NCBI GenBank assembly: GCA_019636285.1
Contig: JAHBXV010000008.1
Span: 62,001-126,000, forward strand
Length of the DNA: 64,000 nt
Direction: 5' to 3'
DNA from: Planctomycetaceae bacterium
Lineage (GTDB): Bacteria; Planctomycetota; Planctomycetia; Planctomycetales; Planctomycetaceae
Positions 1 through 64,000 of this stretch are shown here, piece after piece. Position numbers and translations under genes: made by a program. Under the pieces are notes generated by a model that was given only the letters and a program-made list of their open reading frames with translations, was not told the DNA's origin and ran no database searches. The stretch's first letter is position 1; each line of letters opens with the position of its first letter.

Positions 1-1200
1 GCGTACCGGCAGTACGACGCCGAAGTCGCGAACCAGAAGAGTTCGCTCCAAACCTGGACGGAAACGCATGCCAAGCACGAAGCCCAGCTCATCGGGTTCG
101 GCGCCGCTGTCGATGCCCAGGCCACCGAAAACTATTTCGAGACCCGAACCCGCGTCGAACAGGCCCTCGCCAATGTCTACGATCTCGAAAACCAGTTTCG
201 TCGTCTGATCGGCCTCGGTGTGAACGACGGTCGTCTGATTCGACCATCCGACCGACCTGTTCAGGCCGAGTTCCTGCCGAACTGGGAAGTCGGGCTCGTC
301 GAAGCCCTCAATCGCCGTGTCGAGCTTCGCCGCCTGAAGTGGCAGGTCAAGAGCCTCGAACTGCAATTGGTGGCCGCTCGAAATGCCGCCAATCCCCAGC
401 TCAACTTCGTGTCCGGCTATCAGATCAACGGATTCGGTGATCGTTTGATCGCTTCCGACAATGCAGACGGAATCACGTCCGAAGGCTTTAACAGCGCCTA
501 CGGCTCGATGACACGCGGCGACCAGACCGCCTGGGCCTTGGGTTTTCAGTTCTCGGTTCCGCTGGGCTTGCGCACCGCCAAGGCGCAAGAGCGAAACATC
601 GAACTCCAGTTGATGAAACAGCGGGCCGCGCTTGCCGCGGGCGAGCAGGACGTCTCGCACGAACTCGCCGCGTCGATTCAAGCCATTCATGCGGCGTACA
701 CGATCGCGAAGACCAACTTCGATCGACGCGTCGCCTCCGAAGAACGTGTTCAGGCGACGGAACAGGAAGTCGAGGCGGGGCTGGCCGGAGCCACGGTGGA
801 CCTGCTCTTGCGAGCCCAGGCGTCGCGCGCCGCCGCCGAAGTCGCGCTCTTCACCGCCGTCGTCAACTACAACAAGGCCATCGCGGACATGCATCTCCGG
901 CAGGGAACGCTGCTCGATATCAATGGAATCTCCATCTCGGAAGGAGAATGGGTGGGGGCCGCCAAGGACGAGGCTCTCCGCCGAGCCTGGGCGCGTAGCT
1001 ACGCCATCCCGAACGATCATCTCGAGGCCCGTCCCGCCGAGTTCTCGTCGCCATTTCCCTACATGAAGACCGATCTCGCGCCCGGGACCGGTGTTCCCGT
1101 CGAGGACGGCGCGGCGATCCTGAACGTGGAACCGGCCTTGGACGACGCTCCGGCAGGGCTGCCCCCGCAAGTTCCACCGGCTCCCCCTGCGGGACCGTGA
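1..1200 (+). CDS. TolC-family outer membrane efflux protein, 5'-truncated
   Basis: The reading frame is open from base 1 and ends at TGA 1198-1200, so 399 residues of the C-terminal part are visible. The content is typical of TolC/OEP channel proteins: long amphipathic helices rich in Ala, Glu, Gln and Arg (for example QERNIELQLMKQRAALAAG), few hydrophobic membrane stretches, and a Pro-rich tail (PPQVPPAPPAGP) that would lie outside the barrel-tunnel. By family, such proteins form trimeric outer-membrane channels for RND or type I export systems. The partner genes must lie upstream of the window. The true start is not visible, and substrate cannot be inferred. Confidence 0.75.
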   Translation, partial: AYRQYDAEVANQKSSLQTWTETHAKHEAQLIGFGAAVDAQATENYFETRTRVEQALANVYDLENQFRRLIGLGVNDGRLIRPSDRPVQAEFLPNWEVGLVEALNRRVELRRLKWQVKSLELQLVAARNAANPQLNFVSGYQINGFGDRLIASDNADGITSEGFNSAYGSMTRGDQTAWALGFQFSVPLGLRTAKAQERNIELQLMKQRAALAAGEQDVSHELAASIQAIHAAYTIAKTNFDRRVASEERVQATEQEVEAGLAGATVDLLLRAQASRAAAEVALFTAVVNYNKAIADMHLRQGTLLDINGISISEGEWVGAAKDEALRRAWARSYAIPNDHLEARPAEFSSPFPYMKTDLAPGTGVPVEDGAAILNVEPALDDAPAGLPPQVPPAPPAGP

Positions 1201-1351
1201 TTGACACGCTCCCTCGCACGCTCAATCTGGAATCGTGCCGAGTCGCGTTGAACTCACCCTTCCGTCAGGCCAAAATACGGACTTAGTGAACTGGGTAGTG
1301 TTGGGGCGAGCCCTGGCAGAATCCGGCACCAGTGGGTCTGTTTTTGAACGG

Positions 1352-2347
1352 ATGAGCCGCCATATGGACGCGTCCAAGCGTCTTCGTCGATTGATACGTG
1401 TCATTGATGTGTTGCAATCCGGACAGATCCTGAATTCCCAGGAACTCGCGGAGCGATGTCGCGTCAGTCGGCGCACCATCTTTCGCGATCTTGCTCTTCT
1501 GCAGGACTCGGGCCTTGCGATCCACTACGACGAACAGCGCCAGGGGTACTTCATGCCCTGGCGTTTGTCGATCGGACATACACCGCTGACGCTCCCGGAA
1601 GCCCTGGCATTGCAACTGGTCTGTCAGGCCGCTCGCGACGCCTCGTCCGGCATTCCCTTTCAGGAACTCGCCGTCGAGGCGGCCGAGAAAATCCGCGCGA
1701 CGCTTCCCCCGACGATCCAGCAGACGTTGGGCAGCCTCGGTGAGTCTTTGGAGATTCGCCTCGATCCCCATAACCCGCTCAAGCAGTCCGAGGAACACTA
1801 CCGGCTCACGCTCAGGGCCGTCCTGGAACGCCGGCAGGTCCGCATCGAGTACGACAGCGCCTCGGAACAAAAGCGAATCTCGACCGCGATCAGCCCGTAC
1901 CGACTCCTGTTCAGTCGGCGAAGCTGGTACGTGATTGGCAGATCTTCGGTCCACCGTGCGGTGCGCACATTCAACATTGGCCGCATCGCATCGGCCCGCC
2001 TGCTCGATTCGAGCTATGAAATTCCGCCAAGATTCCGACTCGACAAATACCTGGGCGACGCCTGGCATTTGATTCGCGAACGGAAAGCGCGGTATCAAAT
2101 TCGCGCGAGGTTTCTCCCGCTGGTCGCTCGTAACGTCGCCGAAATCCGCTGGCATCACACGCAAGAGGTTTCCTGGAACGATGATGGAAGCATCACGTTC
2201 ACGGCGACGGTCGAAGGTCTCACCGAAATTCGCTGGTGGCTGCTCGGGTACGGCGATCAGGTTGTCGTCGAGTCTCCTCCCGAGCTGCGCGTCCAGATGG
2301 CCGAAATCGCCGCGCGCGTGCTCGACTCGCATCGCGAGACCTCGTAA
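1352..2347 (+). CDS. WYL-domain transcriptional regulator (YafY/PafC type)
   Basis: The N-terminal part holds a winged helix-turn-helix (ELAERCRVSRRTIFRDLALL) and the C-terminal half a WYL domain, seen in FSRRSWYVIGR and the following arginine-rich beta strands (VRTFNIGRI). By family these are ligand- or nucleic-acid-sensing DNA-binding regulators, often acting in stress or defence. I chose ATG 1352 because the protein then starts just ahead of the HTH (MSRHMDASKRL); an in-frame start at 1235 would add 39 residues with no family resemblance, and ATG 1364 is also possible. It lies upstream of, and co-oriented with, the metal transporter operon, but a 140-bp gap with its own promoter separates them. 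Its target is unknown. Confidence 0.8.
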   Translation: MSRHMDASKRLRRLIRVIDVLQSGQILNSQELAERCRVSRRTIFRDLALLQDSGLAIHYDEQRQGYFMPWRLSIGHTPLTLPEALALQLVCQAARDASSGIPFQELAVEAAEKIRATLPPTIQQTLGSLGESLEIRLDPHNPLKQSEEHYRLTLRAVLERRQVRIEYDSASEQKRISTAISPYRLLFSRRSWYVIGRSSVHRAVRTFNIGRIASARLLDSSYEIPPRFRLDKYLGDAWHLIRERKARYQIRARFLPLVARNVAEIRWHHTQEVSWNDDGSITFTATVEGLTEIRWWLLGYGDQVVVESPPELRVQMAEIAARVLDSHRETS

Positions 2348-2412
2348 TGGGCGCTGAGACAATGGGATGCGGCCTGCATCACTCAACCTCGTCGCGATTT
2401 CGAGAAGTGGCC

Positions 2413-2442
2413 TTGTAGGAATCGATGCGTTCTTGCTACCAT
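2413..2442 (+). promoter_or_regulatory. Candidate promoter of the metal ABC transporter operon
   Basis: A -35-like TTGTAG (2413-2418) and a -10-like TACCAT (2437-2442) are separated by 18 bp. Neither is a strong consensus match, but the placement just ahead of a perfect palindrome and 48 bp before the first gene makes it plausible. Confidence 0.4.
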
Positions 2443-2443
2443 G

Positions 2444-2461
2444 TTTTTGATTAATCAAAAA
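2444..2461. promoter_or_regulatory. 18-bp perfect palindrome, candidate metal-responsive operator
   Basis: TTTTTGATTAATCAAAAA is a perfect inverted repeat immediately downstream of the candidate -10 box, so a bound dimer would block the transcription start of the metal uptake operon. Metal uptake operons are commonly repressed by DtxR/MntR or Fur proteins binding such sites. The sequence is not an exact match to a DtxR, MntR or Fur consensus that I know. It also stands out as AT-rich in GC-rich surroundings. Confidence 0.55.
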
Positions 2462-2489
2462 ACAGGTTTCGAGTCATCGCGAGAACGTA

Positions 2490-3515
2490 TTGAGCGTTTC
2501 ATCTGGTTTCACGAGAACAGGTTATCGCACCGCGGGCTCGAGCAGGCTCGGCTTATTCACGAGCTTGGCACTGCTGCTCCTCTCGGTGGCGGCATGTCAG
2601 GACGGTCGCTCCTCCCAGCAGCCGTCGTTGACAGATGGTGCCGCGAACGGTCGTGTTCGCCTGGTCGCAACGACCAATCTCGTCGGCGATCTCGTCCGAC
2701 GAATCGCTCCCGCCTCATTCGAGATCAAGGTACTCATGGGGCCGGGCGTCGATCCGCACCTCTACACGCCGACCCGCAACGATGTCCGCGAATTGCTGTC
2801 CGCCGACCTCGTCTTCTATCACGGCCTCAATCTCGAAGGCCGCATGGCCCGGCAATTGGCTCAACTGAAACAGTCGGGACGACAACTCGCCGCCGTCACG
2901 GACATCCTTCCGCGCGGTCAACTGCGATCGATTGGGACCGGCCATGGAGAATTCGATCCCCACGTCTGGATGAGTGTTCCCCTCTGGACAGAGTGCGCTA
3001 AGCACGTTGCCAAGGTCTTGGCGGAGCGCTTTCCCGAGCAGGCTGCCGAAATCAGGAGTCGTTCCGAGAACTTGGTGAACGAATTCGCCCACTGCGACCA
3101 GGAGATTCGCGAACAGTTAAAACGCATTCCCGAGGAGCGTCGCGTGCTGGTGACCGCACACGACGCGTTCGAATACTTCGGCCACGATTACGGCATGCGG
3201 GTTCGTTCCGTGCAGGGAGTGTCGACGGAATCCGAAGCGGGCGTCAAAGATATCAGCGACCTGGTCACCTTCCTGGTGGAACAGAAGATCCCGGCGATTT
3301 TCGTCGAATCGAGCGTCAATCGCCGCTATATCGAAGCCGTGCAATCCGGGGTGGCGGCGCGTGGCGGCTCGGTTCGGATCGGCGACGAACTTTACTCCGA
3401 CTCGCTGGGACCAGCCGACGGACCGGCAGGAACCTATGAATCCATGATGCGTTCGAATCTCGGGTCCATCGTGCGGGCGCTGGGCGACAATGCCGAATCC
3501 GTACCGCGGAATTGA
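2490..3515 (+). CDS. Metal ABC transporter substrate-binding lipoprotein (ZnuA/TroA family)
   Basis: This is the periplasmic metal-capturing component. A signal sequence ends in lipobox LSVAAC with Cys36 as the lipidation site. The cluster A-I metal ligands are all visible: His90 in VDPHLYTPT, His158 in FDPHVWMS, His224 in [14 protein letters not shown] and Asp304 in LYSDSLG. The His-His-His-Asp set occurs in Zn and Mn binders, so the metal is not settled; no His-rich loop typical of many ZnuA proteins is present. The start is TTG 2490, the only reasonable in-frame start ahead of the signal sequence. It opens the operon, and the ATPase gene follows almost directly. Confidence 0.88.
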
Positions 3516-3523
3516 AGACTGCC

Positions 3524-4315
3524 ATGTCATCGGGAGCCAGTGACCTTCCCTCCTCCGTTCCGTTTCAGGTGCGCGATCTGACGGTCTCCTACCATCGCCG
3601 CCCCGTCCTGCGGGATGTCGACTTCGTCGCGAAACCGGAACGGCTCACGGCCCTCGTCGGTCCGAACGGCGCTGGCAAGAGCACGCTGCTCAAGGCGTCG
3701 TTGGGGTTGATTCCCATTGTCTCCGGCGATGTTCGTTTCTTTGGTCAGCCCCTCGCGGTCGTGCGGCATCGCGTCGCCTATGTGCCGCAGCGAACCAGCG
3801 TGGACTGGGACTTTCCCGTCACCGCCATTGATGTGGTCGTGATGGGGCTCTACCGAAGAATCGGCTGGTTTCGCCCGGTTCTCGCGCGGCATCGGCGCAC
3901 CGCCATGCAGGCGCTCGAGCAGGTGGAACTGGGGCCGTTCGCGTCTCGCCAGATCAGCCAGCTTTCCGGTGGCCAGCAGCAGCGGGTCTTTCTCGCACGC
4001 GCCCTGGTCCAGCAAGCCGATCTGTATCTCATGGACGAGCCTTTCGCCGGGGTCGACGCCGCCACCGAACGGGCAATTGTTGCCTTGATGCACGGTCTGC
4101 GAGCCGAAGGCAAGTCGGCGATCGTCGTCCATCACGATCTCCAGACAGTTCCGGAGTATTTCGACGACGTTCTTCTGCTCAATAACCGGGTCATCGCGGC
4201 TGGTCCGGTTTCCGAGGTCTTCACGCCCGAAAATCAGCGTCGCGCGTACGGAGGCAAACTCGTTCTGCTGGAAACGGTCGAGCATCAACTCAGCCTCGAA
4301 AGACCGCGGTCATGA
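3524..4315 (+). CDS. Metal ABC transporter ATP-binding protein
   Basis: This cytoplasmic ATPase drives the metal importer. Walker A (GPNGAGKST), the Q-loop region (AYVPQR), the signature LSGGQQQR and Walker B ([10 protein letters not shown]) appear in canonical order, followed by the H-loop VVHHD. The length (263 residues) fits the ZnuC/TroB/MntB group. ATG 3524 is chosen; an in-frame TTG at 3512 overlapping the previous stop is an alternative. The gene overlaps the first permease gene by 4 bp (ATGA), which implies translational coupling. Confidence 0.9.
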
Positions 4316-5697
4316 CGGGCTTGAGTTGGTTCGTCCTCGCGCAGAGAACTGCCGGCCTCCTGGACTACTCGACCCGGATGGTGCTGGCGGGAACGGTCCT
4401 CTTGGGGATCGCCGCTGGCATCGTGGGGGCGTTTCTCTTGTTACGTAAGCGATCTCTTGTCGGAGATGTCGCCAGCCACGCCGCCGTTCCGGGTCTCGCC
4501 GCCGCCTTTCTCATCTTCGAGATCAACTCTCCCGGCAGCGGTCGCTGGCTCCCTGGACTCTTGATCGGAGCCGCTGTGTCGGCCGCCCTGGCAATCTGGC
4601 TGACCGAACGCGTCAAGCGGATTCGCTACATCAAAGAAGATGCGGCCCTCGCCGTCGTCCTGAGTCTGTCGTTCGGCCTCGGCGTCTGCCTTTTGACCAT
4701 CATCCAGTCGTTTCCGTCCGGCAATCAGGCTCATCTGACCGACTTCCTCTTCGGGCGGGCCGCGGCATTGGTCGAAGGGGATGTCCTGACGCTGACCGGC
4801 GTGGCCGCGGGGGTGCTGGTCATGACTTTGGCCTTCTTCAAAGAGCTGGCGGTCCTGTCGTTCGATGAAGACTTCGCTGCCGCTCAGGGATGGCCGGTTG
4901 CCAAACTCGAACTTCTGCTGACCGCGCTCGTGGTCGTCGTGACCGTGACGGCCATGCAGAGCGTGGGGTTGCTACTGGCGGTTGCCCTCCTTATCACGCC
5001 CGCCGTCGCCGCGCGATTCTGGACCGATCGACTTCCCGGCCTGGTCGCCATTTCGGCTGGAATCGGCGCGCTGGCGTCAGCCGCCGGAACCATCGTGAGT
5101 GCCCAGATTCCTCGCCTCGGAACGGGCGCGCTGATTGTCGTCTTCGGACTGATTTTCTTTATCCTCAGTTGGTTCTTCGGCTCAAAACGAGGCTTGGTCT
5201 GGGCTTGGTGGGAGCGCCGTCGCGGCAACCGCGAAATTCACGAGGCCGACCTGTTGCGCGCCGTCTACGAATTGCTCGAAGCGAAGAACGACGTGGAAGG
5301 GAGACCCGGCCCGGAACGGCTCGCCGATTTGCCCTGGTCGCGCGCCGCGGTGGCCAGTTCGCTCACGTGGCCGGCGCGTCGCTTCGAGAGGATTCTCGCG
5401 ACTCTGCTGACCAGGGGATGGATCTGGCTCGACGCCGACGGTCACTATCGATTCACGCTGCATGGCGCTCGGCGGGCCATCGATACCGTCCGTCGCCACC
5501 GTCTCTGGGAACTTTACCTGCTGAATTACGCCGCGCTGCCGGCCGGACAAATCGACCGAGCCGCCGACATCACCGAGCACGGCCTCACCGATGCCGAAAT
5601 GGAACGGCTCGAAGGCCTGTTCGCGGCCCGTGGAGACCAGTCGCAGGTTCCTGCCAGCTTTCACAAGATCGACGCGCGCGAGGGGGAACCGGCATGA
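4312..5697 (+). CDS. Metal ABC transporter permease fused to a DtxR-like domain (first of two)
   Basis: Residues about 15-290 form an ABC-3 family permease with eight or nine hydrophobic segments ([13 protein letters not shown] and [15 protein letters not shown] are typical motifs). Residues about 308-445 form a second, soluble unit: a winged helix-turn-helix (helices around 310-370, wing at DADGHYRFT), then a DtxR-type dimerisation and metal-binding segment with HRLWE (His396, Glu400) and DITEH (Asp419, Glu422, His423). A bare permease would be about 280 residues, whereas this is 461. The closest precedent I know is chlamydial YtgC-YtgR, where the repressor is released by cleavage. Whether this domain binds DNA, senses metal in place, or is cleaved is inference. 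The gene overlaps the next by 4 bp. Confidence 0.88.
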
Positions 5698-7097
5698 GCG
5701 AACTGCTCTCCTCGCTGTTTGACGCGAACTCGCTCGACGCGCGCATCGCCCTCACGGCGATCCTGGCCTCGATTGCCTGCGCCCTCCCGGGGACACTGCT
5801 CGTCCTCAGACGCCAAAGCCTTCTGGGCGACGCTCTCGGTCACGCCCTGCTCCCCGGAATTGTCCTGGGCTACCTCGCGACCAACTTCTTGATCGACGAT
5901 TCGCCCACCGGCACCATGGCCGCCTGGGCCCCGTCATTGCGCATCACGGCCATGTTGGTCGGAGCGGCCATCGCGGGGATCCTCTGCGCGGTGCTGGCGA
6001 CCATTATCGAAAAATCGGGCCGGGTCGAACCCTCCGCGGCCCTCGGCGTGGTCTTCACCGGCCTTTTCGCGATCGGATTGATCCTCGTCCGGCGCTATGC
6101 CGACGATGTCGACATCGACGCGTCGTGCGTCCTCTACGGCCATCTGGAAACCGTCGTCTTCGAGACCTGGCCGGGGACCACGCTCCCCATGGCGGCTGTC
6201 TCGGCCCTCGCGGCGATCGTCTTCAACGCGGCTCTGCTCATCGCCTTCTACAAAGAATTGAAGCTCGGCACGTTTGATCCCGAATTCGCCCGCGCCGTGG
6301 GAATTCCCGCGGGCCTGATCGACATTGGCCTCGTCGCCGCGACCGCCATGACGGTTGTGGCCACCTTCGAGAGTGTCGGGAGCATTCTGGTTCTGGCAGC
6401 CCTCGTCGTTCCAGCGGTGAGCGCGCGACTGCTCGTCAACCGGTTCTTCTCGCAGATCGTCGTCTCGATCGTCGTCGCGACACTCGCCGCGGTGGGGGGC
6501 CATCTGCTGGCGATGGCCGTTCCCCATCTGGTGATCCTGTCGTCCGAAAATCGTCCCCTGGAAGTCGGGACCGCCGGCGCGATCTCCCTCGTTTCCGGAC
6601 TCATGCTCGTGGCTGCCGCGGCCTTCGGACCCACGAATGGCATGGTCTGGAAAGCGTGGCGGCTTCGAGCCCTGCGGCAGCGCGTCTTCCAGGAAGATGT
6701 GCTCGGCATTCTCTTCCGACTGGCCGAGCGCGGTGTCGAGGTCGACGAAGCCTGCCTCTCGGGGCAGGTTGCCGGTTCCCTGGATCGCTCGCCCGCCGCC
6801 ATTCAACGATGCGTGCGGCAACTCCAGTCATCCGGTCTCGTCGACCAGACCAACGGGATCTGGCGGCTTACCGCTGTTGGAACACAGCGGGCCACAGAAA
6901 TCGTTCGCTCGCACCGGCTCTGGGAGACCTACCTGGCTCGCAATCTGGGCTGGAACGACGAGGCCAGCCATCGCGTCGCCGAACGGTTCGAGCACCACAC
7001 CTCGGGTTTCGTCCGCGAGAACCTCGCGGACGAACTCTCCCACCCAGGCCGCGACCCGCAGGGACACGAAATTCCCCCGATCGCGGACGCCCCATAA
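5694..7097 (+). CDS. Metal ABC transporter permease fused to a DtxR-like domain (second of two)
   Basis: The start is ATG 5694, overlapping the previous stop as ATGA; the frame stays open upstream but that stretch is out-of-frame coding of the first permease. Residues about 15-315 are an ABC-3 permease (RRQSLLGDALGHALLPG, FYKELKLGTFDPEFA). Residues about 330-467 again resemble DtxR/MntR: helices with QEDVLGILFRLAERG, a recognition-helix-like RSPAAIQRCVRQLQSSGLV, HRLWE (His407, Glu411), HRVAERFEHH (His426, Glu430, Glu433, His434), and a DPQGHEIP tail matching the DPxGxPIP end of DtxR proteins. Metal ligands are better preserved than in the first permease. With both permeases carrying the domain, the assembled transporter would display a pair of DtxR-like units. 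Confidence 0.88.
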   Translation: MSELLSSLFDANSLDARIALTAILASIACALPGTLLVLRRQSLLGDALGHALLPGIVLGYLATNFLIDDSPTGTMAAWAPSLRITAMLVGAAIAGILCAVLATIIEKSGRVEPSAALGVVFTGLFAIGLILVRRYADDVDIDASCVLYGHLETVVFETWPGTTLPMAAVSALAAIVFNAALLIAFYKELKLGTFDPEFARAVGIPAGLIDIGLVAATAMTVVATFESVGSILVLAALVVPAVSARLLVNRFFSQIVVSIVVATLAAVGGHLLAMAVPHLVILSSENRPLEVGTAGAISLVSGLMLVAAAAFGPTNGMVWKAWRLRALRQRVFQEDVLGILFRLAERGVEVDEACLSGQVAGSLDRSPAAIQRCVRQLQSSGLVDQTNGIWRLTAVGTQRATEIVRSHRLWETYLARNLGWNDEASHRVAERFEHHTSGFVRENLADELSHPGRDPQGHEIPPIADAP

Positions 7098-7119
7098 CCG
7101 CGACCGCGACTCATCGCCG

Positions 7120-7144
7120 TAGCCGCAACCCAACGGGGAGCGCT
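7120..7144 (+). repeat. 25-bp dispersed motif, copy 1
   Basis: The motif begins TAGCCGCAACCC and ends GGGGAGCGCT. It lies between the convergent permease and atpC genes. Three further copies occur in the same orientation at 19057, 26455 and 39226. Confidence 0.75.
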
Positions 7145-7153
7145 CGTCTTTCC

Positions 7154-7561
7154 TTAATTCTGCCTCGCGATCGCCACCATCTTCCGGGCGCGCTGCGTCT
7201 CCGCGTCCTTCATCGACAGTTCGACCGGCGAACGAGCCTTCTTGGCGAGCGCGACGTCCAACTGCTGGCGAGCCGACTCCAGGCTGATCGATTCCGGCGG
7301 AAGCGCCCGAGCCGTCAGCAGCGTCACCACGCCGCGGTTGACCTGCACGAAGCCGCCGTCAATGAACAGCCGCGTCGTTTGACCACCGGGCAGCGTCGCG
7401 ACCAGTTCGCCCACTCCCAGACGGCCGATCAGCGGCAGACGACCCGGCAGAATGCCGATTTCCCCGTCGTACAACGGAAAACGGAGCGATTCGACGGTTT
7501 CGTCCAACTGCGTCCGCTCGGGGGTGACCACCACCAGTCGCAAGGCTTGTGCGGTTGCCAT
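7154..7561 (-). CDS. atpC: ATP synthase epsilon subunit
   Basis: This is the F1 central-stalk subunit that couples rotation and regulates ATP hydrolysis. At 135 residues it has the usual size, with the N-terminal beta-sandwich (LRLVVVTPERTQLDETVESL, YDGEIGILPGRLPLIGRLGVG) and two C-terminal helices. It ends the minus-strand atp operon and faces the convergent metal permease gene. Start ATG 7561. Confidence 0.93.
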   Translation of the reverse strand: MATAQALRLVVVTPERTQLDETVESLRFPLYDGEIGILPGRLPLIGRLGVGELVATLPGGQTTRLFIDGGFVQVNRGVVTLLTARALPPESISLESARQQLDVALAKKARSPVELSMKDAETQRARKMVAIARQN

Positions 7562-7658
7562 GCTCGTCTACTTCTCAAAAGGCCGTCTCGCAAATTCGTG
7601 ACGGCAAAAACCATTTGTGTGTGGCGTGAGGTCGACGCACCAATCCAAGACAGATCGA

Positions 7659-10081
<2,423 letters not shown>

Positions 10082-10151
10082 GGCCGACGGTCACCTGAAC
10101 TGGCTGTTAACGAACCCGGTCCGTTGAAGAACACTCTGCTGCAGGCAGTTG

Positions 10152-11678
10152 TTAGGCTGCCTTCTCGGCCACCTGACTCCACCGCACGACGAACGCATCC
10201 AGCGCCTTTTTCAGACTGGCTTCCAATGCGTCGTCGAGCGCTCCCGTCTCGACCAACTTGCTGCGAACTTCCGAGAATTCTTCCCGCATGAACTGCACCA
10301 GCAGTTTTTCAGCTTCCCGCACGCGAGGCACCGGAACCGTATCGAAGTAGCCACGCGTACCGGCATAAAGGCTGATAACCTGGTCGGCGGCGTGCAACGG
10401 CTCGAACTGGGGCTGCTTGAGCAGTTCGACCATGCGATAACCGCGGTCGAGCTGTCGCTGGGTCGCCTTGTCAAGTTCGGTTCCCAACTGGGCGAACGCT
10501 TCCAGTTCGCGGAAGGCGGCGAGGTCCAGTCGCAAGCTACCGGCGACCTTCTTCATGGCCTTCGTCTGGGCGTTGCCACCCACGCGGGACACGCTGATCC
10601 CCACGTTGACGGCGGGACGAACACCCGAGAAGAACAGGTCGGGCTCGAGGTAAATCTGTCCGTCGGTGATCGAAATCACGTTCGTCGGGATGTACGCCGA
10701 AACTTCCCCTTCCAGCGTTTCGATGATCGGCAGGGCCGTCAGCGACCCGCCGCCCAGCTCATCGCTCAGCTTCGCGGCACGTTCCAGAAGACGGCTGTGG
10801 CAGTAGAACACGTCCCCGGGATAAGCCTCGCGGCCGGGCGGGCGACGCATCAGCAGCGACAACTGACGGTAGGCGACGGCCTGCTTCGACAGGTCGTCGT
10901 ACACGACCAGCGTGTGCTTGCCGTTGTACATGAAGTGCTCGGCGATGGCCGCGCCGGCGTACGGGGCGATGTATTGCAGCGGAGCCGGATCGGACGACGT
11001 CGCCGAAACGACGATCGTGTAGTCCATGGCTCCATGACGCTGCAGGGCATCGATGACGGATGCGACCGAACTGGCCCGCTGTCCGCAAGCGACATAGACG
11101 CAGATGACGTCCTGCCCCTTTTGATTGATGATCGCGTCGAGGGCAATTGCCGTCTTGCCCGTCTTGCGGTCGCCGATAATCAACTCGCGCTGACCGCGGC
11201 CGACGGGCGTCATGGCGTCGATCGCCTTGATCCCTGTCTGAAGAGGCTGTTTAACGGGCTGGCGACCGGCCACGCCCGGAGCGGCGAATTCCAGCGGGCG
11301 GGTCTGCGACGTGACGATCGGACCCTTGCCGTCCAGCGGCGTACCCAACGGATCGACCACGCGGCCAATCAGCGAATCGCCGACCGGCACGGAGAGCAGT
11401 TGACCCGTCGTGCGGACTTCGTCCCCTTCGGCGATCTTCAGATAGTCGCCGAGAATGATGACCCCGACGGAGTTCTCTTCCAGGTTGAAGACCTGTCCGC
11501 GAACTCCCGACGAGAACTCGACCATTTCGGACGACATCGCCGACGACAGCCCGTACACGCGGGCAATACCGTCGCCGACTTCGACCACTCGACCGACTTC
11601 GCTCGTGCGAACTTCGCCACGAAAGTCTTCAATTTCCTTCCGGAGAACTGAAGCGATCTCGCCCGCGTTGAATTTCAT
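10152..11678 (-). CDS. atpA: ATP synthase alpha subunit
   Basis: This is the non-catalytic nucleotide-binding F1 subunit. The P-loop is GDRKTGKT and other hallmarks are [29 protein letters not shown] and [19 protein letters not shown]. At 508 residues it is full length. The start ATG 11678 lies inside the 3' end of atpH, a 50-bp overlap in another frame. Confidence 0.95.
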
Positions 11679-12273
11679 GCAAGCACCTCTCGCGCAAGCG
11701 GGTATGCAACTGCTGCACCCGCGATTTCAGCGATCCATCGTAAACGGTATCTCCGATCCTTAGCGTCAGGCCCCCCAGCAATGCCGGGTCGACAACCGCC
11801 TCGACGATGGGATCGAAACCAAATTTGTTTTGAATCTCTTGCCGCAAGCCCGCTGCCAGTTCGTCGCTCAGCGCCACCGCCGTCGACACCTGCACGCGCT
11901 TTCGCCCCGTTCGCGTCTCCCAGACTCGCTCAACCTGATCCTCGATCGCCGGCAGCAAAGGGAGTCGATCGTGCCGAGCCAGCACCTTCAGGAAATTGGC
12001 GACCAGCGGGCTGAGCCGATTCGCCAGCGACTGATCGATGAACTCAAGCACTCGCTCCGTGCTCAGAATGTTCGAGCACAGTATCTCGCGCAGTTCCGGC
12101 AACTCCCGGAACCCGTCCACGACAAGGCCGCGCAACTCGCCCGCGGCGTCCGCCTCGCTCACGCCGGCGGCTCCAGTCGCGTCGAGAAACGCGATCGCAT
12201 ACGTCCGCGCGATGGGAATCACGTCCGGATTGTCCATCACCGAAGGCATGCGGTCGATCGTTTCGCTCGACAT
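11629..12273 (-). CDS. atpH: ATP synthase delta subunit
   Basis: This subunit forms the peripheral-stalk cap on F1. The order in the operon, size (214 residues) and motifs fit OSCP/delta: [12 protein letters not shown] near the N-terminus, [20 protein letters not shown] centrally, and [26 protein letters not shown] near the end. The start is ATG 12273, with AGGATTGAAG upstream; a TTG at 12282 is an alternative. A repeat element separates it from atpF. Confidence 0.93.
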
Positions 12274-12397
12274 CGACTTCAATCCTGCTCTGCCATCACG
12301 ACCACGACCAGCGGGTCATCCGCCAGACGGTGACCCGAATTCAACACCCCATTGACGCGACAGGCGTGTCGAGGAAGGATGACACCCACCCGATGCC

Positions 12398-12523
12398 TTG
12401 TCGCGGCTTCATTTTCGTGTGCCACTGGCTCAGCCAGTGTGCCTTAATTCGATTGTCCAGGACAAGTTGCACTGACTGAGCCAGTGCCGCCCGCCCGAAT
12501 CTTTGACATTGACAACCCGCTAG
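12398..12523. repeat. Family 1 hairpin element inside the atp operon
   Basis: Two hairpins occur: stem CACTGGC with loop TCA at 12423-12439, and CACTGACTGAGCCAGTG at 12470-12486 with one mismatch in the stem. The element fills most of the unusually long atpF-atpH gap (246 bp) and its edge, CTAG, contains the atpF stop codon. The same edge sequence (ATCTTTNACATTGAC, then CTAG) is found at the thrS stop codon. Confidence 0.8.
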
Positions 12524-13233
12524 TTCCGACGCGATCCAACTTCCGCGAGCGCCTCGCGCACGAGTCGCTCGTGATCCGGACCGGATAGACTCTGCGATAA
12601 CACCCGCGAGGTGGCTTCGCTGACCAGACCTTCCAGGTATCCCGACAATTCGGACAATGCCTGGTCCTTCGCGCGATTGATCTCGCCAACGGCCCGTTCA
12701 CGAGTCGCTTCCGCTTCCTGCTGGGCCGCCTGCACGATCTGCATTCGCGTGGTTTCGGCATCCCGGCGTGCTTCCGCGAGGATTTCCTTCACCTGGTGCT
12801 CGACCGCCGCCAGCTTCTGATCGTAGGACTTGAGTAGTTCCTCCGACTTCAGCCGGTTCGTCTCGGCGTCTGCGATGTCCTGACGAATCCGCGCCTCTCG
12901 CTGATCGAGACCAGCGATGAGCGGCTTCCACGCGAGCTTCGACAGCACGAAGAGGAAAACCAGGAACGTGACCAGCGACCACAGGGCCAGGTCGGTCTTG
13001 ATCGTGAAGCCAGGAATTGCTTCCTGTTCCCCATGCTCGCCGTGCCCGCCCCCCGCATGATGTTCGCCACCCGCATGAGGGTCGGGCGAACCGATCATCG
13101 TCCTGCCGGTATCGTGACCAAGCGCGCCGGAAGGAGCCTCATCGGCACTCCAGGCGACGCTGCTGAGACACAACCCCGTGGCAGCGACTGTGACCAGGCA
13201 GACTGCAACAGACCGGAAAAACGCTGGCATCAT
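12520..13233 (-). CDS. atpF: ATP synthase b subunit with signal peptide and His-rich segment
   Basis: This is the peripheral stalk subunit. The start is ATG 13233, supported by GAGAGG about 8 bases upstream; the frame stays open for 40 further codons without family resemblance. Residues 1-30 look like a cleavable signal peptide (MMPAFFRSVAVCLVTVAATG, cleavage near SSVAWSA-DE). A Gly/His-rich stretch follows (about residues 50-70, five His between 53 and 67), then the membrane helix (ALWSLVTFLVFLFVLSKLAW) and a long charged coiled coil. At 237 residues it is longer than the usual 156-175. The His-rich segment would face the periplasm. Confidence 0.9.
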   Translation of the reverse strand: MMPAFFRSVAVCLVTVAATGLCLSSVAWSADEAPSGALGHDTGRTMIGSPDPHAGGEHHAGGGHGEHGEQEAIPGFTIKTDLALWSLVTFLVFLFVLSKLAWKPLIAGLDQREARIRQDIADAETNRLKSEELLKSYDQKLAAVEHQVKEILAEARRDAETTRMQIVQAAQQEAEATRERAVGEINRAKDQALSELSGYLEGLVSEATSRVLSQSLSGPDHERLVREALAEVGSRRN

Positions 13234-13435
13234 TCCCAACACCTCTCGACCAAACGGTCCCAACCGACTCTTCGCCAACGCATCGTTGATCACGACTGAT
13301 AGACGGCGCGCCGAGGCACGACCTCTATCAATCACTTCCACTCGCGAGGCCATCCGCCGCCATTCGGGCAGCGGAACTCGTCGATCCGGATTAACGAATC
13401 GACTGGCTCCGCGGCAGACTTCGCGCGACTGAAAA

Positions 13436-13738
13436 CTACAGCAGGCAGATGATGAGGGCGAAGAACGTCACCCCTTCGATCAGCGCCGCCGCGATGATCA
13501 TCGCCGTCTGAATCTGACCGGCCGATTCCGGCTGACGCGCCATGCTCTCGACGGCCGAAGCACCAATCTTGCCGATGCCGAGGCCGGCCCCGACGATGAC
13601 GATCCCGGCACCGATCGCATTGGTCAGCAGGGCGACGGGGACGGCGGCGGCAACTTCGCCTTCCTGAGCCATGGCCGGAGCAGAAAACAGCAGAACCGCC
13701 GCGAACACCAGACCGAGAATCTTCAAGCTGTGAGACAC
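13436..13738 (-). CDS. atpE: ATP synthase c subunit (proteolipid) with signal peptide
   Basis: This is the rotor-ring subunit. GTG 13738 is chosen because a strong Shine-Dalgarno (GGGAGAGG) lies just upstream; the frame extends 34 codons further without family match. The first 25 residues resemble a signal peptide (SLKILGLVFAAVLLFSAPAMA), followed by two membrane helices joined by the ARQPE loop. The carboxylate is in AALIEGVTFF. The Na+ ligand positions (the Gln of helix 1 and the Ser/Thr after the Glu) are Ile and Gly here, which argues for proton coupling. Mature length would be about 75 residues, normal for the family. Confidence 0.93.
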   Translation of the reverse strand: MSHSLKILGLVFAAVLLFSAPAMAQEGEVAAAVPVALLTNAIGAGIVIVGAGLGIGKIGASAVESMARQPESAGQIQTAMIIAAALIEGVTFFALIICLL

Positions 13739-13843
13739 GCTACCTCTCCCGCAAATTCCAGGTTTCAGAAGAAAGCCTTGATCCAAACCGCTCCGAGGCG
13801 AAACCGTCTCGCCGCGGCACATCACCACGATTTCCCGCAACCA

Positions 13844-14785
13844 TCAGTGCGGGTTGACAGCCGTACCGATGAACAGAGATGCCAGAAACGCGAACACATA
13901 CGCCTGCAGGAACGCCACGAACAGTTCCAGCAGACCGATAAAGACCTGAGCCACGATGCTGACCGGCGTCACGGCGTACCACAGGAACCCGTAGTCCGCC
14001 GTTTGCGCGATAAAGCCGAGAATCACGCCCAGCACCGTATGCCCAGCCATCATGTTCGCGAACAAACGAACGGCCAGCACCGCGTGCTTAATCAGCAGCC
14101 CCGCGAACTCGATGAACCAGATCATCGGCAGCAGGACGACCCCGATCGCGCCCGGAAGTTCCATGCTGGGAACCAGCGACTTCCAGAACCCGACGAAGCC
14201 CGATCGCGCGATCCCCGCGATCAGAACGGCCGCGAACACGCACAAGGCGAGCGGAGCGGCGACGTTCATATTCCCCGTCGCCGATCCCAGCCAGGGAATC
14301 GCGCCGAGCAGATTGCAGAACAGCACGTAAAAGAACACCGACCAGACAAACGGAAGATAGCGATCCGCCGGATGTCCCACCGCGACTGTCGCGGCACCGG
14401 CAAGTGAAGCGTGTCCATGGCCCGCGGGAGCCGCGTGATCGTGCCCGCCCGAATCGCCATGGCCATGGTGGTCGTCGTGATGATCGTGAGCGTGCGGATC
14501 GCCAATCGTCGGGCGAACCACTTCATCCCGAATAAACAGCGCGATCGCTTCCCAGAAATTCCAGAAGCGGCCATGAACGGCTTTCCCGCCCGCGACGCGG
14601 CGAGCCAGGCCCCACATGACGAGGCCGGCGAGCACGGCGGCCACGGTCTGCAAGACCATGAATTTGGTCAGGCCGGCTGGCAGATGCGTCGCACCCGGCG
14701 GCAGCAGATCCGTCAGGAACTGCGGCAGCTCAAAGTACGGTACATCCCGCACGTGATGAAATGGATCGCTATGCCCTGAAGCCAT
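13844..14785 (-). CDS. atpB: ATP synthase a subunit with His-rich insertion
   Basis: This is the stator channel subunit. The essential arginine region is clear (AVRLFANMMAGHTVLGVILG), as is FFYVLFCNLLGAIPWLG. Between the conserved segments RDEVVRPTIG and DRYLPFVWSVFF there is an insertion of about 45 residues holding 11 histidines between positions 98 and 125, probably on the cytoplasmic loop between the first two helices. Start ATG 14785; a GTG directly upstream is an alternative. The protein (313 residues) is longer than the E. coli form mainly because of this insertion. Confidence 0.93.
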   Translation of the reverse strand: MASGHSDPFHHVRDVPYFELPQFLTDLLPPGATHLPAGLTKFMVLQTVAAVLAGLVMWGLARRVAGGKAVHGRFWNFWEAIALFIRDEVVRPTIGDPHAHDHHDDHHGHGDSGGHDHAAPAGHGHASLAGAATVAVGHPADRYLPFVWSVFFYVLFCNLLGAIPWLGSATGNMNVAAPLALCVFAAVLIAGIARSGFVGFWKSLVPSMELPGAIGVVLLPMIWFIEFAGLLIKHAVLAVRLFANMMAGHTVLGVILGFIAQTADYGFLWYAVTPVSIVAQVFIGLLELFVAFLQAYVFAFLASLFIGTAVNPH

Positions 14786-14889
14786 CACCCACCCATCGGT
14801 TCAAGTCGAGCCGCGGAGTCGAACACCCTTGTTGCCCGGTCAACTTCATCCGGTCAAAGTCCATCCCGGTCACCCAGGAACGAACTCTG

Positions 14890-15333
14890 CTAGTTATCGT
14901 CCCCAGCGGCTTCACCGCCGCTCTCCGGCGCTGTTTCTCGTTCGCGGATCAGCCAGCGGGTCTCCCACACCAGCGATGCCGAATACAGTCCCACCGTGCA
15001 TACCGCCAGCTGCCAGCGGGTCAGTTGGGGGACCGTTCTCGAAACCACCACGAACCCTGCCAGCGCGAACCCCATTCGCGTCAGCAGAACCAGCAGAACC
15101 GCCATCGGCCCCAACCGGTTTAATAGCCCCGGAGCAATCGCTACCGAAATCACTGTCGCCAGAAACACAATCACGGTTGCTGGCAGCAGACAATCCAACC
15201 AGTCTTTGAAACCCATCTGCCAGCAGATCAGACCACCCAGGAGCCCCAGCGCCACAACCATCAGCGGCCCGGTTGCCCGCGAGAGGAACCCTGCCCGCCA
15301 GTGGCCCTGCTGCTCTGCCGCGGCTTTCTCCAT
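14890..15333 (-). CDS. Small membrane protein of the atp operon (AtpI-like)
   Basis: The 147-residue product has four hydrophobic segments (GPLMVVALGLLGGLICWQMG, LLPATVIVFLATVISVAIAP, GPMAVLLVLLTRMGFALAGF, QLAVCTVGLYSASLVWETRW). Its place between atpZ and atpB matches atpI, whose product is thought to help c-ring assembly or Mg2+ handling. Sequence identity to known AtpI is not obvious by eye, so the name rests on size, topology and position. ATG 15333 is chosen with GGGGAAG upstream; GTG 15363 is possible. Confidence 0.6.
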   Translation of the reverse strand: MEKAAAEQQGHWRAGFLSRATGPLMVVALGLLGGLICWQMGFKDWLDCLLPATVIVFLATVISVAIAPGLLNRLGPMAVLLVLLTRMGFALAGFVVVSRTVPQLTRWQLAVCTVGLYSASLVWETRWLIRERETAPESGGEAAGDDN

Positions 15334-15396
15334 CACTCGCTTCCCCGGCGAACCGCGCGTCACCGAAGTTTTGTTCTCTGTTTGATTTCAGAACGG

Positions 15397-15630
15397 TTAC
15401 TTCTCGCGTTTCCGCGATGGTGGCGAGCTGTCACGAGCCAGCCGCAGGATTGCGAGCATGGACGTCGCGAAACCCAGAAACGCTCCGCAAATCAAAAAAA
15501 TCGGCTTCGTTCCAAATCGATCGTCAATCCACCAGCCCGCAGCCGCCGGAAGGGCCATCTGCAGTCCGATGGACGAGATTCGAGTCGCCCAAGCCATCCC
15601 CACGGCTATCGGCGACTGCTGTCGAGTCAT
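15397..15630 (-). CDS. AtpZ/AtpI-family protein, first gene of the atp operon
   Basis: This 77-residue protein has two membrane helices. The motif LQMALPAAAGWWIDDRFGTKPIFLICGAFLGF (read in part) is typical of AtpZ-type proteins encoded ahead of F-type ATP synthase genes (glycines and Asp-Arg between helices). By family it is linked to ATP synthase assembly and cation handling. Start ATG 15630. A consensus-like promoter lies 52 bp upstream. Confidence 0.75.
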   Translation of the reverse strand: MTRQQSPIAVGMAWATRISSIGLQMALPAAAGWWIDDRFGTKPIFLICGAFLGFATSMLAILRLARDSSPPSRKREK

Positions 15631-15681
15631 CTCGCGATCTCGCCAGCTTTCGGAAACGATATCTGTCCCAAGTCGAGCCGG

Positions 15682-15710
15682 AGCATATCGGGGCCTGTGT
15701 ACGATGTCAA
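15682..15710 (-). promoter_or_regulatory. Promoter of the ATP synthase operon
   Basis: On the minus strand TTGACA (15710-15705) is followed after exactly 17 bp by TATGCT (15687-15682). This is a near-consensus housekeeping promoter, 52 bp before the first codon of atpZ. Confidence 0.75.
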
Positions 15711-15791
15711 AACCGCGAACTCAAGCGCTACGAATTTCTCAACTTTGGTGAGCGCGAGCCGCCTCCAGACTCCGTACGACACGCACCGCCG

Positions 15792-16526
15792 TTAAACTTC
15801 ATGTCGATCCGCTGTCGAGACTCGCAATACGGATCGCCATTTCTGGATGGCTTCGGGATCAATCGCCCCTTCACGCTGCTGATTCCGGCAAACCGCCGAG
15901 CGAACCGCCACGACGTCGGCGGCCGCCAGCAGCGTGTCCGACAGATCGCCCAACCGCAGTCGGCCCGCCACGGCCAGATGCAAGCCAGCTCCGCGGCACT
16001 GTCTGCCCAGGTCCGCAAGCGCCTGGTCGCTGAAAAAGTCAGTCAGTCGCCCTGCCGACTTGCTCCAGGTATCCAGCAGCAGATATCGACACTTGGCAGA
16101 AATCGCCGCTGCCAGAACGTCGTCGACCGACGGTGCATCGGCCTCGCTCTCATCGACGTACGCGACGCCGGCCCAGTCAAAGCGTTTCCTGGCCAGTGCT
16201 TCGATGTCCTGCCGAACCTGTGCCCATCGGGCCGGCCAGTCCGGAAGAGATCCGCATCCGCTCAACCCGACCTTCAGAAGGCCAAAACCGGTGGGAATCG
16301 CCGGGAGATGCGGCGATTCGCTGAGATCCGTCAATTCACCCAGCGCAGCCGTGAACAGCCGGTGTGGACAAGTCTCGGCAACCTCGCCGATCTCCGCTAG
16401 AACCTCGTCGGGAGCCGCTCCCAGCGATCCCAGCGATGGCTCCTTGACGTCAAGAATATCGATGCCCGCGTCAAGCGCCTGCCGGGCTTCCGTCGCATTC
16501 CGAACACTGACCAGGAGCAGGGGCAT
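15792..16526 (-). CDS. mfnB: (5-formylfuran-3-yl)methyl phosphate synthase family (MfnB, DUF556)
   Basis: MfnB makes the furan precursor of methanofuran from two molecules of glyceraldehyde-3-phosphate. Recognition rests on the TIM-barrel start MPLLLVSVRNATEARQALDA, the motif DILDVKEPSLGSLGA with the conserved Asp and Lys, the GLLKVGL strand and LLLDTWSKSAGRLTDFF. Some Planctomycetota carry methanofuran/methanopterin-dependent C1 enzymes, so the gene fits. ATG 16526 is chosen; the upstream extension (21 residues) is not family-like. The spacing to atpZ (161 bp) includes the atp promoter. No other C1 gene is in the window. Confidence 0.82.
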   Translation of the reverse strand: MPLLLVSVRNATEARQALDAGIDILDVKEPSLGSLGAAPDEVLAEIGEVAETCPHRLFTAALGELTDLSESPHLPAIPTGFGLLKVGLSGCGSLPDWPARWAQVRQDIEALARKRFDWAGVAYVDESEADAPSVDDVLAAAISAKCRYLLLDTWSKSAGRLTDFFSDQALADLGRQCRGAGLHLAVAGRLRLGDLSDTLLAAADVVAVRSAVCRNQQREGAIDPEAIQKWRSVLRVSTADRHEV

Positions 16527-16578
16527 CGACCGCGACCGCCTACGGTGAAGAAACCTGAACGGGGGCGGCCGGATACAC

Positions 16579-16683
16579 TCGTGTGCCACTGGCTATGCCA
16601 GTGTGCCTTGAGTGGATCTGCCATAAAACGATGCACTGGCAGAGCCCGTGCAACCCACATCTTTTACATTGACTGGCCACTAG
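16579..16683. repeat. Family 1 hairpin element at the 3' end of thrS
   Basis: Hairpins with stem CACTGGC: loop TAT at 16587-16603, and a second (CACTGGCAGAGCCCGTG, one mismatch) at 16634-16650. The right edge CTAG (16680-16683) contains the thrS stop codon, exactly as for atpF. Confidence 0.8.
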
Positions 16684-18863
16684 TAATCGGCGCTCGTCGC
16701 CTCACCGGTGTCAAACTGGCTAAGAGTCGCCTTCTTCACCTGGCGAATTCGCTTCTCGTCGATTTCCGGTCGCAACCGGGCGATGGCCTCTTCGATCGAG
16801 AAGGTTCCCAGTTCCCCTTCCAGCCGGTCTCGCAGCGCAACGGTCCGCTGTTCCTGGTCCCGCCCCCCCACGACAGCCATGTAAGGAATCAGCTCGACCT
16901 GGGCATCCCGCACCTTGGCATTGATTTTGGCACTGCGCAGGTCGCTGCTCACTCGAAAACCAGCCGCCCGGAACTGCTGCTCGACTTCGCGGGCGTAGTC
17001 TTCAAACTTCTCGCCGATCGACAGAACCCGCACCTGCTCGGGCGCCAGCCACAGCGGAAACGCCCCGGCGAAGTGCTCGATGAGCATCCCTGTGAAGCGC
17101 TCCATCGAGCCAAACGGCGCGCGGTGGATCATCACCGGGCGATGGGCCTGATTGTCGGCCCCGATATATTCCAGGCTGAATCGCTCCGGCAGTAGGAAGT
17201 CGAGCTGCACGGTCCCGAGTTGCCACTCCCGGCCGATAGCGTCGCGTACCATGAAGTCGGTCTTGGGGCCATAAAAAGCCGCTTCCCCTTCGCACTCGCT
17301 GAATGGCAACCCCGCCTCCTGAAGTACTTTTCGCAAGGTGTTTTCAGCGGTCGCCCACATCTCGGTGGTTCCCGCATATTTGTCGCTGGCCGGATCACGC
17401 AGCGACAACTGGATGCGGTAATCGTCGAGCCCCACGCTGGCGAGGACGAACTTCACCAGGTCCAGCGTCGCCCGAAACTCGGCTTCCACCTGCTCGGGAG
17501 TGCAGAACAGGTGGGCATCGTCCTGGGTCAGGCCCCGCACGCGGAGCATTCCGTTCAGTTCGCCCGATTGCTCGTGGCGATAAACGGTCCCGAACTCCGC
17601 CAGCCGCACCGGCAGATCGCGATAACTGCGGGGCTGCGACTTGTAAACCTGAATGTGGTGCGGGCAGTTCATCGGCTTGAGCAGGTATCGCTCCTGCTGC
17701 CGTTCCCACTTCCGCAACGCCTCGATCTTCTTCTCGGCTGGATCGCTGAGCGAGAGCCCATCGATCTCGCACGCCATCAGCTTCGCGCTCGCCAGCAGGC
17801 GTGATTCGTCTTCGGATGACAAATCCCCCGCTTCCAGCCGCCGAATCCAGAAGTCGACTAGCTGGCCCCCATCGTGACCATACAGCGGCGCGAACTGCGA
17901 ATCGCGGTAATACGGGAAGTGGCCACTGGTTTCGTAAAGTTCCACCCGGCCAATGTGCGGAGTATAGACCGGCTGATACCCACGTTTGATCAGTTCCTGC
18001 TTGATGAAGTCTTCGAGCAGCGAGCGAATGGTGGCACCCTTAGGTAGCCACAAGCACAGCCCCTGACCGACTTCGTTTGCAATATGGAAGAAGCCGAGTT
18101 GCTTCCCCAGCACGCGATGGTCGCGCCGCTTCGCCTCGTTCACCTGCTCCAGGTAGGCATCAAGGTCTTTCTGCGAGAACCAGGCGGTGCCATACAGCCG
18201 CTGCAATGCCGGCCCGCTCGAGTCCCCCTTCCAGTATGATCCTGCGATCGACAACAGCTTGAACGCCTTGATTCGCCCGGCATCCGGGACGTGCGGCCCG
18301 CGACAAAGATCGACGAACTCTCCCTGCCGATAAAAACTCACCGAATCGTGCGCGGCCAGGCCGGTCCGAATGTGTTCGCTCTTGAGTTGTTGCGACATTC
18401 CTTCGACCAGGGCAACCGCTTCGTCTCGCGGGGTCAAGAACCGTTCAAACGGCTCCGCTGCGTTCGCCAGTTTCGCCATTTCCGCTTCGATACGGGGGAA
18501 GTCATCCTCCGAAATCTGGTGCGGCAAGCGCATGTCGTAGTAATAGCCATGTCCGGTGGTTGGTCCGAACGCCAGTTCCACTCCCGGAAACAACCGCATG
18601 ACGGCCCGCGCCATCAGGTGGGCACACGAATGCCGCAGAATTCCCAGCGCCTGCGGGTCTTTTTCGGTGAGCAGCTTGATCGGGACCGGCCGCGCGTCCG
18701 TGACCTCTGCAAGGGGACGCATCAGGTCGATGACGTTTTCGCCGACCATCGCGCCGACCGCCGCAGAAGCGAGTCGCGGACTGATCGATTTGGCCACATC
18801 CAGGGCGGTTGCCTGATCGCCGACCTCGAGAACCGCACCATCCGGAAGCTGCACTGAGAGCAT
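16680..18863 (-). CDS. thrS: Threonyl-tRNA synthetase
   Basis: The enzyme charges tRNA-Thr. Order of domains: TGS (residues 1-62), editing domain with HxxxH (His78, His82) and Cys187 in DLCRGPH, catalytic class II core with motif 1 region near 285-315, LKPMNCPHH (Zn ligand Cys400), motif 2 ([20 protein letters not shown]), and a C-terminal anticodon-binding domain ending in [11 protein letters not shown]. At 727 residues it is longer than the usual 640, mainly through an insertion of about 65 residues (roughly 325-392) between the [12 protein letters not shown] and LKPMNCPHH motifs. Start ATG 18863. Confidence 0.95.
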
Positions 18864-18977
18864 GTCAATTACCAGCCGTCACCAGAATTCACGGCATCGA
18901 GACGAGGGATGTCCGCGAACGAAAATTGTTTCCGCAAGCCATGACGCAGAATTTCGACTCTGGTTCAAGGCGCGCTG

Positions 18978-19007
18978 TTTATACGGGGAGTTTCTTCGCA
19001 GCGTCAA
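18978..19007 (-). promoter_or_regulatory. Candidate thrS promoter
   Basis: On the minus strand TTGACG (19007-19002) and TATAAA (18983-18978) are separated by 18 bp, 115 bp ahead of thrS. Confidence 0.6.
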
Positions 19008-19056
19008 CCAAGCTCGTCGACGGGCTCACTAACGTCAAACCGTCTCTCAGAAATTT

Positions 19057-19081
19057 TAGCCGCGACCCACCGGGGAGCGCT
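19057..19081 (+). repeat. 25-bp dispersed motif, copy 2
   Basis: Begins TAGCCGCGACCC and ends GGGGAGCGCT. It is followed by a pyrimidine-rich tract (to about 19137, including repeated CAACCTTC/ACCATCAACC words). It lies between the divergent thrS and ceramidase-like genes. Confidence 0.75.
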
Positions 19082-19198
19082 GCCCCCTCGCCCCTCTTCA
19101 ACCTTCGACCATCAACCTTCCTCAGTTGCCCCCCTCAGCAACTTTCGCGTAACGTATTCACAAGAACTGATGCGAGATGCCAATCTGGAGAACGCCAC

Positions 19199-20641
19199 GT
19201 GAAACAGGTCGTCAAAGGGATTATTGCCGTCCTGATTGGTCTGTTGGCCAGTCGGGGCCACGCCGAGGGCTTCCGTGCCGGCGCAGCGACCGCCAATATT
19301 ACCCCGGCTCTGGGCGGCGACATCATCGGCGGGTTTCGGCCGATCCCCTCGACGAACATTCACGACCAGTTACACGTCCGCTGCCTGGTCCTCGACGACG
19401 GCGATAAGAAGCTCGCCATTGTCATCTGCGACCTGCTCGGCATTCACCACGGCATCAGTACCTCCGCCCGTGCCCAGATTCAGGAACGCCTGGGTATCCC
19501 GCCGGAAGCGGTCCTGATCTCCGCGACCCACACCCATTCCGCGACCAGCGCGCTCGGCAACCGCTTCGACCTCAATCAGTCGCTCAACGACTACCAGAAG
19601 TTCGTCGCCAGTCGCATCGCCGACGCCGTTCAGTGCGCCCACAACCAATTGCGGCCCGCCGAGTTTGCGTTTGGCACCGTCGACATTCCCGAACACGTCT
19701 TCAATCGCCGCTGGTTCCTCCGACCCGGCACCATGCCTCCGAACCCGTTTGGCGGGATCGACCAGGTCAAAATGAACCCCGGCGCGGGGAATGCGAATCT
19801 CGTCGAGCCGGCGGGACCGATCGACCCGATCGTCTCCGTCCTCGTGGTGCGCGAACCCAATCAGGGACCGCTCATTGGCCTGCACGCCACCTATTCTCTC
19901 CACTACGTCGGCGGCGTGGCCAGCGGAGGTGACGTCTCCGCCGACTACTATGGCATGTTTTCGGAGTACGTCGCGCGGCTCCTCAGTCCGGAACCGACCG
20001 ATCCTCCCTTCGTCGCCATGCTCGCCAACGGCACCAGCGGCGACATCAACAACATCAACTTCCGGACGCCGCGCGGCCGGCAGGCCCCCTACGAACAGAT
20101 GCGGGTCGTCGCGCACGACGTCGCCGAGAAGGTGGCCGCCCTGGTAGCAAGCCTGAAATTCCGTGGCGACATCACGCTCGATTCACGCTACCGGGAACTG
20201 GAAATCGGCTATCGCCGCCCCAGTGAAGCCGAACTCGCCTGGGCGAAGGAGACCCTCGCGAAGCCGGTCGACGATCCCAAAAAGCTCGATTTGTCGGTCG
20301 TCTACGCCGAGCGCACGCTGGGAATGGCCGAAGGCCCCGAACGGCTGCCGGTCGCTCTCCAGGTGCTGCGCATCGGCGATGTTCTCATCGGCACGATGCC
20401 CAACGAAGTCTTCTGCGAAATCGGCATTGAGTTCCGTGACCGCGTCGCCCCATCCCCTGCCTACATGATCTCGCTCGCCCACGGTTACCTCGGCTATCTC
20501 CCAACGCCGCGGCACCACGAACTGGGGGGCTACGAAACCTGGCTGGGAACTAATCGCCTGGAAAAGACCGCCTCCGTGAAAATGCTCGACGCCTTGGTCG
20601 AGATGGCGAAAGAACTCCAGACCGCCAGCGCGGCCAAGTGA
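19199..20641 (+). CDS. Secreted neutral/alkaline ceramidase-like protein
   Basis: A signal peptide (KQVVKGIIAVLIGLLASRGHA) precedes a neutral-ceramidase N-terminal-type domain: AGAATANITPALGGDIIGGF, ISATHTHSATS (His-Thr-His zinc-site motif) and ATYSLHYVGG. The segment expected to hold the nucleophilic Ser of true ceramidases (GDVSPN) reads GDINNIN, so hydrolysis of ceramide is doubtful. This form is common in Planctomycetota, where its substrate is unknown. GTG 19199 is chosen, with GGAG upstream; the frame is open for 130 more codons without signal or family features. Length 480 residues; the C-terminal ceramidase domain is missing. Confidence 0.75.
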   Translation: MKQVVKGIIAVLIGLLASRGHAEGFRAGAATANITPALGGDIIGGFRPIPSTNIHDQLHVRCLVLDDGDKKLAIVICDLLGIHHGISTSARAQIQERLGIPPEAVLISATHTHSATSALGNRFDLNQSLNDYQKFVASRIADAVQCAHNQLRPAEFAFGTVDIPEHVFNRRWFLRPGTMPPNPFGGIDQVKMNPGAGNANLVEPAGPIDPIVSVLVVREPNQGPLIGLHATYSLHYVGGVASGGDVSADYYGMFSEYVARLLSPEPTDPPFVAMLANGTSGDINNINFRTPRGRQAPYEQMRVVAHDVAEKVAALVASLKFRGDITLDSRYRELEIGYRRPSEAELAWAKETLAKPVDDPKKLDLSVVYAERTLGMAEGPERLPVALQVLRIGDVLIGTMPNEVFCEIGIEFRDRVAPSPAYMISLAHGYLGYLPTPRHHELGGYETWLGTNRLEKTASVKMLDALVEMAKELQTASAAK

Positions 20642-20711
20642 GTGGGCCGGAGCAGCTCGGCACAAGAATCTGCACCAATCCCGGTCGTAGCCTTCCGGAG
20701 AGTTGTCCGTG

Positions 20712-22154
20712 ATGTACCCAGCCTTCCGGTCGGCATTTCGCGTGGCCGGCGTCGTCCTTGGGTTCTCGCTCTCCGTGGCCTCAGCCCGCGACATCACAGT
20801 CGACCCCGATCTCGGAGACGACGCGGCCGATGGCGTGACGGCTCCGGTCCGCACGATTCACAAAGGCTTGCGTCTCGCCGGTCCGGGAGACACGGTTCAC
20901 TTGCAGCCGAAGGTCTATCGCGAATACGCCGGTTTCTACAATCTCAGCGGCGAGCCAGGCCGTCCCATTACGCTCGACGGTCACGGGGCCATCCTGGAAG
21001 GGAGCGACCCGCTCGATCCGCAAGGATGGGTCGAAGTCGAACCCGGCCTCTTTCGCCATGAGGAACTCATTCCGCGGTTCAACGCGGCCATGCTCGGCCG
21101 CTGGTTCTTCCTGTTCGACGGCAAAATGCAGCTCATGAGCCGCACGTCCAAAGGTGCCAGCGCCCCGTTGAAAACACCAGAATCGTTGGAACCCGGCGAG
21201 TGGACGTTCGTCGCGAAACCGGCGGAAGACCCCAACCGCCTCCTGCCCGGTTCGTTCTTTATCAAGCTGGCTGCCGATCAATCGCTCGCGAGTGCCAAGA
21301 TTGCTGTCCCGGTACGCTCGGCTGGCGTGCAGACTGGCGGCGATAATCGCCATCTCATCATCCGCAATCTGACCGCGACACACCCCTACAACGATGGCTT
21401 CAACATCCACGGCCACTGCGAAGACGTGCTCTTCGAAAACATCGCCGCCATAGAATGCGGCGACGACGGCATCAGTGCTCACGAAACAGCCACCTACACC
21501 GTCAACGGTTTTGTTTCGATCGGCAACTCGACCGGCATCTGCGATACCGGCGCCAGCCGTACGACCTACGAGAACATCTTCATCCGCGACTGCCACGGCC
21601 ACGACTTGTACTTCCTCGATACCGGCGTCTATTCGCTACGGCGAGTGCTCGTCGATTCATCGGCCTGGCGGGCGCTGGCAGTCATCGGTCGCGAAGATCC
21701 CGAGCCCTGTCGCCTGACCATGGAAGATGTCTGCATCATCAGACGGGGCGCCCCGACCGATGCCATCATCACCTCGAACTGCGTGGTCGAGGCGAAACGA
21801 ACGACCCTTTGGGACATGGGCCTGCAACTCTCTGGCGGTAACGTCCATTGGGTCGAATCAATCATCGGCGGAACTCGCGATTGCAAATTGACCATCCGGA
21901 CCGGTGCCGATTGGCGACCGGAGAACAACCGGTACGCCGTCGCTGGCTGGAACATCGCCGGAAAAGCGATCGACAAAGCCGGCTGGCAATCGTGGCGGCA
22001 AGAAACCGGGCTCGATGCCGGAAGCGAAGTGATTCCTTTGACGTCGCCGCGCGCGGTGCCCGAAGGAGTGGGAGCTAACCTCGCAACACTGATCGAATCT
22101 GTCCCCCCGGCCTACCGCACATCGTTTGAGTCCATCGGAAAAACAGACCCGTAA
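20712..22154 (+). CDS. Secreted right-handed beta-helix protein
   Basis: After a signal peptide (FRVAGVVLGFSLSVASA) comes the motif RDITVDPDLGDDAADGVTAP typical of proteins that begin a parallel beta-helix (DUF1565/pectate-lyase-like fold), with short repeated strands ending in Asn/Asp-Gly turns (HLIIRNLTATHPYNDGFNIH, VLFENIAAIECGDDGISAHE). Such folds usually bind or cleave polysaccharides; specific catalytic residues cannot be assigned. ATG 20712 is chosen, and GTG 20709 is possible. The leader CCGGAGAGTTGTCC before the start is nearly identical to that of the next gene. Confidence 0.7.
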   Translation: MYPAFRSAFRVAGVVLGFSLSVASARDITVDPDLGDDAADGVTAPVRTIHKGLRLAGPGDTVHLQPKVYREYAGFYNLSGEPGRPITLDGHGAILEGSDPLDPQGWVEVEPGLFRHEELIPRFNAAMLGRWFFLFDGKMQLMSRTSKGASAPLKTPESLEPGEWTFVAKPAEDPNRLLPGSFFIKLAADQSLASAKIAVPVRSAGVQTGGDNRHLIIRNLTATHPYNDGFNIHGHCEDVLFENIAAIECGDDGISAHETATYTVNGFVSIGNSTGICDTGASRTTYENIFIRDCHGHDLYFLDTGVYSLRRVLVDSSAWRALAVIGREDPEPCRLTMEDVCIIRRGAPTDAIITSNCVVEAKRTTLWDMGLQLSGGNVHWVESIIGGTRDCKLTIRTGADWRPENNRYAVAGWNIAGKAIDKAGWQSWRQETGLDAGSEVIPLTSPRAVPEGVGANLATLIESVPPAYRTSFESIGKTDP

Positions 22155-22201
22155 AATCCCAGTCCGTACCCGATATCGGATTTCAGCCCGGAGAGTTGTC
22201 C

Positions 22202-23032
22202 ATGCCGTCCAATCGACGCGAATTCGTCAAAGCGAGCCTGACCGGCGCGATGGCTGCCGCAGCGCTGTCGCCCCGAACCGGGCAAGCTCAGGACGCCGCC
22301 GCTCATCCGTTAATCGACGGCCTTCCCGTCCTCGATTACGGTCGCAGTTTCGTCCGCGGAACCGCTCCGTTCAACAACGTCCGTTTCTGGGTGGAAAGCC
22401 GTACGATTCTGTTTTCTGGCGACCAGAAATACGAATGCCTGCAATTCGGCTCCTGCAAAAGCGAAAACACATTCGCCGAGAAGGATCTCTTCGCGCGGGA
22501 CAATTACGACTTCCTGCCCATCCTGGGCGACGACGACCAATGGTTGATCTTTCGTCGTAAGAACCGCATCACCCCCGAGTATCGCAGCCTGAAACGCGAG
22601 GTCTGGGGACCGGCCGAGCGCAAATTAAAGTACGGTCGCGACGTTCAGGTGCTCGACTCCTTCGCGGCCATCCGGGACGCCACCGCCGAGGGCGTCCCGC
22701 TCGTCTCCCGAACCGAACTGACCGACGAAGCCAGCGGCCGCCGGGCGATCATCGAAGCCCCGGTGAAGACCATGAACATCCAGCCGGAAAAAGAGTTGTA
22801 CCAGATCGATTCCGGTCCCGTGGCCTATCCCCGGCTGGCCGAGACGTTCGAGTTACCAATCGACACGCTGCAACTGGCGTTCATCGCCTTCAACGCCCCG
22901 AACTTCGCCGACTTTGTCATCGAACAGCCTGATCCGATTATTGAGGATGGCGTCGAGAAGACAAAAGTCTTCCATTACTCGCAGCCCTTCAGCGTTTCGG
23001 CGAAAAATAGCCTGCTCGCCGTTCGCGACTGA
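22202..23032 (+). CDS. Tat-exported protein of unknown function
   Basis: The N-terminus MPSNRREFVKASLTGAMAAA is a twin-arginine-type signal, cleaved probably near GQAQD. The remaining 245 residues are soluble and show no motif I recognise; they include two Cys (CLQFGSC) and many Tyr/Phe/Asp. ATG 22202 follows CCCGGAGAGTTGTCC. The neighbours on the same strand are also exported (beta-helix, M19-like), so a shared periplasmic process is possible, but no function is claimed. Confidence 0.6.
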   Translation: MPSNRREFVKASLTGAMAAAALSPRTGQAQDAAAHPLIDGLPVLDYGRSFVRGTAPFNNVRFWVESRTILFSGDQKYECLQFGSCKSENTFAEKDLFARDNYDFLPILGDDDQWLIFRRKNRITPEYRSLKREVWGPAERKLKYGRDVQVLDSFAAIRDATAEGVPLVSRTELTDEASGRRAIIEAPVKTMNIQPEKELYQIDSGPVAYPRLAETFELPIDTLQLAFIAFNAPNFADFVIEQPDPIIEDGVEKTKVFHYSQPFSVSAKNSLLAVRD

Positions 23033-23071
23033 CCGTGTTGTGCTGGCCCCGGTTCCAAGAGTTGCCCTCCC

Positions 23072-24412
23072 ATGATGTCCCCCCTTCACCGGCGCGATTT
23101 TCTCTCTGCGACCGCCGCCGGAGCGCTTGTCCCGTCACTGTCCAGTTTGGTGTCCGCCGCTCAACCGAACGCCAAGCCGGCCCCCGGTCGCGATCCACTC
23201 CTCATCTCCGAGAACCCCGTGATCGCCAAGGCGCGAGATGCCGCTCTCGGTGTGTTGCAACCCTCGCGGGCCGATCTTGAGAAGGGATTGGCAATCCATC
23301 GGTCGTCCTTCGTCTTCGATTCGTATGGCTTCGCGCCAAGGGCCGCATTCGACGCGGCAGCAATGACGGCCGCCATCGGAGCAGGCGCCGGCGATCAGGA
23401 GATTCAGGACCTCCAGGAAGAAATGGGCATGACCCGCGCCGCGCTCGACGAAGCCGAGCGCGCGGAGTTCGCCGAGGCCATGTCGGTCAGCGGCGTGACG
23501 GCCATCTTCCAGAATGCGGGCGAGGAAGGTTCCGATCCCCTCCGGCTTCTCAAACGCCTGGCTCGCTTTACCTACCTGACCGACCACCTCCGCGGCGTTC
23601 TCAACCGCGCTGCAAGTCCGGACGATCTCGAAGCCGCCTGGAAGAAGGGCGAACACGCCCTTTATCTGACGGGCAACGGCGTTCCGCTCGCCCAGCAGTA
23701 CGTCAATCCGACGGAAGAACTCGGTTTCATCCGCGTCTTCTTCCAACTGGGCATCCGCATGATGCACGTCACCTACAACCGCCGCAATCTGCTGGGCGAC
23801 GGCTGCGCGGAACCCGCGAATGGCGGCCTGAGCGACCTGGGCCGTGCGGCCATCGCCGAGATGAATCGCGTCGGCGTGATCGTCGACGTGGCTCACAGCG
23901 GCTGGCGGACCAGTTTCGAAGCCGCGAAAGCGTCGACAAAGCCCATGGTCGCCAGTCACACAGTCTGTGGCGCCCTCAACCCTCACATTCGCTCGAAGCC
24001 CGCTGAAGTCATCAAGGCTATCTGTGACACCGGCGGCCTCATCGGCATCTGCTGGATCCCCAGCTTCCTCGCTAGAACCGGCGACATCGCCGCGCTCCTG
24101 GATCACATCGATCACGCCGTCAAAACCTACGGCATCGAGCACGTCGCCATCGGCAGCGATGTCGCCCACACGTCCCAACACTCAGCGAAAGTTAAAGGCA
24201 TCCCCTCGCGCGGACGGCGGCGCAATCGCTACGAGGCCCTCTGGCCCGACGGAGCCTTGGGCGGCCATTGGCCCAACGCCGCCAGCCTCGGCTGGACCAA
24301 CTGGCCCCTCGTCACCGTCGGCCTCTCACAGCGCGGTTACTCCGAGGACGCCATCCGCGCCATCCTGGGCGGCAACATGCTGCGAGTCTGCCGCGACGTC
24401 TTGCCCGGCTAA
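23072..24412 (+). CDS. Tat-exported M19 (renal) dipeptidase-like protein
   Basis: A Tat signal (PLHRRDFLSATAAGALVP) leads a TIM-barrel of the membrane dipeptidase family: LGIRMMHVTYNRRNLLGDGC, VDVAHSGW, ASHTVCGALNPHIRSKP, GIEHVAIGSD, and the C-terminal ILGGNMLRV. Conserved features include the two zinc-ligand histidines (DVAH, ASHT) and the GSD aspartate. However, the first ligand pair of the family (HxD near the N-terminus) reads YGF in FDSYGF (residues 82-87), and the bridging Glu region reads LTGNGVPL. Activity as a dinuclear zinc dipeptidase is therefore uncertain. Start ATG 23072 or 23075. Confidence 0.75.
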   Translation: MMSPLHRRDFLSATAAGALVPSLSSLVSAAQPNAKPAPGRDPLLISENPVIAKARDAALGVLQPSRADLEKGLAIHRSSFVFDSYGFAPRAAFDAAAMTAAIGAGAGDQEIQDLQEEMGMTRAALDEAERAEFAEAMSVSGVTAIFQNAGEEGSDPLRLLKRLARFTYLTDHLRGVLNRAASPDDLEAAWKKGEHALYLTGNGVPLAQQYVNPTEELGFIRVFFQLGIRMMHVTYNRRNLLGDGCAEPANGGLSDLGRAAIAEMNRVGVIVDVAHSGWRTSFEAAKASTKPMVASHTVCGALNPHIRSKPAEVIKAICDTGGLIGICWIPSFLARTGDIAALLDHIDHAVKTYGIEHVAIGSDVAHTSQHSAKVKGIPSRGRRRNRYEALWPDGALGGHWPNAASLGWTNWPLVTVGLSQRGYSEDAIRAILGGNMLRVCRDVLPG

Positions 24413-24516
24413 TCATCGCCGCATTCGTGTGCCACTGGCTCCGCCAGTGTGCCTTCAGGTATTCTTGCCGCGTCCCCCACCGGCTTGTCCGGTGGGTACG
24501 GATGTTTGACAGCTAG
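24413..24516. repeat. Hybrid repeat: family 1 hairpin joined to family 2 hairpin
   Basis: Directly after the stop of the M19-like gene come a family 1 hairpin (stem CACTGGC, loop TCC, 24433-24449) and then a family 2 hairpin (stem CCCACCGG/CCGGTGGG, loop CTTGT, 24476-24496) ending in TTTGACAGCTAG. The remaining 134 bp up to coaD hold no gene. Confidence 0.7.
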
Positions 24517-24650
24517 CATGGCTCCATGGTCTTCTCCGTGGCTTCGTGACTCCGTGAGAGCCTCCGCCTTCAAGAAATGAACCATTCGCAACGGCGACAT
24601 TCAGTCATGAAGACTCCGCATGGGAACGCCCCTACACCCCGGCTCTGACC

Positions 24651-25163
24651 TCACCGCCCAAACTTCTGCACAAGCTGCTTCACCACCGAGGGCGAAACGA
24701 ACTCCCCTAGTTTCGCGGCGGCGTTATGACGCCCGAGCTGCGCCACCTGCTTGATGAGGCTGCTCGAAACGTGCGTGAAGCGTTCGCTTGCCATCAGAAA
24801 CACCGTGTCGATTTCCGGATCGAGCGCGCGGTTGGCCAGCGTCATCGTGAATTCCGACTCGATGTCCGACAGCGTTCGCACGCCCCGGACCAGCACCTTG
24901 GCCCCGCACTGACGGATAAAGTCGACAGCCAAACCCTCGAAGCAGGCCACCTTCACCTTCGGGCGCCCCGCGAGAACTTCCCGAGCCAGCTCCAGCCGTT
25001 CCTCCGGACTGAAAAGCGGATTCTTCTCCGGATTGATCCCGATGCCCACCGTCAGCGAATCAAAAATAGCCGACCCCCGATCAATGATGTCCTCGTGGCC
25101 CAGCGTGAGCGGATCAAAGCTACCGACATAAACCGCGTGTCGGGGGTCGAGCTGCGTCGACAT
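24651..25163 (-). CDS. coaD: Phosphopantetheine adenylyltransferase
   Basis: CoaD catalyses the fourth step of coenzyme A synthesis. The nucleotidyltransferase motif is YVGSFDPLTLGHEDII (Gly-His of the (T/H)xGH signature), and the second signature reads ASERFTHVSSSLIKQVA, where the family has ISSTxxR. VRGVRTLSDIESEF is also characteristic. At 170 residues the length is normal. Start ATG 25163. Confidence 0.93.
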   Translation of the reverse strand: MSTQLDPRHAVYVGSFDPLTLGHEDIIDRGSAIFDSLTVGIGINPEKNPLFSPEERLELAREVLAGRPKVKVACFEGLAVDFIRQCGAKVLVRGVRTLSDIESEFTMTLANRALDPEIDTVFLMASERFTHVSSSLIKQVAQLGRHNAAAKLGEFVSPSVVKQLVQKFGR

Positions 25164-25523
25164 GGGAGAAACTCCACGAGGACCGGTAGTACAGCGTTGT
25201 CAGGAACGAAATCGTCGCCTGCTGGCATCTCTCCGCAATCAAAGCCGCGCGAGGCCAAAGACTCAACGCCAGTTCATGCTCTCTTGAAAGTTCCTCAAGG
25301 TTGGCGGGCCGCTTCTGTCAATATGGCAGGTCACCCACGCTGATGAACGTCCCAATTGCGTCGAATGCTCGGAAGTTACGTGATGTCAGAAATCGGCTGA
25401 TCACTCTAACGCTTTTCCTAATAAGTGATTGCGGAATGTTCGGCGTGTCCGGTGCCGGTTCCCGGACTCTGGCCCAAAGTTTGCAGTCCTCATGGGATGT
25501 GCCAATTGGATTTGGGAGGAAAC
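25164..25523. other. 360-bp intergenic region before the Hsp20 pair
   Basis: I see no gene here. A spaced inverted repeat ATCACT (25400-25405)/AGTGAT (25424-25429) is present but weak, and there is no CIRCE element. A strong Shine-Dalgarno (GGGAGGA) lies just before the first chaperone start. Confidence 0.4.
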
Positions 25524-26036
25524 ATGGCCGTGTTTCGATGGGGGCAGGCTTTCGACGCGTTTCGCGACCTGGAACGCGAAATGGATCGTCTTCTCGCCGG
25601 TGTGTCGCTGTCGTTTCACGGCGTCCGGCTCGGTCGCCAGTACCCGCCCGTCAATCTGTACGAACTGGAAGACGGCCTTCTGCTGACTGCGGAAATTCCG
25701 GGAACCCGTCCCGATGACCTCGAATTGACTGTCGCCGACGGTTCGCTCACCCTGAAAGGCGTCCGCTCGGGACCGGAAAACATTCCCGACGAGCGATTTC
25801 GTCGGCAGGAACGACCACGCGGCCCGTGGCAGCGGAAAATTGCCCTGCCCGAGCGGGTTCAGGAAGACGGCTTGAAGGCTGAATTCTCGAACGGCGTCCT
25901 CAAAATTTTTCTGCCCCGCGCTGCCGCGGCCACGCCCAGGCAGATTCCCGTTTCTGAAGGTAACACGGCTGACGTGGTTCCCAGGCTTATCGAGGGCGAG
26001 ACTGAACGTCGAACGGAGGGAGGAGAAACAGTATGA
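25524..26036 (+). CDS. Hsp20/alpha-crystallin family small heat-shock protein (first)
   Basis: This 170-residue protein has the alpha-crystallin domain of class A bacterial small heat-shock proteins: PPVNLYELEDGLLLTAEIPG, DLELTVADGSLTLKG, and the end strand LKAEFSNGVLKIFLPRA. It is an ATP-independent holdase in the cytoplasm. ATG 25524 (MAVFRWGQAFDAF) directly follows GGGAGGA; the open frame upstream is not used. The stop overlaps the start of the second Hsp20 gene (ATGA). Confidence 0.92.
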   Translation: MAVFRWGQAFDAFRDLEREMDRLLAGVSLSFHGVRLGRQYPPVNLYELEDGLLLTAEIPGTRPDDLELTVADGSLTLKGVRSGPENIPDERFRRQERPRGPWQRKIALPERVQEDGLKAEFSNGVLKIFLPRAAAATPRQIPVSEGNTADVVPRLIEGETERRTEGGETV

Positions 26037-26446
26037 ATCATCCCATCCGCCGCGCGGAGAGTGACACCCCTCGCCCCGAGTCCGCGACCCCCGAAGCCGC
26101 CGCGCAGACCGGGCAACTGGTCTTCAACCCGCCGATCGACATTTTCGAGACCGAGCAGGGCCTCGTGCTGCTGGCTGACCTTCCGGGCGTGACAACCGAA
26201 ACCCTCGAACTACAAGTTCAGGACAACAAACTGACGTTGATCGGCCGCGTCTCCTCGCCAGCTCCTGAAGGGGCGACCCTCGTCCACCAGGAATACGCAA
26301 TCGGCCATTTCCTGCGATCGTTCATTCTCAGCGACGAAGTCGATCACGAGCGGATCTCGGCGAAACTCAATCACGGCGTCCTCGAAGTCGTCCTGCCCCG
26401 CGCGTCACGCCCCGAACCCCGCCGGATTCAGGTCACCTCCGACTGA
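26033..26446 (+). CDS. Hsp20/alpha-crystallin family small heat-shock protein (second)
   Basis: The alpha-crystallin core is again clear: PPIDIFETEQGLVLLADLPG, LELQVQDNKLTLIGRV and ISAKLNHGVLEVVLPRA. The N-terminal arm is short and Pro/Glu-rich. At 137 residues it is smaller than its partner, and the 4-bp overlap suggests the two are made together and may co-oligomerise. Confidence 0.92.
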   Translation: MNHPIRRAESDTPRPESATPEAAAQTGQLVFNPPIDIFETEQGLVLLADLPGVTTETLELQVQDNKLTLIGRVSSPAPEGATLVHQEYAIGHFLRSFILSDEVDHERISAKLNHGVLEVVLPRASRPEPRRIQVTSD

Positions 26447-26454
26447 ATCGCATT

Positions 26455-26479
26455 TAGCCGCGACCCACCGAGGAGCGCT
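26455..26479 (+). repeat. 25-bp dispersed motif, copy 3
   Basis: Begins TAGCCGCGACCC and ends GAGGAGCGCT (one change in the G-run). A pyrimidine-rich tract follows to about 26570, sharing CCCCGCGTC words with the stretch after copy 4. The rest of the gap to 26700 holds no gene. Confidence 0.7.
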
Positions 26480-26700
26480 TCGCCGATCGCTTCAGCATCG
26501 GCGAAACCTATCCCTGCATTTCCCCTCCCCGCGTCCCCCTCTCTCCCCATCGCCAGTATCTTCCCCCCAGCCGCCCGGTCGGATAAACTTTTGTTGACGT
26601 GTTCGGTGCGCATTCGCGCCGTTCGCCCCTCGCATCTTGGTGAATTGGCCCCCAATGCGAGGTCTCTGAGCCGAGGGTCCCCCAACGAGTTGTCGAACCA

Positions 26701-29610
26701 ATGCAGCGATCCGGCTTTCGCATCTGGGCTCTGGCGATTGTTTGTCACTGGGGAGGTGTCAGCAATCTCGCCGCCGATCCCCCCGATTTCGCACGAGACA
26801 TTCGGCCGCTCCTCTCCAACAAATGCTTCAAATGCCACGGCCCGGCCGACCAACAGGCTGATCTGCGGCTCGACCTGCGCGACCCGGCAATCGAGACCAG
26901 GGCGATCGTTCCCGGCGATCCGCGCCTCAGCGAACTTCTGACGCGCGTGACGGCCGATGACGAAACCCGCATGCCCCCCCACGAAGCCGGCGAACGGCTG
27001 ACGGCCGAAGAAGTCCAGTTGCTGCGCGACTGGATCGCCGCCGGAGCGGAATACACGCCTCACTGGGCCTTCGAGCCGGTCAAACGACAGCCGCCCCCGG
27101 TCGCGACGTCCATCGACGATCATCAACCGCTCGACACCTTCGTCCGCGCCCGCCTGACGGCTTCTGGACTTAAACCGTCACCCGCAGCCGATCGTTCCAC
27201 GCTCATCCGTCGCCTGTCGCTCGATCTGCGTGGGATTCTCCCGTCACCCGACGAGATGGCCGAGTATCTGGCCGACACACGGCCCGATGCCTACGAGCGA
27301 TTGGTCGACCGGTTTCTCGCCTCGCCCCACTATGGCGAACGTCAGGCCCGACACTGGCTCGACGCCGCCCGCTACGCCGATTCCAACGGCTACACGATCG
27401 ACGGTCCCCGGTCGATCTGGCCCTGGCGTGACTGGGTGATCGGCGCGATGAATGCCGACCTTCCCTTCGACGAATTCACCCTGCAGCAACTGGCTGGCGA
27501 TCTGCTTCCCAACGCCACGCGCGAGCAACTCGTCGCCACTGGCTTCCACCGGAACACCTCGTTCAACGAAGAGGGTGGCACCGACAAGGAACAGTTCCGG
27601 ACAGAACGGACGATCGACCGCACAAACACGACAGGCACGGTCTGGCTGGGCCTCACGGTCGCATGCGCCCAATGTCACGACCATAAATACGACCCGGTCT
27701 CGCAGCGCGAGTACTACGAACTCTATGCCTTTCTGAACAACGTCGACGAACCTGTCTTGCCTTTGAGCACACGCGAGCAGGATGCCCGCCTGGCACAATT
27801 GCGGAACGAACTGAAAGCCGCCAAGGAAAGCCACAAGTCGACCCTCGACGAAAGACCGCTCGACGAAAAAGTTGCCGAGTTGAAGACGGCTCTGAAGACT
27901 GGCTACATCCCACTTCCTCCCCGCGAAGCCACCGCCGATCCGGGAACGACGCTCATACGGCAGGACGACTCTTCATTGCTCGCAGAAGGCGAAATTGCCG
28001 ACGCGGCGACCTATGTCGTCGAAGGCTGGTCGCGGCTCAAGTCGGTGACAGCCGTTCGATTGGAGGCCCTTGCCGACGAACGGCTGCCCAAGTCAGGCCC
28101 CGGTCGCGCCGGCAACGGCAACTTTGTCCTCAGCGAGTTTCGCTTCGAGGTCAACGGTCAGCCTGTCAAATTCAGTCGGGCTCTCGCCGATCACTCGCAA
28201 CCCAATTACGACGTCGCCGACGTCCTGCTGGCCCGCCCCGACAAAGGCTGGGCGATCAACGGCGCGACCGGCTCGATGAACGTCAATCGCACGGCCGTCT
28301 TCGTACTGGAACTGCCGGCCGAAACAAATGACTCGATTAATCTGAAATTCACGCTGAAATTCAGCGGCAACCCGGCAAAATACGCCCTCGGTCGCTTCCG
28401 CATCTCGCTGACCGACGCCGAAGGAACCTATGTCAATCTGCCGGTGACAGCCCAGCAACTGCTCCTCAAGCCGACCGAAGAACTCGCCGAAGCCGAACGA
28501 ACTGTTCTCGACGACCTGCTGAAACAATCAGCCGAGACTTTGGCTCGCGAAGCCGAGGTGAAGAGGATCGAGGCGGCCATCAAGTCGGTCCAGGCGGAAA
28601 TTCCCTCGACGCTCATCCTGCGGGAAACCTCCCCCCGACGATCGACCCACATCTTCGATCGCGGAGACTTCCTCAGCCTCCTCAACGAAGTCGCTCCAAC
28701 GACCCCCGACATTCTGCCTCCCCTCAGCGGTAACGAGGGAGTCCCGAATCGACTGGATCTCGCCCGCTGGTTGACCCGTCCCGATCATCCGCTGACCGGC
28801 CGCGTGACCGTGAACCGGTTCTGGCAGCAGTTTTTCGGGATCGGCATCGTCGAGACCGAGAACGACTTCGGTTACCAGGGGGCCTTTCCCACGCATCCGG
28901 AACTGCTCGACTGGCTGGCCGCCGACTTTATAGCCTCGGGCTGGCAAGTCAAACGTCTCTTCCGCCAGGTCGTCACGTCGTCCACGTATCGCCGGGCCTC
29001 CCACCACCGCGACGACCTCGCGGCTGTCGATCCCTACAACCGATTGCTGGGACGGCAGCATCGCATCCGCCTCGAAGCCGAGATCATTCGGGATGCTGCT
29101 CTCTCGGCCGCCGGTGTGTTGGACAACGAGATCGGCGGTGCCGGCGTCTATCCCTACCAGCCGCCGGAAGTCTTTTCGTTCACCCAAAGTCAGCGCGCGT
29201 GGAACCCCAGCGAAGGGAGCGACCGCTTCCGCCGCGGTATGTACACCTACTTCTGGCGTCAAAGCCGTCACCCCCTCTTCACCACGTTCGATGGTCCCGA
29301 CGCACAGACCGCCTGCACCCGCCGCAACCGCTCGAACACGCCGCTACAGGCTCTGCATCTGGCGAATGACCCGGTCTTTGTTGAACTGGCGGGAGAACTG
29401 GGGCGACGCCTCGCTGAAGAATCCTCGGCCAACCCGTCGAGCCGCCTCGACGAAGCTTACCGCATCTGTTTTTCCCGGGAACCGCGGCCTGAAGAGCGCG
29501 AACGCCTGCTGTCATTCCTGGAACAACACCGCGAGGCGGACGATGTGACGCGCTGGACCCTGCTGTCGCGCGTCCTGCTCAACCTTGATGAGTTCATCAA
29601 TCGTGAATAG
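26701..29610 (+). CDS. Planctomycete cytochrome C/DUF1549/DUF1553 protein
   Basis: The 969-residue secreted protein starts with a signal peptide, then a PSCyt1-type heme motif KCFKCH (Cys42, Cys45, His46), a DUF1549 region (LDTFVRARLTASGLKPSPAA, SPHYGERQARHWLDAARYAD) with a second CxxCH (ACAQCHDH, Cys322-His326), and a C-terminal DUF1553 region (VTVNRFWQQFFGIGIVETEN, RRNRSNTPLQALHLANDP). The architecture is a hallmark of Planctomycetota and is nearly always paired with a DUF1501 gene, as here. The molecular role is not established; a periplasmic redox or polymer-degrading role is often suggested. Confidence 0.9.
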   Translation: MQRSGFRIWALAIVCHWGGVSNLAADPPDFARDIRPLLSNKCFKCHGPADQQADLRLDLRDPAIETRAIVPGDPRLSELLTRVTADDETRMPPHEAGERLTAEEVQLLRDWIAAGAEYTPHWAFEPVKRQPPPVATSIDDHQPLDTFVRARLTASGLKPSPAADRSTLIRRLSLDLRGILPSPDEMAEYLADTRPDAYERLVDRFLASPHYGERQARHWLDAARYADSNGYTIDGPRSIWPWRDWVIGAMNADLPFDEFTLQQLAGDLLPNATREQLVATGFHRNTSFNEEGGTDKEQFRTERTIDRTNTTGTVWLGLTVACAQCHDHKYDPVSQREYYELYAFLNNVDEPVLPLSTREQDARLAQLRNELKAAKESHKSTLDERPLDEKVAELKTALKTGYIPLPPREATADPGTTLIRQDDSSLLAEGEIADAATYVVEGWSRLKSVTAVRLEALADERLPKSGPGRAGNGNFVLSEFRFEVNGQPVKFSRALADHSQPNYDVADVLLARPDKGWAINGATGSMNVNRTAVFVLELPAETNDSINLKFTLKFSGNPAKYALGRFRISLTDAEGTYVNLPVTAQQLLLKPTEELAEAERTVLDDLLKQSAETLAREAEVKRIEAAIKSVQAEIPSTLILRETSPRRSTHIFDRGDFLSLLNEVAPTTPDILPPLSGNEGVPNRLDLARWLTRPDHPLTGRVTVNRFWQQFFGIGIVETENDFGYQGAFPTHPELLDWLAADFIASGWQVKRLFRQVVTSSTYRRASHHRDDLAAVDPYNRLLGRQHRIRLEAEIIRDAALSAAGVLDNEIGGAGVYPYQPPEVFSFTQSQRAWNPSEGSDRFRRGMYTYFWRQSRHPLFTTFDGPDAQTACTRRNRSNTPLQALHLANDPVFVELAGELGRRLAEESSANPSSRLDEAYRICFSREPRPEERERLLSFLEQHREADDVTRWTLLSRVLLNLDEFINRE

Positions 29611-29620
29611 GAGACCGGTG

Positions 29621-31048
29621 ATGTCACCCGTCGAATTCGCCCGGCAGCAATCCCGGCGGCATTTTCTGAACGAGTGCGGTCTTGGCTTGGGGGGTATGGC
29701 CCTCTCCAGCCTTCTCGCCTGCGAAGGCAGAAGTGCCGATCGTCGCACCAATCCACTTGTCGCCGCGCAACCCCATTTTCCGGGCAAAGCCAAGGCCGTC
29801 ATCTACCTGTTCATGGCGGGCGGCCCCAGCCAGTTGGAACTCTTCGACGAGAAACCGAAGCTGCGTGAATTGCACGACCAGGTCGTGCCGGAGTCGTTCA
29901 CTAAGGGTAAACGGTTCGCCTTCATCAAACCCGACGCCAAACTCGTCGGCTCGGTCCGCAAGTTCGACCGGGTCGGCGAATGCGGCATGACTCTCAGCGA
30001 ACTGCTGCCGTATCACCGCGAGATTGTCGACGACGTCTGCTGGCTGAAAGGAATGAAGACCGACGTCTTCAACCACGGCCCCGCGAAGGTCTTCGTCAAC
30101 ACCGGCTCGCCCCAGTTCGGCCGTCCCAGCATGGGGTCGTGGGTCACCTACGGCCTGGGAAGTGAGTCAAACAGTCTCCCCGGCTTCGTCGTCCTGCAAT
30201 CCGGTCCGCGCGGTCCGCGCGGCGGCGCGGCTCTTTATTCCAGTGGCTTCCTCCCCTCGGTTCATCAGGGCGTCCCCTTCCTGAAAGGGGCCAACCCGAT
30301 CCTCGATCTGGCCCCACCGCCCACGGTCACCGGCGATCAACAGGCGGCTTTCGTCGATGCCGTCCGCGATCTCAATCGCCTCCATCAAGGCGTCGTTGGC
30401 GACCCGGAAATCGCCACGCGCATCGCGGCTTACGAAATGGCCTACCGCATGCAGTCGAGCGCGCCGGAACTCATGGACCTGTCCGGCGAGACCAAGGAAA
30501 CGCTCGAGCTGTACGGCGTGAATCTCGGCCAGCCCTCGTTCGCCTCAAACTGCCTGCTGGCACGGCGGCTCGTTGAACGCGGCGTGCGCTTCGTCCAGTT
30601 GTATCACACCGACTGGGATCACCACGGCGGGGCCCTCGATCTCGGCAAGTCGCTTGACCAGGTCTGCGGCGAAGTCGATCGACCGTCAGCCGCGCTCGTG
30701 AAGGATCTCAAACGCCTGGGCTTGCTCGATTCCACCCTTGTCGTCTGGGGCGGTGAATTCGGACGAACCCCCATGGGCGAAAGCCGCGAGTCAATCGGCC
30801 GCGACCACCATATCGACGCTTACACGATGTGGCTGGCTGGCGGGGGCGTGAAGCCCGGCTACATTCACGGCATGACGGACGAAATCGGCTACAACGTCGT
30901 TGAGCAGCGAGTGCATGTGCATGACTTGCAGGCCACGATTCTCCATCAGTTGGGACTCGATCACACCCGGCTGACCTATCGCTTCCAGGGCCGCGATTTC
31001 CGCCTGACCGATGTGCATGGCGAGGTCGTCCACGATATTCTCGCGTAG
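29621..31048 (+). CDS. DUF1501 (sulfatase-like fold) Tat-exported protein
   Basis: The twin-arginine signal RRHFLNECGLGLGGMALSSL leads a DUF1501 domain, an alkaline-phosphatase/sulfatase-like fold: AVIYLFMAGGPSQLELFDEK, GRPSMGSWVTYGLG, LYHTDWDHHG, WGGEFGRTPMGE and GRDHHIDAYTMWLAGGG with metal-ligand-like Asp and His. ATG 29621 is chosen because AGGAGA precedes it; an earlier ATG at 29585 overlaps the upstream gene. It is the usual partner of the preceding DUF1549/DUF1553 gene, 10 bp away. Confidence 0.9.
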   Translation: MSPVEFARQQSRRHFLNECGLGLGGMALSSLLACEGRSADRRTNPLVAAQPHFPGKAKAVIYLFMAGGPSQLELFDEKPKLRELHDQVVPESFTKGKRFAFIKPDAKLVGSVRKFDRVGECGMTLSELLPYHREIVDDVCWLKGMKTDVFNHGPAKVFVNTGSPQFGRPSMGSWVTYGLGSESNSLPGFVVLQSGPRGPRGGAALYSSGFLPSVHQGVPFLKGANPILDLAPPPTVTGDQQAAFVDAVRDLNRLHQGVVGDPEIATRIAAYEMAYRMQSSAPELMDLSGETKETLELYGVNLGQPSFASNCLLARRLVERGVRFVQLYHTDWDHHGGALDLGKSLDQVCGEVDRPSAALVKDLKRLGLLDSTLVVWGGEFGRTPMGESRESIGRDHHIDAYTMWLAGGGVKPGYIHGMTDEIGYNVVEQRVHVHDLQATILHQLGLDHTRLTYRFQGRDFRLTDVHGEVVHDILA

Positions 31049-31100
31049 ATCGTCGGCGACTTGGCAGCCGATGGTTGTCGATCCCTTCGCGAGTTGCGTC

Positions 31101-32015
31101 ATGCCTGCCGCCGAGTCCGTCCGCTGCCGCTGGGAAGGTGTCTTCCCGGCGATGGTCACGCAGTTCCGCCAGGACCAGTCTCTCGACCTCGCGGGAACGG
31201 CCCGGCATCTCGAACGCCTGATTCAATCGGGCATTCAGGGAATCGTTGTGTGCGGTTCGCTGGGGGAAAGCCAGACCCTTTCGGCAGACGAGCGCCGCCA
31301 ACTGGTGGATACCGCCGTTGCGACAGCTGCGGGAAGAATCCCCATCATCGCTGGGATCGCGGCCCTGTCGACCTCCCAGGCCTGCGATCAGATTCGGGCC
31401 GCGGAAGAAGGCGGTGCCGCCGGGCTGATGGTCATGCCCGCCATGGTCTACCGGGCCGATCCTCGCGAAGCAGTCCAGTTCTACCGCCAGGTCGCGAAGG
31501 CCGTCCGCACATCCTGGATGCTCTACAACAACCCGATTGCCTACCCGGTTGATGCAACTCCGGAACTCCTTAAGCAACTCGTCGATCTCGACAACCTGCT
31601 CGCCGTCAAAGAAAGCTCGGGCAATACGCGACGGATCGTCGAAATCCGCCAGCGCTGTGGCGACCGATTCAAGATGTTCGTCGGCGTCGACGACCTGATT
31701 CTCGAATCGTCAATCCTGGGAATCGACGGCTGGATCGCCGGGGCCGGCGCCGCATTTCCGGACGAGAACCAGCGTTTGTGGGAACTGCTTCGCGCGCGGG
31801 AGTGGGATGCCGCCCGCTCGCTCTACGAGTGGTTCGCACCCCTGATGAAGCTCGACACGCACGTCAAATTCGTGCAGTACATCAAGCTGGCCATTCAGGA
31901 AACCGGGCTTGGAACCGAATGGGTCCGCGAACCCCGCCTGCCGCTGGCCGGGGCGGAACGCGAAGAGATCTTGGCGATCATCCGTCGGACAATCGCCACC
32001 CGCCCTCGCAAGTAG
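31101..32015 (+). CDS. DapA-family aldolase/deaminase (candidate pyrroline-4-hydroxy-2-carboxylate deaminase)
   Basis: This is a Schiff-base TIM-barrel lyase: GVFPAMVTQFRQDQSLDL, CGSLGESQTLSADER, Tyr142 in WMLYNNPIAYPV and the catalytic Lys170 in LLAVKESSGNTRR. The family covers dihydrodipicolinate synthase, N-acetylneuraminate lyase and Pyr4H2C deaminase. The adjacent proline-racemase-family gene suggests the last, an enzyme of hydroxyproline breakdown, but residues alone do not prove it. ATG 31101 is chosen; ATG 31071 is possible. Confidence 0.8.
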   Translation: MPAAESVRCRWEGVFPAMVTQFRQDQSLDLAGTARHLERLIQSGIQGIVVCGSLGESQTLSADERRQLVDTAVATAAGRIPIIAGIAALSTSQACDQIRAAEEGGAAGLMVMPAMVYRADPREAVQFYRQVAKAVRTSWMLYNNPIAYPVDATPELLKQLVDLDNLLAVKESSGNTRRIVEIRQRCGDRFKMFVGVDDLILESSILGIDGWIAGAGAAFPDENQRLWELLRAREWDAARSLYEWFAPLMKLDTHVKFVQYIKLAIQETGLGTEWVREPRLPLAGAEREEILAIIRRTIATRPRK

Positions 32016-32060
32016 CCCTTCGTCTCCGTCGTCGCTCCTGTCGCGGAAGTGCGATTCAAT

Positions 32061-32981
32061 ATGCGCGTCATCGATTCCCACACCGCCGGCGAACCAACCC
32101 GCACGATTGTCGAAGGTGGCCCCGATCTGGGAACCGGCACCGCGGCCGAACGACTCGAACGATTTCGCCAGAGCTTCGACCATGTGCGCACCGCCGTTGT
32201 CCGCGAGCCGCGCGGTTCGGATGTCCTTGTGGGAGCATGGATCGGCCCGCCCAGCGATCCCACATGCGCGGCGGCCGTGATCTTCTTCAACAATGTCGGC
32301 TACCTCGGCATGTGTGGGCACGGCACGATCGGGGTCGTCGCCACGCTCGCCTGGCTCGGTCGACTTCAACGCGGTGAGCATCGGCTCGAGACCCCCGTCG
32401 GCATCGTGACCGTGGTCCTCAACGATTCGGGAGAAGTCTCCGTCCGCAATGTCCCCTGCTGGCGCGTCGCCACTCAGGTTTCGATCGATGTCGCTGGCCA
32501 TGGAACCGTGCGCGGCGATGTCGCCTGGGGAGGCAACTGGTTCTTCCTGACCGAAGACCACGGCCAGTCGATCGATCTCCAGCACGCCTCTTCACTGGTC
32601 ACATTCGCGTCCAAGGTTCGCCACGCGGTCAACACTCAGGGTTATCCCGAGGTCGACCACATCGAACTCTTCGGCCCACCCAGAAACGCCTCTGCCAACT
32701 CCGCGAACTTCGTCCTGTGCCCCGGCGCGGCCTACGACCGCTCACCATGCGGCACCGGGACCAGCGCGAAGCTGGCGTGCCTGGCAGCCGCCGGCAAACT
32801 CGCCCCCGGCGAAGAGTGGATACAGGAGGGGATCCTTGGCACATCATTCCGAGGCCGCTACGTCCGCGACGAAACCCGCCCGGACGCCATCATTCCCACG
32901 ATCACGGGAACCGCCCATATCACGGCCGATAGCCGACTCGTCTTCGACAAGCACGACCCCTTCCAATGGGGCATCCACTAA
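32061..32981 (+). CDS. Proline racemase family protein, probable 4-hydroxyproline 2-epimerase
   Basis: The family signature MRVIDSHTAGEPTR is at the start, fixing ATG 32061. Two catalytic cysteines are present: Cys85 in GMCGHGTIG and Cys230 in RSPCGTGTSAKLA. Members with both Cys epimerise or racemise, while the related 3-hydroxyproline dehydratases replace the first Cys. With a DapA-like gene upstream and RidA and D-amino-acid-type genes downstream, 4-hydroxyproline to its cis-D isomer is the likely reaction. The 3' end overlaps the convergent ridA by 4 bp. Confidence 0.85.
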   Translation: MRVIDSHTAGEPTRTIVEGGPDLGTGTAAERLERFRQSFDHVRTAVVREPRGSDVLVGAWIGPPSDPTCAAAVIFFNNVGYLGMCGHGTIGVVATLAWLGRLQRGEHRLETPVGIVTVVLNDSGEVSVRNVPCWRVATQVSIDVAGHGTVRGDVAWGGNWFFLTEDHGQSIDLQHASSLVTFASKVRHAVNTQGYPEVDHIELFGPPRNASANSANFVLCPGAAYDRSPCGTGTSAKLACLAAAGKLAPGEEWIQEGILGTSFRGRYVRDETRPDAIIPTITGTAHITADSRLVFDKHDPFQWGIH

Positions 32982-33367
32982 CCGGCCGACGTTTCCCGAT
33001 AAGCAATCACATCAACTTCAAACTTGATCGAATCCGTCCCCAGACATCCCACCAGCGTGGTCCGCGCCGGCAGGGGCTCTTGGAACAGTTCGCGATACAG
33101 CCGATTGTATTCGGCGAGATATTCTTCCTTCGCCACATACGACGTCACGCGAACCACGTCATCCATCGTGCAGCCTGCCGCCCCGAGAATCCGCCGGACA
33201 TGGTCGAAAGACCGCGCAAACTCCTCCGCGAACGTTCCCAGCAAAATCTGCCCCGTATCGCTCACCGATGCCTGCCCGGAAACAAACACAAACGGCCCGG
33301 CAGCAACGGCAGGACTGAACGGCAAATGGCTCGTGGGAATGTCCCCAGTAATAGCAGTCCGCGGCAT
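32978..33367 (-). CDS. RidA family enamine/imine deaminase
   Basis: RidA proteins hydrolyse reactive enamine and imine intermediates made by PLP enzymes. The trimer-forming fold is recognised from FVFVSGQASVSDTGQIL, DVVRVTSYVA and the conserved Arg in LPARTTLVGC; the end strand IKFEVDVIAY follows. ATG 33367 fits AGGAA upstream (ATG 33373 is possible). It is convergent with, and overlaps, the racemase gene, and likely shares its pathway with the following minus-strand PLP enzyme. Confidence 0.88.
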   Translation of the reverse strand: MPRTAITGDIPTSHLPFSPAVAAGPFVFVSGQASVSDTGQILLGTFAEEFARSFDHVRRILGAAGCTMDDVVRVTSYVAKEEYLAEYNRLYRELFQEPLPARTTLVGCLGTDSIKFEVDVIAYRETSAG

Positions 33368-33442
33368 CGGCATTTCCTGTGTTCACCAGGCCCGTCGCCC
33401 AGTCGAGTAACTTCGTCAGCGCATCTGACTTTTGTGACTTTT

Positions 33443-33477
33443 CACCAACCACCACCCACTAACTACCAACCACTCTC
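33443..33477. repeat. CA-rich intergenic repeat, copy 1
   Basis: A run of CACCAACCACC/ACTACCAACCACTC words runs up to the stop of the D-threonine-aldolase-like gene. Similar runs occur at 39638, 44441 and, weaker, 46459. Confidence 0.55.
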
Positions 33478-34579
33478 AATAAGTCATCCTTCTCGCTCGC
33501 GAGGCAATCGGCCACGCCTCAACAGCTCGGCCGACCCGCACCACCCACGCTTCCTGATGCAACGCCATTGTCGGGCAGATATGCGTTGGCAGCGCGTACA
33601 ACACGTCACCCGGCGTCCAGTCGCTTCTGGTGGTTTCGAGAACCAGGTGCTCCTCGCTATGGCGAATCACTTTCGTGACCTCCACATTGAAGAACGTCGC
33701 CCGAGGATGCGGCATTTCGGAGGATACCGCTTTGTGACCCAGGTCAACGCAAATGCGATTCGGCCTCGGCGTACTCACGACGCGGGTCAGGAGCACCGCC
33801 GCATTTAGAAAGTCAAGATCGGGGCAGGCAGCCGGTTGCCCGGTATCCCACAACACGGTTGTCCCCGCCCCCACTTCGACATCGGGATGATCGCCAAACC
33901 GTGGAAATGTCGGCGTCCCGGAGGCAATCACCTTGGGAACGGCATGACCGGATTTCGTCAGCCGGTCTCGCAGCTCCCAGACCGGTGCGAAGGCTGTCTC
34001 GACATCCGCCTGCAAGCCCTCGACGGTCTGGTTGATGAGTTGGCCGTCATACGCATGAAAACCCGCCGCGCGAACTCCTGGGGTGGAACACATCTCGCGA
34101 TAAAGCGACTCCGCTTCCGGCCCGGGCAGTATCCCCGTTCGTTCCATGCCGACGTTAAGGTCAAGATAGACATCGACGTCGATCCCCTCGGCGACAAACC
34201 CCGCTGACATCGCCCGCAGAGTAACCGGATGATCGACAATCGCTGAAAATCGCGTCTTCGGAAATGCTTTCACCAGCTTCGCGAACCGTCCAATATTCGG
34301 CCCGACAAGCGGAAAGGCGAGCAGCACATCCTCACCGCCGGCTTCCGCCGTCATTTCCGCCTCGGCGATCGTCGACGTTTTGAACTTCCGAATCCCGGCG
34401 TCGAGTTTCATCCGCACCACTTGCGGCAGCTTGTGCGTTTTCACATGCGGTCGCAGGCGGTCGACATTTCCGGCCCCCTCAATCATCCGCCTCAGGTTCT
34501 CCTGAATGCGATCGGGATAGAGCAGGATCGTCGGCGACGCAATGTCGGCCTCATTCGCAATGCGAAACCAGTCGCTCAA
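33476..34579 (-). CDS. D-threonine aldolase/D-serine dehydratase-like PLP enzyme
   Basis: A fold III PLP enzyme of the D-TA family. The PLP lysine is in RPHVKTHK (Lys47), the barrel continues through DVYLDLNVGMERTGI, and the C-terminal domain has the metal-binding pair in PTHICPTMALHQEA (His-x-Cys). These enzymes cleave or dehydrate D-beta-hydroxy amino acids. TTG 34579 is chosen since CAGGGAG lies about 8 bases upstream and the protein then begins in family register (MSDWFRIANEADIASPT); an ATG at 34651 would add 24 unsupported residues. A link to the neighbouring racemase and RidA genes is inferred. Confidence 0.83.
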   Translation of the reverse strand: MSDWFRIANEADIASPTILLYPDRIQENLRRMIEGAGNVDRLRPHVKTHKLPQVVRMKLDAGIRKFKTSTIAEAEMTAEAGGEDVLLAFPLVGPNIGRFAKLVKAFPKTRFSAIVDHPVTLRAMSAGFVAEGIDVDVYLDLNVGMERTGILPGPEAESLYREMCSTPGVRAAGFHAYDGQLINQTVEGLQADVETAFAPVWELRDRLTKSGHAVPKVIASGTPTFPRFGDHPDVEVGAGTTVLWDTGQPAACPDLDFLNAAVLLTRVVSTPRPNRICVDLGHKAVSSEMPHPRATFFNVEVTKVIRHSEEHLVLETTRSDWTPGDVLYALPTHICPTMALHQEAWVVRVGRAVEAWPIASRARRMTY

Positions 34580-34750
34580 CGGAAAACTCCCTGCCGAAAA
34601 AAGACAACGCCTCAACACCCGCATCGGACGAGACACCGCCGGCCGCGTCACTTCATTCAGCCAGCCACCTCGACCATTCGAGAATCCAGATTCTGGCCAA
34701 GCTCATTCCATCGATGCAACAGACCCCACCCGCTGTTTTCTCGCAGCTCG

Positions 34751-34845
34751 CCATTCTCCGCGTCCTCTGCGACCTCCGCGCGCAAAATCATCCTTCGCGA
34801 GAGTCCTGAATCTACCGCAGAGGTCGCCGAGAGCGCGGAGAAATG
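34751..34845. repeat. Imperfect inverted repeat in the 34580-34985 intergenic region
   Basis: Arms at about 34751-34780 and 34815-34845 (first arm starting CCATTCTCCGCG, second ending CGCGGAGAAATGG) pair with a few mismatches. The words CTCTGCGACCTC are of a kind widely dispersed in bacterial genomes. The rest of this 406-bp gap shows no gene. Confidence 0.5.
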
Positions 34846-34985
34846 GATTGCGCAATAACTCGCGATCTCTAAATTCGTGCGCTATCACACACAAAACCGC
34901 TCTTGGCAGAGGTCGCCAGACCACCTACATTCCCCCACGCAATGTGGACCGTGGGCCGGTCCGCGAAAGGGGAGATTGTATCGCG

Positions 34986-35420
34986 ATGGTTCGGCGTCGC
35001 CCGCTGCTGACGGCTTCATTCTGCCGCCATGTCTGGCTGGGCCTCTTCATCGCCTGCGCCGCGACAGGCTGCGTCTCGCGGCGGATGACCATCCACTCCA
35101 ATCCGCCCGGCGCGCTGGTCCTTCTGGACGGCAAGGAAATCGGCTACACCCCCTGCTCGGCCGACTTTCTCTACTACGGCACCCGCGAAGTCACGCTCAT
35201 CAAGGACGGCTACGAGACGCTGACCGTCATGCAGCCGGTCAAAGCGCCGTGGTATCAGACGCCGGGAATCGACTTCTTCTCGGACAATCTGGCGCTGCAT
35301 AACATCACCGACCGCCACGATTTCCAGTACGCGATGCAGCCCCGGGCTCTCCCCTCGAATCGCGACGTCCTCGACCGCGCCCAACAACTGCGCTCAAACG
35401 CCCTCATCGGCGGCCCGTGA
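34986..35420 (+). CDS. PEGA-domain lipoprotein
   Basis: The 144-residue protein has a signal sequence with lipobox AATGC (Cys29), then a PEGA domain (TIHSNPPGALVLLDGKEIGY, ending TLIKDGYETLT). PEGA domains occur in surface and periplasmic proteins and are thought to bind cell-envelope components. The C-terminal 60 residues (WYQTPGIDFFSDNLALHNIT) are typical of planctomycete PEGA lipoproteins; I know no function. ATG 34986 follows GGGGAG at some distance. Confidence 0.78.
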   Translation: MVRRRPLLTASFCRHVWLGLFIACAATGCVSRRMTIHSNPPGALVLLDGKEIGYTPCSADFLYYGTREVTLIKDGYETLTVMQPVKAPWYQTPGIDFFSDNLALHNITDRHDFQYAMQPRALPSNRDVLDRAQQLRSNALIGGP

Positions 35421-35439
35421 GACTTACGGGCATCTAAAG

Positions 35440-35608
35440 GTAGGCTGGGATAGCCCATAGGCATATCCCAGCATCTTCTACAGTTGTTCCCAGATTGCGT
35501 CTGGGAACAACTCTCCCCGAGGCTCTGCCTCGTAAGTTTGAGTGAGGGCGAAGAGCCTAGGAACGAGACAAAGACCGTATGCTTGCCTCGGAGAACAGAT
35601 GCAAGCAT
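35440..35608. repeat. Cluster of four different hairpins
   Basis: Within 170 bp: GCTGGGAT/ATCCCAGC (35444-35472); GTTGTTCCCAGA/TCTGGGAACAAC with loop TTGCG (35483-35511, perfect 12 bp); CGAGGC/GCCTCG with loop TCT (35518-35532); ATGCTTGC/GCAAGCAT (35579-35608). There is no ORF of note. It merges into the family 2 element that follows. Confidence 0.65.
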
Positions 35609-35618
35609 GGCACCTCGC

Positions 35619-35895
35619 CGGTAACCCTCATTGCTGTCGTCCCCCACCGGCAAGCCGGTGGGAACGGGAGTTTGACAGCTAGAAACCCGCTCAGGTCCGC
35701 CCCCGGCCAGCTTGACTGGCCGGAGCCAAAGTTTGATGGCTAGTCCCGATCCTGCCGCGCCAGACGTGGCTTCCTGCCGATCAAGACGGCAAAGGAGCGG
35801 GGAAATATGGCTTGGGAACGGCCTCTAGCCGTCAAACTTTTCGTCCGGCGGGGCGAGCACGCCGGGGCGTCGATCGATCAAAAGGGTTAACAGCG
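35619..35895 (+). repeat. Family 2 multi-hairpin element, copy A
   Basis: Four hairpins: 35643-35662 (CCCACCGG, loop CAAG), 35703-35723 (CCGGCCAG, loop CTTGA), 35775-35791 (TGCCG/CGGCA), 35845-35865 (CCGGCG/CGCCGG). Conserved linkers include GAACGGGAGTTTGACAGCTAG-like and GGCTTCCTGCCG words and an end segment with TCGATCGATCAA and AGGGTTAA. The whole unit matches the reverse complement of 55850-56175. It sits between the PEGA gene and the end of the MCE gene. Confidence 0.8.
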
Positions 35896-35934
35896 TCGCA
35901 GACCACCCCGGAGTTATCGTTGCCGCAAGCCGGT

Positions 35935-37089
35935 CTAATTCCGACCCCGAAGAATCCCACCGGTCTGGCGAATGCCGCCGCCGTTCCCTTCCAGGACTTC
36001 GCTGTCCTTCAGGCCATTGCTCGGCTTCACGGCCCCGCCGACACCAAGAATCTCCGGATGGCGGGCAATCTTGTCCGAGAACTCTTTCACGTCCCGCAAG
36101 ACGGGCTCCAGGTTCCGCAACAGGACGGCCAGCGACTCGGACGAACGCGCCATGTTCTCGTAAAGCGCCGGATCCGATGCCAGGCGCTGCAAGCTACCGT
36201 CTTCGGAATTCACGACTCGCGAGAACCGATGCAACTCGCCCAGCAGCCCATCAAGATGGCCCAGACTGCTGTCGAGTTTGGCGACCATCAATTCGCCCCG
36301 TTTTCCAACGGGTTCGGTGACCTGGGTGAGATTCGCGAGATTGCGATTGATGAGCGAGATGGAAGACCGCGTCGCGGCGATCGTGTCCCGCGTTTCGTTG
36401 ACGAGTTGCGGCATCCCCTGCAGAGTCGCTTTGAGCGCCTCCTGGGTCGCCGGATCCGCGAGAATCTGATTGGCTTCCGCGATCATCACGTTCGCCGACT
36501 GCATCGTGATCGTGAACTGGTGCAGCGACTCCGCCGCCCGCTCGATGACCAGGTCGAGGTCGCCGCGCTTAGTGTCCATCAGCATGTTGACATTCTTTGC
36601 GACCTTCTCCCACTCGTGGCTCGTGCTGGAAAAAGCCTCCAGTGTCTGCATCGCGCGGCCTTCCAGCCGCTGTACCATCGCGACCACGTCGGCGCCTGGC
36701 TCACCCGCCAGGCGGTCGCCCTCCTGAAAGGGTTCCGGACCGACCCCGGCCAGAATTTCAACGGCGACATCCCCCAGAAGCGCTCGAGTAACAATGGCCC
36801 GGCTGTCGTTCGGCAGGCGGATTTCCTCGCGGATGTCGAGCGTCACCAGCACGCCGCGATACTGCGGATCGAGGACGATCTCGCGAACATTCCCGATCGA
36901 CAGACCATTCAGGAGGACCGGGGCATTGGGATATAATCCCGAGGCCGACGAAAGCTCCAAGGTCAGCGCGTAGCGATCCTCGAACTTCTTCTGCAGATCC
37001 CCAAAGCGAATCGCCATGGCGATCCCGAGCGACAGCGCGAGCATGACGAGCAGGCCCACGCGAAACTGCATCTGTCGTTCGTTCGCCAT
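35935..37089 (-). CDS. MCE/MlaD-family lipid-transport protein
   Basis: One N-terminal membrane helix (VGLLVMLALSLGIAMAIRFG) anchors a single MCE domain (SASGLYPNAPVLLNGLSIGNV, VLVTLDIREEIRLPNDSRAI), followed by about 220 residues of helical, coiled-coil-prone sequence. MlaD-type proteins form hexameric rings that pass phospholipids between membranes, working with the MlaE permease and MlaF ATPase encoded upstream. ATG 37089 has AAGGAAG upstream. It is the last gene of the mlaE-mlaF-mlaD order on the minus strand. Confidence 0.85.
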   Translation of the reverse strand: MANERQMQFRVGLLVMLALSLGIAMAIRFGDLQKKFEDRYALTLELSSASGLYPNAPVLLNGLSIGNVREIVLDPQYRGVLVTLDIREEIRLPNDSRAIVTRALLGDVAVEILAGVGPEPFQEGDRLAGEPGADVVAMVQRLEGRAMQTLEAFSSTSHEWEKVAKNVNMLMDTKRGDLDLVIERAAESLHQFTITMQSANVMIAEANQILADPATQEALKATLQGMPQLVNETRDTIAATRSSISLINRNLANLTQVTEPVGKRGELMVAKLDSSLGHLDGLLGELHRFSRVVNSEDGSLQRLASDPALYENMARSSESLAVLLRNLEPVLRDVKEFSDKIARHPEILGVGGAVKPSNGLKDSEVLEGNGGGIRQTGGILRGRN

Positions 37090-37136
37090 CGGATCGTGCT
37101 TCCTTGCCCCGAGACTGGATCATCGTGACTCGTGTC

Positions 37137-37250
37137 TTGTCACGGCTTCCTGTTCGTGTGCCACTGGCTCCGCCAGTGCGTCTTAAGTCTTTCATCTACT
37201 AAAAGATGCACATGCGAAACCAGCACCGCCCACCCGAATCTCTATTTTCG
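37137..37250. repeat. Family 1 element between mlaF-like and mlaD-like genes
   Basis: One intact hairpin (stem CACTGGC, loop TCC) at 37162-37178, preceded by the shared words TTGTCACGGCTTC and TTCGTGTGC. The second hairpin has decayed (CACATGCGAAACCAGCAC). Confidence 0.7.
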
Positions 37251-37300
37251 ACAGAGCCTTGGTCGAGGTATTTGCTCTCGGGGCGAGTACCAACTCGCCA

Positions 37301-38104
37301 TCAAGCCGCCGACAACTCCTGAATCCGGTCACCCGCCTCGCCGCGCACGAAGCTCGAAATCCGGCGATCTTCCACGGCAAACAGTTCCTCGGCCGTCCCG
37401 GCAAAAACAACCTGCGATTCGCCGGGCGCCAATCGCCCCAGCGGGTACAGCATCACGACGCGGTCCGCGACCCGCCGAACCGTGTGCATGTCGTGCGTGA
37501 CGACCACGCTGGTGACATGGTGCCGAGCTTGCGTCTGCAGGATCAGCTCGTTGATGACGTCGCTCATCACGGGGTCGAGACCCGTCGTCGGCTCATCGTA
37601 AAAGACAATCTCCGGCGACATCGCCATCGCTCGTGCCAGTCCGACGCGCTTTCGCATCCCTCCCGAGAGATCGGACGGTCGTTTCGCGGCCGTCGCTTCG
37701 GGCAGTCCGACGTCACGCAGACGATCGATGACCGCCGCGCGAATCTCCTTTTCCGGCAGTTTGAAGTTCTCACGCAGGCCGAACGCCACGTTCTCGTAAA
37801 CGCTCATGCTGTCAAACAGCGCGGCTCCCTGGAACAGGTAGCCCACTTTCCGGCGATCATCGCGCAACTGCCGCTTGGAACGCGAGGCGAGCGGCTGACC
37901 TTCCCAGAATACGTCGCCCCGGCTGGGTTCGAGAAGCCCGGCGAGGAGCTTGGTTGTCACGCTCTTGCCGCAGCCGCTCTCACCGATAATGACCAGTGTC
38001 TGGCCGCGATGGACGGTCAGCGAGACGTCGCGCAACACAGCTTGCTCGCCAAACGTACGATGCACGTTGCGAAGCTCCATCGCGATGTCGGGTTTGCTGG
38101 TCAT
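37301..38104 (-). CDS. MlaF-type ABC transporter ATP-binding protein
   Basis: This ATPase powers the lipid transporter. Walker A is IGESGCGKS, the signature [17 protein letters not shown], and Walker [12 protein letters not shown]; the GMRKR signature and [20 protein letters not shown] are typical of Mla/MCE ATPases. ATG 38104 is used (the frame opens at TTG 38110). The length of 267 residues is normal. Confidence 0.9.
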
Positions 38105-38161
38105 CGGCAATCAGCCATGTCCGGTGCTATCGGGCGATTCACGGCGAAACATTCTGGTGCT

Positions 38162-38278
38162 TTGTCACGGCTTGATTTTCGTGTGCCACTGGCTCCGCCA
38201 GTGTGCCTTAAGCCTTTCAGCCACAAAAAGAGGCACTGGCAGAGCCAGTGGCAACCAAACATTCAGACCAAGACACTA
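38162..38278. repeat. Family 1 element between mlaE-like and mlaF-like genes
   Basis: The best-preserved copy: hairpins 38187-38203 (loop TCC) and 38234-38250 (loop AGA), both with perfect 7-bp stems CACTGGC/GCCAGTG. Its right edge contains the stop codon of the mlaE-like gene, as with atpF and thrS. Confidence 0.8.
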
Positions 38279-39097
38279 AAACAGCACGTAATAAAGTCTC
38301 AGGAACAACAGCCCCAAGAGGAAATCTGTCGCGAGAATGATGACGAACGCGGCCACGAACGCCTGCGTGGCTGCCCGCCCAACCCCCTCGGCTCCGCTCC
38401 CGCACTGAAATCCGCGATGACAGGCCACCAGGGCAATGAAGGCCCCGAAGAACATGCTCTTCACGATCCCCATCAGGAAGTCGTACGCGGTCACGAAGTT
38501 TTCGGAGTACAGCCAGTAGTAATGATTGTTGACCCCCAGCATCTGCGTGCTGACGAGCCAGCCACCCAGAATGCCGATCGCGTCGGCCAGTACCGTCAGG
38601 GCGGGAATCAGCAGAAAACAGGCGAGAACGCGCGGCACGACCAGATAGGCGATGGGGTCGGCTCCCAGGGCACGCAGGGCGTCGACCTGCTCAGTCACTT
38701 TCATCGTGCCGACCTCCGCCGCGATCGCGCAGCCGACCCGCCCGGCTAGCATGGTCGCCGCGAGCACGGGACCGAGCTCCTTGATCAGCGAGGCATTGAC
38801 GACCGAGCCGAGCTGCGATTCAAAGTGCATGATCCGCAGTGTGTCGTACGACTGCACGGCCAACACCATGCCGATGAACATCCCGGTGACGAGGACGACG
38901 GGAACGCTGCACACGCCCACTTCGTAGCAGATCGGCCAGAAGACATGCCCTCGCGGTAATTTCGCGAGAATCCAGCCGAGGGTTTGCAGCGAAAAGAGAG
39001 TCAGATCGCCGACTGACGCGAAGAGCGCGACGGTGAGCCGACCGACGTGATGAAAGATCGTCGGCGAACTTTCAGCGGGCAAAACCCCCGTCGACAT
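38276..39097 (-). CDS. MlaE-type ABC transporter permease
   Basis: The product has five or six hydrophobic segments and the MlaE permease motifs [57 protein letters not shown] and [19 protein letters not shown]. It forms the inner-membrane part of a lipid transporter with the downstream MlaF- and MCE-type proteins. ATG 39097 follows AGGGA; the open frame upstream (68 codons) is not supported. Confidence 0.9.
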
Positions 39098-39225
39098 GCT
39101 GCATCCCTGCCGCTTGCCCAATTTCTCCAGGCACCGTCCTTCCATGACGGCCAGCGAATGACCAGAGTCATACTCGAATCCGCACAAAAACGCGAGACGA
39201 ATTCCGCCAACAATCCCCCCCCCTA

Positions 39226-39250
39226 TAGTCGCGACCCAACGGGGAGCGCT
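39226..39250 (+). repeat. 25-bp dispersed motif, copy 4
   Basis: Begins TAGTCGCGACCC and ends GGGGAGCGCT; same orientation as the other three copies and again followed by a pyrimidine-rich tract. Confidence 0.7.
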
Positions 39251-39637
39251 CTCCTTCATCTTCCTCCCCCCAACTCCCCTTCCCCGCGTCTCCCCCTCCA
39301 AAAAAACGGCGCACCACTTCCGTTTCGGTTGAGGAGACGCAACGAGCTAGCCCGCGACCGGAAACCATCCGCCCGCGCCGGAAGCGCCCTCTCCCGGGCC
39401 TGATCAGGGCCCAAAATCCCGGGGACGTCCACGACCTCCCCGGAAAGGCGCACGAAGTGCGCAGTCTGACGTCAGGCGACCCAACGCACACGAGTGCGAA
39501 CCCTGATCGACGGCAGCAGGAACTCCGGCGGACCGGCTTCAAACCCCGCTCCGCCGGGGAACCCCGGCAACAATTTCATCTCACCCCCCACGCATCGCCC
39601 ATTCAGGCGAAAGCGCCCCCGCGCGCTCTTCTCCTCT

Positions 39638-39670
39638 CACCAACCACTACCCACCAGCCACCAACCACTC
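39638..39670. repeat. CA-rich intergenic repeat, copy 2
   Basis: A run of CACCAACCACTACCC and CCACCAACCACTC words, resembling 33443-33477 and 44441-44469. Confidence 0.5.
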
Positions 39671-39781
39671 CCTCGAGACAGCTGACAGCCGCCTCGCATC
39701 CGAATACACTCATCAGTGACGGGCCAGGTCTCCTGGGGAATTGGCCCGATGAGAAGCATTTCGTAGCAGGAGAATGGCACC

Positions 39782-40396
39782 ATGAAGTTCGGTCACGGCC
39801 TCGCGGTTCTGATGGCGTGTTCGATGGTTTCGCTGGCAGCGGCCCAGGAGAAAAAGGCAGAACGCTCCGAGCCGGAGAAGGCCGCGATTGCCGAGATTCG
39901 GAAGGCGGGCGGACTGGTTCTGGAACTGGCCCAGACGGATCCCCGTCTCGACATCGCCTTCCATCTCTCCGGAACCGAGATCAAGGACGAAAACCTGGTT
40001 CCGCTCAAGGCCCTTCCCTCGACGGCCAATCTGAACCTCCGTGGAACCAAAATCACCGACGCGGGGCTCGCGAACCTCGCAGACCTTAAGGGCTTGGTCC
40101 GCCTTCACTTGGAAAAGACCGCCGTCACCGACGCGGGGCTCGCGCACCTGGCCAATCTCGAGTCGCTGGAGTATCTGAACCTCTACGGAACCCCGGTCAC
40201 GGACGCGGGTCTCAAGCACCTGGAAAACCTCAAGAAGCTGAAATCGGTCTACCTGTGGGAGACTCAGGTCACCGACGCCGGGGTCGCGGCCCTGAAGGAA
40301 AAACTGCCGGAAGTTCGCGTCATTCGCGGGCTCGATCTGGCGAAGCCAGCCGAACCCAAACCGGAAGAGCCCAAGCCCGAGGAAAAGAAAGAGTAA
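39782..40396 (+). CDS. Secreted leucine-rich-repeat protein
   Basis: A signal peptide (residues 1-22, MKFGHGLAVLMACSMVSLAAA) is followed by about five repeats of roughly 24 residues with the pattern LxLxxTxVTDAGLxxLxxLxxL (LNLRGTKITDAGLANLADLK, LHLEKTAVTDAGLAHLANLE, LNLYGTPVTDAGLKHLENLK). The C-terminal tail is Pro/Glu/Lys-rich. Such repeats mediate protein binding; Planctomycetota encode many, mostly of unknown role. AGGAGA lies 7 bases before the ATG. Confidence 0.85.
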   Translation: MKFGHGLAVLMACSMVSLAAAQEKKAERSEPEKAAIAEIRKAGGLVLELAQTDPRLDIAFHLSGTEIKDENLVPLKALPSTANLNLRGTKITDAGLANLADLKGLVRLHLEKTAVTDAGLAHLANLESLEYLNLYGTPVTDAGLKHLENLKKLKSVYLWETQVTDAGVAALKEKLPEVRVIRGLDLAKPAEPKPEEPKPEEKKE

Positions 40397-40419
40397 TTCG
40401 CGGTCGAACGGGAAGCCGA

Positions 40420-40812
40420 ATGCTCGACTCGCCGACGAACGATGACGTCTCGAATGGTCTCGCTGATCGACCGGAGCTGTCGATCCTGCCCGTCGAAACG
40501 TGCGATGGCTGCGGCCTGTGCTGCCAGGGAATTGGCTCGCCGGTGGCGATCTACGCCAGCCGGCCGGGCCTGCCCGACCCACATCCCTCGCGGCCGCCCG
40601 ACTTGCCAGCCGAGTTGATCCGCGAGATCAACGATCACTTCTCGGGACTGTTTCGCGGCCAAGAACCGCAGGACGCCTGCCTGTGGTTCGACCGGGCCAC
40701 ATTGCGGTGTCGGCACTACGAATATCGTCCCCCCATCTGCCGCGAATACCAGTTGGGAGGCAGCGAATGCCAGCGCCGCCGGGCTGAAGAGCGGGCACGA
40801 ACGGACTGCTGA
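40420..40812 (+). CDS. YkgJ-family cysteine cluster protein
   Basis: The 130-residue protein has the pattern CDGCGLCCQG, a later RCRHYEYRPPICREYQLGGSEC, matching the Zn- or Fe-chelating YkgJ (CxxxCC) family. Function in this family is unsettled. ATG 40420 lies 24 bp after the LRR gene, so co-transcription is likely. A strong terminator follows 5 bp after the stop. Confidence 0.78.
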   Translation: MLDSPTNDDVSNGLADRPELSILPVETCDGCGLCCQGIGSPVAIYASRPGLPDPHPSRPPDLPAELIREINDHFSGLFRGQEPQDACLWFDRATLRCRHYEYRPPICREYQLGGSECQRRRAEERARTDC

Positions 40813-40816
40813 ACTC

Positions 40817-40866
40817 AACAAAGAGACCGGGATCGGCTCATTGCAGCCAATCCCGGTCTCTTTGTT
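40817..40866. terminator. Strong bidirectional terminator
   Basis: A perfect 17-bp stem (40817-40833 with 40850-40866) is extended inside by GGCT/AGCC, and T-rich sequence follows on the plus strand (TTTGTTTTTC). It lies between the convergent YkgJ-like gene and gnd, so it can serve both. Confidence 0.88.
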
Positions 40867-40890
40867 TTTCGCTCAGGCACTTCACCCGTG

Positions 40891-42366
<1,476 letters not shown>

Positions 42367-42448
42367 GTCCCAAGATCCCACATTGCCAAATCACACCGCG
42401 GACGGCCGCCAGAGTGGCAGCGGAACGTCTCAACCAAAAAGTGGCCGG

Positions 42449-42477
42449 ATTCTAAGCGTTCCGCCAACCGGGGGCAA
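42449..42477 (-). promoter_or_regulatory. Candidate gnd promoter
   Basis: On the minus strand TTGCCC (42477-42472), 17 bp, then TAGAAT (42454-42449), 83 bp before the gnd start. Confidence 0.55.
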
Positions 42478-42566
42478 ACGGGGAAATTGCCAAGCGACTG
42501 CGAGAACGCCATGCGAAATGCATTCTCGGTCCGGGCTCCCGCAGGGCCGCTGGCACTCTGCAACGA

Positions 42567-43397
42567 CTACGTCACCATTGTCTGGCGGGCAAAGGCTCGC
42601 TGGAGGTGCTCGATCGACGCGGCCCCTTGCGGGACGAAACAGATGTAGACCTGGTCGCCATCCACCCAGCTCACCAAGGCGTCGGCCCCTTGGTATTCGA
42701 TGGTGGCCGACGTGAACGAGTTTGCCGCCGGCAGCGGCCGCACTGCGGTTGCGGGCATCTGGACCAGGCGTCCCTCCAGTTGGACCGACGGACGACGACT
42801 CGACCAGCGGAACGGCGTGGCCGAAATCATCACGGTGCGACCCAACCCCACCGAAACCTGCCGCGAGCGGGTTTCTCCCAGCGCCATGCCGGGTTGCGAA
42901 GTCCACGCCACGGGGAGAATCGCGCCATTCGAGGTCGTCGAGAACTCCGCCCAATCGGCCGTGGCTACCTGCATGAAGGACCGGAATTCAAGCCGCGACG
43001 GCTGAAGCATCCAGGCCACGGCGGCAACCAACAGCAGCGCGGCAATGCTCGAAATCGTGCGAGTGCCCACGCGCCGCCAGGAACGTCGCTGCCTACCGGT
43101 GACCACCAAGTCTCCTGTCGCCGTGCTGGCCGGAGCTTCTGCGTCGGCAAGAACAGGAAGTTCCGCGGCCGTCTTAAGACGCTCGCGAAGTCGATCCTTG
43201 AGGCCCGCGGGAATGGGTACATCCGCCAGCCGGTCGGCGATCTCTTCGTCGAACCGTTTCTGCTCCCGAAATGCGATGCGGCAATTCGGGCAGGACTCAA
43301 GATGAGCCGTCACGTCATCGCTGGGATGGTCGCACTCCGTCGACCGCGACAGTGTCGTCAGCTCCCAATTCTCGCGTGCGGTTTGGCAATCCGTCAT
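42567..43397 (-). CDS. Anti-sigma factor with zinc-finger-like N-terminus
   Basis: The N-terminal HLESCPNCRIAF is like the anti-sigma zinc motif (HxxxCxxC), a single membrane helix follows (ISSIAALLLVAAVAWML, about residues 115-131), then a periplasmic part of about 140 residues. The start (ATG 43397) is 1 bp after the stop of the ECF sigma gene, so the two are translated together. By family it would hold the sigma factor inactive at the membrane until a periplasmic signal arrives. Confidence 0.8.
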   Translation of the reverse strand: MTDCQTARENWELTTLSRSTECDHPSDDVTAHLESCPNCRIAFREQKRFDEEIADRLADVPIPAGLKDRLRERLKTAAELPVLADAEAPASTATGDLVVTGRQRRSWRRVGTRTISSIAALLLVAAVAWMLQPSRLEFRSFMQVATADWAEFSTTSNGAILPVAWTSQPGMALGETRSRQVSVGLGRTVMISATPFRWSSRRPSVQLEGRLVQMPATAVRPLPAANSFTSATIEYQGADALVSWVDGDQVYICFVPQGAASIEHLQRAFARQTMVT

Positions 43398-43398
43398 T

Positions 43399-43914
43399 TC
43401 AATGTCCCGCTCCGGACTTCATTCCGGTCAGTGTTCCCGATCCTTCGAGATGCCGCTTCAATTGAGCCTTGGCCCGCGCGAGCCGACTCATGACGGTTCC
43501 CAGCGGAATTCCCAGTGACTGTGCAATGTCCTTGTAACTCAGTTCCCGAAAATAAAACAGAACCAAAACCAGGCGATACTCTTCGGGTAGTGCCAGGAGC
43601 GCCGCCTGCAAGTCGTCTCGGGATGTCTCTAAATTGTCAGGCTGCGTTTCTGGAGCGTCCGCCAGATCGGTCAACGAAACCAGTTTGACCCGATCGCGGC
43701 ACTGCTTCAAAAACAAATTTCTCAGAATCGTGACCAGCCATCCGGCCGCTGTTTCGACGTCGCGAAGCTGATCCAGCTTCTCCTGAGCCACCAGAAACGT
43801 CTGCTGGATCAGGTCTTCGGCGTCGGCTGGCTGACCCGAGAGTCGGTACGCGACCCGATATAGGCTTTCGGCATGACGGTCGATCAGCTCGTCCATCGAG
43901 ACCTTGGAGCCCAT
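43399..43914 (-). CDS. ECF-family RNA polymerase sigma factor
   Basis: Region 2 (SLYRVAYRLSGQPADAEDLIQQTFLVAQ) and region 4 (LPEEYRLVLVLFYFRELSYK, IPLGTVMSRLARAKAQL) are clear and there is no region 3, as in ECF factors. The length is 171 residues. ATG 43914 follows GAGGAA; the frame opens at TTG 43926. The downstream anti-sigma gene completes the module. Its promoters cannot be named; tandem GAGAATCGGG words (about 43959-43981) lie just upstream on the minus strand. Confidence 0.9.
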   Translation of the reverse strand: MGSKVSMDELIDRHAESLYRVAYRLSGQPADAEDLIQQTFLVAQEKLDQLRDVETAAGWLVTILRNLFLKQCRDRVKLVSLTDLADAPETQPDNLETSRDDLQAALLALPEEYRLVLVLFYFRELSYKDIAQSLGIPLGTVMSRLARAKAQLKRHLEGSGTLTGMKSGAGH

Positions 43915-44139
43915 CGTGTTCCTCAACGCCTATTCGATCCGAGACGACCGGATTTATTCCCGATTCTCGCCCCCGATTCTCAAATTGGTGGATCAGGCAC
44001 CACGGCCCGTGAGAATCTGCAAAACATTACCGGGCAAATATTTGGGCTTTGTATTGGAATCGCCGCATACGGTAACAGACTTCGACGTGCGAGAGCCTCT
44101 CTGGCTTTCCGCACTCCGCTTTCTGCTTTCCGCCCCCGC

Positions 44140-44391
44140 TCACAGTCCCTCGCGGTGTTTTTCCGCGACCAGTCCGCGGTCATCGAGAACGACGGAAATC
44201 GATCGCGTGTTGCCGTCGCGCCAGGTCTTGATTCCCTGGTACGACTTCGTGTGCGGCCCGAGAATTTTTTCCACGTCTTCGAGAGTCATCCCGACTTTGA
44301 CTTTCTCGTAGTTCTCGACCGTCACTTTCGTCGCGCACCCGCAGTTCATGATCGCCGCGACGAACAAAATGGCCAGCAGGAACTGTCGCAT
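44140..44391 (-). CDS. Small SmpA/OmlA-like lipoprotein
   Basis: The 83-residue protein has a signal peptide with possible lipidation Cys (AIMNCGC) and the motif YEKVKVGMTLEDVEKILGPH typical of the SmpA/OmlA (BamE-like) fold, then a conserved TWRDG strand. In proteobacteria BamE helps outer-membrane protein assembly; here the role is unknown. ATG 44391 is chosen. Confidence 0.72.
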   Translation of the reverse strand: MRQFLLAILFVAAIMNCGCATKVTVENYEKVKVGMTLEDVEKILGPHTKSYQGIKTWRDGNTRSISVVLDDRGLVAEKHREGL

Positions 44392-44440
44392 GGGCACTCT
44401 CGCAATCGCTGCACGTCTCTAGGGTGAATTCCGTATTGCT

Positions 44441-44469
44441 AACCACTGACTACCAACCACCAACCACTC
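44441..44469. repeat. CA-rich intergenic repeat, copy 3
   Basis: AACCACTGACTACC and CAACCACCAACCACTC words between the small lipoprotein gene and pnp. Confidence 0.5.
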
Positions 44470-44486
44470 TTCCAGTCCCCGTCCCG

Positions 44487-45311
44487 TCACGAAATCGCCG
44501 CGAGGACTTTCGGAATCAGTCGGGCCAGTTTCGCCCCCCCTTTGGCCGCGTTTTCCAGGATTTTTGGCACTTCCACGGGTTCCAGGCAGTCCGGCAGGCA
44601 CAGGTCGGTGACCACCGAGAAGCCCACCACTTTCAGGCCCGCATGGATGGCGACCAGCACCTCGGGAACGGTCGACATGCCGACGACGTCGGCCCCCATC
44701 GCCTTCAGCATCCGATACTCGGCCCGCGTTTCCAGATTCGGCCCCGGAACGGCGACAAACACTCCCTTGTGCGCCTGGAAGCCTAGCTCAACCGCGGCAC
44801 GCTGGGCGGCGGCAACCAATGATTTCTGGTAGGGCTCGCACAGGTCCGGCCAGCGCGGTCCCAGACGGTCATCGTTCACGCCGCGTAAGGGATTGTCCGG
44901 CATCAGGTTAATATGGTCTTCCAGAACCACAATGTCGGCCAGCTCGAACTGCGGATTGATCCCCCCGGCGGCATTGGTCACCAGCAGCGTTTTGACACCG
45001 AGGGCCTGCATCACGCGCACCGGGAAGGTGACCTGCTGGAGCGAGTAGCCTTCGTAGTAGTGAAATCGGCCCTCCATCGCGACAATCGAAACGCCGGCCA
45101 GTTCTCCACAAACCAGCCGTCCTGCGTGGCCCGGAGCGGTTGAATGTGGGAAATGCGGGATTTCCTGGTACGGAATCGTGGCTTCCTGACGGATCTGTTC
45201 GACAAGACCCCCAAGCCCCGTGCCGAGGATCATCCCGACTGCGGGTTTCCCGCTCCACTTCCCCTGAATGGCGGCGACGGCTTCCTGAATCTGTTCGTAA
45301 AGTCCTTGCAC
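44487..45311 (-). CDS. Purine-nucleoside phosphorylase (trimeric type)
   Basis: The enzyme splits purine nucleosides with phosphate for salvage. Motifs: [65 protein letters not shown] 45311 is chosen (274 residues, normal; AAGGAA upstream). The base-recognition position that is Asn in human PNP (ITNK) reads Asp here (VVTDLCLPD, Asp236), the residue found in methylthioadenosine phosphorylase, so adenine-type substrates are possible. Confidence 0.88.
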
Positions 45312-45432
45312 CGAAGAATTTCCTTGAGGTAACCGGATCGGCTCCGAGGGTTGGTTAATGACTCTATTTACACTTGCTGGGTTTGGCTGCGTGTCAATGA
45401 CAGTAAGCCAACCGGGTCGGCCCCACAATTCT

Positions 45433-46302
45433 TCAGACGATGTCTTTCCACGCGCGGGGCACAAACCGCAAGAGGTCCGACGCGATCAGGCCCGGTTGTG
45501 ACAATTCTTCCGCCGCCAGATCGCCGGCTCGGCCATGCAGCCAGACGGCCAGATGGGCTGCCTCGAGGGGCTCCATCCCCTGTCCGAGCAACGAGACGAT
45601 GAGTCCCGTCAAAACGTCACCCGTCCCACCCGTCGCCATGCCCGGATTTCCCGTGTCGTTGATCGAGAGCCGACGTCCATCGGTAATGATCGTCTGATGC
45701 CCCTTGAGGACCAGGATCACGCCATGGGAGCGGGCATATTCCCAGGCCAGCGTCTCACGATTCTTCTGGATTTCAGCGGTTGAAACGCCGCTAAGTCGCG
45801 AAAACTCGCCCGGATGCGGAGTCAGAATTCGCGGAGCCGAATCCGGCGGACGCGTCAGGATTTCGTGGGTTTCGGCCAGAATGTTCAGCGCGTCCGCGTC
45901 ACAGACGAGTGGCAATTCAATCTGGTCGTAGAGAGCCGGGACGACTTCGCGACAACTGGTCGACTGTCCCAGTCCGGGACCGATGGCAGCAGCGGATTTT
46001 CCCGTGAGAGCGACTTCGATGTCCAGAATTGCAGAGGGAGCCAGTCCGCCATCGGCAGCGTCCGGCAGGCCGATCGTCAAGTACGAAGGTTCGTAGCCAG
46101 CAACGATGGGCTGGATCGACTGGGGAACCAGCACCGTGACCAGTCCCGCCCCGCCCCGTAAAGCCGCCGTGCCTGCAAGACAAGCCGCGCCCGACATCCC
46201 GCGTCTTCCGGCGATAATCGCCACATGCCCAAACGACCCCTTATGCGAATCGATCGACCGTTGCGGCGGGTCTGGCCGTCGGGAGACGAGTTCCGGTGTC
46301 AT
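45433..46302 (-). CDS. nnrD: ADP-dependent (S)-NAD(P)H-hydrate dehydratase
   Basis: This ribokinase-like enzyme repairs hydrated NAD(P)H. Signature motifs: [51 protein letters not shown] and [15 protein letters not shown]. The epimerase domain (NnrE) that is often fused is absent. ATG 46302 has GAGAGG upstream; the frame opens earlier at 46380. A C8 tract (about 46371-46378) lies upstream, and the gap to the divergent obg gene also holds a weak CA-rich repeat (46459-46494). Confidence 0.88.
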
Positions 46303-46565
46303 CGCAAACCTCTCGCGTCGACGCAGACACGGTGGTGGAATCGAGCGTATTCGATAGGGATGTCGGCCCGCCCCCCCCACATCCAGCGTATCAACCGCTG
46401 CGAAGAGGCGACAGGATACGATTCGCCACTGCCCCCATCGTCCCGATTTCTTCGTCTTTCAACCTTCAACCATAAACCCTCAACCATAAACCCATCCCCC
46501 CCTTGCAAAACCACCGGCGAACGCGACGATAGGGCGCTTCGGAAGTGCTCCAGGAAGTTCACGGT

Positions 46566-47603
46566 ATGTTTGTCGATTCGATTACGATTTTCTGTCGGGC
46601 CGGCGATGGCGGCGATGGTATGTGCAGCTTTCGCCGCGAGGCCCATGTGCCGCGCGGCGGTCCCGACGGCGGCGATGGCGGTCGCGGCGGTCACATCATT
46701 CTGATGGCCGACGAGAACGTGAGCAGCCTCGCGCACCTCGTCGGCATTCGACATTGGGTTGCCGACAACGGCTGCGGTGGTCAGCCCTCGCTGAAAACCG
46801 GTCGCGATGGAGCGGATACCACCATCCGGGTTCCGCCGGGGACCATCCTGCGTGACGCCAAACGCGGCCACGTTCTCAAGGATCTCGCGGAACACGGGCA
46901 AGAGATCATTGTGTGCAAAGGGGGAGCCGGGGGAAAAGGAAACACCCGCTTCACGTCCTCGACCAATCGCACACCCCGCGAAACGACACCCGGCGAGCCG
47001 GGAGAAATCCGCGACCTCGCATTGGAACTCAAGGTCATCGCGGATGTGGGCCTGATCGGCAAGCCGAACGCCGGAAAGTCGACGCTGCTCAGCCGGCTAT
47101 CTCGCGCGACACCGCAGATTGCCAATTATCCATTCACGACAAAGTCACCCAACCTGGGAATCGTTCGTGTCGGTCAGGACCGGCAATTCGTCCTCGCCGA
47201 TATTCCCGGTCTGATTGAGGGGGCTCACGCCGGCGTCGGCCTGGGACACGAGTTCCTGCGCCATGTGGAACGGACCAAGTTGCTGGTCCATCTGGTGGAA
47301 CCGGCCCCCGACGATCAGACCGATCCCATCGAAAACTATCTGAGCATTCGTGAAGAACTTCGTCTCTACGATCCGGCCCTGGCGGAACGCCCCGAGATTC
47401 CGGTCGTCACGAAGGGCGAACTCGCCGATGCCGCGACCGCCGCGGAATTGCTGAGCGAAACCATCGGTCGACCGGTACTGGTTCTCTCTTCCGTCACTGG
47501 CAAAGGATTGCCCGCGCTGCTGCAGGAAGTCATCCGCCAGCTCGACCTTCTCAAAGAGGCTGAGGAAGATGCCCGTTCGATGTCGACGCCGCGTGTTGAG
47601 TAA
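46566..47603 (+). CDS. obg: Obg-family GTPase
   Basis: The N-terminal Gly-rich Obg fold (CRAGDGGDGMCSFRREAHVP, GGPDGGDGGRGG) and the G domain (P-loop GKPNAGKS at 165-172, DIPG at 212-215) are canonical; these proteins act in ribosome assembly and stress control. The guanine-specificity motif, normally NKxD, reads TKGE (282-285). The length of 345 residues lacks the variable C-terminal domain. ATG 46566 follows AGGAAG; an ATG at 46545 is less likely. Confidence 0.92.
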   Translation: MFVDSITIFCRAGDGGDGMCSFRREAHVPRGGPDGGDGGRGGHIILMADENVSSLAHLVGIRHWVADNGCGGQPSLKTGRDGADTTIRVPPGTILRDAKRGHVLKDLAEHGQEIIVCKGGAGGKGNTRFTSSTNRTPRETTPGEPGEIRDLALELKVIADVGLIGKPNAGKSTLLSRLSRATPQIANYPFTTKSPNLGIVRVGQDRQFVLADIPGLIEGAHAGVGLGHEFLRHVERTKLLVHLVEPAPDDQTDPIENYLSIREELRLYDPALAERPEIPVVTKGELADAATAAELLSETIGRPVLVLSSVTGKGLPALLQEVIRQLDLLKEAEEDARSMSTPRVE

Positions 47604-47808
47604 GACCGACACAACGGCACGAATCGACGGCTTCTTGCCGCTTCCACTTTCTTCCCCCTGACCGTCGCTGGCAGTCTGGCCGCTGCTTTTGACCATCGCG
47701 AGCATTTCGAATCGAGACTTGAGCGCGAGTCTTATGTGTGGATAGATTCACAGTCGTCTGCCGTTCACTCGTCTCGTCTGACTTCCAATCGACAGCAGGG
47801 AATTTGAG

Positions 47809-50800
47809 ATGTCGTCCCGGAACCCGCAGCGCGCGCGGGGGAAGAAACGGCCGTCGCAGGCTGCTCCTCCCGCGATCGGTCCCATCCTGGTCGGCGTGGT
47901 TGTGCTGGTTGTCTTGGGGGGGGGTGTCTGGTCGTTCCTGAATTCGCGCGGGCCGACGACGCTTTCCGAGCCAAACGTCGCCGCGTCGACTGGCCAGCCA
48001 CCCGGAGACGGTGCATCGGTTGCCGGGCAAAGCGTGCCCGCCTTTGGACAGTCGGTGACTCCCGCTGTGAGTCGTGCCTCGGTAACGAAGCCGGTTTCGG
48101 GCTGGGGGCTTGACCAGCATGTGATGGACCTGCAAGGAGCCCGTTCCGATGTGCCCTTGAATAACATCATCACGGATCTTCTGGAGTATCTCCGTCGGCC
48201 AATCATCGCGCAGTCTGCCGATGATTGGCCGATTTCGGTCGATCAGGGTCCGTTTCCGCTGGATCCCGCCGGGCCGAAAAAGAAACCGAAACGCCTTGTT
48301 ATTCCCGATGAACGATTCAATCTACGGAATCAAAGCGTTATTTTCCCCGTTTCGCCCAGCCCATGCGTGGCGCTTGGCCGAAACGAGACCGCCGAGGGCG
48401 GGCGTCTCTTTGTCAATTTGTTGACAGGCGAGGAAATCGGCCGACTCGTTGGTCGTCTGGAGTTGAGCGACTTCGATTCTCACTTCGCGCTCAGCCCCGA
48501 CGGCACCCTGTTCGCGGGAATCGGCGCGCCCAGCGGCGGCACTTCCGCTATTTCGTGGTTCGACACCGCAACGGGAAAACTTACGAAGACCGCACAAATC
48601 CCGATCGGAACACGGGTTGATTGGCTCGCGGCACCCTCTGCCACCCATCTGGTGATTGGTGACGGCTGGGACAAAGAGCTTCACGTGTTGGACACCCGGA
48701 CGGGGAAAGTTCTCTACACGCGGCCGACCAGGGCCGACAACCTCAATCGAGCGATCGCATTCAGCCCAGGCGGGCGATATGGCGTGCAAGGTCTTGAACT
48801 GCCCGATGATGGCTTCGCGCTGGAGTGGTGGGACATTGCCACCGGCGACACTGTTCTGACCCAGGTGCTGCCGTTCGATGCCTATCGAATCTGGCTGAGC
48901 AAGTTCGGCGGACTTCGGTTCTCGGCCGATGGATCGCAGTTTGCCGCCATGCTTCAAGTCGGAACCGCGGGCGTCATTTACATCTGGGATGTGGCCACGG
49001 GACGGCCCGTGGAGCAATTTGTCCTGGAAGAGACCCCGGTCAAGTTTGGAACGGGTTTCTCCGGCGACGTGGGGGGAACGCCGCTCGAATTCTTCCCGGG
49101 CAGCGACCGACTGCTGATATTCGAACACGCTGTTCTGGACCGGAAGACCGGCGGGTTGCAGGGGCGAATTCCCGAGAGTTCCATCACGGTCTACAACAGC
49201 CGTCGCGCGCTGAGCGGGGCGATCGTCTCGGTGATCGACGTGGGCCAGCAGAACATCGGAATGCTGGCGTTCGAATTGCCGGAAAAGTTTGAGCCGATTG
49301 ATGAGCAACCAAGACGGATTGAACTCCCGACGGGGACCGAAGCACTGGGACGAACATTCGTGGCTTTGGGGGAATCCAAACCTGTCGATCCCGCGAGCGG
49401 TACGAAGGTGCGGCCGGTCGACAGCGGATGGAAACTAACGGTCTCGGCGGAGCCGGCCGCGGATTGGGCGACGTCCATCCCCTTGCACGGCGCGTCGACC
49501 CAGCTAAGGTCGCTGGTGATGTCGTCGGGTCCGACCGCCACAATGCTCACGCTGGGAGCGAAACGGAGAGAGCCACTGTCCATCGCGACGGCGTCGACGT
49601 CGCTCGACCAGGTTTTCGCTGCGAGGAAAAGGCTGCTGAAGGATTTGTCGAGCGAAGACGGGGCAAAGACAGCCGTGCGATCGTGGCTGAGCGTCTATGA
49701 CGGCACCAGCGGCGCCTTTTCGGGTGAACTGGCACTGGGATTCGATGCTGAACTGCTCGATGTCTCTCCAGACGGCAAAAACGCGGTCCTGCTAACCTGG
49801 CAGCCGTCTGCCGACGGCAACTCCGGTCTTGCCGAACGCCTGGTGGGAATCGATGTCGTTACGGGAAGCATGATCGCCGACGTAACTCTTCCGCAGGGCG
49901 ACGGCGATCAGATCCTGATCTCGGGGAGCTTCGCCGGGACCGGTCAACTGGCGACAATCGACTCGACTGGAACCATGACGGTCTGGAATTGGCCGGCCCT
50001 GAATCCGGCCTATCAGGTCGATTCGGTCCAGCAAACCTGTCTCATGCCGGGCGGTTCCGTGATCGGTTACGCCGATGGAAACGACTGGTGGTTCCTCGAG
50101 ACCGCGACTGGAGCTGCCGTCGGGAAGTTGTCAGGGACGGGGCGAGTGGCGGCCGCGGCGGTTTCGTCGGCGGGAGACAAAATTGCACTCCTCCGCGACC
50201 TGGCAGATGGGCCGCACCTTTCGGTTCATGACCTGGCAACAGGCACGCTGGTCAAAGACTTCATCGCGCCGGCGTCGAACGGACCGGTCGCATGGTGCGA
50301 TGAAAACACCATTCTCCTCGGTAACCTCGCGCTGTTCGATCTGCGACGGGAAGCCGTCGCGTGGACGATCCCTCCCGATTTCTGGGCACGGCATCTGCCG
50401 CGCCATGTCGCTGGTCGGCACTGGTGGGTCTCCACGTTCGGCCACGAAGCCAAAGTCACCTCGGTCTCGCTCCCCGGTGAAAAACTGGCCGGCCTAATTG
50501 CCGATTCGGCGTCGAAGAGCCCGTTTCTTGTTCAGCCCGGCACGGCGGTCAAGCTGGAAGTCAGCTTCAGCGATAACGACAAGCGGCCAGGATTCGAGAA
50601 ACAGGTTCGCGATCAGATTTCAGCCGTCCTCGCCCGTCGCGGATGGAAGATTGATCCGAAGTCGAACATTCGGTTGCACATCAGCCTGTTCGAGAGCGAG
50701 GTCACGGCGAACGCGGGATCGACGTTCACGGATCCGAAAACTGGCCAAAGGGTCTCGCAGACTCGGACTGCCAAGATTCCCTCAACCACGATGCATGCGG

Positions 50801-51051
50801 CAATTCGTGACGGCGGGACTTCTGCCTGGAGTCGCGATCGGTATTTCACGGGCCCGCGTCCGGCCGACTGGCCGGAACCCCCGAAGCGGAATGGAACTGC
50901 GGACGATCCGACCCGGATGACGGTTTCCGACCCTTGGCAGTCGCTGAACGACGAGATTCAAGCAGTCGGCCAATGGCTACCGGCCGTCGTCCTGACCCCG
51001 GAAGCGGCTCAAGGGGCCGGTAAGACGACCTGGAGCGATCTCATCCAGTGA
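47809..51051 (+). CDS. Large membrane-anchored WD40/beta-propeller-like protein of unknown function
   Basis: The 1080-residue protein has a basic N-terminus, one membrane helix (about 24-45, VGVVVLVVLGGGVWSFL) and a long periplasmic part. Residues about 190-860 contain repeats of the type FALSPDGTLFAGIG, WFDTATGKL, HVLDTRTGKVLYTR, FSADGSQFAAML, IWDVATGRPVEQF, typical of beta-propellers. The last 180 residues (VKLEVSFSDNDK, RHISLFESEVT-like strands) form a separate domain. AGGGAA precedes the ATG. A G9 tract sits within the membrane-helix codons. No catalytic motif was seen; scaffolding or envelope binding is a guess. Confidence 0.75.
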   Translation: MSSRNPQRARGKKRPSQAAPPAIGPILVGVVVLVVLGGGVWSFLNSRGPTTLSEPNVAASTGQPPGDGASVAGQSVPAFGQSVTPAVSRASVTKPVSGWGLDQHVMDLQGARSDVPLNNIITDLLEYLRRPIIAQSADDWPISVDQGPFPLDPAGPKKKPKRLVIPDERFNLRNQSVIFPVSPSPCVALGRNETAEGGRLFVNLLTGEEIGRLVGRLELSDFDSHFALSPDGTLFAGIGAPSGGTSAISWFDTATGKLTKTAQIPIGTRVDWLAAPSATHLVIGDGWDKELHVLDTRTGKVLYTRPTRADNLNRAIAFSPGGRYGVQGLELPDDGFALEWWDIATGDTVLTQVLPFDAYRIWLSKFGGLRFSADGSQFAAMLQVGTAGVIYIWDVATGRPVEQFVLEETPVKFGTGFSGDVGGTPLEFFPGSDRLLIFEHAVLDRKTGGLQGRIPESSITVYNSRRALSGAIVSVIDVGQQNIGMLAFELPEKFEPIDEQPRRIELPTGTEALGRTFVALGESKPVDPASGTKVRPVDSGWKLTVSAEPAADWATSIPLHGASTQLRSLVMSSGPTATMLTLGAKRREPLSIATASTSLDQVFAARKRLLKDLSSEDGAKTAVRSWLSVYDGTSGAFSGELALGFDAELLDVSPDGKNAVLLTWQPSADGNSGLAERLVGIDVVTGSMIADVTLPQGDGDQILISGSFAGTGQLATIDSTGTMTVWNWPALNPAYQVDSVQQTCLMPGGSVIGYADGNDWWFLETATGAAVGKLSGTGRVAAAAVSSAGDKIALLRDLADGPHLSVHDLATGTLVKDFIAPASNGPVAWCDENTILLGNLALFDLRREAVAWTIPPDFWARHLPRHVAGRHWWVSTFGHEAKVTSVSLPGEKLAGLIADSASKSPFLVQPGTAVKLEVSFSDNDKRPGFEKQVRDQISAVLARRGWKIDPKSNIRLHISLFESEVTANAGSTFTDPKTGQRVSQTRTAKIPSTTMHAAIRDGGTSAWSRDRYFTGPRPADWPEPPKRNGTADDPTRMTVSDPWQSLNDEIQAVGQWLPAVVLTPEAAQGAGKTTWSDLIQ

Positions 51052-51106
51052 GTGCTCCCAGATCAGGCCGAGACGTGCGGGGAGATTGATGCGTTCGCAC
51101 GGTTCC

Positions 51107-51134
51107 TTGAGGGACCGTCCGCAAACGATATAAT
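51107..51134 (+). promoter_or_regulatory. Promoter of the GAPDH gene
   Basis: TTGAGG (51107-51112), 16 bp, then a perfect TATAAT (51129-51134). The leader to the GTG start is about 165 bases and includes a GACGGC/GCCGTC hairpin near 51170-51190. Confidence 0.7.
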
Positions 51135-51304
51135 CCCGGCGTTCGGATCTTGTGAAACATTCCCGGCTCAGACGGCTGTTGCGGCCGTCAAAAACCGCCC
51201 AGGAGTGCTGTAACCCCTTGGTGGCTGAAGGTTTTGAAAGTTTGGCGGCCGTCGCCAGAGCCTGTCGGGCCGAGAGAGATGGAACGTCTACAGGAGTGAG
51301 TGCC

Positions 51305-52327
51305 GTGCCGGTGCGTGTTGCGATCAATGGTTTTGGGCGAATTGGCCGCGTGGCTCTGCGAGCGATGGCCGCCCGCCCGTCGGAATTCGAAGTTGTCGCG
51401 ATCAACGACCTCGGCAAGCCCGATGCCCTGGGCGTGTTGCTCAAGTACGACAGCGTTCAAGGCCGCTTCCCGGGCACGGTCTCGGTCGAAGGCAACGACC
51501 TGGTCGTGAACGGCAAGAAGGTCAAGGTTTGTGCGGAGAAGGATCCGCGCTCGCTGCCGTGGAAGGATCTCGGAGTCGATGTCGCCCTGGAATCGACCGG
51601 CTTCTTCACGGGCCGCTCGAAGGATGGCAAGCCCGGCTACGACAGCCACCTGGAAGCCGGCGCGAAGAAGGTGATTCTGTCGGCTCCCGCCAAGGACAAG
51701 CCCGACCTCACCGTCGTCATGGGCGTGAATGACGATCTCCTGGAAGCCTCGCACAAGTGCATCTCGAACGCGAGCTGCACGACGAACTGCCTGGCGCCGG
51801 TTGCCAAGGTGCTGCAGGAAAACTTCGGCATCGCCCGCGGTCTGATGACGACCTGCCACGCCTACACCAACGATCAGCGCGTGTCGGACCAGTTGCACGA
51901 CAACATTTATCGCTCGCGCGCCGCGGCGATCAACATCATCCCGACGACGACCGGTGCCGCGAAGGCCGTGGGTGAAGTGCTGCCCGCTCTCGCTGGCAAG
52001 CTGACCGGTATTTCGCTGCGTGTTCCGGTTCCGGTCGGCAGCATCGTCGACCTCGTCGTCGACGTCGAGAAGGACGTCACCGAAGCCGACATCAACTCGG
52101 CGATCAAGGCCGCTTCGGAAGGCCCGCTCAAGGGAATTCTGGAATACACCGAAGATCCGATCGTCTCGTCGGACGTCATCGGCAACCCGCACAGCAGCAT
52201 CTTCCATGCTCCGTGGACCATGGTCATGCAGAAGCGGATGGTCAAGATCCTGTCGTGGTACGACAACGAGTACGGCTACTCGAACCGGACGGCCGACCTG
52301 ATCGCCAAGGTCGCCGGACTGATGTAG
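51305..52327 (+). CDS. gap: Glyceraldehyde-3-phosphate dehydrogenase, type I
   Basis: This is the glycolytic enzyme. [18 protein letters not shown] is the NAD-binding start, Asp35 in AINDL indicates NAD preference, and Cys158 in [12 protein letters not shown] is the catalytic residue; the end [11 protein letters not shown] is canonical. GTG 51305 is chosen (340 residues; AGGAG upstream), although the frame opens at 51152. Codon use is strongly biased (many GGC/AAG/GTC), as expected for a highly expressed gene. Confidence 0.95.
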
Positions 52328-52335
52328 TCAGTGAA

Positions 52336-52397
52336 ATGGAGATCATGCGGCACGGAGCCGGGGCGATTTTTCGCCAGGTTCCGTGCCGATTCTCCAT
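52336..52397 (+). terminator. Terminator-like structure after gap
   Basis: Nested stems: ATGGAGA/TCTCCAT (52336-52342 with 52391-52397), GGCACGGA/TCCGTGCC (52349-52356 with 52380-52387) and an inner GGCGA/TCGCC. No long T-tract follows, so an RNA stabiliser or attenuating role is also possible. Confidence 0.65.
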
Positions 52398-52498
52398 CGT
52401 CTGCCCGTCCTGGCGACAATTCGTCGCACCCGAAAGGTTTCTGACACAACCTCTGTGCAGTGAAGTGTTTGCCTGGGTTTTTGCAGGTTTCTGACAGG

Positions 52499-52512
52499 CA
52501 CAACCGGTTGTG
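52499..52512. promoter_or_regulatory. 14-bp perfect palindrome upstream of rpe
   Basis: CACAACCGGTTGTG lies 40 bp before the rpe start. The extended half-site GGTTGTGTCA (52506-52515) is an exact inverted match to TGACACAACC at 52442-52451, so two operator-like sites or a long-range stem are possible. Confidence 0.5.
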
Positions 52513-52551
52513 TCAGATGTTCAAAGCCCCTCCTCCACTGGAAACTGGGAC

Positions 52552-53238
52552 ATGTCGCATCCCGCCTGGAGCGAAATCGTTGCCTCCCCCCAGGGGGTGA
52601 TCGCTCCATCGATGCTGAAATGCGACTTCGCCGGTCTGGATCGCGAAATCGCCGATCTGGAAGCGGCTGGGGCGAAGATGCTGCATTGGGACGTGATGGA
52701 TGGTCACTTTGTGCCGAATTTATCGTATGGCGCGATGGTGATCGAAGCGGCTCGCAAACGAACGGGTTTGTTTTTCGATGCCCACTTGATGATGGCCGAG
52801 CCGCAGCGTTATCTGGATTCGTTCCTGCGGGCCGGTTGCGATGCGATCACCGTTCACGTCGAGGCCGTCCCGGATCCCACGCAGGTTCTGAAAGAGATTC
52901 GCGAAGCGGGACGGGCGGCTGGACTGGCGCTGAATCCGGGAACTCCCATCTCCGCCGTCACGCCATTTCTCCCGCTGTGCGATCTGGTTCTGGTGATGAG
53001 TGTTCAGCCGGGGTTCGGCGGCCAGGCGTTTCGCCCGGACGTCCTGCCGAAAGTCAGCGCATTGCGAAAGCAGGCCGCTCCAGAGACGGTGATTTCGATT
53101 GACGGTGGAATTGGCCGCACGACGATCGGCCCCGCGGCGCAAGCCGGTGCCCGGCTGTTTGTCGTCGGCAGTGAGATTTTTGATCGTGATGATTACGCGA
53201 CCGCCATGGCGGAGCTGGATGCTCTGGCCGCGGGATGA
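52552..53238 (+). CDS. rpe: Ribulose-phosphate 3-epimerase
   Basis: Rpe interconverts ribulose-5-P and xylulose-5-P in the pentose phosphate pathway. Motifs: IAPSMLKCDFAGLDREIADL, LHWDVMDGHFVPNLSYG, DAHLMMAEP, VMSVQPGFGGQAF and SIDGGIGRTT, with the metal-ligand His and Asp in place. ATG 52552 gives 228 residues; the in-frame upstream TTG is less likely. It is followed by the phosphatase-like and accD genes. Confidence 0.93.
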   Translation: MSHPAWSEIVASPQGVIAPSMLKCDFAGLDREIADLEAAGAKMLHWDVMDGHFVPNLSYGAMVIEAARKRTGLFFDAHLMMAEPQRYLDSFLRAGCDAITVHVEAVPDPTQVLKEIREAGRAAGLALNPGTPISAVTPFLPLCDLVLVMSVQPGFGGQAFRPDVLPKVSALRKQAAPETVISIDGGIGRTTIGPAAQAGARLFVVGSEIFDRDDYATAMAELDALAAG

Positions 53239-53274
53239 CGGTCGCATTTGTTTCCCAGGTAATCCGGAACCCGT

Positions 53275-53898
53275 ATGTCAATCATTGCCATGATCCATCC
53301 TGGTGCCAGCGAGTTCGATGAGAACCGCCGCATTCAGGGGGCCTTGGATCTTCCGCTCAGCCCTTCGGGGGGTGAGCAACTGGCGTTGCTGGCCGAGCGA
53401 TTGCGAGATGTTCCCCTGGAATGTCTGTACGCCGGCGACGCCGAACCCAGCCGAGCCTCCGCCGAAGTCCTTTCGGAACTGCTGGGTGTCCCGCTACGGA
53501 TCCTGGACGAACTGGTGAATCAGAATCTGGGACTTTGGCAGGGGTTGCAACTGGAGGAGTTGCGCCGGAAACAACCCCGCACCTGGAAGCAGTACGAGGA
53601 ATCTCCCGATTCGGTCTGTCCCCCTGGCGGCGAGACCGTGCAGAATGTTCGCGATCGACTTTCGCAGGTGTTGGCCCGCCCGCTGAAATCGCATGATGTT
53701 TTCGGAGTCGTCCTGCCGGAACCAGCGGCCGCGATCGCGCGGGGCTGGCTGTTGAATGCCGATGAAATGGTGTGCCCGATGCTGAATGACGACGCATGCG
53801 GCAACCTGGAGTACATCAACACGGAAACCCGCGTGGTCGGGACCGAGTTCGAAGTGGTGGCGGAAATGGCGTCGGTTCGCAGAAACGGTCGGGCATGA
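53275..53898 (+). CDS. Histidine-phosphatase-fold protein with lost catalytic residues
   Basis: The 207-residue protein aligns with phosphoglycerate-mutase-like histidine phosphatases: [20 protein letters not shown] corresponds to the LVRHGETEWNxxxRIQG start, and [15 protein letters not shown] to the later conserved helix. But the RHG core reads HPG, so Arg becomes His7/8 and the phosphorylated His becomes Pro9; the second catalytic His (VVSHG) is Pro148 in VVLPEP; and the conserved Arg of the YSSDLxRA motif is also lost ([10 protein letters not shown]). It is probably not an active phosphatase. The stop overlaps accD by 4 bp. Confidence 0.75.
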
Positions 53899-54746
53899 CG
53901 ATGGCGACTTCTCCCAATAGTGGTTCCGCCGAGCAACCGGGCCGCCCCAAACGCGGGGTTCCGGAAGGGCTGTGGCTGCGCTGCGATTCGTGCGGCAACA
54001 CCGTGTTTCGGCGGCAGGTCGAGAAACAGCTTTACCTGTGTCCCGACTGCGGCCATCACTTTTACGTCCCCTCGCGAGTCCGCATCGCGCAACTGCTCGA
54101 CCCGGACAGCTTCGAAGAGTGGTACGACAACCTGCGTCCGGCCGATCCGCTGTCGTTCGTCGATTCGCGGCCCTACAAGGACCGCCTCAAGGCCGAAACG
54201 AAGCGCACCGGTCTGACGGAAGCGTGCATTGTCGGCCGCGGCTATCTGCGCGGACGTCCCCTGGTCATCGGGATCACTGATTCTGCATTTATTATGGGAA
54301 GCATGGGTTCGGTCGTCGGCGAAAAGCTGACGCGCGCCATTGAGGAAGCCACCCGACTGTTGCTGCCGCTGGTCATCATCAGCGGTTCGGGCGGCGGCGC
54401 CCGCATGCACGAGGGCATTTTGTCGCTGATGCAGATGGCGAAGGTCTCGGCCGCGCTGGGGCGGTACCACGAAGTCGGCGGCTTGTTCATCTCGGTCCTG
54501 ACGAACCCGACCATGGGTGGCGTCGCCGCGAGCTTCGCCTCGCTGGGCGACATCATCATCGCCGAGCCCAAAGCGCTGATTGGTTTTGCCGGTCCGCGCG
54601 TCGTGGAAGCCACGGTGAAGGTCGCGCTGCCGGTCGGATTCCAGACCAGTGAGTTTCTGCTGGAGCACGGCTTCGTCGATCGCATCGTCGCGCGTCCGCA
54701 GCTTCAGATCGAATTGTCGAAGCTGATCGATTATTGCGTTCGCTAA
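53895..54746 (+). CDS. accD: Acetyl-CoA carboxylase carboxyltransferase subunit beta
   Basis: AccD joins with AccA to transfer CO2 from biotin to acetyl-CoA in fatty acid synthesis. The N-terminal zinc ribbon ([17 protein letters not shown]), [31 protein letters not shown] and the [12 protein letters not shown] oxyanion loop are canonical. ATG 53895 overlaps the previous stop; the open frame upstream is ignored. The length is 283 residues. Confidence 0.94.
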
Positions 54747-54869
54747 TGGAACCGCGAATCGCGCGGAGGCGGCCTTTCATGGCCGATCGTGCGTTGATCC
54801 CGGTTGCAAACCGCCGTTTGATTCAGGAAGTTCATCGGTCACGGGCCGCCTTTGCCACGGACGCAAGTC

Positions 54870-55736
54870 ATGAAATTCCTGACGTCACTGTTCCAGTTCC
54901 GCAAGCCGGTCCAAAAGGTCGACATCGCCCGCCGCTTCGAACTCGTCTCCCGCATGGGACAGGGGACGATGTCCAAGGTCTGGCGGGCGCGGGATGGAAA
55001 AACCGGTCGCCCGGTCTGCCTCAAGGTGCTCGACCTCGAAAAGACCCGCAAATTCGAGGCCCGGTTTCCAAAGCTCAATAAACCCACGGAAGGGGAAATC
55101 GCGATCAAGCTCAAGCATCCCCACGTCATTCAGACGCTCGAATTCGGCCTGACGACGAAGAACGAGCAATTCCTGGTGATGGAGCTCATCGACGGCGTCT
55201 CGCTGAGCATGTTGATCGACGCGCAGAACGAGGCCATGCAGCGACATCGCGTCCGTCTGATGATCGAACTGGGCGAGGCGCTCTCGTACGTCCACAAGCA
55301 GGGCTTCATCCATCGCGACATCTGCCCCCGCAACGTGCTCCTGGATCGGGACTATTCGCTGAAACTGATCGATTTCGGTCTCACCGTTCCCAACACGCCG
55401 CCGTTTCAGGCTCCCGGAAATCGAACGGGGACCGCGAATTACATGGCTCCGGAACTGATCAAGCGGCAGAAGACCGATCAGCGGCTCGATATCTTCGCGT
55501 ATGCGATGACCTGCTACGAAATGTGGGCCAAGCGGCTGCCGTGGGATGCGGCCGCGACTCTCGAGGCGGTCATGCAGCACATCAATGCCCCGCCACTGGA
55601 ACTCTCGGTCGCCGTTCCGACCATCGAACCGGGGCTTGCCCAGGCCATCATGAAAGGACTGGCTGCCCGGCCTGACGACCGCTGGTCCAGCGTCGACCAG
55701 ATGGTCTCCGCGATTCGCGCCTGCCAGCCCGCCTGA
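54870..55736 (+). CDS. Serine/threonine protein kinase (short, soluble)
   Basis: A Hanks-type kinase domain fills the 288 residues: Gly-rich loop MGQGTMSKV, Lys52 in VCLKVL, HRDICPRN with Asp150 and Asn155, DFG (Asp168), APEL and a final RPDDRWSS. All catalytic residues are present. No transmembrane or sensor domain follows, unlike many PknB proteins, so it acts in the cytoplasm on unknown substrates. ATG 54870 is chosen. Confidence 0.88.
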   Translation: MKFLTSLFQFRKPVQKVDIARRFELVSRMGQGTMSKVWRARDGKTGRPVCLKVLDLEKTRKFEARFPKLNKPTEGEIAIKLKHPHVIQTLEFGLTTKNEQFLVMELIDGVSLSMLIDAQNEAMQRHRVRLMIELGEALSYVHKQGFIHRDICPRNVLLDRDYSLKLIDFGLTVPNTPPFQAPGNRTGTANYMAPELIKRQKTDQRLDIFAYAMTCYEMWAKRLPWDAAATLEAVMQHINAPPLELSVAVPTIEPGLAQAIMKGLAARPDDRWSSVDQMVSAIRACQPA

Positions 55737-55849
55737 TTCGGGATCTGATCCCGGATCATTCTCCAAATCAGGAAATCCCACCTGCCGTGCTGGGATGAAA
55801 TCCACGCCCGCATTCCCGACAATGCCGAGAACCCGGCTGCGTGTCACTC

Positions 55850-56175
55850 GACGCCATTAACCCTTATTGATCGATCAATGGCTGCAAAAAAGGTTTGAGT
55901 ATTCTTTCGGCTGCCCGACAGCCCCGGCGGGCTTGTCCCGCCGGATGGAAAGTTTGAAGGCTAGAAGTCTTGTCCCGTATCCCTCCGCTCCCCTGCCGGC
56001 TTGACCGGCAGGAAGCCAAGTTTGGCAGGCCAGGGTATCAGCCCTCAAACTTTCGCCCCTGGCCAGACAAGCTGGCCAGGGGCGAAGCGGGGCGGGTCGT
56101 GGTCGAGTGCTAGCTGTCAAACTCCCGTTCCCGCCGGACAAGCCGGCGGGGGACGGCAGCAACGAGGATTAACGG
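55850..56175 (-). repeat. Family 2 multi-hairpin element, copy B
   Basis: This is the reverse-orientation counterpart of 35619-35895. Hairpins (plus-strand positions): 55924-55944 (CCGGCGGG, loop CTTGT), 55992-56012 (CCTGCCGG, loop CTTGA), 56054-56084 (13-bp stem starting CGCCCC, loop ACAAG) and 56130-56150 (CCCGCCGG, loop ACAAG). The 14-bp palindrome ATTGATCGATCAAT (55866-55879) marks the end. It fills most of the 530-bp gap after the kinase gene. Confidence 0.8.
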
Positions 56176-56179
56176 CGTA

Positions 56180-56262
56180 GCGTGCCACTGGCTCTGCCAG
56201 TGCCTCTTTCCAGGTGCGATCAACTGAATGCACACTGGCAGAGCCAGTGGCACACGAACATT
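56180..56262. repeat. Family 1 element upstream of the helicase gene
   Basis: Two perfect hairpins, 56186-56202 (loop TCT) and 56233-56249 (loop AGA), abut the family 2 copy on one side and the helicase start codon (6 bp away) on the other. Confidence 0.8.
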
Positions 56263-56267
56263 AAGCT

Positions 56268-58283
56268 GTGACAAACCACTCGCAGGATGCAAGCTTCGTG
56301 ATCTCCGCTCCGCCTCGTGATTCGGGACTCAATCAGGCGCAATGGCAGGCTGTCACCTGTGTCGACGGCCCGCTGTTGGTGCTGGCTGGCGCGGGGACCG
56401 GGAAGACGCGCGTCATCACGTATCGGATGGCCGAGCTGATTCGCCGTGGCGTGGCGCCGGACCGGATTCTGTCGGTCACGTTCACCAACAAGGCGGCCCG
56501 CGAGATGCAGGAGCGGGCGCTCGGCCTGTTGGGGCGGCGGCAGCGGTCGCGACCGGTTGTCTCGACCTTCCACTCGCTTTGCGTCCGCATTCTGCGGGCC
56601 GACATCACCCGCCTCGGCTATCCCGAGCGGTTCGCGATTTATGATCGCGGCGACCAGGAGTCGGCGGCGCGGCGGGCGCTCCGCGATATTCGTATCTCCG
56701 ACGCCGCGTTGCGTCCGGGTGATCTCCTGGCGTGCATCAGCCGCTGGAAGATGGTGGGCATTACCCCCGATCAGGCCCGTGAATTCATCGAGGATGATCG
56801 CGATCAGCTCGCCGCGATGGCGTATCGCCGTTACCAGTCCCAGCTTCGCGCCTCGGGCGCGGTCGACTTCGACGATCTGCTCATGCTGACCGAGACGCTG
56901 TTCGACCAGCATCCCGATGTCCTGGAACGCTGGCAGGATACGTTTTCTCATGTGCAGATTGACGAATACCAGGACACCAACGAACTCCAGTTCCGGCTGA
57001 TCGAACAACTCGTGCGGCCGCACCGTAATCTCTGCGTGGTGGGCGATGACGATCAGTCGATTTATGGCTGGCGCGGCGCCGAGATCAAACACATTCTCGG
57101 TTTTCAGCAGCAGTTCCCCGGAGCGGTCATTGTCCGCCTGCAGGAAAACTACCGCTGCACCGAGGGGATCATTCAGCTCGCGAACCAACTGGTGCGGCAT
57201 AACCTGGGTCGACACGAAAAGCGGCTTGTCGCCCATAAAGAAGGTGTCAACGAGATCAACTTTCGCAACTATCCGGACGAGCAAGCCGAGGCGGAAGGAG
57301 TCGTGCGAGATATCGCGTATCTCGTTCGTCATCTGTCGGTGAAAGAAGATGACCTGGCGATTCTGTTTCGCACGAACGAACAGCCGCGGCTCTTCGAATC
57401 GGAATTGCGGCGTCAGCGGTTACGCTATGTGCTGGTCGGGGGGCAATCGTTTTTCGATCGTCGCGAAGTGCGAGATCTGATGGCGTACCTGAAGGTGCTC
57501 GCTTTTCCCGACGACGAAGTCTCGCTGCTGCGGATCATCAACACGCCGACGCGCGGCATTGGTGATGCCGCCGTGGAGAAGATCCTGCAACGAGCGGTTA
57601 AGTCAGGAACGAGTTTCTGGCGGGCGGTGGAACCGGCGTTGGTTGCTGGCGAAATCTCCGCTCGTACCGCGTCCAACGTGCGGGGATTCTTTGAACAGTT
57701 ACAGGGCTGGCGGGAACGCGCAATTCACCAGCCCGCGCAATTGGCCCAGTTGTTGACCGACCTGGTTAAACAGATCGACTACGAATCGGAGATTCGGAAG
57801 CAGTACAAAGAGTCGCAGCAGCAGGTGAGCCGGCTGGCGGTGATCGACGAATGTGTCACCGCGATTAAAGAATACACGTCGCGATCCCTGAAGCCGTCGC
57901 TGACGGAGTTCCTGGAAGAGACGTCGCTGACCGGACGTGACGACGGTTTTGGCGACGACGATCCGCTCAAGAAGTCGGGAATACGACTCATGACGTTGCA
58001 CAGCGCCAAGGGGCTGGAATTCCCGCGTGTCTATCTCGTCGGTCTGGAAGAGGGCTTGTTGCCGCATCAGCGGGCCGTCGATGAAGGGACGTTGTCCGGC
58101 ATCGAGGAGGAGCGGCGCCTCGCTTACGTGGGTATCACACGAGCCCGCGATTACCTGACGATCACGTCGGCGGCGACGCGGACGAAGTGGGGGAAACGCC
58201 GTGAGTCGGTCCCGTCGCGGTTTCTCAAAGAAATGCTGACGCCCATCGAAGACGAAGAGGGTGAAGTGTCGACTTCTCATTAA
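56268..58283 (+). CDS. UvrD/PcrA/Rep-type ATP-dependent DNA helicase
   Basis: This superfamily 1A helicase acts in repair or replication restart. Motifs in order: LNQAQWQAV (Q motif), LAGAGTGKT (I), VTFTNKAAREM (Ia), DEYQDTN (II), VVGDDDQSIYGWRGA (III), VRLQENYRC (IV), LMTLHSAKGLEFPRVYLVG (V), RRLAYVGITRAR (VI). At 671 residues it is close to UvrD/Rep length. GTG 56268 is used; GTG 56299 is a possible later start, as a repeat element ends right before the first. Confidence 0.92.
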   Translation: MTNHSQDASFVISAPPRDSGLNQAQWQAVTCVDGPLLVLAGAGTGKTRVITYRMAELIRRGVAPDRILSVTFTNKAAREMQERALGLLGRRQRSRPVVSTFHSLCVRILRADITRLGYPERFAIYDRGDQESAARRALRDIRISDAALRPGDLLACISRWKMVGITPDQAREFIEDDRDQLAAMAYRRYQSQLRASGAVDFDDLLMLTETLFDQHPDVLERWQDTFSHVQIDEYQDTNELQFRLIEQLVRPHRNLCVVGDDDQSIYGWRGAEIKHILGFQQQFPGAVIVRLQENYRCTEGIIQLANQLVRHNLGRHEKRLVAHKEGVNEINFRNYPDEQAEAEGVVRDIAYLVRHLSVKEDDLAILFRTNEQPRLFESELRRQRLRYVLVGGQSFFDRREVRDLMAYLKVLAFPDDEVSLLRIINTPTRGIGDAAVEKILQRAVKSGTSFWRAVEPALVAGEISARTASNVRGFFEQLQGWRERAIHQPAQLAQLLTDLVKQIDYESEIRKQYKESQQQVSRLAVIDECVTAIKEYTSRSLKPSLTEFLEETSLTGRDDGFGDDDPLKKSGIRLMTLHSAKGLEFPRVYLVGLEEGLLPHQRAVDEGTLSGIEEERRLAYVGITRARDYLTITSAATRTKWGKRRESVPSRFLKEMLTPIEDEEGEVSTSH

Positions 58284-58295
58284 GGCACTGGCAAC

Positions 58296-58378
58296 TTGGG
58301 TGGCACGCCCTGAGTCTTCGAAGGGCGTGGGGAAACAAACCACGCCCTTCCGCTGAGCCTCCAGGGCGTGCCACCCAA
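58296..58378. repeat. Nested double hairpin after the helicase gene
   Basis: An outer perfect 17-bp stem (58296-58312 with 58362-58378, containing GGGTGGCACGCCC) encloses an inner perfect 11-bp stem (58320-58330 with 58340-58350) with loop GGAAACAAA. The outer ends look like terminal inverted repeats of a tiny mobile element; a terminator role is also possible. Confidence 0.7.
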
Positions 58379-58439
58379 AACAACGCTACTATCGCTGCAG
58401 AATCGCGAATTCCCATCCCATCGACGACGGGCCACCGAG

Positions 58440-59846
58440 ATGACGGCGAAGCTGGCTGAGCTGGAAGTGACGCTGCGGCGGTGTCTCAAGCGGGGGCAAT
58501 TGCTGCTCTCCCCCGCACAACTGGCCGGCTACGACACCGATGGCCTCAGCTATAAACGGTTTCCACCAGACGCGGTCGCGATTCCCGCAGATGCGGACGG
58601 ATTGATTGCTCTGTTGCAGGCCGCAGATGCGCTAGGCGTCCCCATCTGCCTGCGCGGCGCGGGAACATCCCTGTCGGGAGGCCCCGTTGCAGTCCAGGGC
58701 GGACTGATTATCCACACGTCGCGGCTGCGGGCGATTCGCCAGATCAGTCGGGATGGTTTGTGGTGCGAGGTCGAATGTGGTGTCACGCTGTCGCAGATCG
58801 ATGCCGCGCTAAAGCCCTATGGATTATTCTATCCGCCCGATCCCTCCAGCGGCCCCGTCTGCACGATCGGGGGAAACGTCGCCTCGAATTCCGGGGGGGC
58901 GCACTGTTTTCGCTATGGCGTGACGAGCAACTACATTCTGGGCGTCGAGGCGGTTCTGCTGGATGGCCGTGTCGTCCGCTTTGGCGGTCCCGGCGGCGGA
59001 CGCGGTCCTTGGAGTCACGACTGGAAACGATTGATGATCGGTTCGGAGGGGACGCTCGCCGCGTTTACGCGGTTCTGGTTGCGTCTGTTGCCCGCGCCCG
59101 AAAAGGTCTGGACTTTCCGCGCGATCTGTCCCGACTTGCCAACGGCCGAACGGGCGATTCAGGCGCTGGCCAGCGATCCAGTCTTCCCGGTCGCCATCGA
59201 ACTGATGGACCCGCGATGCGTGGAGATGGTGGAGAACAGTCCCATGGCCGTTGGGCTGCCGCGCGATCACTTTCTGCTGGTCACGGAAATCGACGGCCCT
59301 GCCCAACTGGTCGACCGGCGCGTTGACCAAGTCCGAAAGCTGCTTCAGGAGGCGGGCGCGCTGGGCATTGCCTGGAGCGACGATGCCCAGCAACGCCAAG
59401 GGCTGTGGAAGGCCCGCAAAGTCGCGGGCGGGCTGATGGGGCAACTGAGCGCGGACTTCGTCGTGCAGGATGCCGTCATTCCGAAACGCTACCTGGCCGA
59501 TATTTTGCAGTTCGTCTACGACGAAGCCGACGCGGCGGGCATTCGCGTCGTGAATGTCTTTCACGCGGGCGATGGCAATTTGCATCCCAACTTCCTGTTC
59601 GATTCGCGCATTCCGGGACAACTTGAAGCCGTGGAAGCCATCGGAAAACGGCTGATGCGGCGGGTCGTGGAACTCGGCGGGACGTTGTCGGGCGAGCATG
59701 GCATCGGCAACGACAAGTCGGCCTATATGCCGCTGGTGTTCGGCGAAGCGACACAGAAACTGCAACTGGCGGTTCCGGCCGTCTTTGATCGAGCCAGTCA
59801 GCTCAATCCCGGCAAAGTGTTCGAGGGAAGGGTTTACCACGCATGA
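58440..59846 (+). CDS. glcD: FAD-linked oxidase, glycolate oxidase subunit GlcD-like
   Basis: The PCMH-type FAD domain shows CLRGAGTSLSGGPVAVQGGL and PDPSSGPVCTIGGNVASNSGG, and the C-terminal part has NVFHAGDGNLHPNFLFD and GTLSGEHGIGNDKSAYM with the conserved histidines. It oxidises glycolate or a similar 2-hydroxy acid. ATG 58440 is used; earlier in-frame starts at 58368 lie against the repeat. It overlaps glcE by 4 bp. Confidence 0.88.
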   Translation: MTAKLAELEVTLRRCLKRGQLLLSPAQLAGYDTDGLSYKRFPPDAVAIPADADGLIALLQAADALGVPICLRGAGTSLSGGPVAVQGGLIIHTSRLRAIRQISRDGLWCEVECGVTLSQIDAALKPYGLFYPPDPSSGPVCTIGGNVASNSGGAHCFRYGVTSNYILGVEAVLLDGRVVRFGGPGGGRGPWSHDWKRLMIGSEGTLAAFTRFWLRLLPAPEKVWTFRAICPDLPTAERAIQALASDPVFPVAIELMDPRCVEMVENSPMAVGLPRDHFLLVTEIDGPAQLVDRRVDQVRKLLQEAGALGIAWSDDAQQRQGLWKARKVAGGLMGQLSADFVVQDAVIPKRYLADILQFVYDEADAAGIRVVNVFHAGDGNLHPNFLFDSRIPGQLEAVEAIGKRLMRRVVELGGTLSGEHGIGNDKSAYMPLVFGEATQKLQLAVPAVFDRASQLNPGKVFEGRVYHA

Positions 59847-60778
59847 CAGCAACTCCGCTCGCCGGGCGGCTGTTCGAGCCCTTCCTCGACCCGATTGACG
59901 GCGTCATCTGTGTCTCGGCGGATGACACCGTGCGGGCCATTGATGAGCGCGTGGCCGACTCGCGATTGCGATTTCCCCTGTTTCTCGATCGCGATACGCC
60001 GATCAGAGAGCAGCTCGTGGCCTCGCCCTACGCTGTTGTCTCTTCAAGGTTCGGCCCCTTTTGCGACAACGTACTGGGGATGAACTGGCGATTGCCGAAC
60101 GGAATGACGATTCGTCTGGGCGAGCGGGTCGTGAAGTCGACCACCGGATACGACGTCTTTCGCTTTCTGCTCCACGCGCCGCGCATTCATGGCGAGCCGA
60201 CGAGTTTCGTGCTGCGTCTGCGGCCTCGCTGCGACAAGACGCAAACCTGGACGTTATGTGGTACGTCCGATGATCTCAATCGGCCGGCCGCCGACGTGAG
60301 CACGAGTTGCTGGCAATCATGGATCGACAGCGTCGATCTGGTTTTTCAGGGGGACGGGCAACAACTGCGGCTCGGCATGCACGGACCGGCAGACGACCTG
60401 GCCATTCTGGGCGGCTACGCCGAGCAACTGGCATCGCGGTACTCGCTGCGGGTGGAGTCACGCGTTGACGAACTCCCGGCGGATGGTCTGCCCGACCTCG
60501 TCTTGAAGACCATGCCCGATCGAGCAGGTGCCTTCGCGCGGGAGATGACGCGATTTAACCCGGTTCGTTGCGTTGTCCTGCGGCCCATCGGCGTCATCCA
60601 TGTTTATCTCGATGGTGTCGAACGGCCGCAGTCGCTGGTTCGGGAACTCGTCGATCGATTCGGCGACGAGATCGAACGCGACGGAGGAGACTGGTCGTCA
60701 CGCTGGTTGGACCGAGCAAATAGCAGCGTCGAAGCCGGTTGGCTGTCCATCTTTCGGCGAGAGGCGGGAATCGAATGA
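59843..60778 (+). CDS. glcE: Glycolate oxidase FAD-binding subunit GlcE-like
   Basis: The 311-residue protein follows the GlcE pattern: a short FAD-type domain (VICVSADDTVRAIDERVADS, RLRFPLFLDRD, FCDNVLGMNWRLPNG, GERVVKSTTGYDVFRFLLHA). It lacks the strong Gly-rich FAD loop, as other GlcE proteins do partially. The genes before and after overlap it by 4 bp each, so the three subunits are translated as a unit. Confidence 0.82.
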   Translation: MTATPLAGRLFEPFLDPIDGVICVSADDTVRAIDERVADSRLRFPLFLDRDTPIREQLVASPYAVVSSRFGPFCDNVLGMNWRLPNGMTIRLGERVVKSTTGYDVFRFLLHAPRIHGEPTSFVLRLRPRCDKTQTWTLCGTSDDLNRPAADVSTSCWQSWIDSVDLVFQGDGQQLRLGMHGPADDLAILGGYAEQLASRYSLRVESRVDELPADGLPDLVLKTMPDRAGAFAREMTRFNPVRCVVLRPIGVIHVYLDGVERPQSLVRELVDRFGDEIERDGGDWSSRWLDRANSSVEAGWLSIFRREAGIE

Positions 60779-61989
60779 CCGATGGCAAGGTGACGACCGC
60801 CGACGACTTGCTCACGAGTTGCGTGCATTGCGGATTCTGCCTGGAAGTCTGTCCGACCTATCGGCTGACGGGGGATGAAAACAATTCCCCTCGGGGTCGC
60901 CTGAGGCTGTGGCGCGAGGAAGCCCAGGGGACGCTGGATCCCGAGCCGTGGACGGCATTTTACACGACCGAGTGCGTGGGATGCCTGGCCTGTGAACCCG
61001 CGTGCCCCGCGAACGTGCCGTATGGGGCAATTCTTGAACAGACACGCCGCGAGCATGTTGCCAATGCGCGAACCCGGCCGGATTGGCGATTGCGGATGGC
61101 GGGTTGGCTGGCAGCGCGACCGCGGCTCGCTCGCACTCTATTCGCGCCGATACGAGCGCTGCGACACTGGGGGCTGATCCGACATCCGTTCGTGTTCGCC
61201 GGGCAGCCGAGCGTCGTGGAAACGACGGCGAACTATGCCCAGCGACTAATGCGCGAGCATCGACCGACCGGCCCCAAAGTGGCCTTGTTGACCGGTTGCG
61301 TGATGGAAGCCCTGTTTCGCGAGATCAATTTCGCGACGGTGCGCGTTCTGATCGCCAACAACGTCCAGGTGGTGGTTCCAGAAGGTCAGACCTGCTGCGG
61401 TGCCTTTCAGAATCACGCCGGGCTGCCGGGTTCTGAAGACTTGACTCGGCAGAACGCGGCGGCGTTCGCGCTGCATGATGTCACGGCGATCCTCACGAAT
61501 GCGGCCGGTTGCGGGCTTCAATTGCAGCACGCTGGGGTTGGGACGGCGCCGGTCATGGATGTGACGACGTTCCTTGGCAGGCGAAGCCTGAGAACTCAAT
61601 CCCGACGAAATCGCTCCGCGCGAGTCTACGTCGACTTGCCCTGCCATCTGATCCACGGTCAGCGAGTCGAACTGGCTGAGTCACTGCTGGATGCCACGGG
61701 TTACCGGTGGGAACTCGCACCTGGGGCGCGCGACTGTTGCGGCTCGGGGGGGATTTACAACATTCAGAAGCCAGACAATTCTCGCGAGATCCTGGCGGGA
61801 AAGTCGGTGTTTCTCAACACGGCTCTTGGCGACCCCGTCATTCTGGCGACGACAAATCCCGTCTGCATGATGCAGTGGAACTCGGCTCGGGCGTTGGGGC
61901 TGGTGAAGCGGCCGTACCTCGTCTGCCACTTGCTGCAACTGCTTGATCCGGGCGAAGAATTCACCGTCGATCGCACGAACGAAGTCTGA
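60775..61989 (+). CDS. glcF: Glycolate oxidase iron-sulfur subunit GlcF-like
   Basis: Two ferredoxin-type clusters are visible: CVHCGFCLEVCP (Cys16, 19, 22, 26) and CVGCLACEPACP (Cys67, 70, 73, 77). Two CCG domains follow (QTCCGAFQNHAG and RDCCGSGGIYN), as in GlcF/LutA electron carriers. With GlcD and GlcE it would pass electrons from glycolate to the quinone pool at the membrane. The length is 404 residues. Confidence 0.9.
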   Translation: MTDGKVTTADDLLTSCVHCGFCLEVCPTYRLTGDENNSPRGRLRLWREEAQGTLDPEPWTAFYTTECVGCLACEPACPANVPYGAILEQTRREHVANARTRPDWRLRMAGWLAARPRLARTLFAPIRALRHWGLIRHPFVFAGQPSVVETTANYAQRLMREHRPTGPKVALLTGCVMEALFREINFATVRVLIANNVQVVVPEGQTCCGAFQNHAGLPGSEDLTRQNAAAFALHDVTAILTNAAGCGLQLQHAGVGTAPVMDVTTFLGRRSLRTQSRRNRSARVYVDLPCHLIHGQRVELAESLLDATGYRWELAPGARDCCGSGGIYNIQKPDNSREILAGKSVFLNTALGDPVILATTNPVCMMQWNSARALGLVKRPYLVCHLLQLLDPGEEFTVDRTNEV

Positions 61990-62133
61990 TCCCGGGTTGG
62001 GAAGCGCGTCGGTGGGGGAAATCGGTGATTTACACCCCCTGCCCCGTCCCTCACACTGTTTGGGTGCCGCCGATGGCGCGCAGCCGTCCGTGCCAGGGCG
62101 ATCGCCGTCGGCCCTTGGGAGTCCCTCCGAAAA

Positions 62134-64000
62134 ATGTCCGTCTCGACCGTGTTTCGTTCCGTGGTTCTGGCCCAAGTATTAATCGGCAGTCTGGCCACGG
62201 CAACGGCGCTGGCTCAGGAGGAAGCTCCCCGTTTTGTCCCCGATGCCGAGTCGGTGCGTCGTCTGGCGAATGATGCCCTGTACCTGTCCGCTGACGAACG
62301 CGAGGGGCGCGGGGCGGGAACGCGCGGTCTCGAGGAATCGGCCCAGTACCTGGCGGAACAATTCCGCGCGACGGGATTGAAGACCGATCTCATCGACGGT
62401 GGGCCGTTTCAGTCGTTCCAACTGGGCCGCCGTCGCGGGATTGGACCGGCTTCCAGAATCGTGTTCACAAACAACGGCGTGACCAAGGCCGTGGTCGAAC
62501 CGAAATTGCGAGTCGACTGGACACCTCTCTCGATCGCAGCATCCGGACCGGTCGCCGGACCACTGGTCTTCGCCGGCTACGGAATCACGGCTCCCGAGTT
62601 TCAGTACGACGATTACGCGGGAATCGATGTCTCGGGAGCAGTGGTCGTCATCTTGCGTCGCGAGCCCGCCGGGCGAACCGATGCCGAAAACTGGTTCCCG
62701 GTCGGGAAGTCGACAAGGCATGCGCAGTTCACCTCGAAAATCGCGAACGCGATCGCCCATGGCGCGAAAGCCGTCTGCTTCGTCTCGACCGCGAACGATG
62801 TTGCCACGACGGCACCGGCTGACGAAATGGTCGGGGAACGTCTCCTGAAGTTTGAAGTGGGCGCGCCGCCAGCGACGGGAAGCCTGCCGGTCCTTCAAGT
62901 CAGCCGGGCCGTAGTCAACGAAGTTCTGGCTTCGAGTGGGACGACATTGGTTGAGCTTGAAGAGCGGATCGCGTCAACATCCCGGCCGGCGAGCCAACGC
63001 TTGGGAGAGTGGTTCGCTGACGGAGAAGTTTCGATCGTCACGGCAGGACGAAAATTGCGAAACGTGCTGGGGTTACTCCCCGGAAAGGGCCCGAACGCTG
63101 CCGAGACCATCGTGGTCGGTGCCCATTACGACCATCTGGGAAATGGCGGCTACGGCTCCCTTTCGAGCGCGGGGGGCAAGGCCATCCATAATGGGGCCGA
63201 CGATAACGCCTCTGGCACCGCCGTCGTTCTGGAAGTGGCTCGGCTTCTCTCGGAAAGCGGGAACCCGCTGGATCGGAGCGTCCTGTTCATTGGGTTCAGC
63301 GCAGAAGAACTCGGGCTGATTGGCAGCAGCCATTACGTCAAAAAGCCGCTGGTTCCGATGGATCGGACGGTCGCGATGCTGAACCTCGACATGGTCGGGC
63401 GTTTGCGGGGGGACAAAGTCACCATTTACGGAACGGGGACGGCGGAGGAATTTCCGCAACTGCTGGCCGAGGAAGTCCCTCGCTTCGGCATGCGATTTAC
63501 CAGTCACGGCAGCGGCTATGGGCCCAGCGATCATGCGTCGTTCGCCGAGGAAAATGTCCCGGTCCTGCACTTCTTCACCGGCTTTCATCCCGAATACCAC
63601 CGCCCGGAAGATGACTTTGCGACGTTGAACGTGGATGGCATGGCACGACTGGCAAGCCTGACGGCGGCGCTCGTCGAACGGATCGCCAATGCCGAGAAGC
63701 GGCCCACGCCGCAGGAGTCGAATGGCTTCGCGGAACTGCTGGGCGACAGCTCGGGGGGTATCACTCGGGCGACGCCCGGGCGCGTTATCCGCACGAGCAA
63801 TCCGGTCTATCTGGGCGTTGTTCGTGAGTTGGAGCACGAGGGGGAGGGCTACGCGATTCGCTCGGTTTTCCAGAATTCACCCGCGGAACGGGCCGGGCTG
63901 CGGCGGGGGGATGTTCTCGTGCAGTGCGGAGGCCAGAAGATCCTTGAGCCAAAAGAGTTACAGGAGATTCTGAAGGCCCGAAAGCCCGGCGATCGTGATT
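62134..64000 (+). CDS. Secreted M28-family aminopeptidase with PA and PDZ domains, 3'-truncated
   Basis: The frame starts at ATG 62134 with a signal peptide (VVLAQVLIGSLATATALAQ) and stays open to the window end. A PA-like segment (SGPVAGPLVFAGYGITAPEF) precedes the M28 domain with the zinc-site residues: GAHYDH, HNGADDNASG, FSAEELGL, NLDMVGRL and HFFTGFHPEYHRPED. A PDZ domain begins near the end (NSPAERAGLRRGDVLVQCGG). Such enzymes trim N-terminal residues from peptides in the periplasm. The first 622 codons are visible and the stop is not. Confidence 0.9.
   Translation, partial: MSVSTVFRSVVLAQVLIGSLATATALAQEEAPRFVPDAESVRRLANDALYLSADEREGRGAGTRGLEESAQYLAEQFRATGLKTDLIDGGPFQSFQLGRRRGIGPASRIVFTNNGVTKAVVEPKLRVDWTPLSIAASGPVAGPLVFAGYGITAPEFQYDDYAGIDVSGAVVVILRREPAGRTDAENWFPVGKSTRHAQFTSKIANAIAHGAKAVCFVSTANDVATTAPADEMVGERLLKFEVGAPPATGSLPVLQVSRAVVNEVLASSGTTLVELEERIASTSRPASQRLGEWFADGEVSIVTAGRKLRNVLGLLPGKGPNAAETIVVGAHYDHLGNGGYGSLSSAGGKAIHNGADDNASGTAVVLEVARLLSESGNPLDRSVLFIGFSAEELGLIGSSHYVKKPLVPMDRTVAMLNLDMVGRLRGDKVTIYGTGTAEEFPQLLAEEVPRFGMRFTSHGSGYGPSDHASFAEENVPVLHFFTGFHPEYHRPEDDFATLNVDGMARLASLTAALVERIANAEKRPTPQESNGFAELLGDSSGGITRATPGRVIRTSNPVYLGVVRELEHEGEGYAIRSVFQNSPAERAGLRRGDVLVQCGGQKILEPKELQEILKARKPGDRD

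Follow-up and report, generated by a model that had tools for sequence, protein, structure and literature searches.

DtxR-like tails with a decayed DNA-reading part on both permeases of a planctomycete metal importer, probably a feedback brake on uptake

The window, by which we mean the whole 64-kb stretch of planctomycete DNA analysed here, encodes an ABC-3 metal importer of the manganese/iron type, with a ZnuA-family solute-binding protein, an ATPase and two ABC-3 permeases all in one operon (Table 1). The two permease genes overlap by 4 bases, and the boundaries that an earlier note on this DNA had given for them proved right. A perfect palindrome, TTTTTGATTAATCAAAAA, precedes the gene for the solute-binding protein, some 30 bp before its proposed TTG start codon.

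Table 1. Features of the importer operon in window coordinates
Feature	Position	Strand	Basis or detail
Candidate operator palindrome	2444..2461	.	18 bp, perfect; TTTTGA-N4-TCAAAA; same motif in relatives' promoters
Solute-binding lipoprotein, ZnuA/PsaA family	2490..3515	+	Pfam ZnuA, E 1.2e-71
ABC ATPase of metal importer	3512..4315	+	Pfam ABC_tran; best NCBIfam is manganese ABC MntA, under its cut-off
Permease A, 461 aa, DtxR-like C-terminal tail	4312..5697	+	Pfam, AlphaFold model
Tail A, residues 300-461	5209..5694	+	Helix 295-325 is an unbroken continuation of the membrane part (model)
Tail A degenerate winged-helix region, residues 343-381	5338..5454	+	PF01325 absence, column conservation
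Tail A HRLWE, residues 396-400	5497..5511	+	Conserved columns
Tail A metal-site stretch D415...D419..E422-H423	5554..5580	+	Conserved columns
Permease B, 467 aa, DtxR-like C-terminal tail	5694..7097	+	Pfam, AlphaFold model
Tail B, residues 318-467	6645..7094	+	Helix 317-345 bears D335
Tail B degenerate winged-helix region, residues 355-391	6756..6866	+	PF01325 absence, column conservation
Tail B HRLWE, residues 407-411	6912..6926	+	Conserved columns
Tail B metal-site stretch H426...E430..E433-H434	6969..6995	+	Conserved columns
Tail B DPQGHEIP, residues 454-461	7053..7076	+	DPHGxxIP motif

In both permeases the ABC-3 domain (A 22-289, E 5.4e-54; B 18-275, E 7.5e-39) is followed by a match to Fe_dep_repr_C (PF02742), the metal-binding and dimerisation domain of the DtxR/MntR family, at residues 384-434 of A and 393-461 of B. 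Tail B spans profile positions 1-69 of 70 (68.7 bits, E 4.4e-19). Tail A covers only positions 3-53 of 70 (34.6 bits, E 1.9e-8, cut-off 27), and this weaker, partial match counts against the metal-feedback reading developed below. Among solved DtxR-family chains, permease B is matched in sequence by DR2539 (8pvt, E 3.1e-11) and permease A by SloR (5cvi, E 6.9e-6). The AlphaFold models of the permeases (mean pLDDT 93.2 and 92.2) give both tails the DtxR fold: compared with the DtxR structure, the modelled tail B has a Z of 19.6 and an rmsd of 1.8 over 136, and tail A a Z of 14.6 and an rmsd of 2.6 over 131. Hence the profile matches and the modelled fold bear out the DtxR/MntR-like C-terminal domains that the earlier note had seen on both permeases, together with its HRLWE motifs, its EH motifs (A422-423, B433-434) and the DPxGxxIP-like end of the second permease.

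A survey for this fusion, of the kind that the note had proposed for PVC genomes, recovered the same architecture in relatives' genomes and in named loci (the best 80 of 589), so that it is not an assembly error. Beyond Planctomycetota, the fused permeases lie on contigs titled Kiritimatiellae, Sumerlaeota, Verrucomicrobia and Desulfosarcina/Desulfobacteraceae among these best 80 of 589, and DtxR-like tails are also found on single permeases. Selection of the named loci was by resemblance to permease B, using patterns including VR[SA]HRLWE, which inflates the apparent conservation of that stretch among B tails; A tails were not selected by tail sequence. The genomes and the named contigs overlap partly, with exact repeats alone removed. 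A tree of the tails, built on 146 columns with SH-aLRT as its only support measure and with many unsettled forks, served for broad grouping; it places the A and B tails in mostly separate groups alongside their permeases, in keeping with the earlier observation that the two tails are unlike each other.

The metal ligands of MntR are described as D8, H77, E99, E102 and H103 (PMC6860424). Their counterparts in the window are D335, H407, E430, E433 and H434 in tail B and D313, H396, D419 (at the E99 position), E422 and H423 in tail A; D335 corresponds to DtxR residue 10, as judged from the start of the aligned range, and an equivalent of MntR E11 is not kept in the tails. Among tails scoring above 40 bits against the tail models, the H and E of HRLWE are invariant in A (65/65 each) and B (81/81 each). 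The site of the same A tails retains D415 in 65/65, D419 in 64/65, E422 in 65/65 and H423 in 64/65, and that of the B tails H426 in 81/81, E430 in 55/81, E433 in 81/81 and H434 in 79/81. We repeated the count with no choice by score: 105 A tails then keep the HRLWE H in 97 and E in 100, D415 in 95, D419 in 91, E422 in 99 and H423 in 96, while 120 B tails keep H in 117, E in 116, H426 in 116, E430 in 70, E433 in 117 and H434 in 116. Counted in this way, the set H77+E102+H103 (MntR numbering) is complete in 95/105 A, 114/120 B and 7/7 single-permease tails; the incomplete sets in 10/105 A and 6/120 B tails count against metal feedback. Degenerate A tails without at least one of the three occur in L053, L056, L057, L059, L036, L037 and L039, and fewer than 80 residues follow the permease domain in 8 A and 2 B permeases. 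Two working sensors are thus not obligatory.

These patterns bear on two readings in which the tails do not regulate transport. The mostly separate grouping of A and B tails with their permeases, and the persistence of some A tails at folded length after ligand loss, would fit a clamp that merely holds the A/B heterodimer together, with metal that has a structural role or that some A tails can do without; we consider this improbable, as the tail-poor permeases just listed have no such clamp and most tails retain the ligands amid drift at most other positions. The retained ligands, and the placement of the tails in the models where the last helix ends in the cytosol, would suit a cytosolic acceptor that receives Mn2+/Fe2+ leaving the permease and passes it on. 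Such an acceptor is also unlikely, since the DtxR dimerisation module and the DPHG..IP of tail B, needless for that role, are kept, and a related domain occurs on an ABC ATPase (see below).

The DNA-reading part has fared differently from the metal-binding part. PF02742 is matched by 81/81 B and 65/65 A tails chosen by score and by 29/29 free MntR proteins, whereas the DNA-binding domain PF01325 is found in 29/29 free MntR but in 0/81 B and 0/65 A of these tails; a profile search for FeoA likewise gave 0/81 and 0/65. Information per column stays high at the metal ligands (free MntR 4.26, B 4.04, A 4.12 bits), while in the recognition helix it is 3.92 bits in free MntR against 1.43 in B and 1.97 in A. 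Of 228 distinct fused tails with scores above 25 bits, 214 were matched by a local HMM of the MntR metal domain and 0 by one of the MntR winged helix. However, 16/65 non-permease proteins with the metal domain, including the small DtxR-like L200, L201 and L224, also missed the winged-helix HMM, and a missing Pfam or HMM match is insufficient by itself as proof of lost DNA binding; the argument is carried by column conservation together with the operator comparison below. Judged by their sequences, both tails thus have a decayed DNA-reading part and a mostly kept metal site, and of the winged-helix pattern noted earlier the fold stands, as it is kept in the models, but not the conserved DNA reader with its PF01325 match and conserved recognition helix. 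The B tails of the window and of one relative (G001) keep SPAxI where MntR has SPGTV, which counts against metal feedback. Two long frames with PF01325 were rejected as fusions with an intact DNA-binding domain: G071 (832 aa) holds an MntR-like protein and no permease, and G120 C180 (601 aa) has no match to the models used here. This check covered PF01325 matches over the cut-off; the longer frames G075 C22, G150 C38 and G167 C157 score under it.

The winged-helix region carries a net charge of about +3 in the tails and -0.8 in free MntR, and nonspecific contact with DNA or lipid is therefore possible, a point against metal feedback. An uncut tail that binds DNA at the membrane and reads no conserved operator could draw on this positive charge, present in both tails, but the weak constraint on the recognition-helix columns is unlike that of a specific reader, and we give this idea hardly any credence.

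The palindrome is the sole match to itself in the window at up to 3 mismatches, and 0/100 shuffles gave one. Across relatives, an operator scoring at least 10/12 precedes the genes in 23/26 genomes that have a strong free MntR as against 1/6 of those that lack one (Fisher p 0.0015), with the threshold set after the scores were known, strong free MntR judged by eye and the genomes non-independent; the comparison comprises 33 promoters less that of G020, covered by 61 bases only. When each of the 24 operator-positive promoters was shuffled 200 times, 0 to 5.5% of the shuffles scored at least as high as the real sequence, the upper value being that of G018. In L174 and L005 the operator lies between divergent mntR and solute-binding protein genes. 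Among ten genomes whose operator scores 12/12, the recognition helix of MntR hardly changes and those of the tails vary. Exceptions with free MntR and no operator are G019 (6), G052 (9) and G055 (8 of 12). Taken together, these sequence comparisons identify the palindrome as a conserved operator, as suspected earlier, that goes with a separate MntR; as it tracks free MntR, it was ruled out as a marker of tail function.

This bears on the proposal of the earlier note that the tails might be cut off, as in chlamydial YtgCR, and then, as soluble proteins dependent on metal, repress their own operon at this palindrome. The shared domain order with YtgCR, whose repressor is described as cleaved (PMC5599777, PMC7755916), the winged-helix fold of the models, the mostly kept ligands and G014, with an operator of 11/12 and no strong free MntR found in a genome 78% complete, speak for it. 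Against it, the PF01325 signature and its conservation are lost, the operator stays constant while tail helices vary by genome and free MntR helices hardly vary, and the operator scores just 5, 8 and 7 of 12 in G007, G005 and G028, which have tails and no strong free MntR. Moreover, both models show one unbroken helix of high pLDDT in which the last membrane segment passes straight into the metal-binding helix, with no flexible linker to cut in either permease; this predicted joint argues against a YtgCR-type cleavage. We accordingly set the released repressor aside as very unlikely. Of the note's two options, regulation of transport in cis is the better.

Domain identity, kept ligands, lost DNA-binding conservation, an operator tracking free MntR and the continuous helix lead us to favour, as on balance likely, the reading that the tails are metal-feedback (transinhibition) domains of the importer, with transcription left to free MntR. 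Rather than concealing a repressor of genes, the importer would probably have a feedback brake built in. From the anatomy we infer transinhibition by a cytosolic substrate-sensing dimer; the tails would bind metal, perhaps pair as an A/B heterodimer, as the domain pairing makes plausible, and act as a brake rather than an activator. An ancestral DtxR/MntR-type metalloregulator may have been fused to ABC-3 permeases long ago, after which its metal-binding and dimerisation part would have stayed strongly constrained and its DNA-reading part, freed, would have persisted as a folded scaffold. Cytosolic Mn2+ (or Fe2+) filling the sites would clamp tails A and B together beneath the dimer of permeases; through the unbroken helix this might be relayed to permease and ATPase, slowing import. 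Transcription would be run separately by free MntR at the TTTTGA-N4-TCAAAA operator.

A related domain without a PF01325 match is also found at the C-terminus of an ABC ATPase (L211, L212, L209) and in proteins beside FeoB. The ATPase belongs to FTR1-linked ABC systems. Its domain favours the feedback reading, as it occupies the position described for the brake domains of MetN and ModC (PMC10710835). We raise tentatively, as something that could easily go either way, a wider class of transporter-embedded metal valves, namely DtxR-type sensors without DNA reading that joined unrelated metal-import machines on more than one occasion and gate uptake by cytosolic metal, the window having two sensors in one heteromeric gate. 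Such a class would span single, A and B ABC-3 permeases, the FTR1-linked ATPase and the proteins beside FeoB.

ABC importers of Mn/Fe/Zn are usually described as being regulated at the level of transcription. We found no prior description of DtxR-type domains as transport gates in titles and abstract openings of the open-licence PMC literature, and the decay of the DNA reader, the tails on both permeases and the occurrence of similar domains both on an ABC ATPase and next to FeoB look new. Permease-DtxR fusions as such are known, from YtgCR and, as reported, from 11 phyla (PMC5599777). If the feedback reading is true, not every one of these should be taken for a concealed transcription factor, many bacteria would halt metal uptake at the protein level by a domain borrowed from a gene repressor, and a testable path would lead from metalloregulator to allosteric transport gate.

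Among known systems, Chlamydia YtgCR (CT069) shares the order of an ABC-3-type permease and then a DtxR-type domain in one frame, seen here in both A and B, as well as conserved metal ligands and a metal-import operon (ytgABCD) (PMC5599777, PMC7755916). It is the nearest experimentally studied relative and yields a DNA-binding repressor, YtgR, cleaved off the one fused permease described, which counts against metal feedback. By its description, it differs from the window's system, in which each permease bears a fused domain, the signature for DNA binding has been lost and MntR has a gene of its own; the chlamydial analogy of the earlier note thus holds for domain order but not for inferred function. 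The free repressors of the MntR/DtxR/IdeR type (DR2539, SloR, DtxR) share the tail fold and metal-ligand positions, whereas the tails are not free and have neither PF01325 nor a FeoA match. The PsaBC-type manganese importer resembles the window permeases in fold (PsaC against A, Z 33.6; against B, Z 29.2) and, by family, in the kind of substrate; unlike them, its PsaC chains have 258-290 residues and no tail. The regulatory domains MetNI C2 and ModC, described as substrate-sensing cytosolic dimers that slow the importer (PMC10710835), would by analogy be alike in the proposed mode of action only, transinhibition; they are of other folds and sit on the ATPase, as does the related domain of L211, L212 and L209, while those of the window are borne by the permeases.

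The operon in the window encodes a metal ABC importer comprising a solute-binding lipoprotein (SBP), an ATPase and two permeases, A and B; a regulator with a WYL/WCX domain (1370-2347) lies immediately upstream. Both permeases exceed the length of the PsaC chains of the solved Mn importer (258-290 residues), and the extra C-terminal part of each, termed the tail here, is a DtxR-type domain. PF02742, the metal-binding and dimerisation domain, matches tail A at 34.6 bits and tail B at 68.7 bits, both over the curated cut-off; the NCBIfam MntR/DtxR models match the tails with scores under their cut-offs, and sequence searches also recover solved DtxR-family chains. AlphaFold models built from alignments of 67 (B) and 58 (A) sequences have a mean pLDDT of 93.2 and 92.2, respectively. 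On DtxR, tail B superimposes with a Z of 19.6 and an rmsd of 1.8 across 136 residues, and tail A with an rmsd of 2.6 across 131 residues and a Z of 14.6, a value that chance can give with helical models but with which the sequence match concurs. The proposal of the earlier note that both permeases end in DtxR/MntR-type domains is thus borne out by the PF02742 matches and the predicted fold.

Coding regions of the metal importer operon in the window
Feature	Position
Solute-binding lipoprotein	2490-3515
ABC ATPase of importer	3512-4315
Permease A	4312-5697
Permease B	5694-7097

In the models, a single helix (317-345 in B, 295-325 in A) continues from the end of the membrane part through the first DtxR helix; pLDDT at this joint is about 95 or higher, and neither permease model displays a flexible linker there. 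Modelling is poor at the C-terminus of tail A (last block 40). Counting from where the aligned ranges begin, D335 of B and D313 of A align with DtxR residue 10, and Met10 of DtxR is described as a primary-site ligand (PMC4805248).

PF02742 is present in 81/81 B tails, 65/65 A tails and all 29 free MntRs, i.e. repressors encoded separately from the permeases (29 of 30, the very long frame in locus L021 being excluded). By contrast, PF01325, the DNA-binding domain, and FeoA are found in 0/81 B and 0/65 A tails versus 29/29 free MntRs. When 176 sequences are aligned jointly, columns of the recognition helix carry 1.43 bits in B, 1.97 in A and 3.92 in free MntR, while the seven metal-ligand columns carry 4.04, 4.12 and 4.26 bits, respectively; mean pairwise identity of the recognition helix is 0.23, 0.32 and 0.86. 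Because the organisms that supplied the free MntRs are more closely related, the fair comparison is that of ligands against helix inside each tail set. The MntR metal-domain HMM matches 214 of 228 distinct fused tails above 25 bits and the winged-helix HMM none, the latter matching 49/65 non-permease proteins. Hence, as far as sequence indicates, the fused tails have kept the metal site and lost the DNA reader. Their winged-helix region is positively charged, as might be expected if uncut, membrane-tethered tails bound DNA without reading a conserved operator, which we consider very improbable.

Since these tails had been chosen by score, the ligands were recounted for every permease whose permease domain is followed by 80 or more residues (8 A and 2 B permeases lack such a tail). 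H77, E102 and H103 (MntR numbering) are complete in 95/105 A, 114/120 B and 7/7 single-permease tails. Tail B has D at the D8 position in 109/120 and E at E99 in 70/120; tail A has D at the E99 position in 91/105 and D at that of DtxR H98 in 95/105. In the score-chosen set, the first-helix invariants are R342 (81/81) and E345 (78/81) in tail B, and R316, E320 and E323 (64/65 each) in tail A, which also has a conserved W353 and a C-terminal SPH motif that reads SFH in the window. In seven loci (L053, L056, L057, L059, L036, L037 and L039) the A tail lacks one or more of the three ligands while keeping its full length, and the B tail is absent from the ligand-loss list. A may therefore be the partner able to lose sensing, making these A tails possible pseudo-sensor partners. 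Such ligand-poor tails would also fit tails that merely clamp the A/B heterodimer together, which remains an unlikely explanation beside the recounted ligand conservation.

As one of two options, the earlier note had a repressor released from the tails acting on the palindrome at 2444-2461, which the distribution of the motif and the absence of PF01325 from the tails do not support. The palindrome is unique within the window, and promoters of SBP genes in relatives contain the same half-sites, TTTTGA-N4-TCAAAA. Called present at a score of at least 10/12 (a threshold set after the scores were seen, in genomes that are not independent), the operator is found in 23/26 genomes with a strong free MntR versus 1/6 without (Fisher p 0.0015). 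It lies between divergent free mntR and SBP genes in L174 (genome G008) and L005 (G023), the latter genome yielding no fused permease in the PF02742 search. Where the operator scores 12/12 (ten genomes), the MntR helix conforms to [VL]SPG[TS]VTSM[ML]K[TS]L and the tail helices are variable and lack this sequence (G013 lacks a B tail, and the comparison includes no A tail from G022); an SPAxI stretch persists in the B tails of G001 and the window's own genome (G000). A free MntR is encoded on contig C51 of the own genome (L071). The operator tracks free MntR, whose helix is nearly constant while those of the tails vary, and is therefore most likely that of the free MntR. Three tailed genomes, G005, G007 and G028, have neither a strong free MntR nor an operator of at least 10/12. 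G028 (L046, L135) is 98% complete with both permeases fused and an operator score of just 7/12; its PF02742 search gave no free DtxR-family match, and it thus lends itself to examining tails in the natural absence of MntR.

The operator motif also precedes genes for pseudopilin-like proteins (with RRGFTLIELLVVI starts) in the own genome (C70:31079-31094, L154) and in relatives (L159, L163, L165, L172, L175, L176, L178 and L179), suggesting a wider MntR regulon. In L173, L182 and L183 it lies upstream of similar exported proteins with NEPL[VI]TDRPDFTEASSTVGQGVAQ, possibly outer-membrane proteins.

The PF02742 search covered 59 genomes near the window, and all of them gave matches. A strong free match (E < 1e-29) is present in 27/37 genomes of the window's family, most of which additionally have one or two fused permeases. 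Among the named loci, the best 80 of 589 by likeness to permease B, the B tail is present in 80/80; the A permease domain can be seen in 68 (64 tailed, 4 without a visible tail) and is not visible or cut off in 12. These are nearly all metagenome bins, with record titles that include Planctomycetota, Kiritimatiellae, Sumerlaeota, a Verrucomicrobia bin and Desulfosarcina/Desulfobacteraceae. The fusion is restricted to A in L066 and L072, and to B in L060, L069, L088 and L138, among others; a sole tailed permease is seen in L054, L058, L061, L206, L207, L224 and L225. The permease tree has three clades (A, B and single), and the tail tree, built on few columns, mostly groups as the permeases do and places the fused tails outside the free MntR clade. 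In its exceptions, L216, L218 and L220, A and B tails cluster together or switch groups, hinting at tail exchange between the two permeases.

The simplest reading, which we consider somewhat probable, is that the tails would sense cytosolic metal and then act on the transporter as metal-feedback (transinhibition) domains; whether filling the site would slow or speed transport is suggested by homeostatic logic only. The ligand-poor A tails and the positive charge slightly lowered our confidence in metal feedback and slightly raised that in the assembly clamp and the tethered DNA binder. Support for action on the transporter comes from metal domains without a PF01325 match in other genomes of the phylum: three ABC ATPases have a C-terminal PF02742 domain (L211:3238-4344, L212:3465-4568 and L209:1301-4123), those of L211 and L212 adjoining FTR1/FtrD-like and FtsX-like proteins, and two DtxR-FeoA proteins adjoin FeoB (L210:3358-4065 and L213:3768-4805). 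That of L213 has two FeoA stretches and an initial membrane segment resembling the end of an ABC-3 permease.

A search of titles and abstract starts in open-licence PMC literature did not bring up any paper treating DtxR-type domains as gates of transport; substrate-sensing domains are reported in ABC importers for methionine and molybdate (PMC10710835). In Chlamydia, the tail of a permease-repressor fusion is reported to be cut off and to act as a repressor, with orthologous fusions reported from 11 phyla (PMC5599777). The window's permeases share this layout, but their tails fail the sequence test for DNA binding; accordingly, they are not classed as repressors and are predicted to differ in this respect from the chlamydial fusion.
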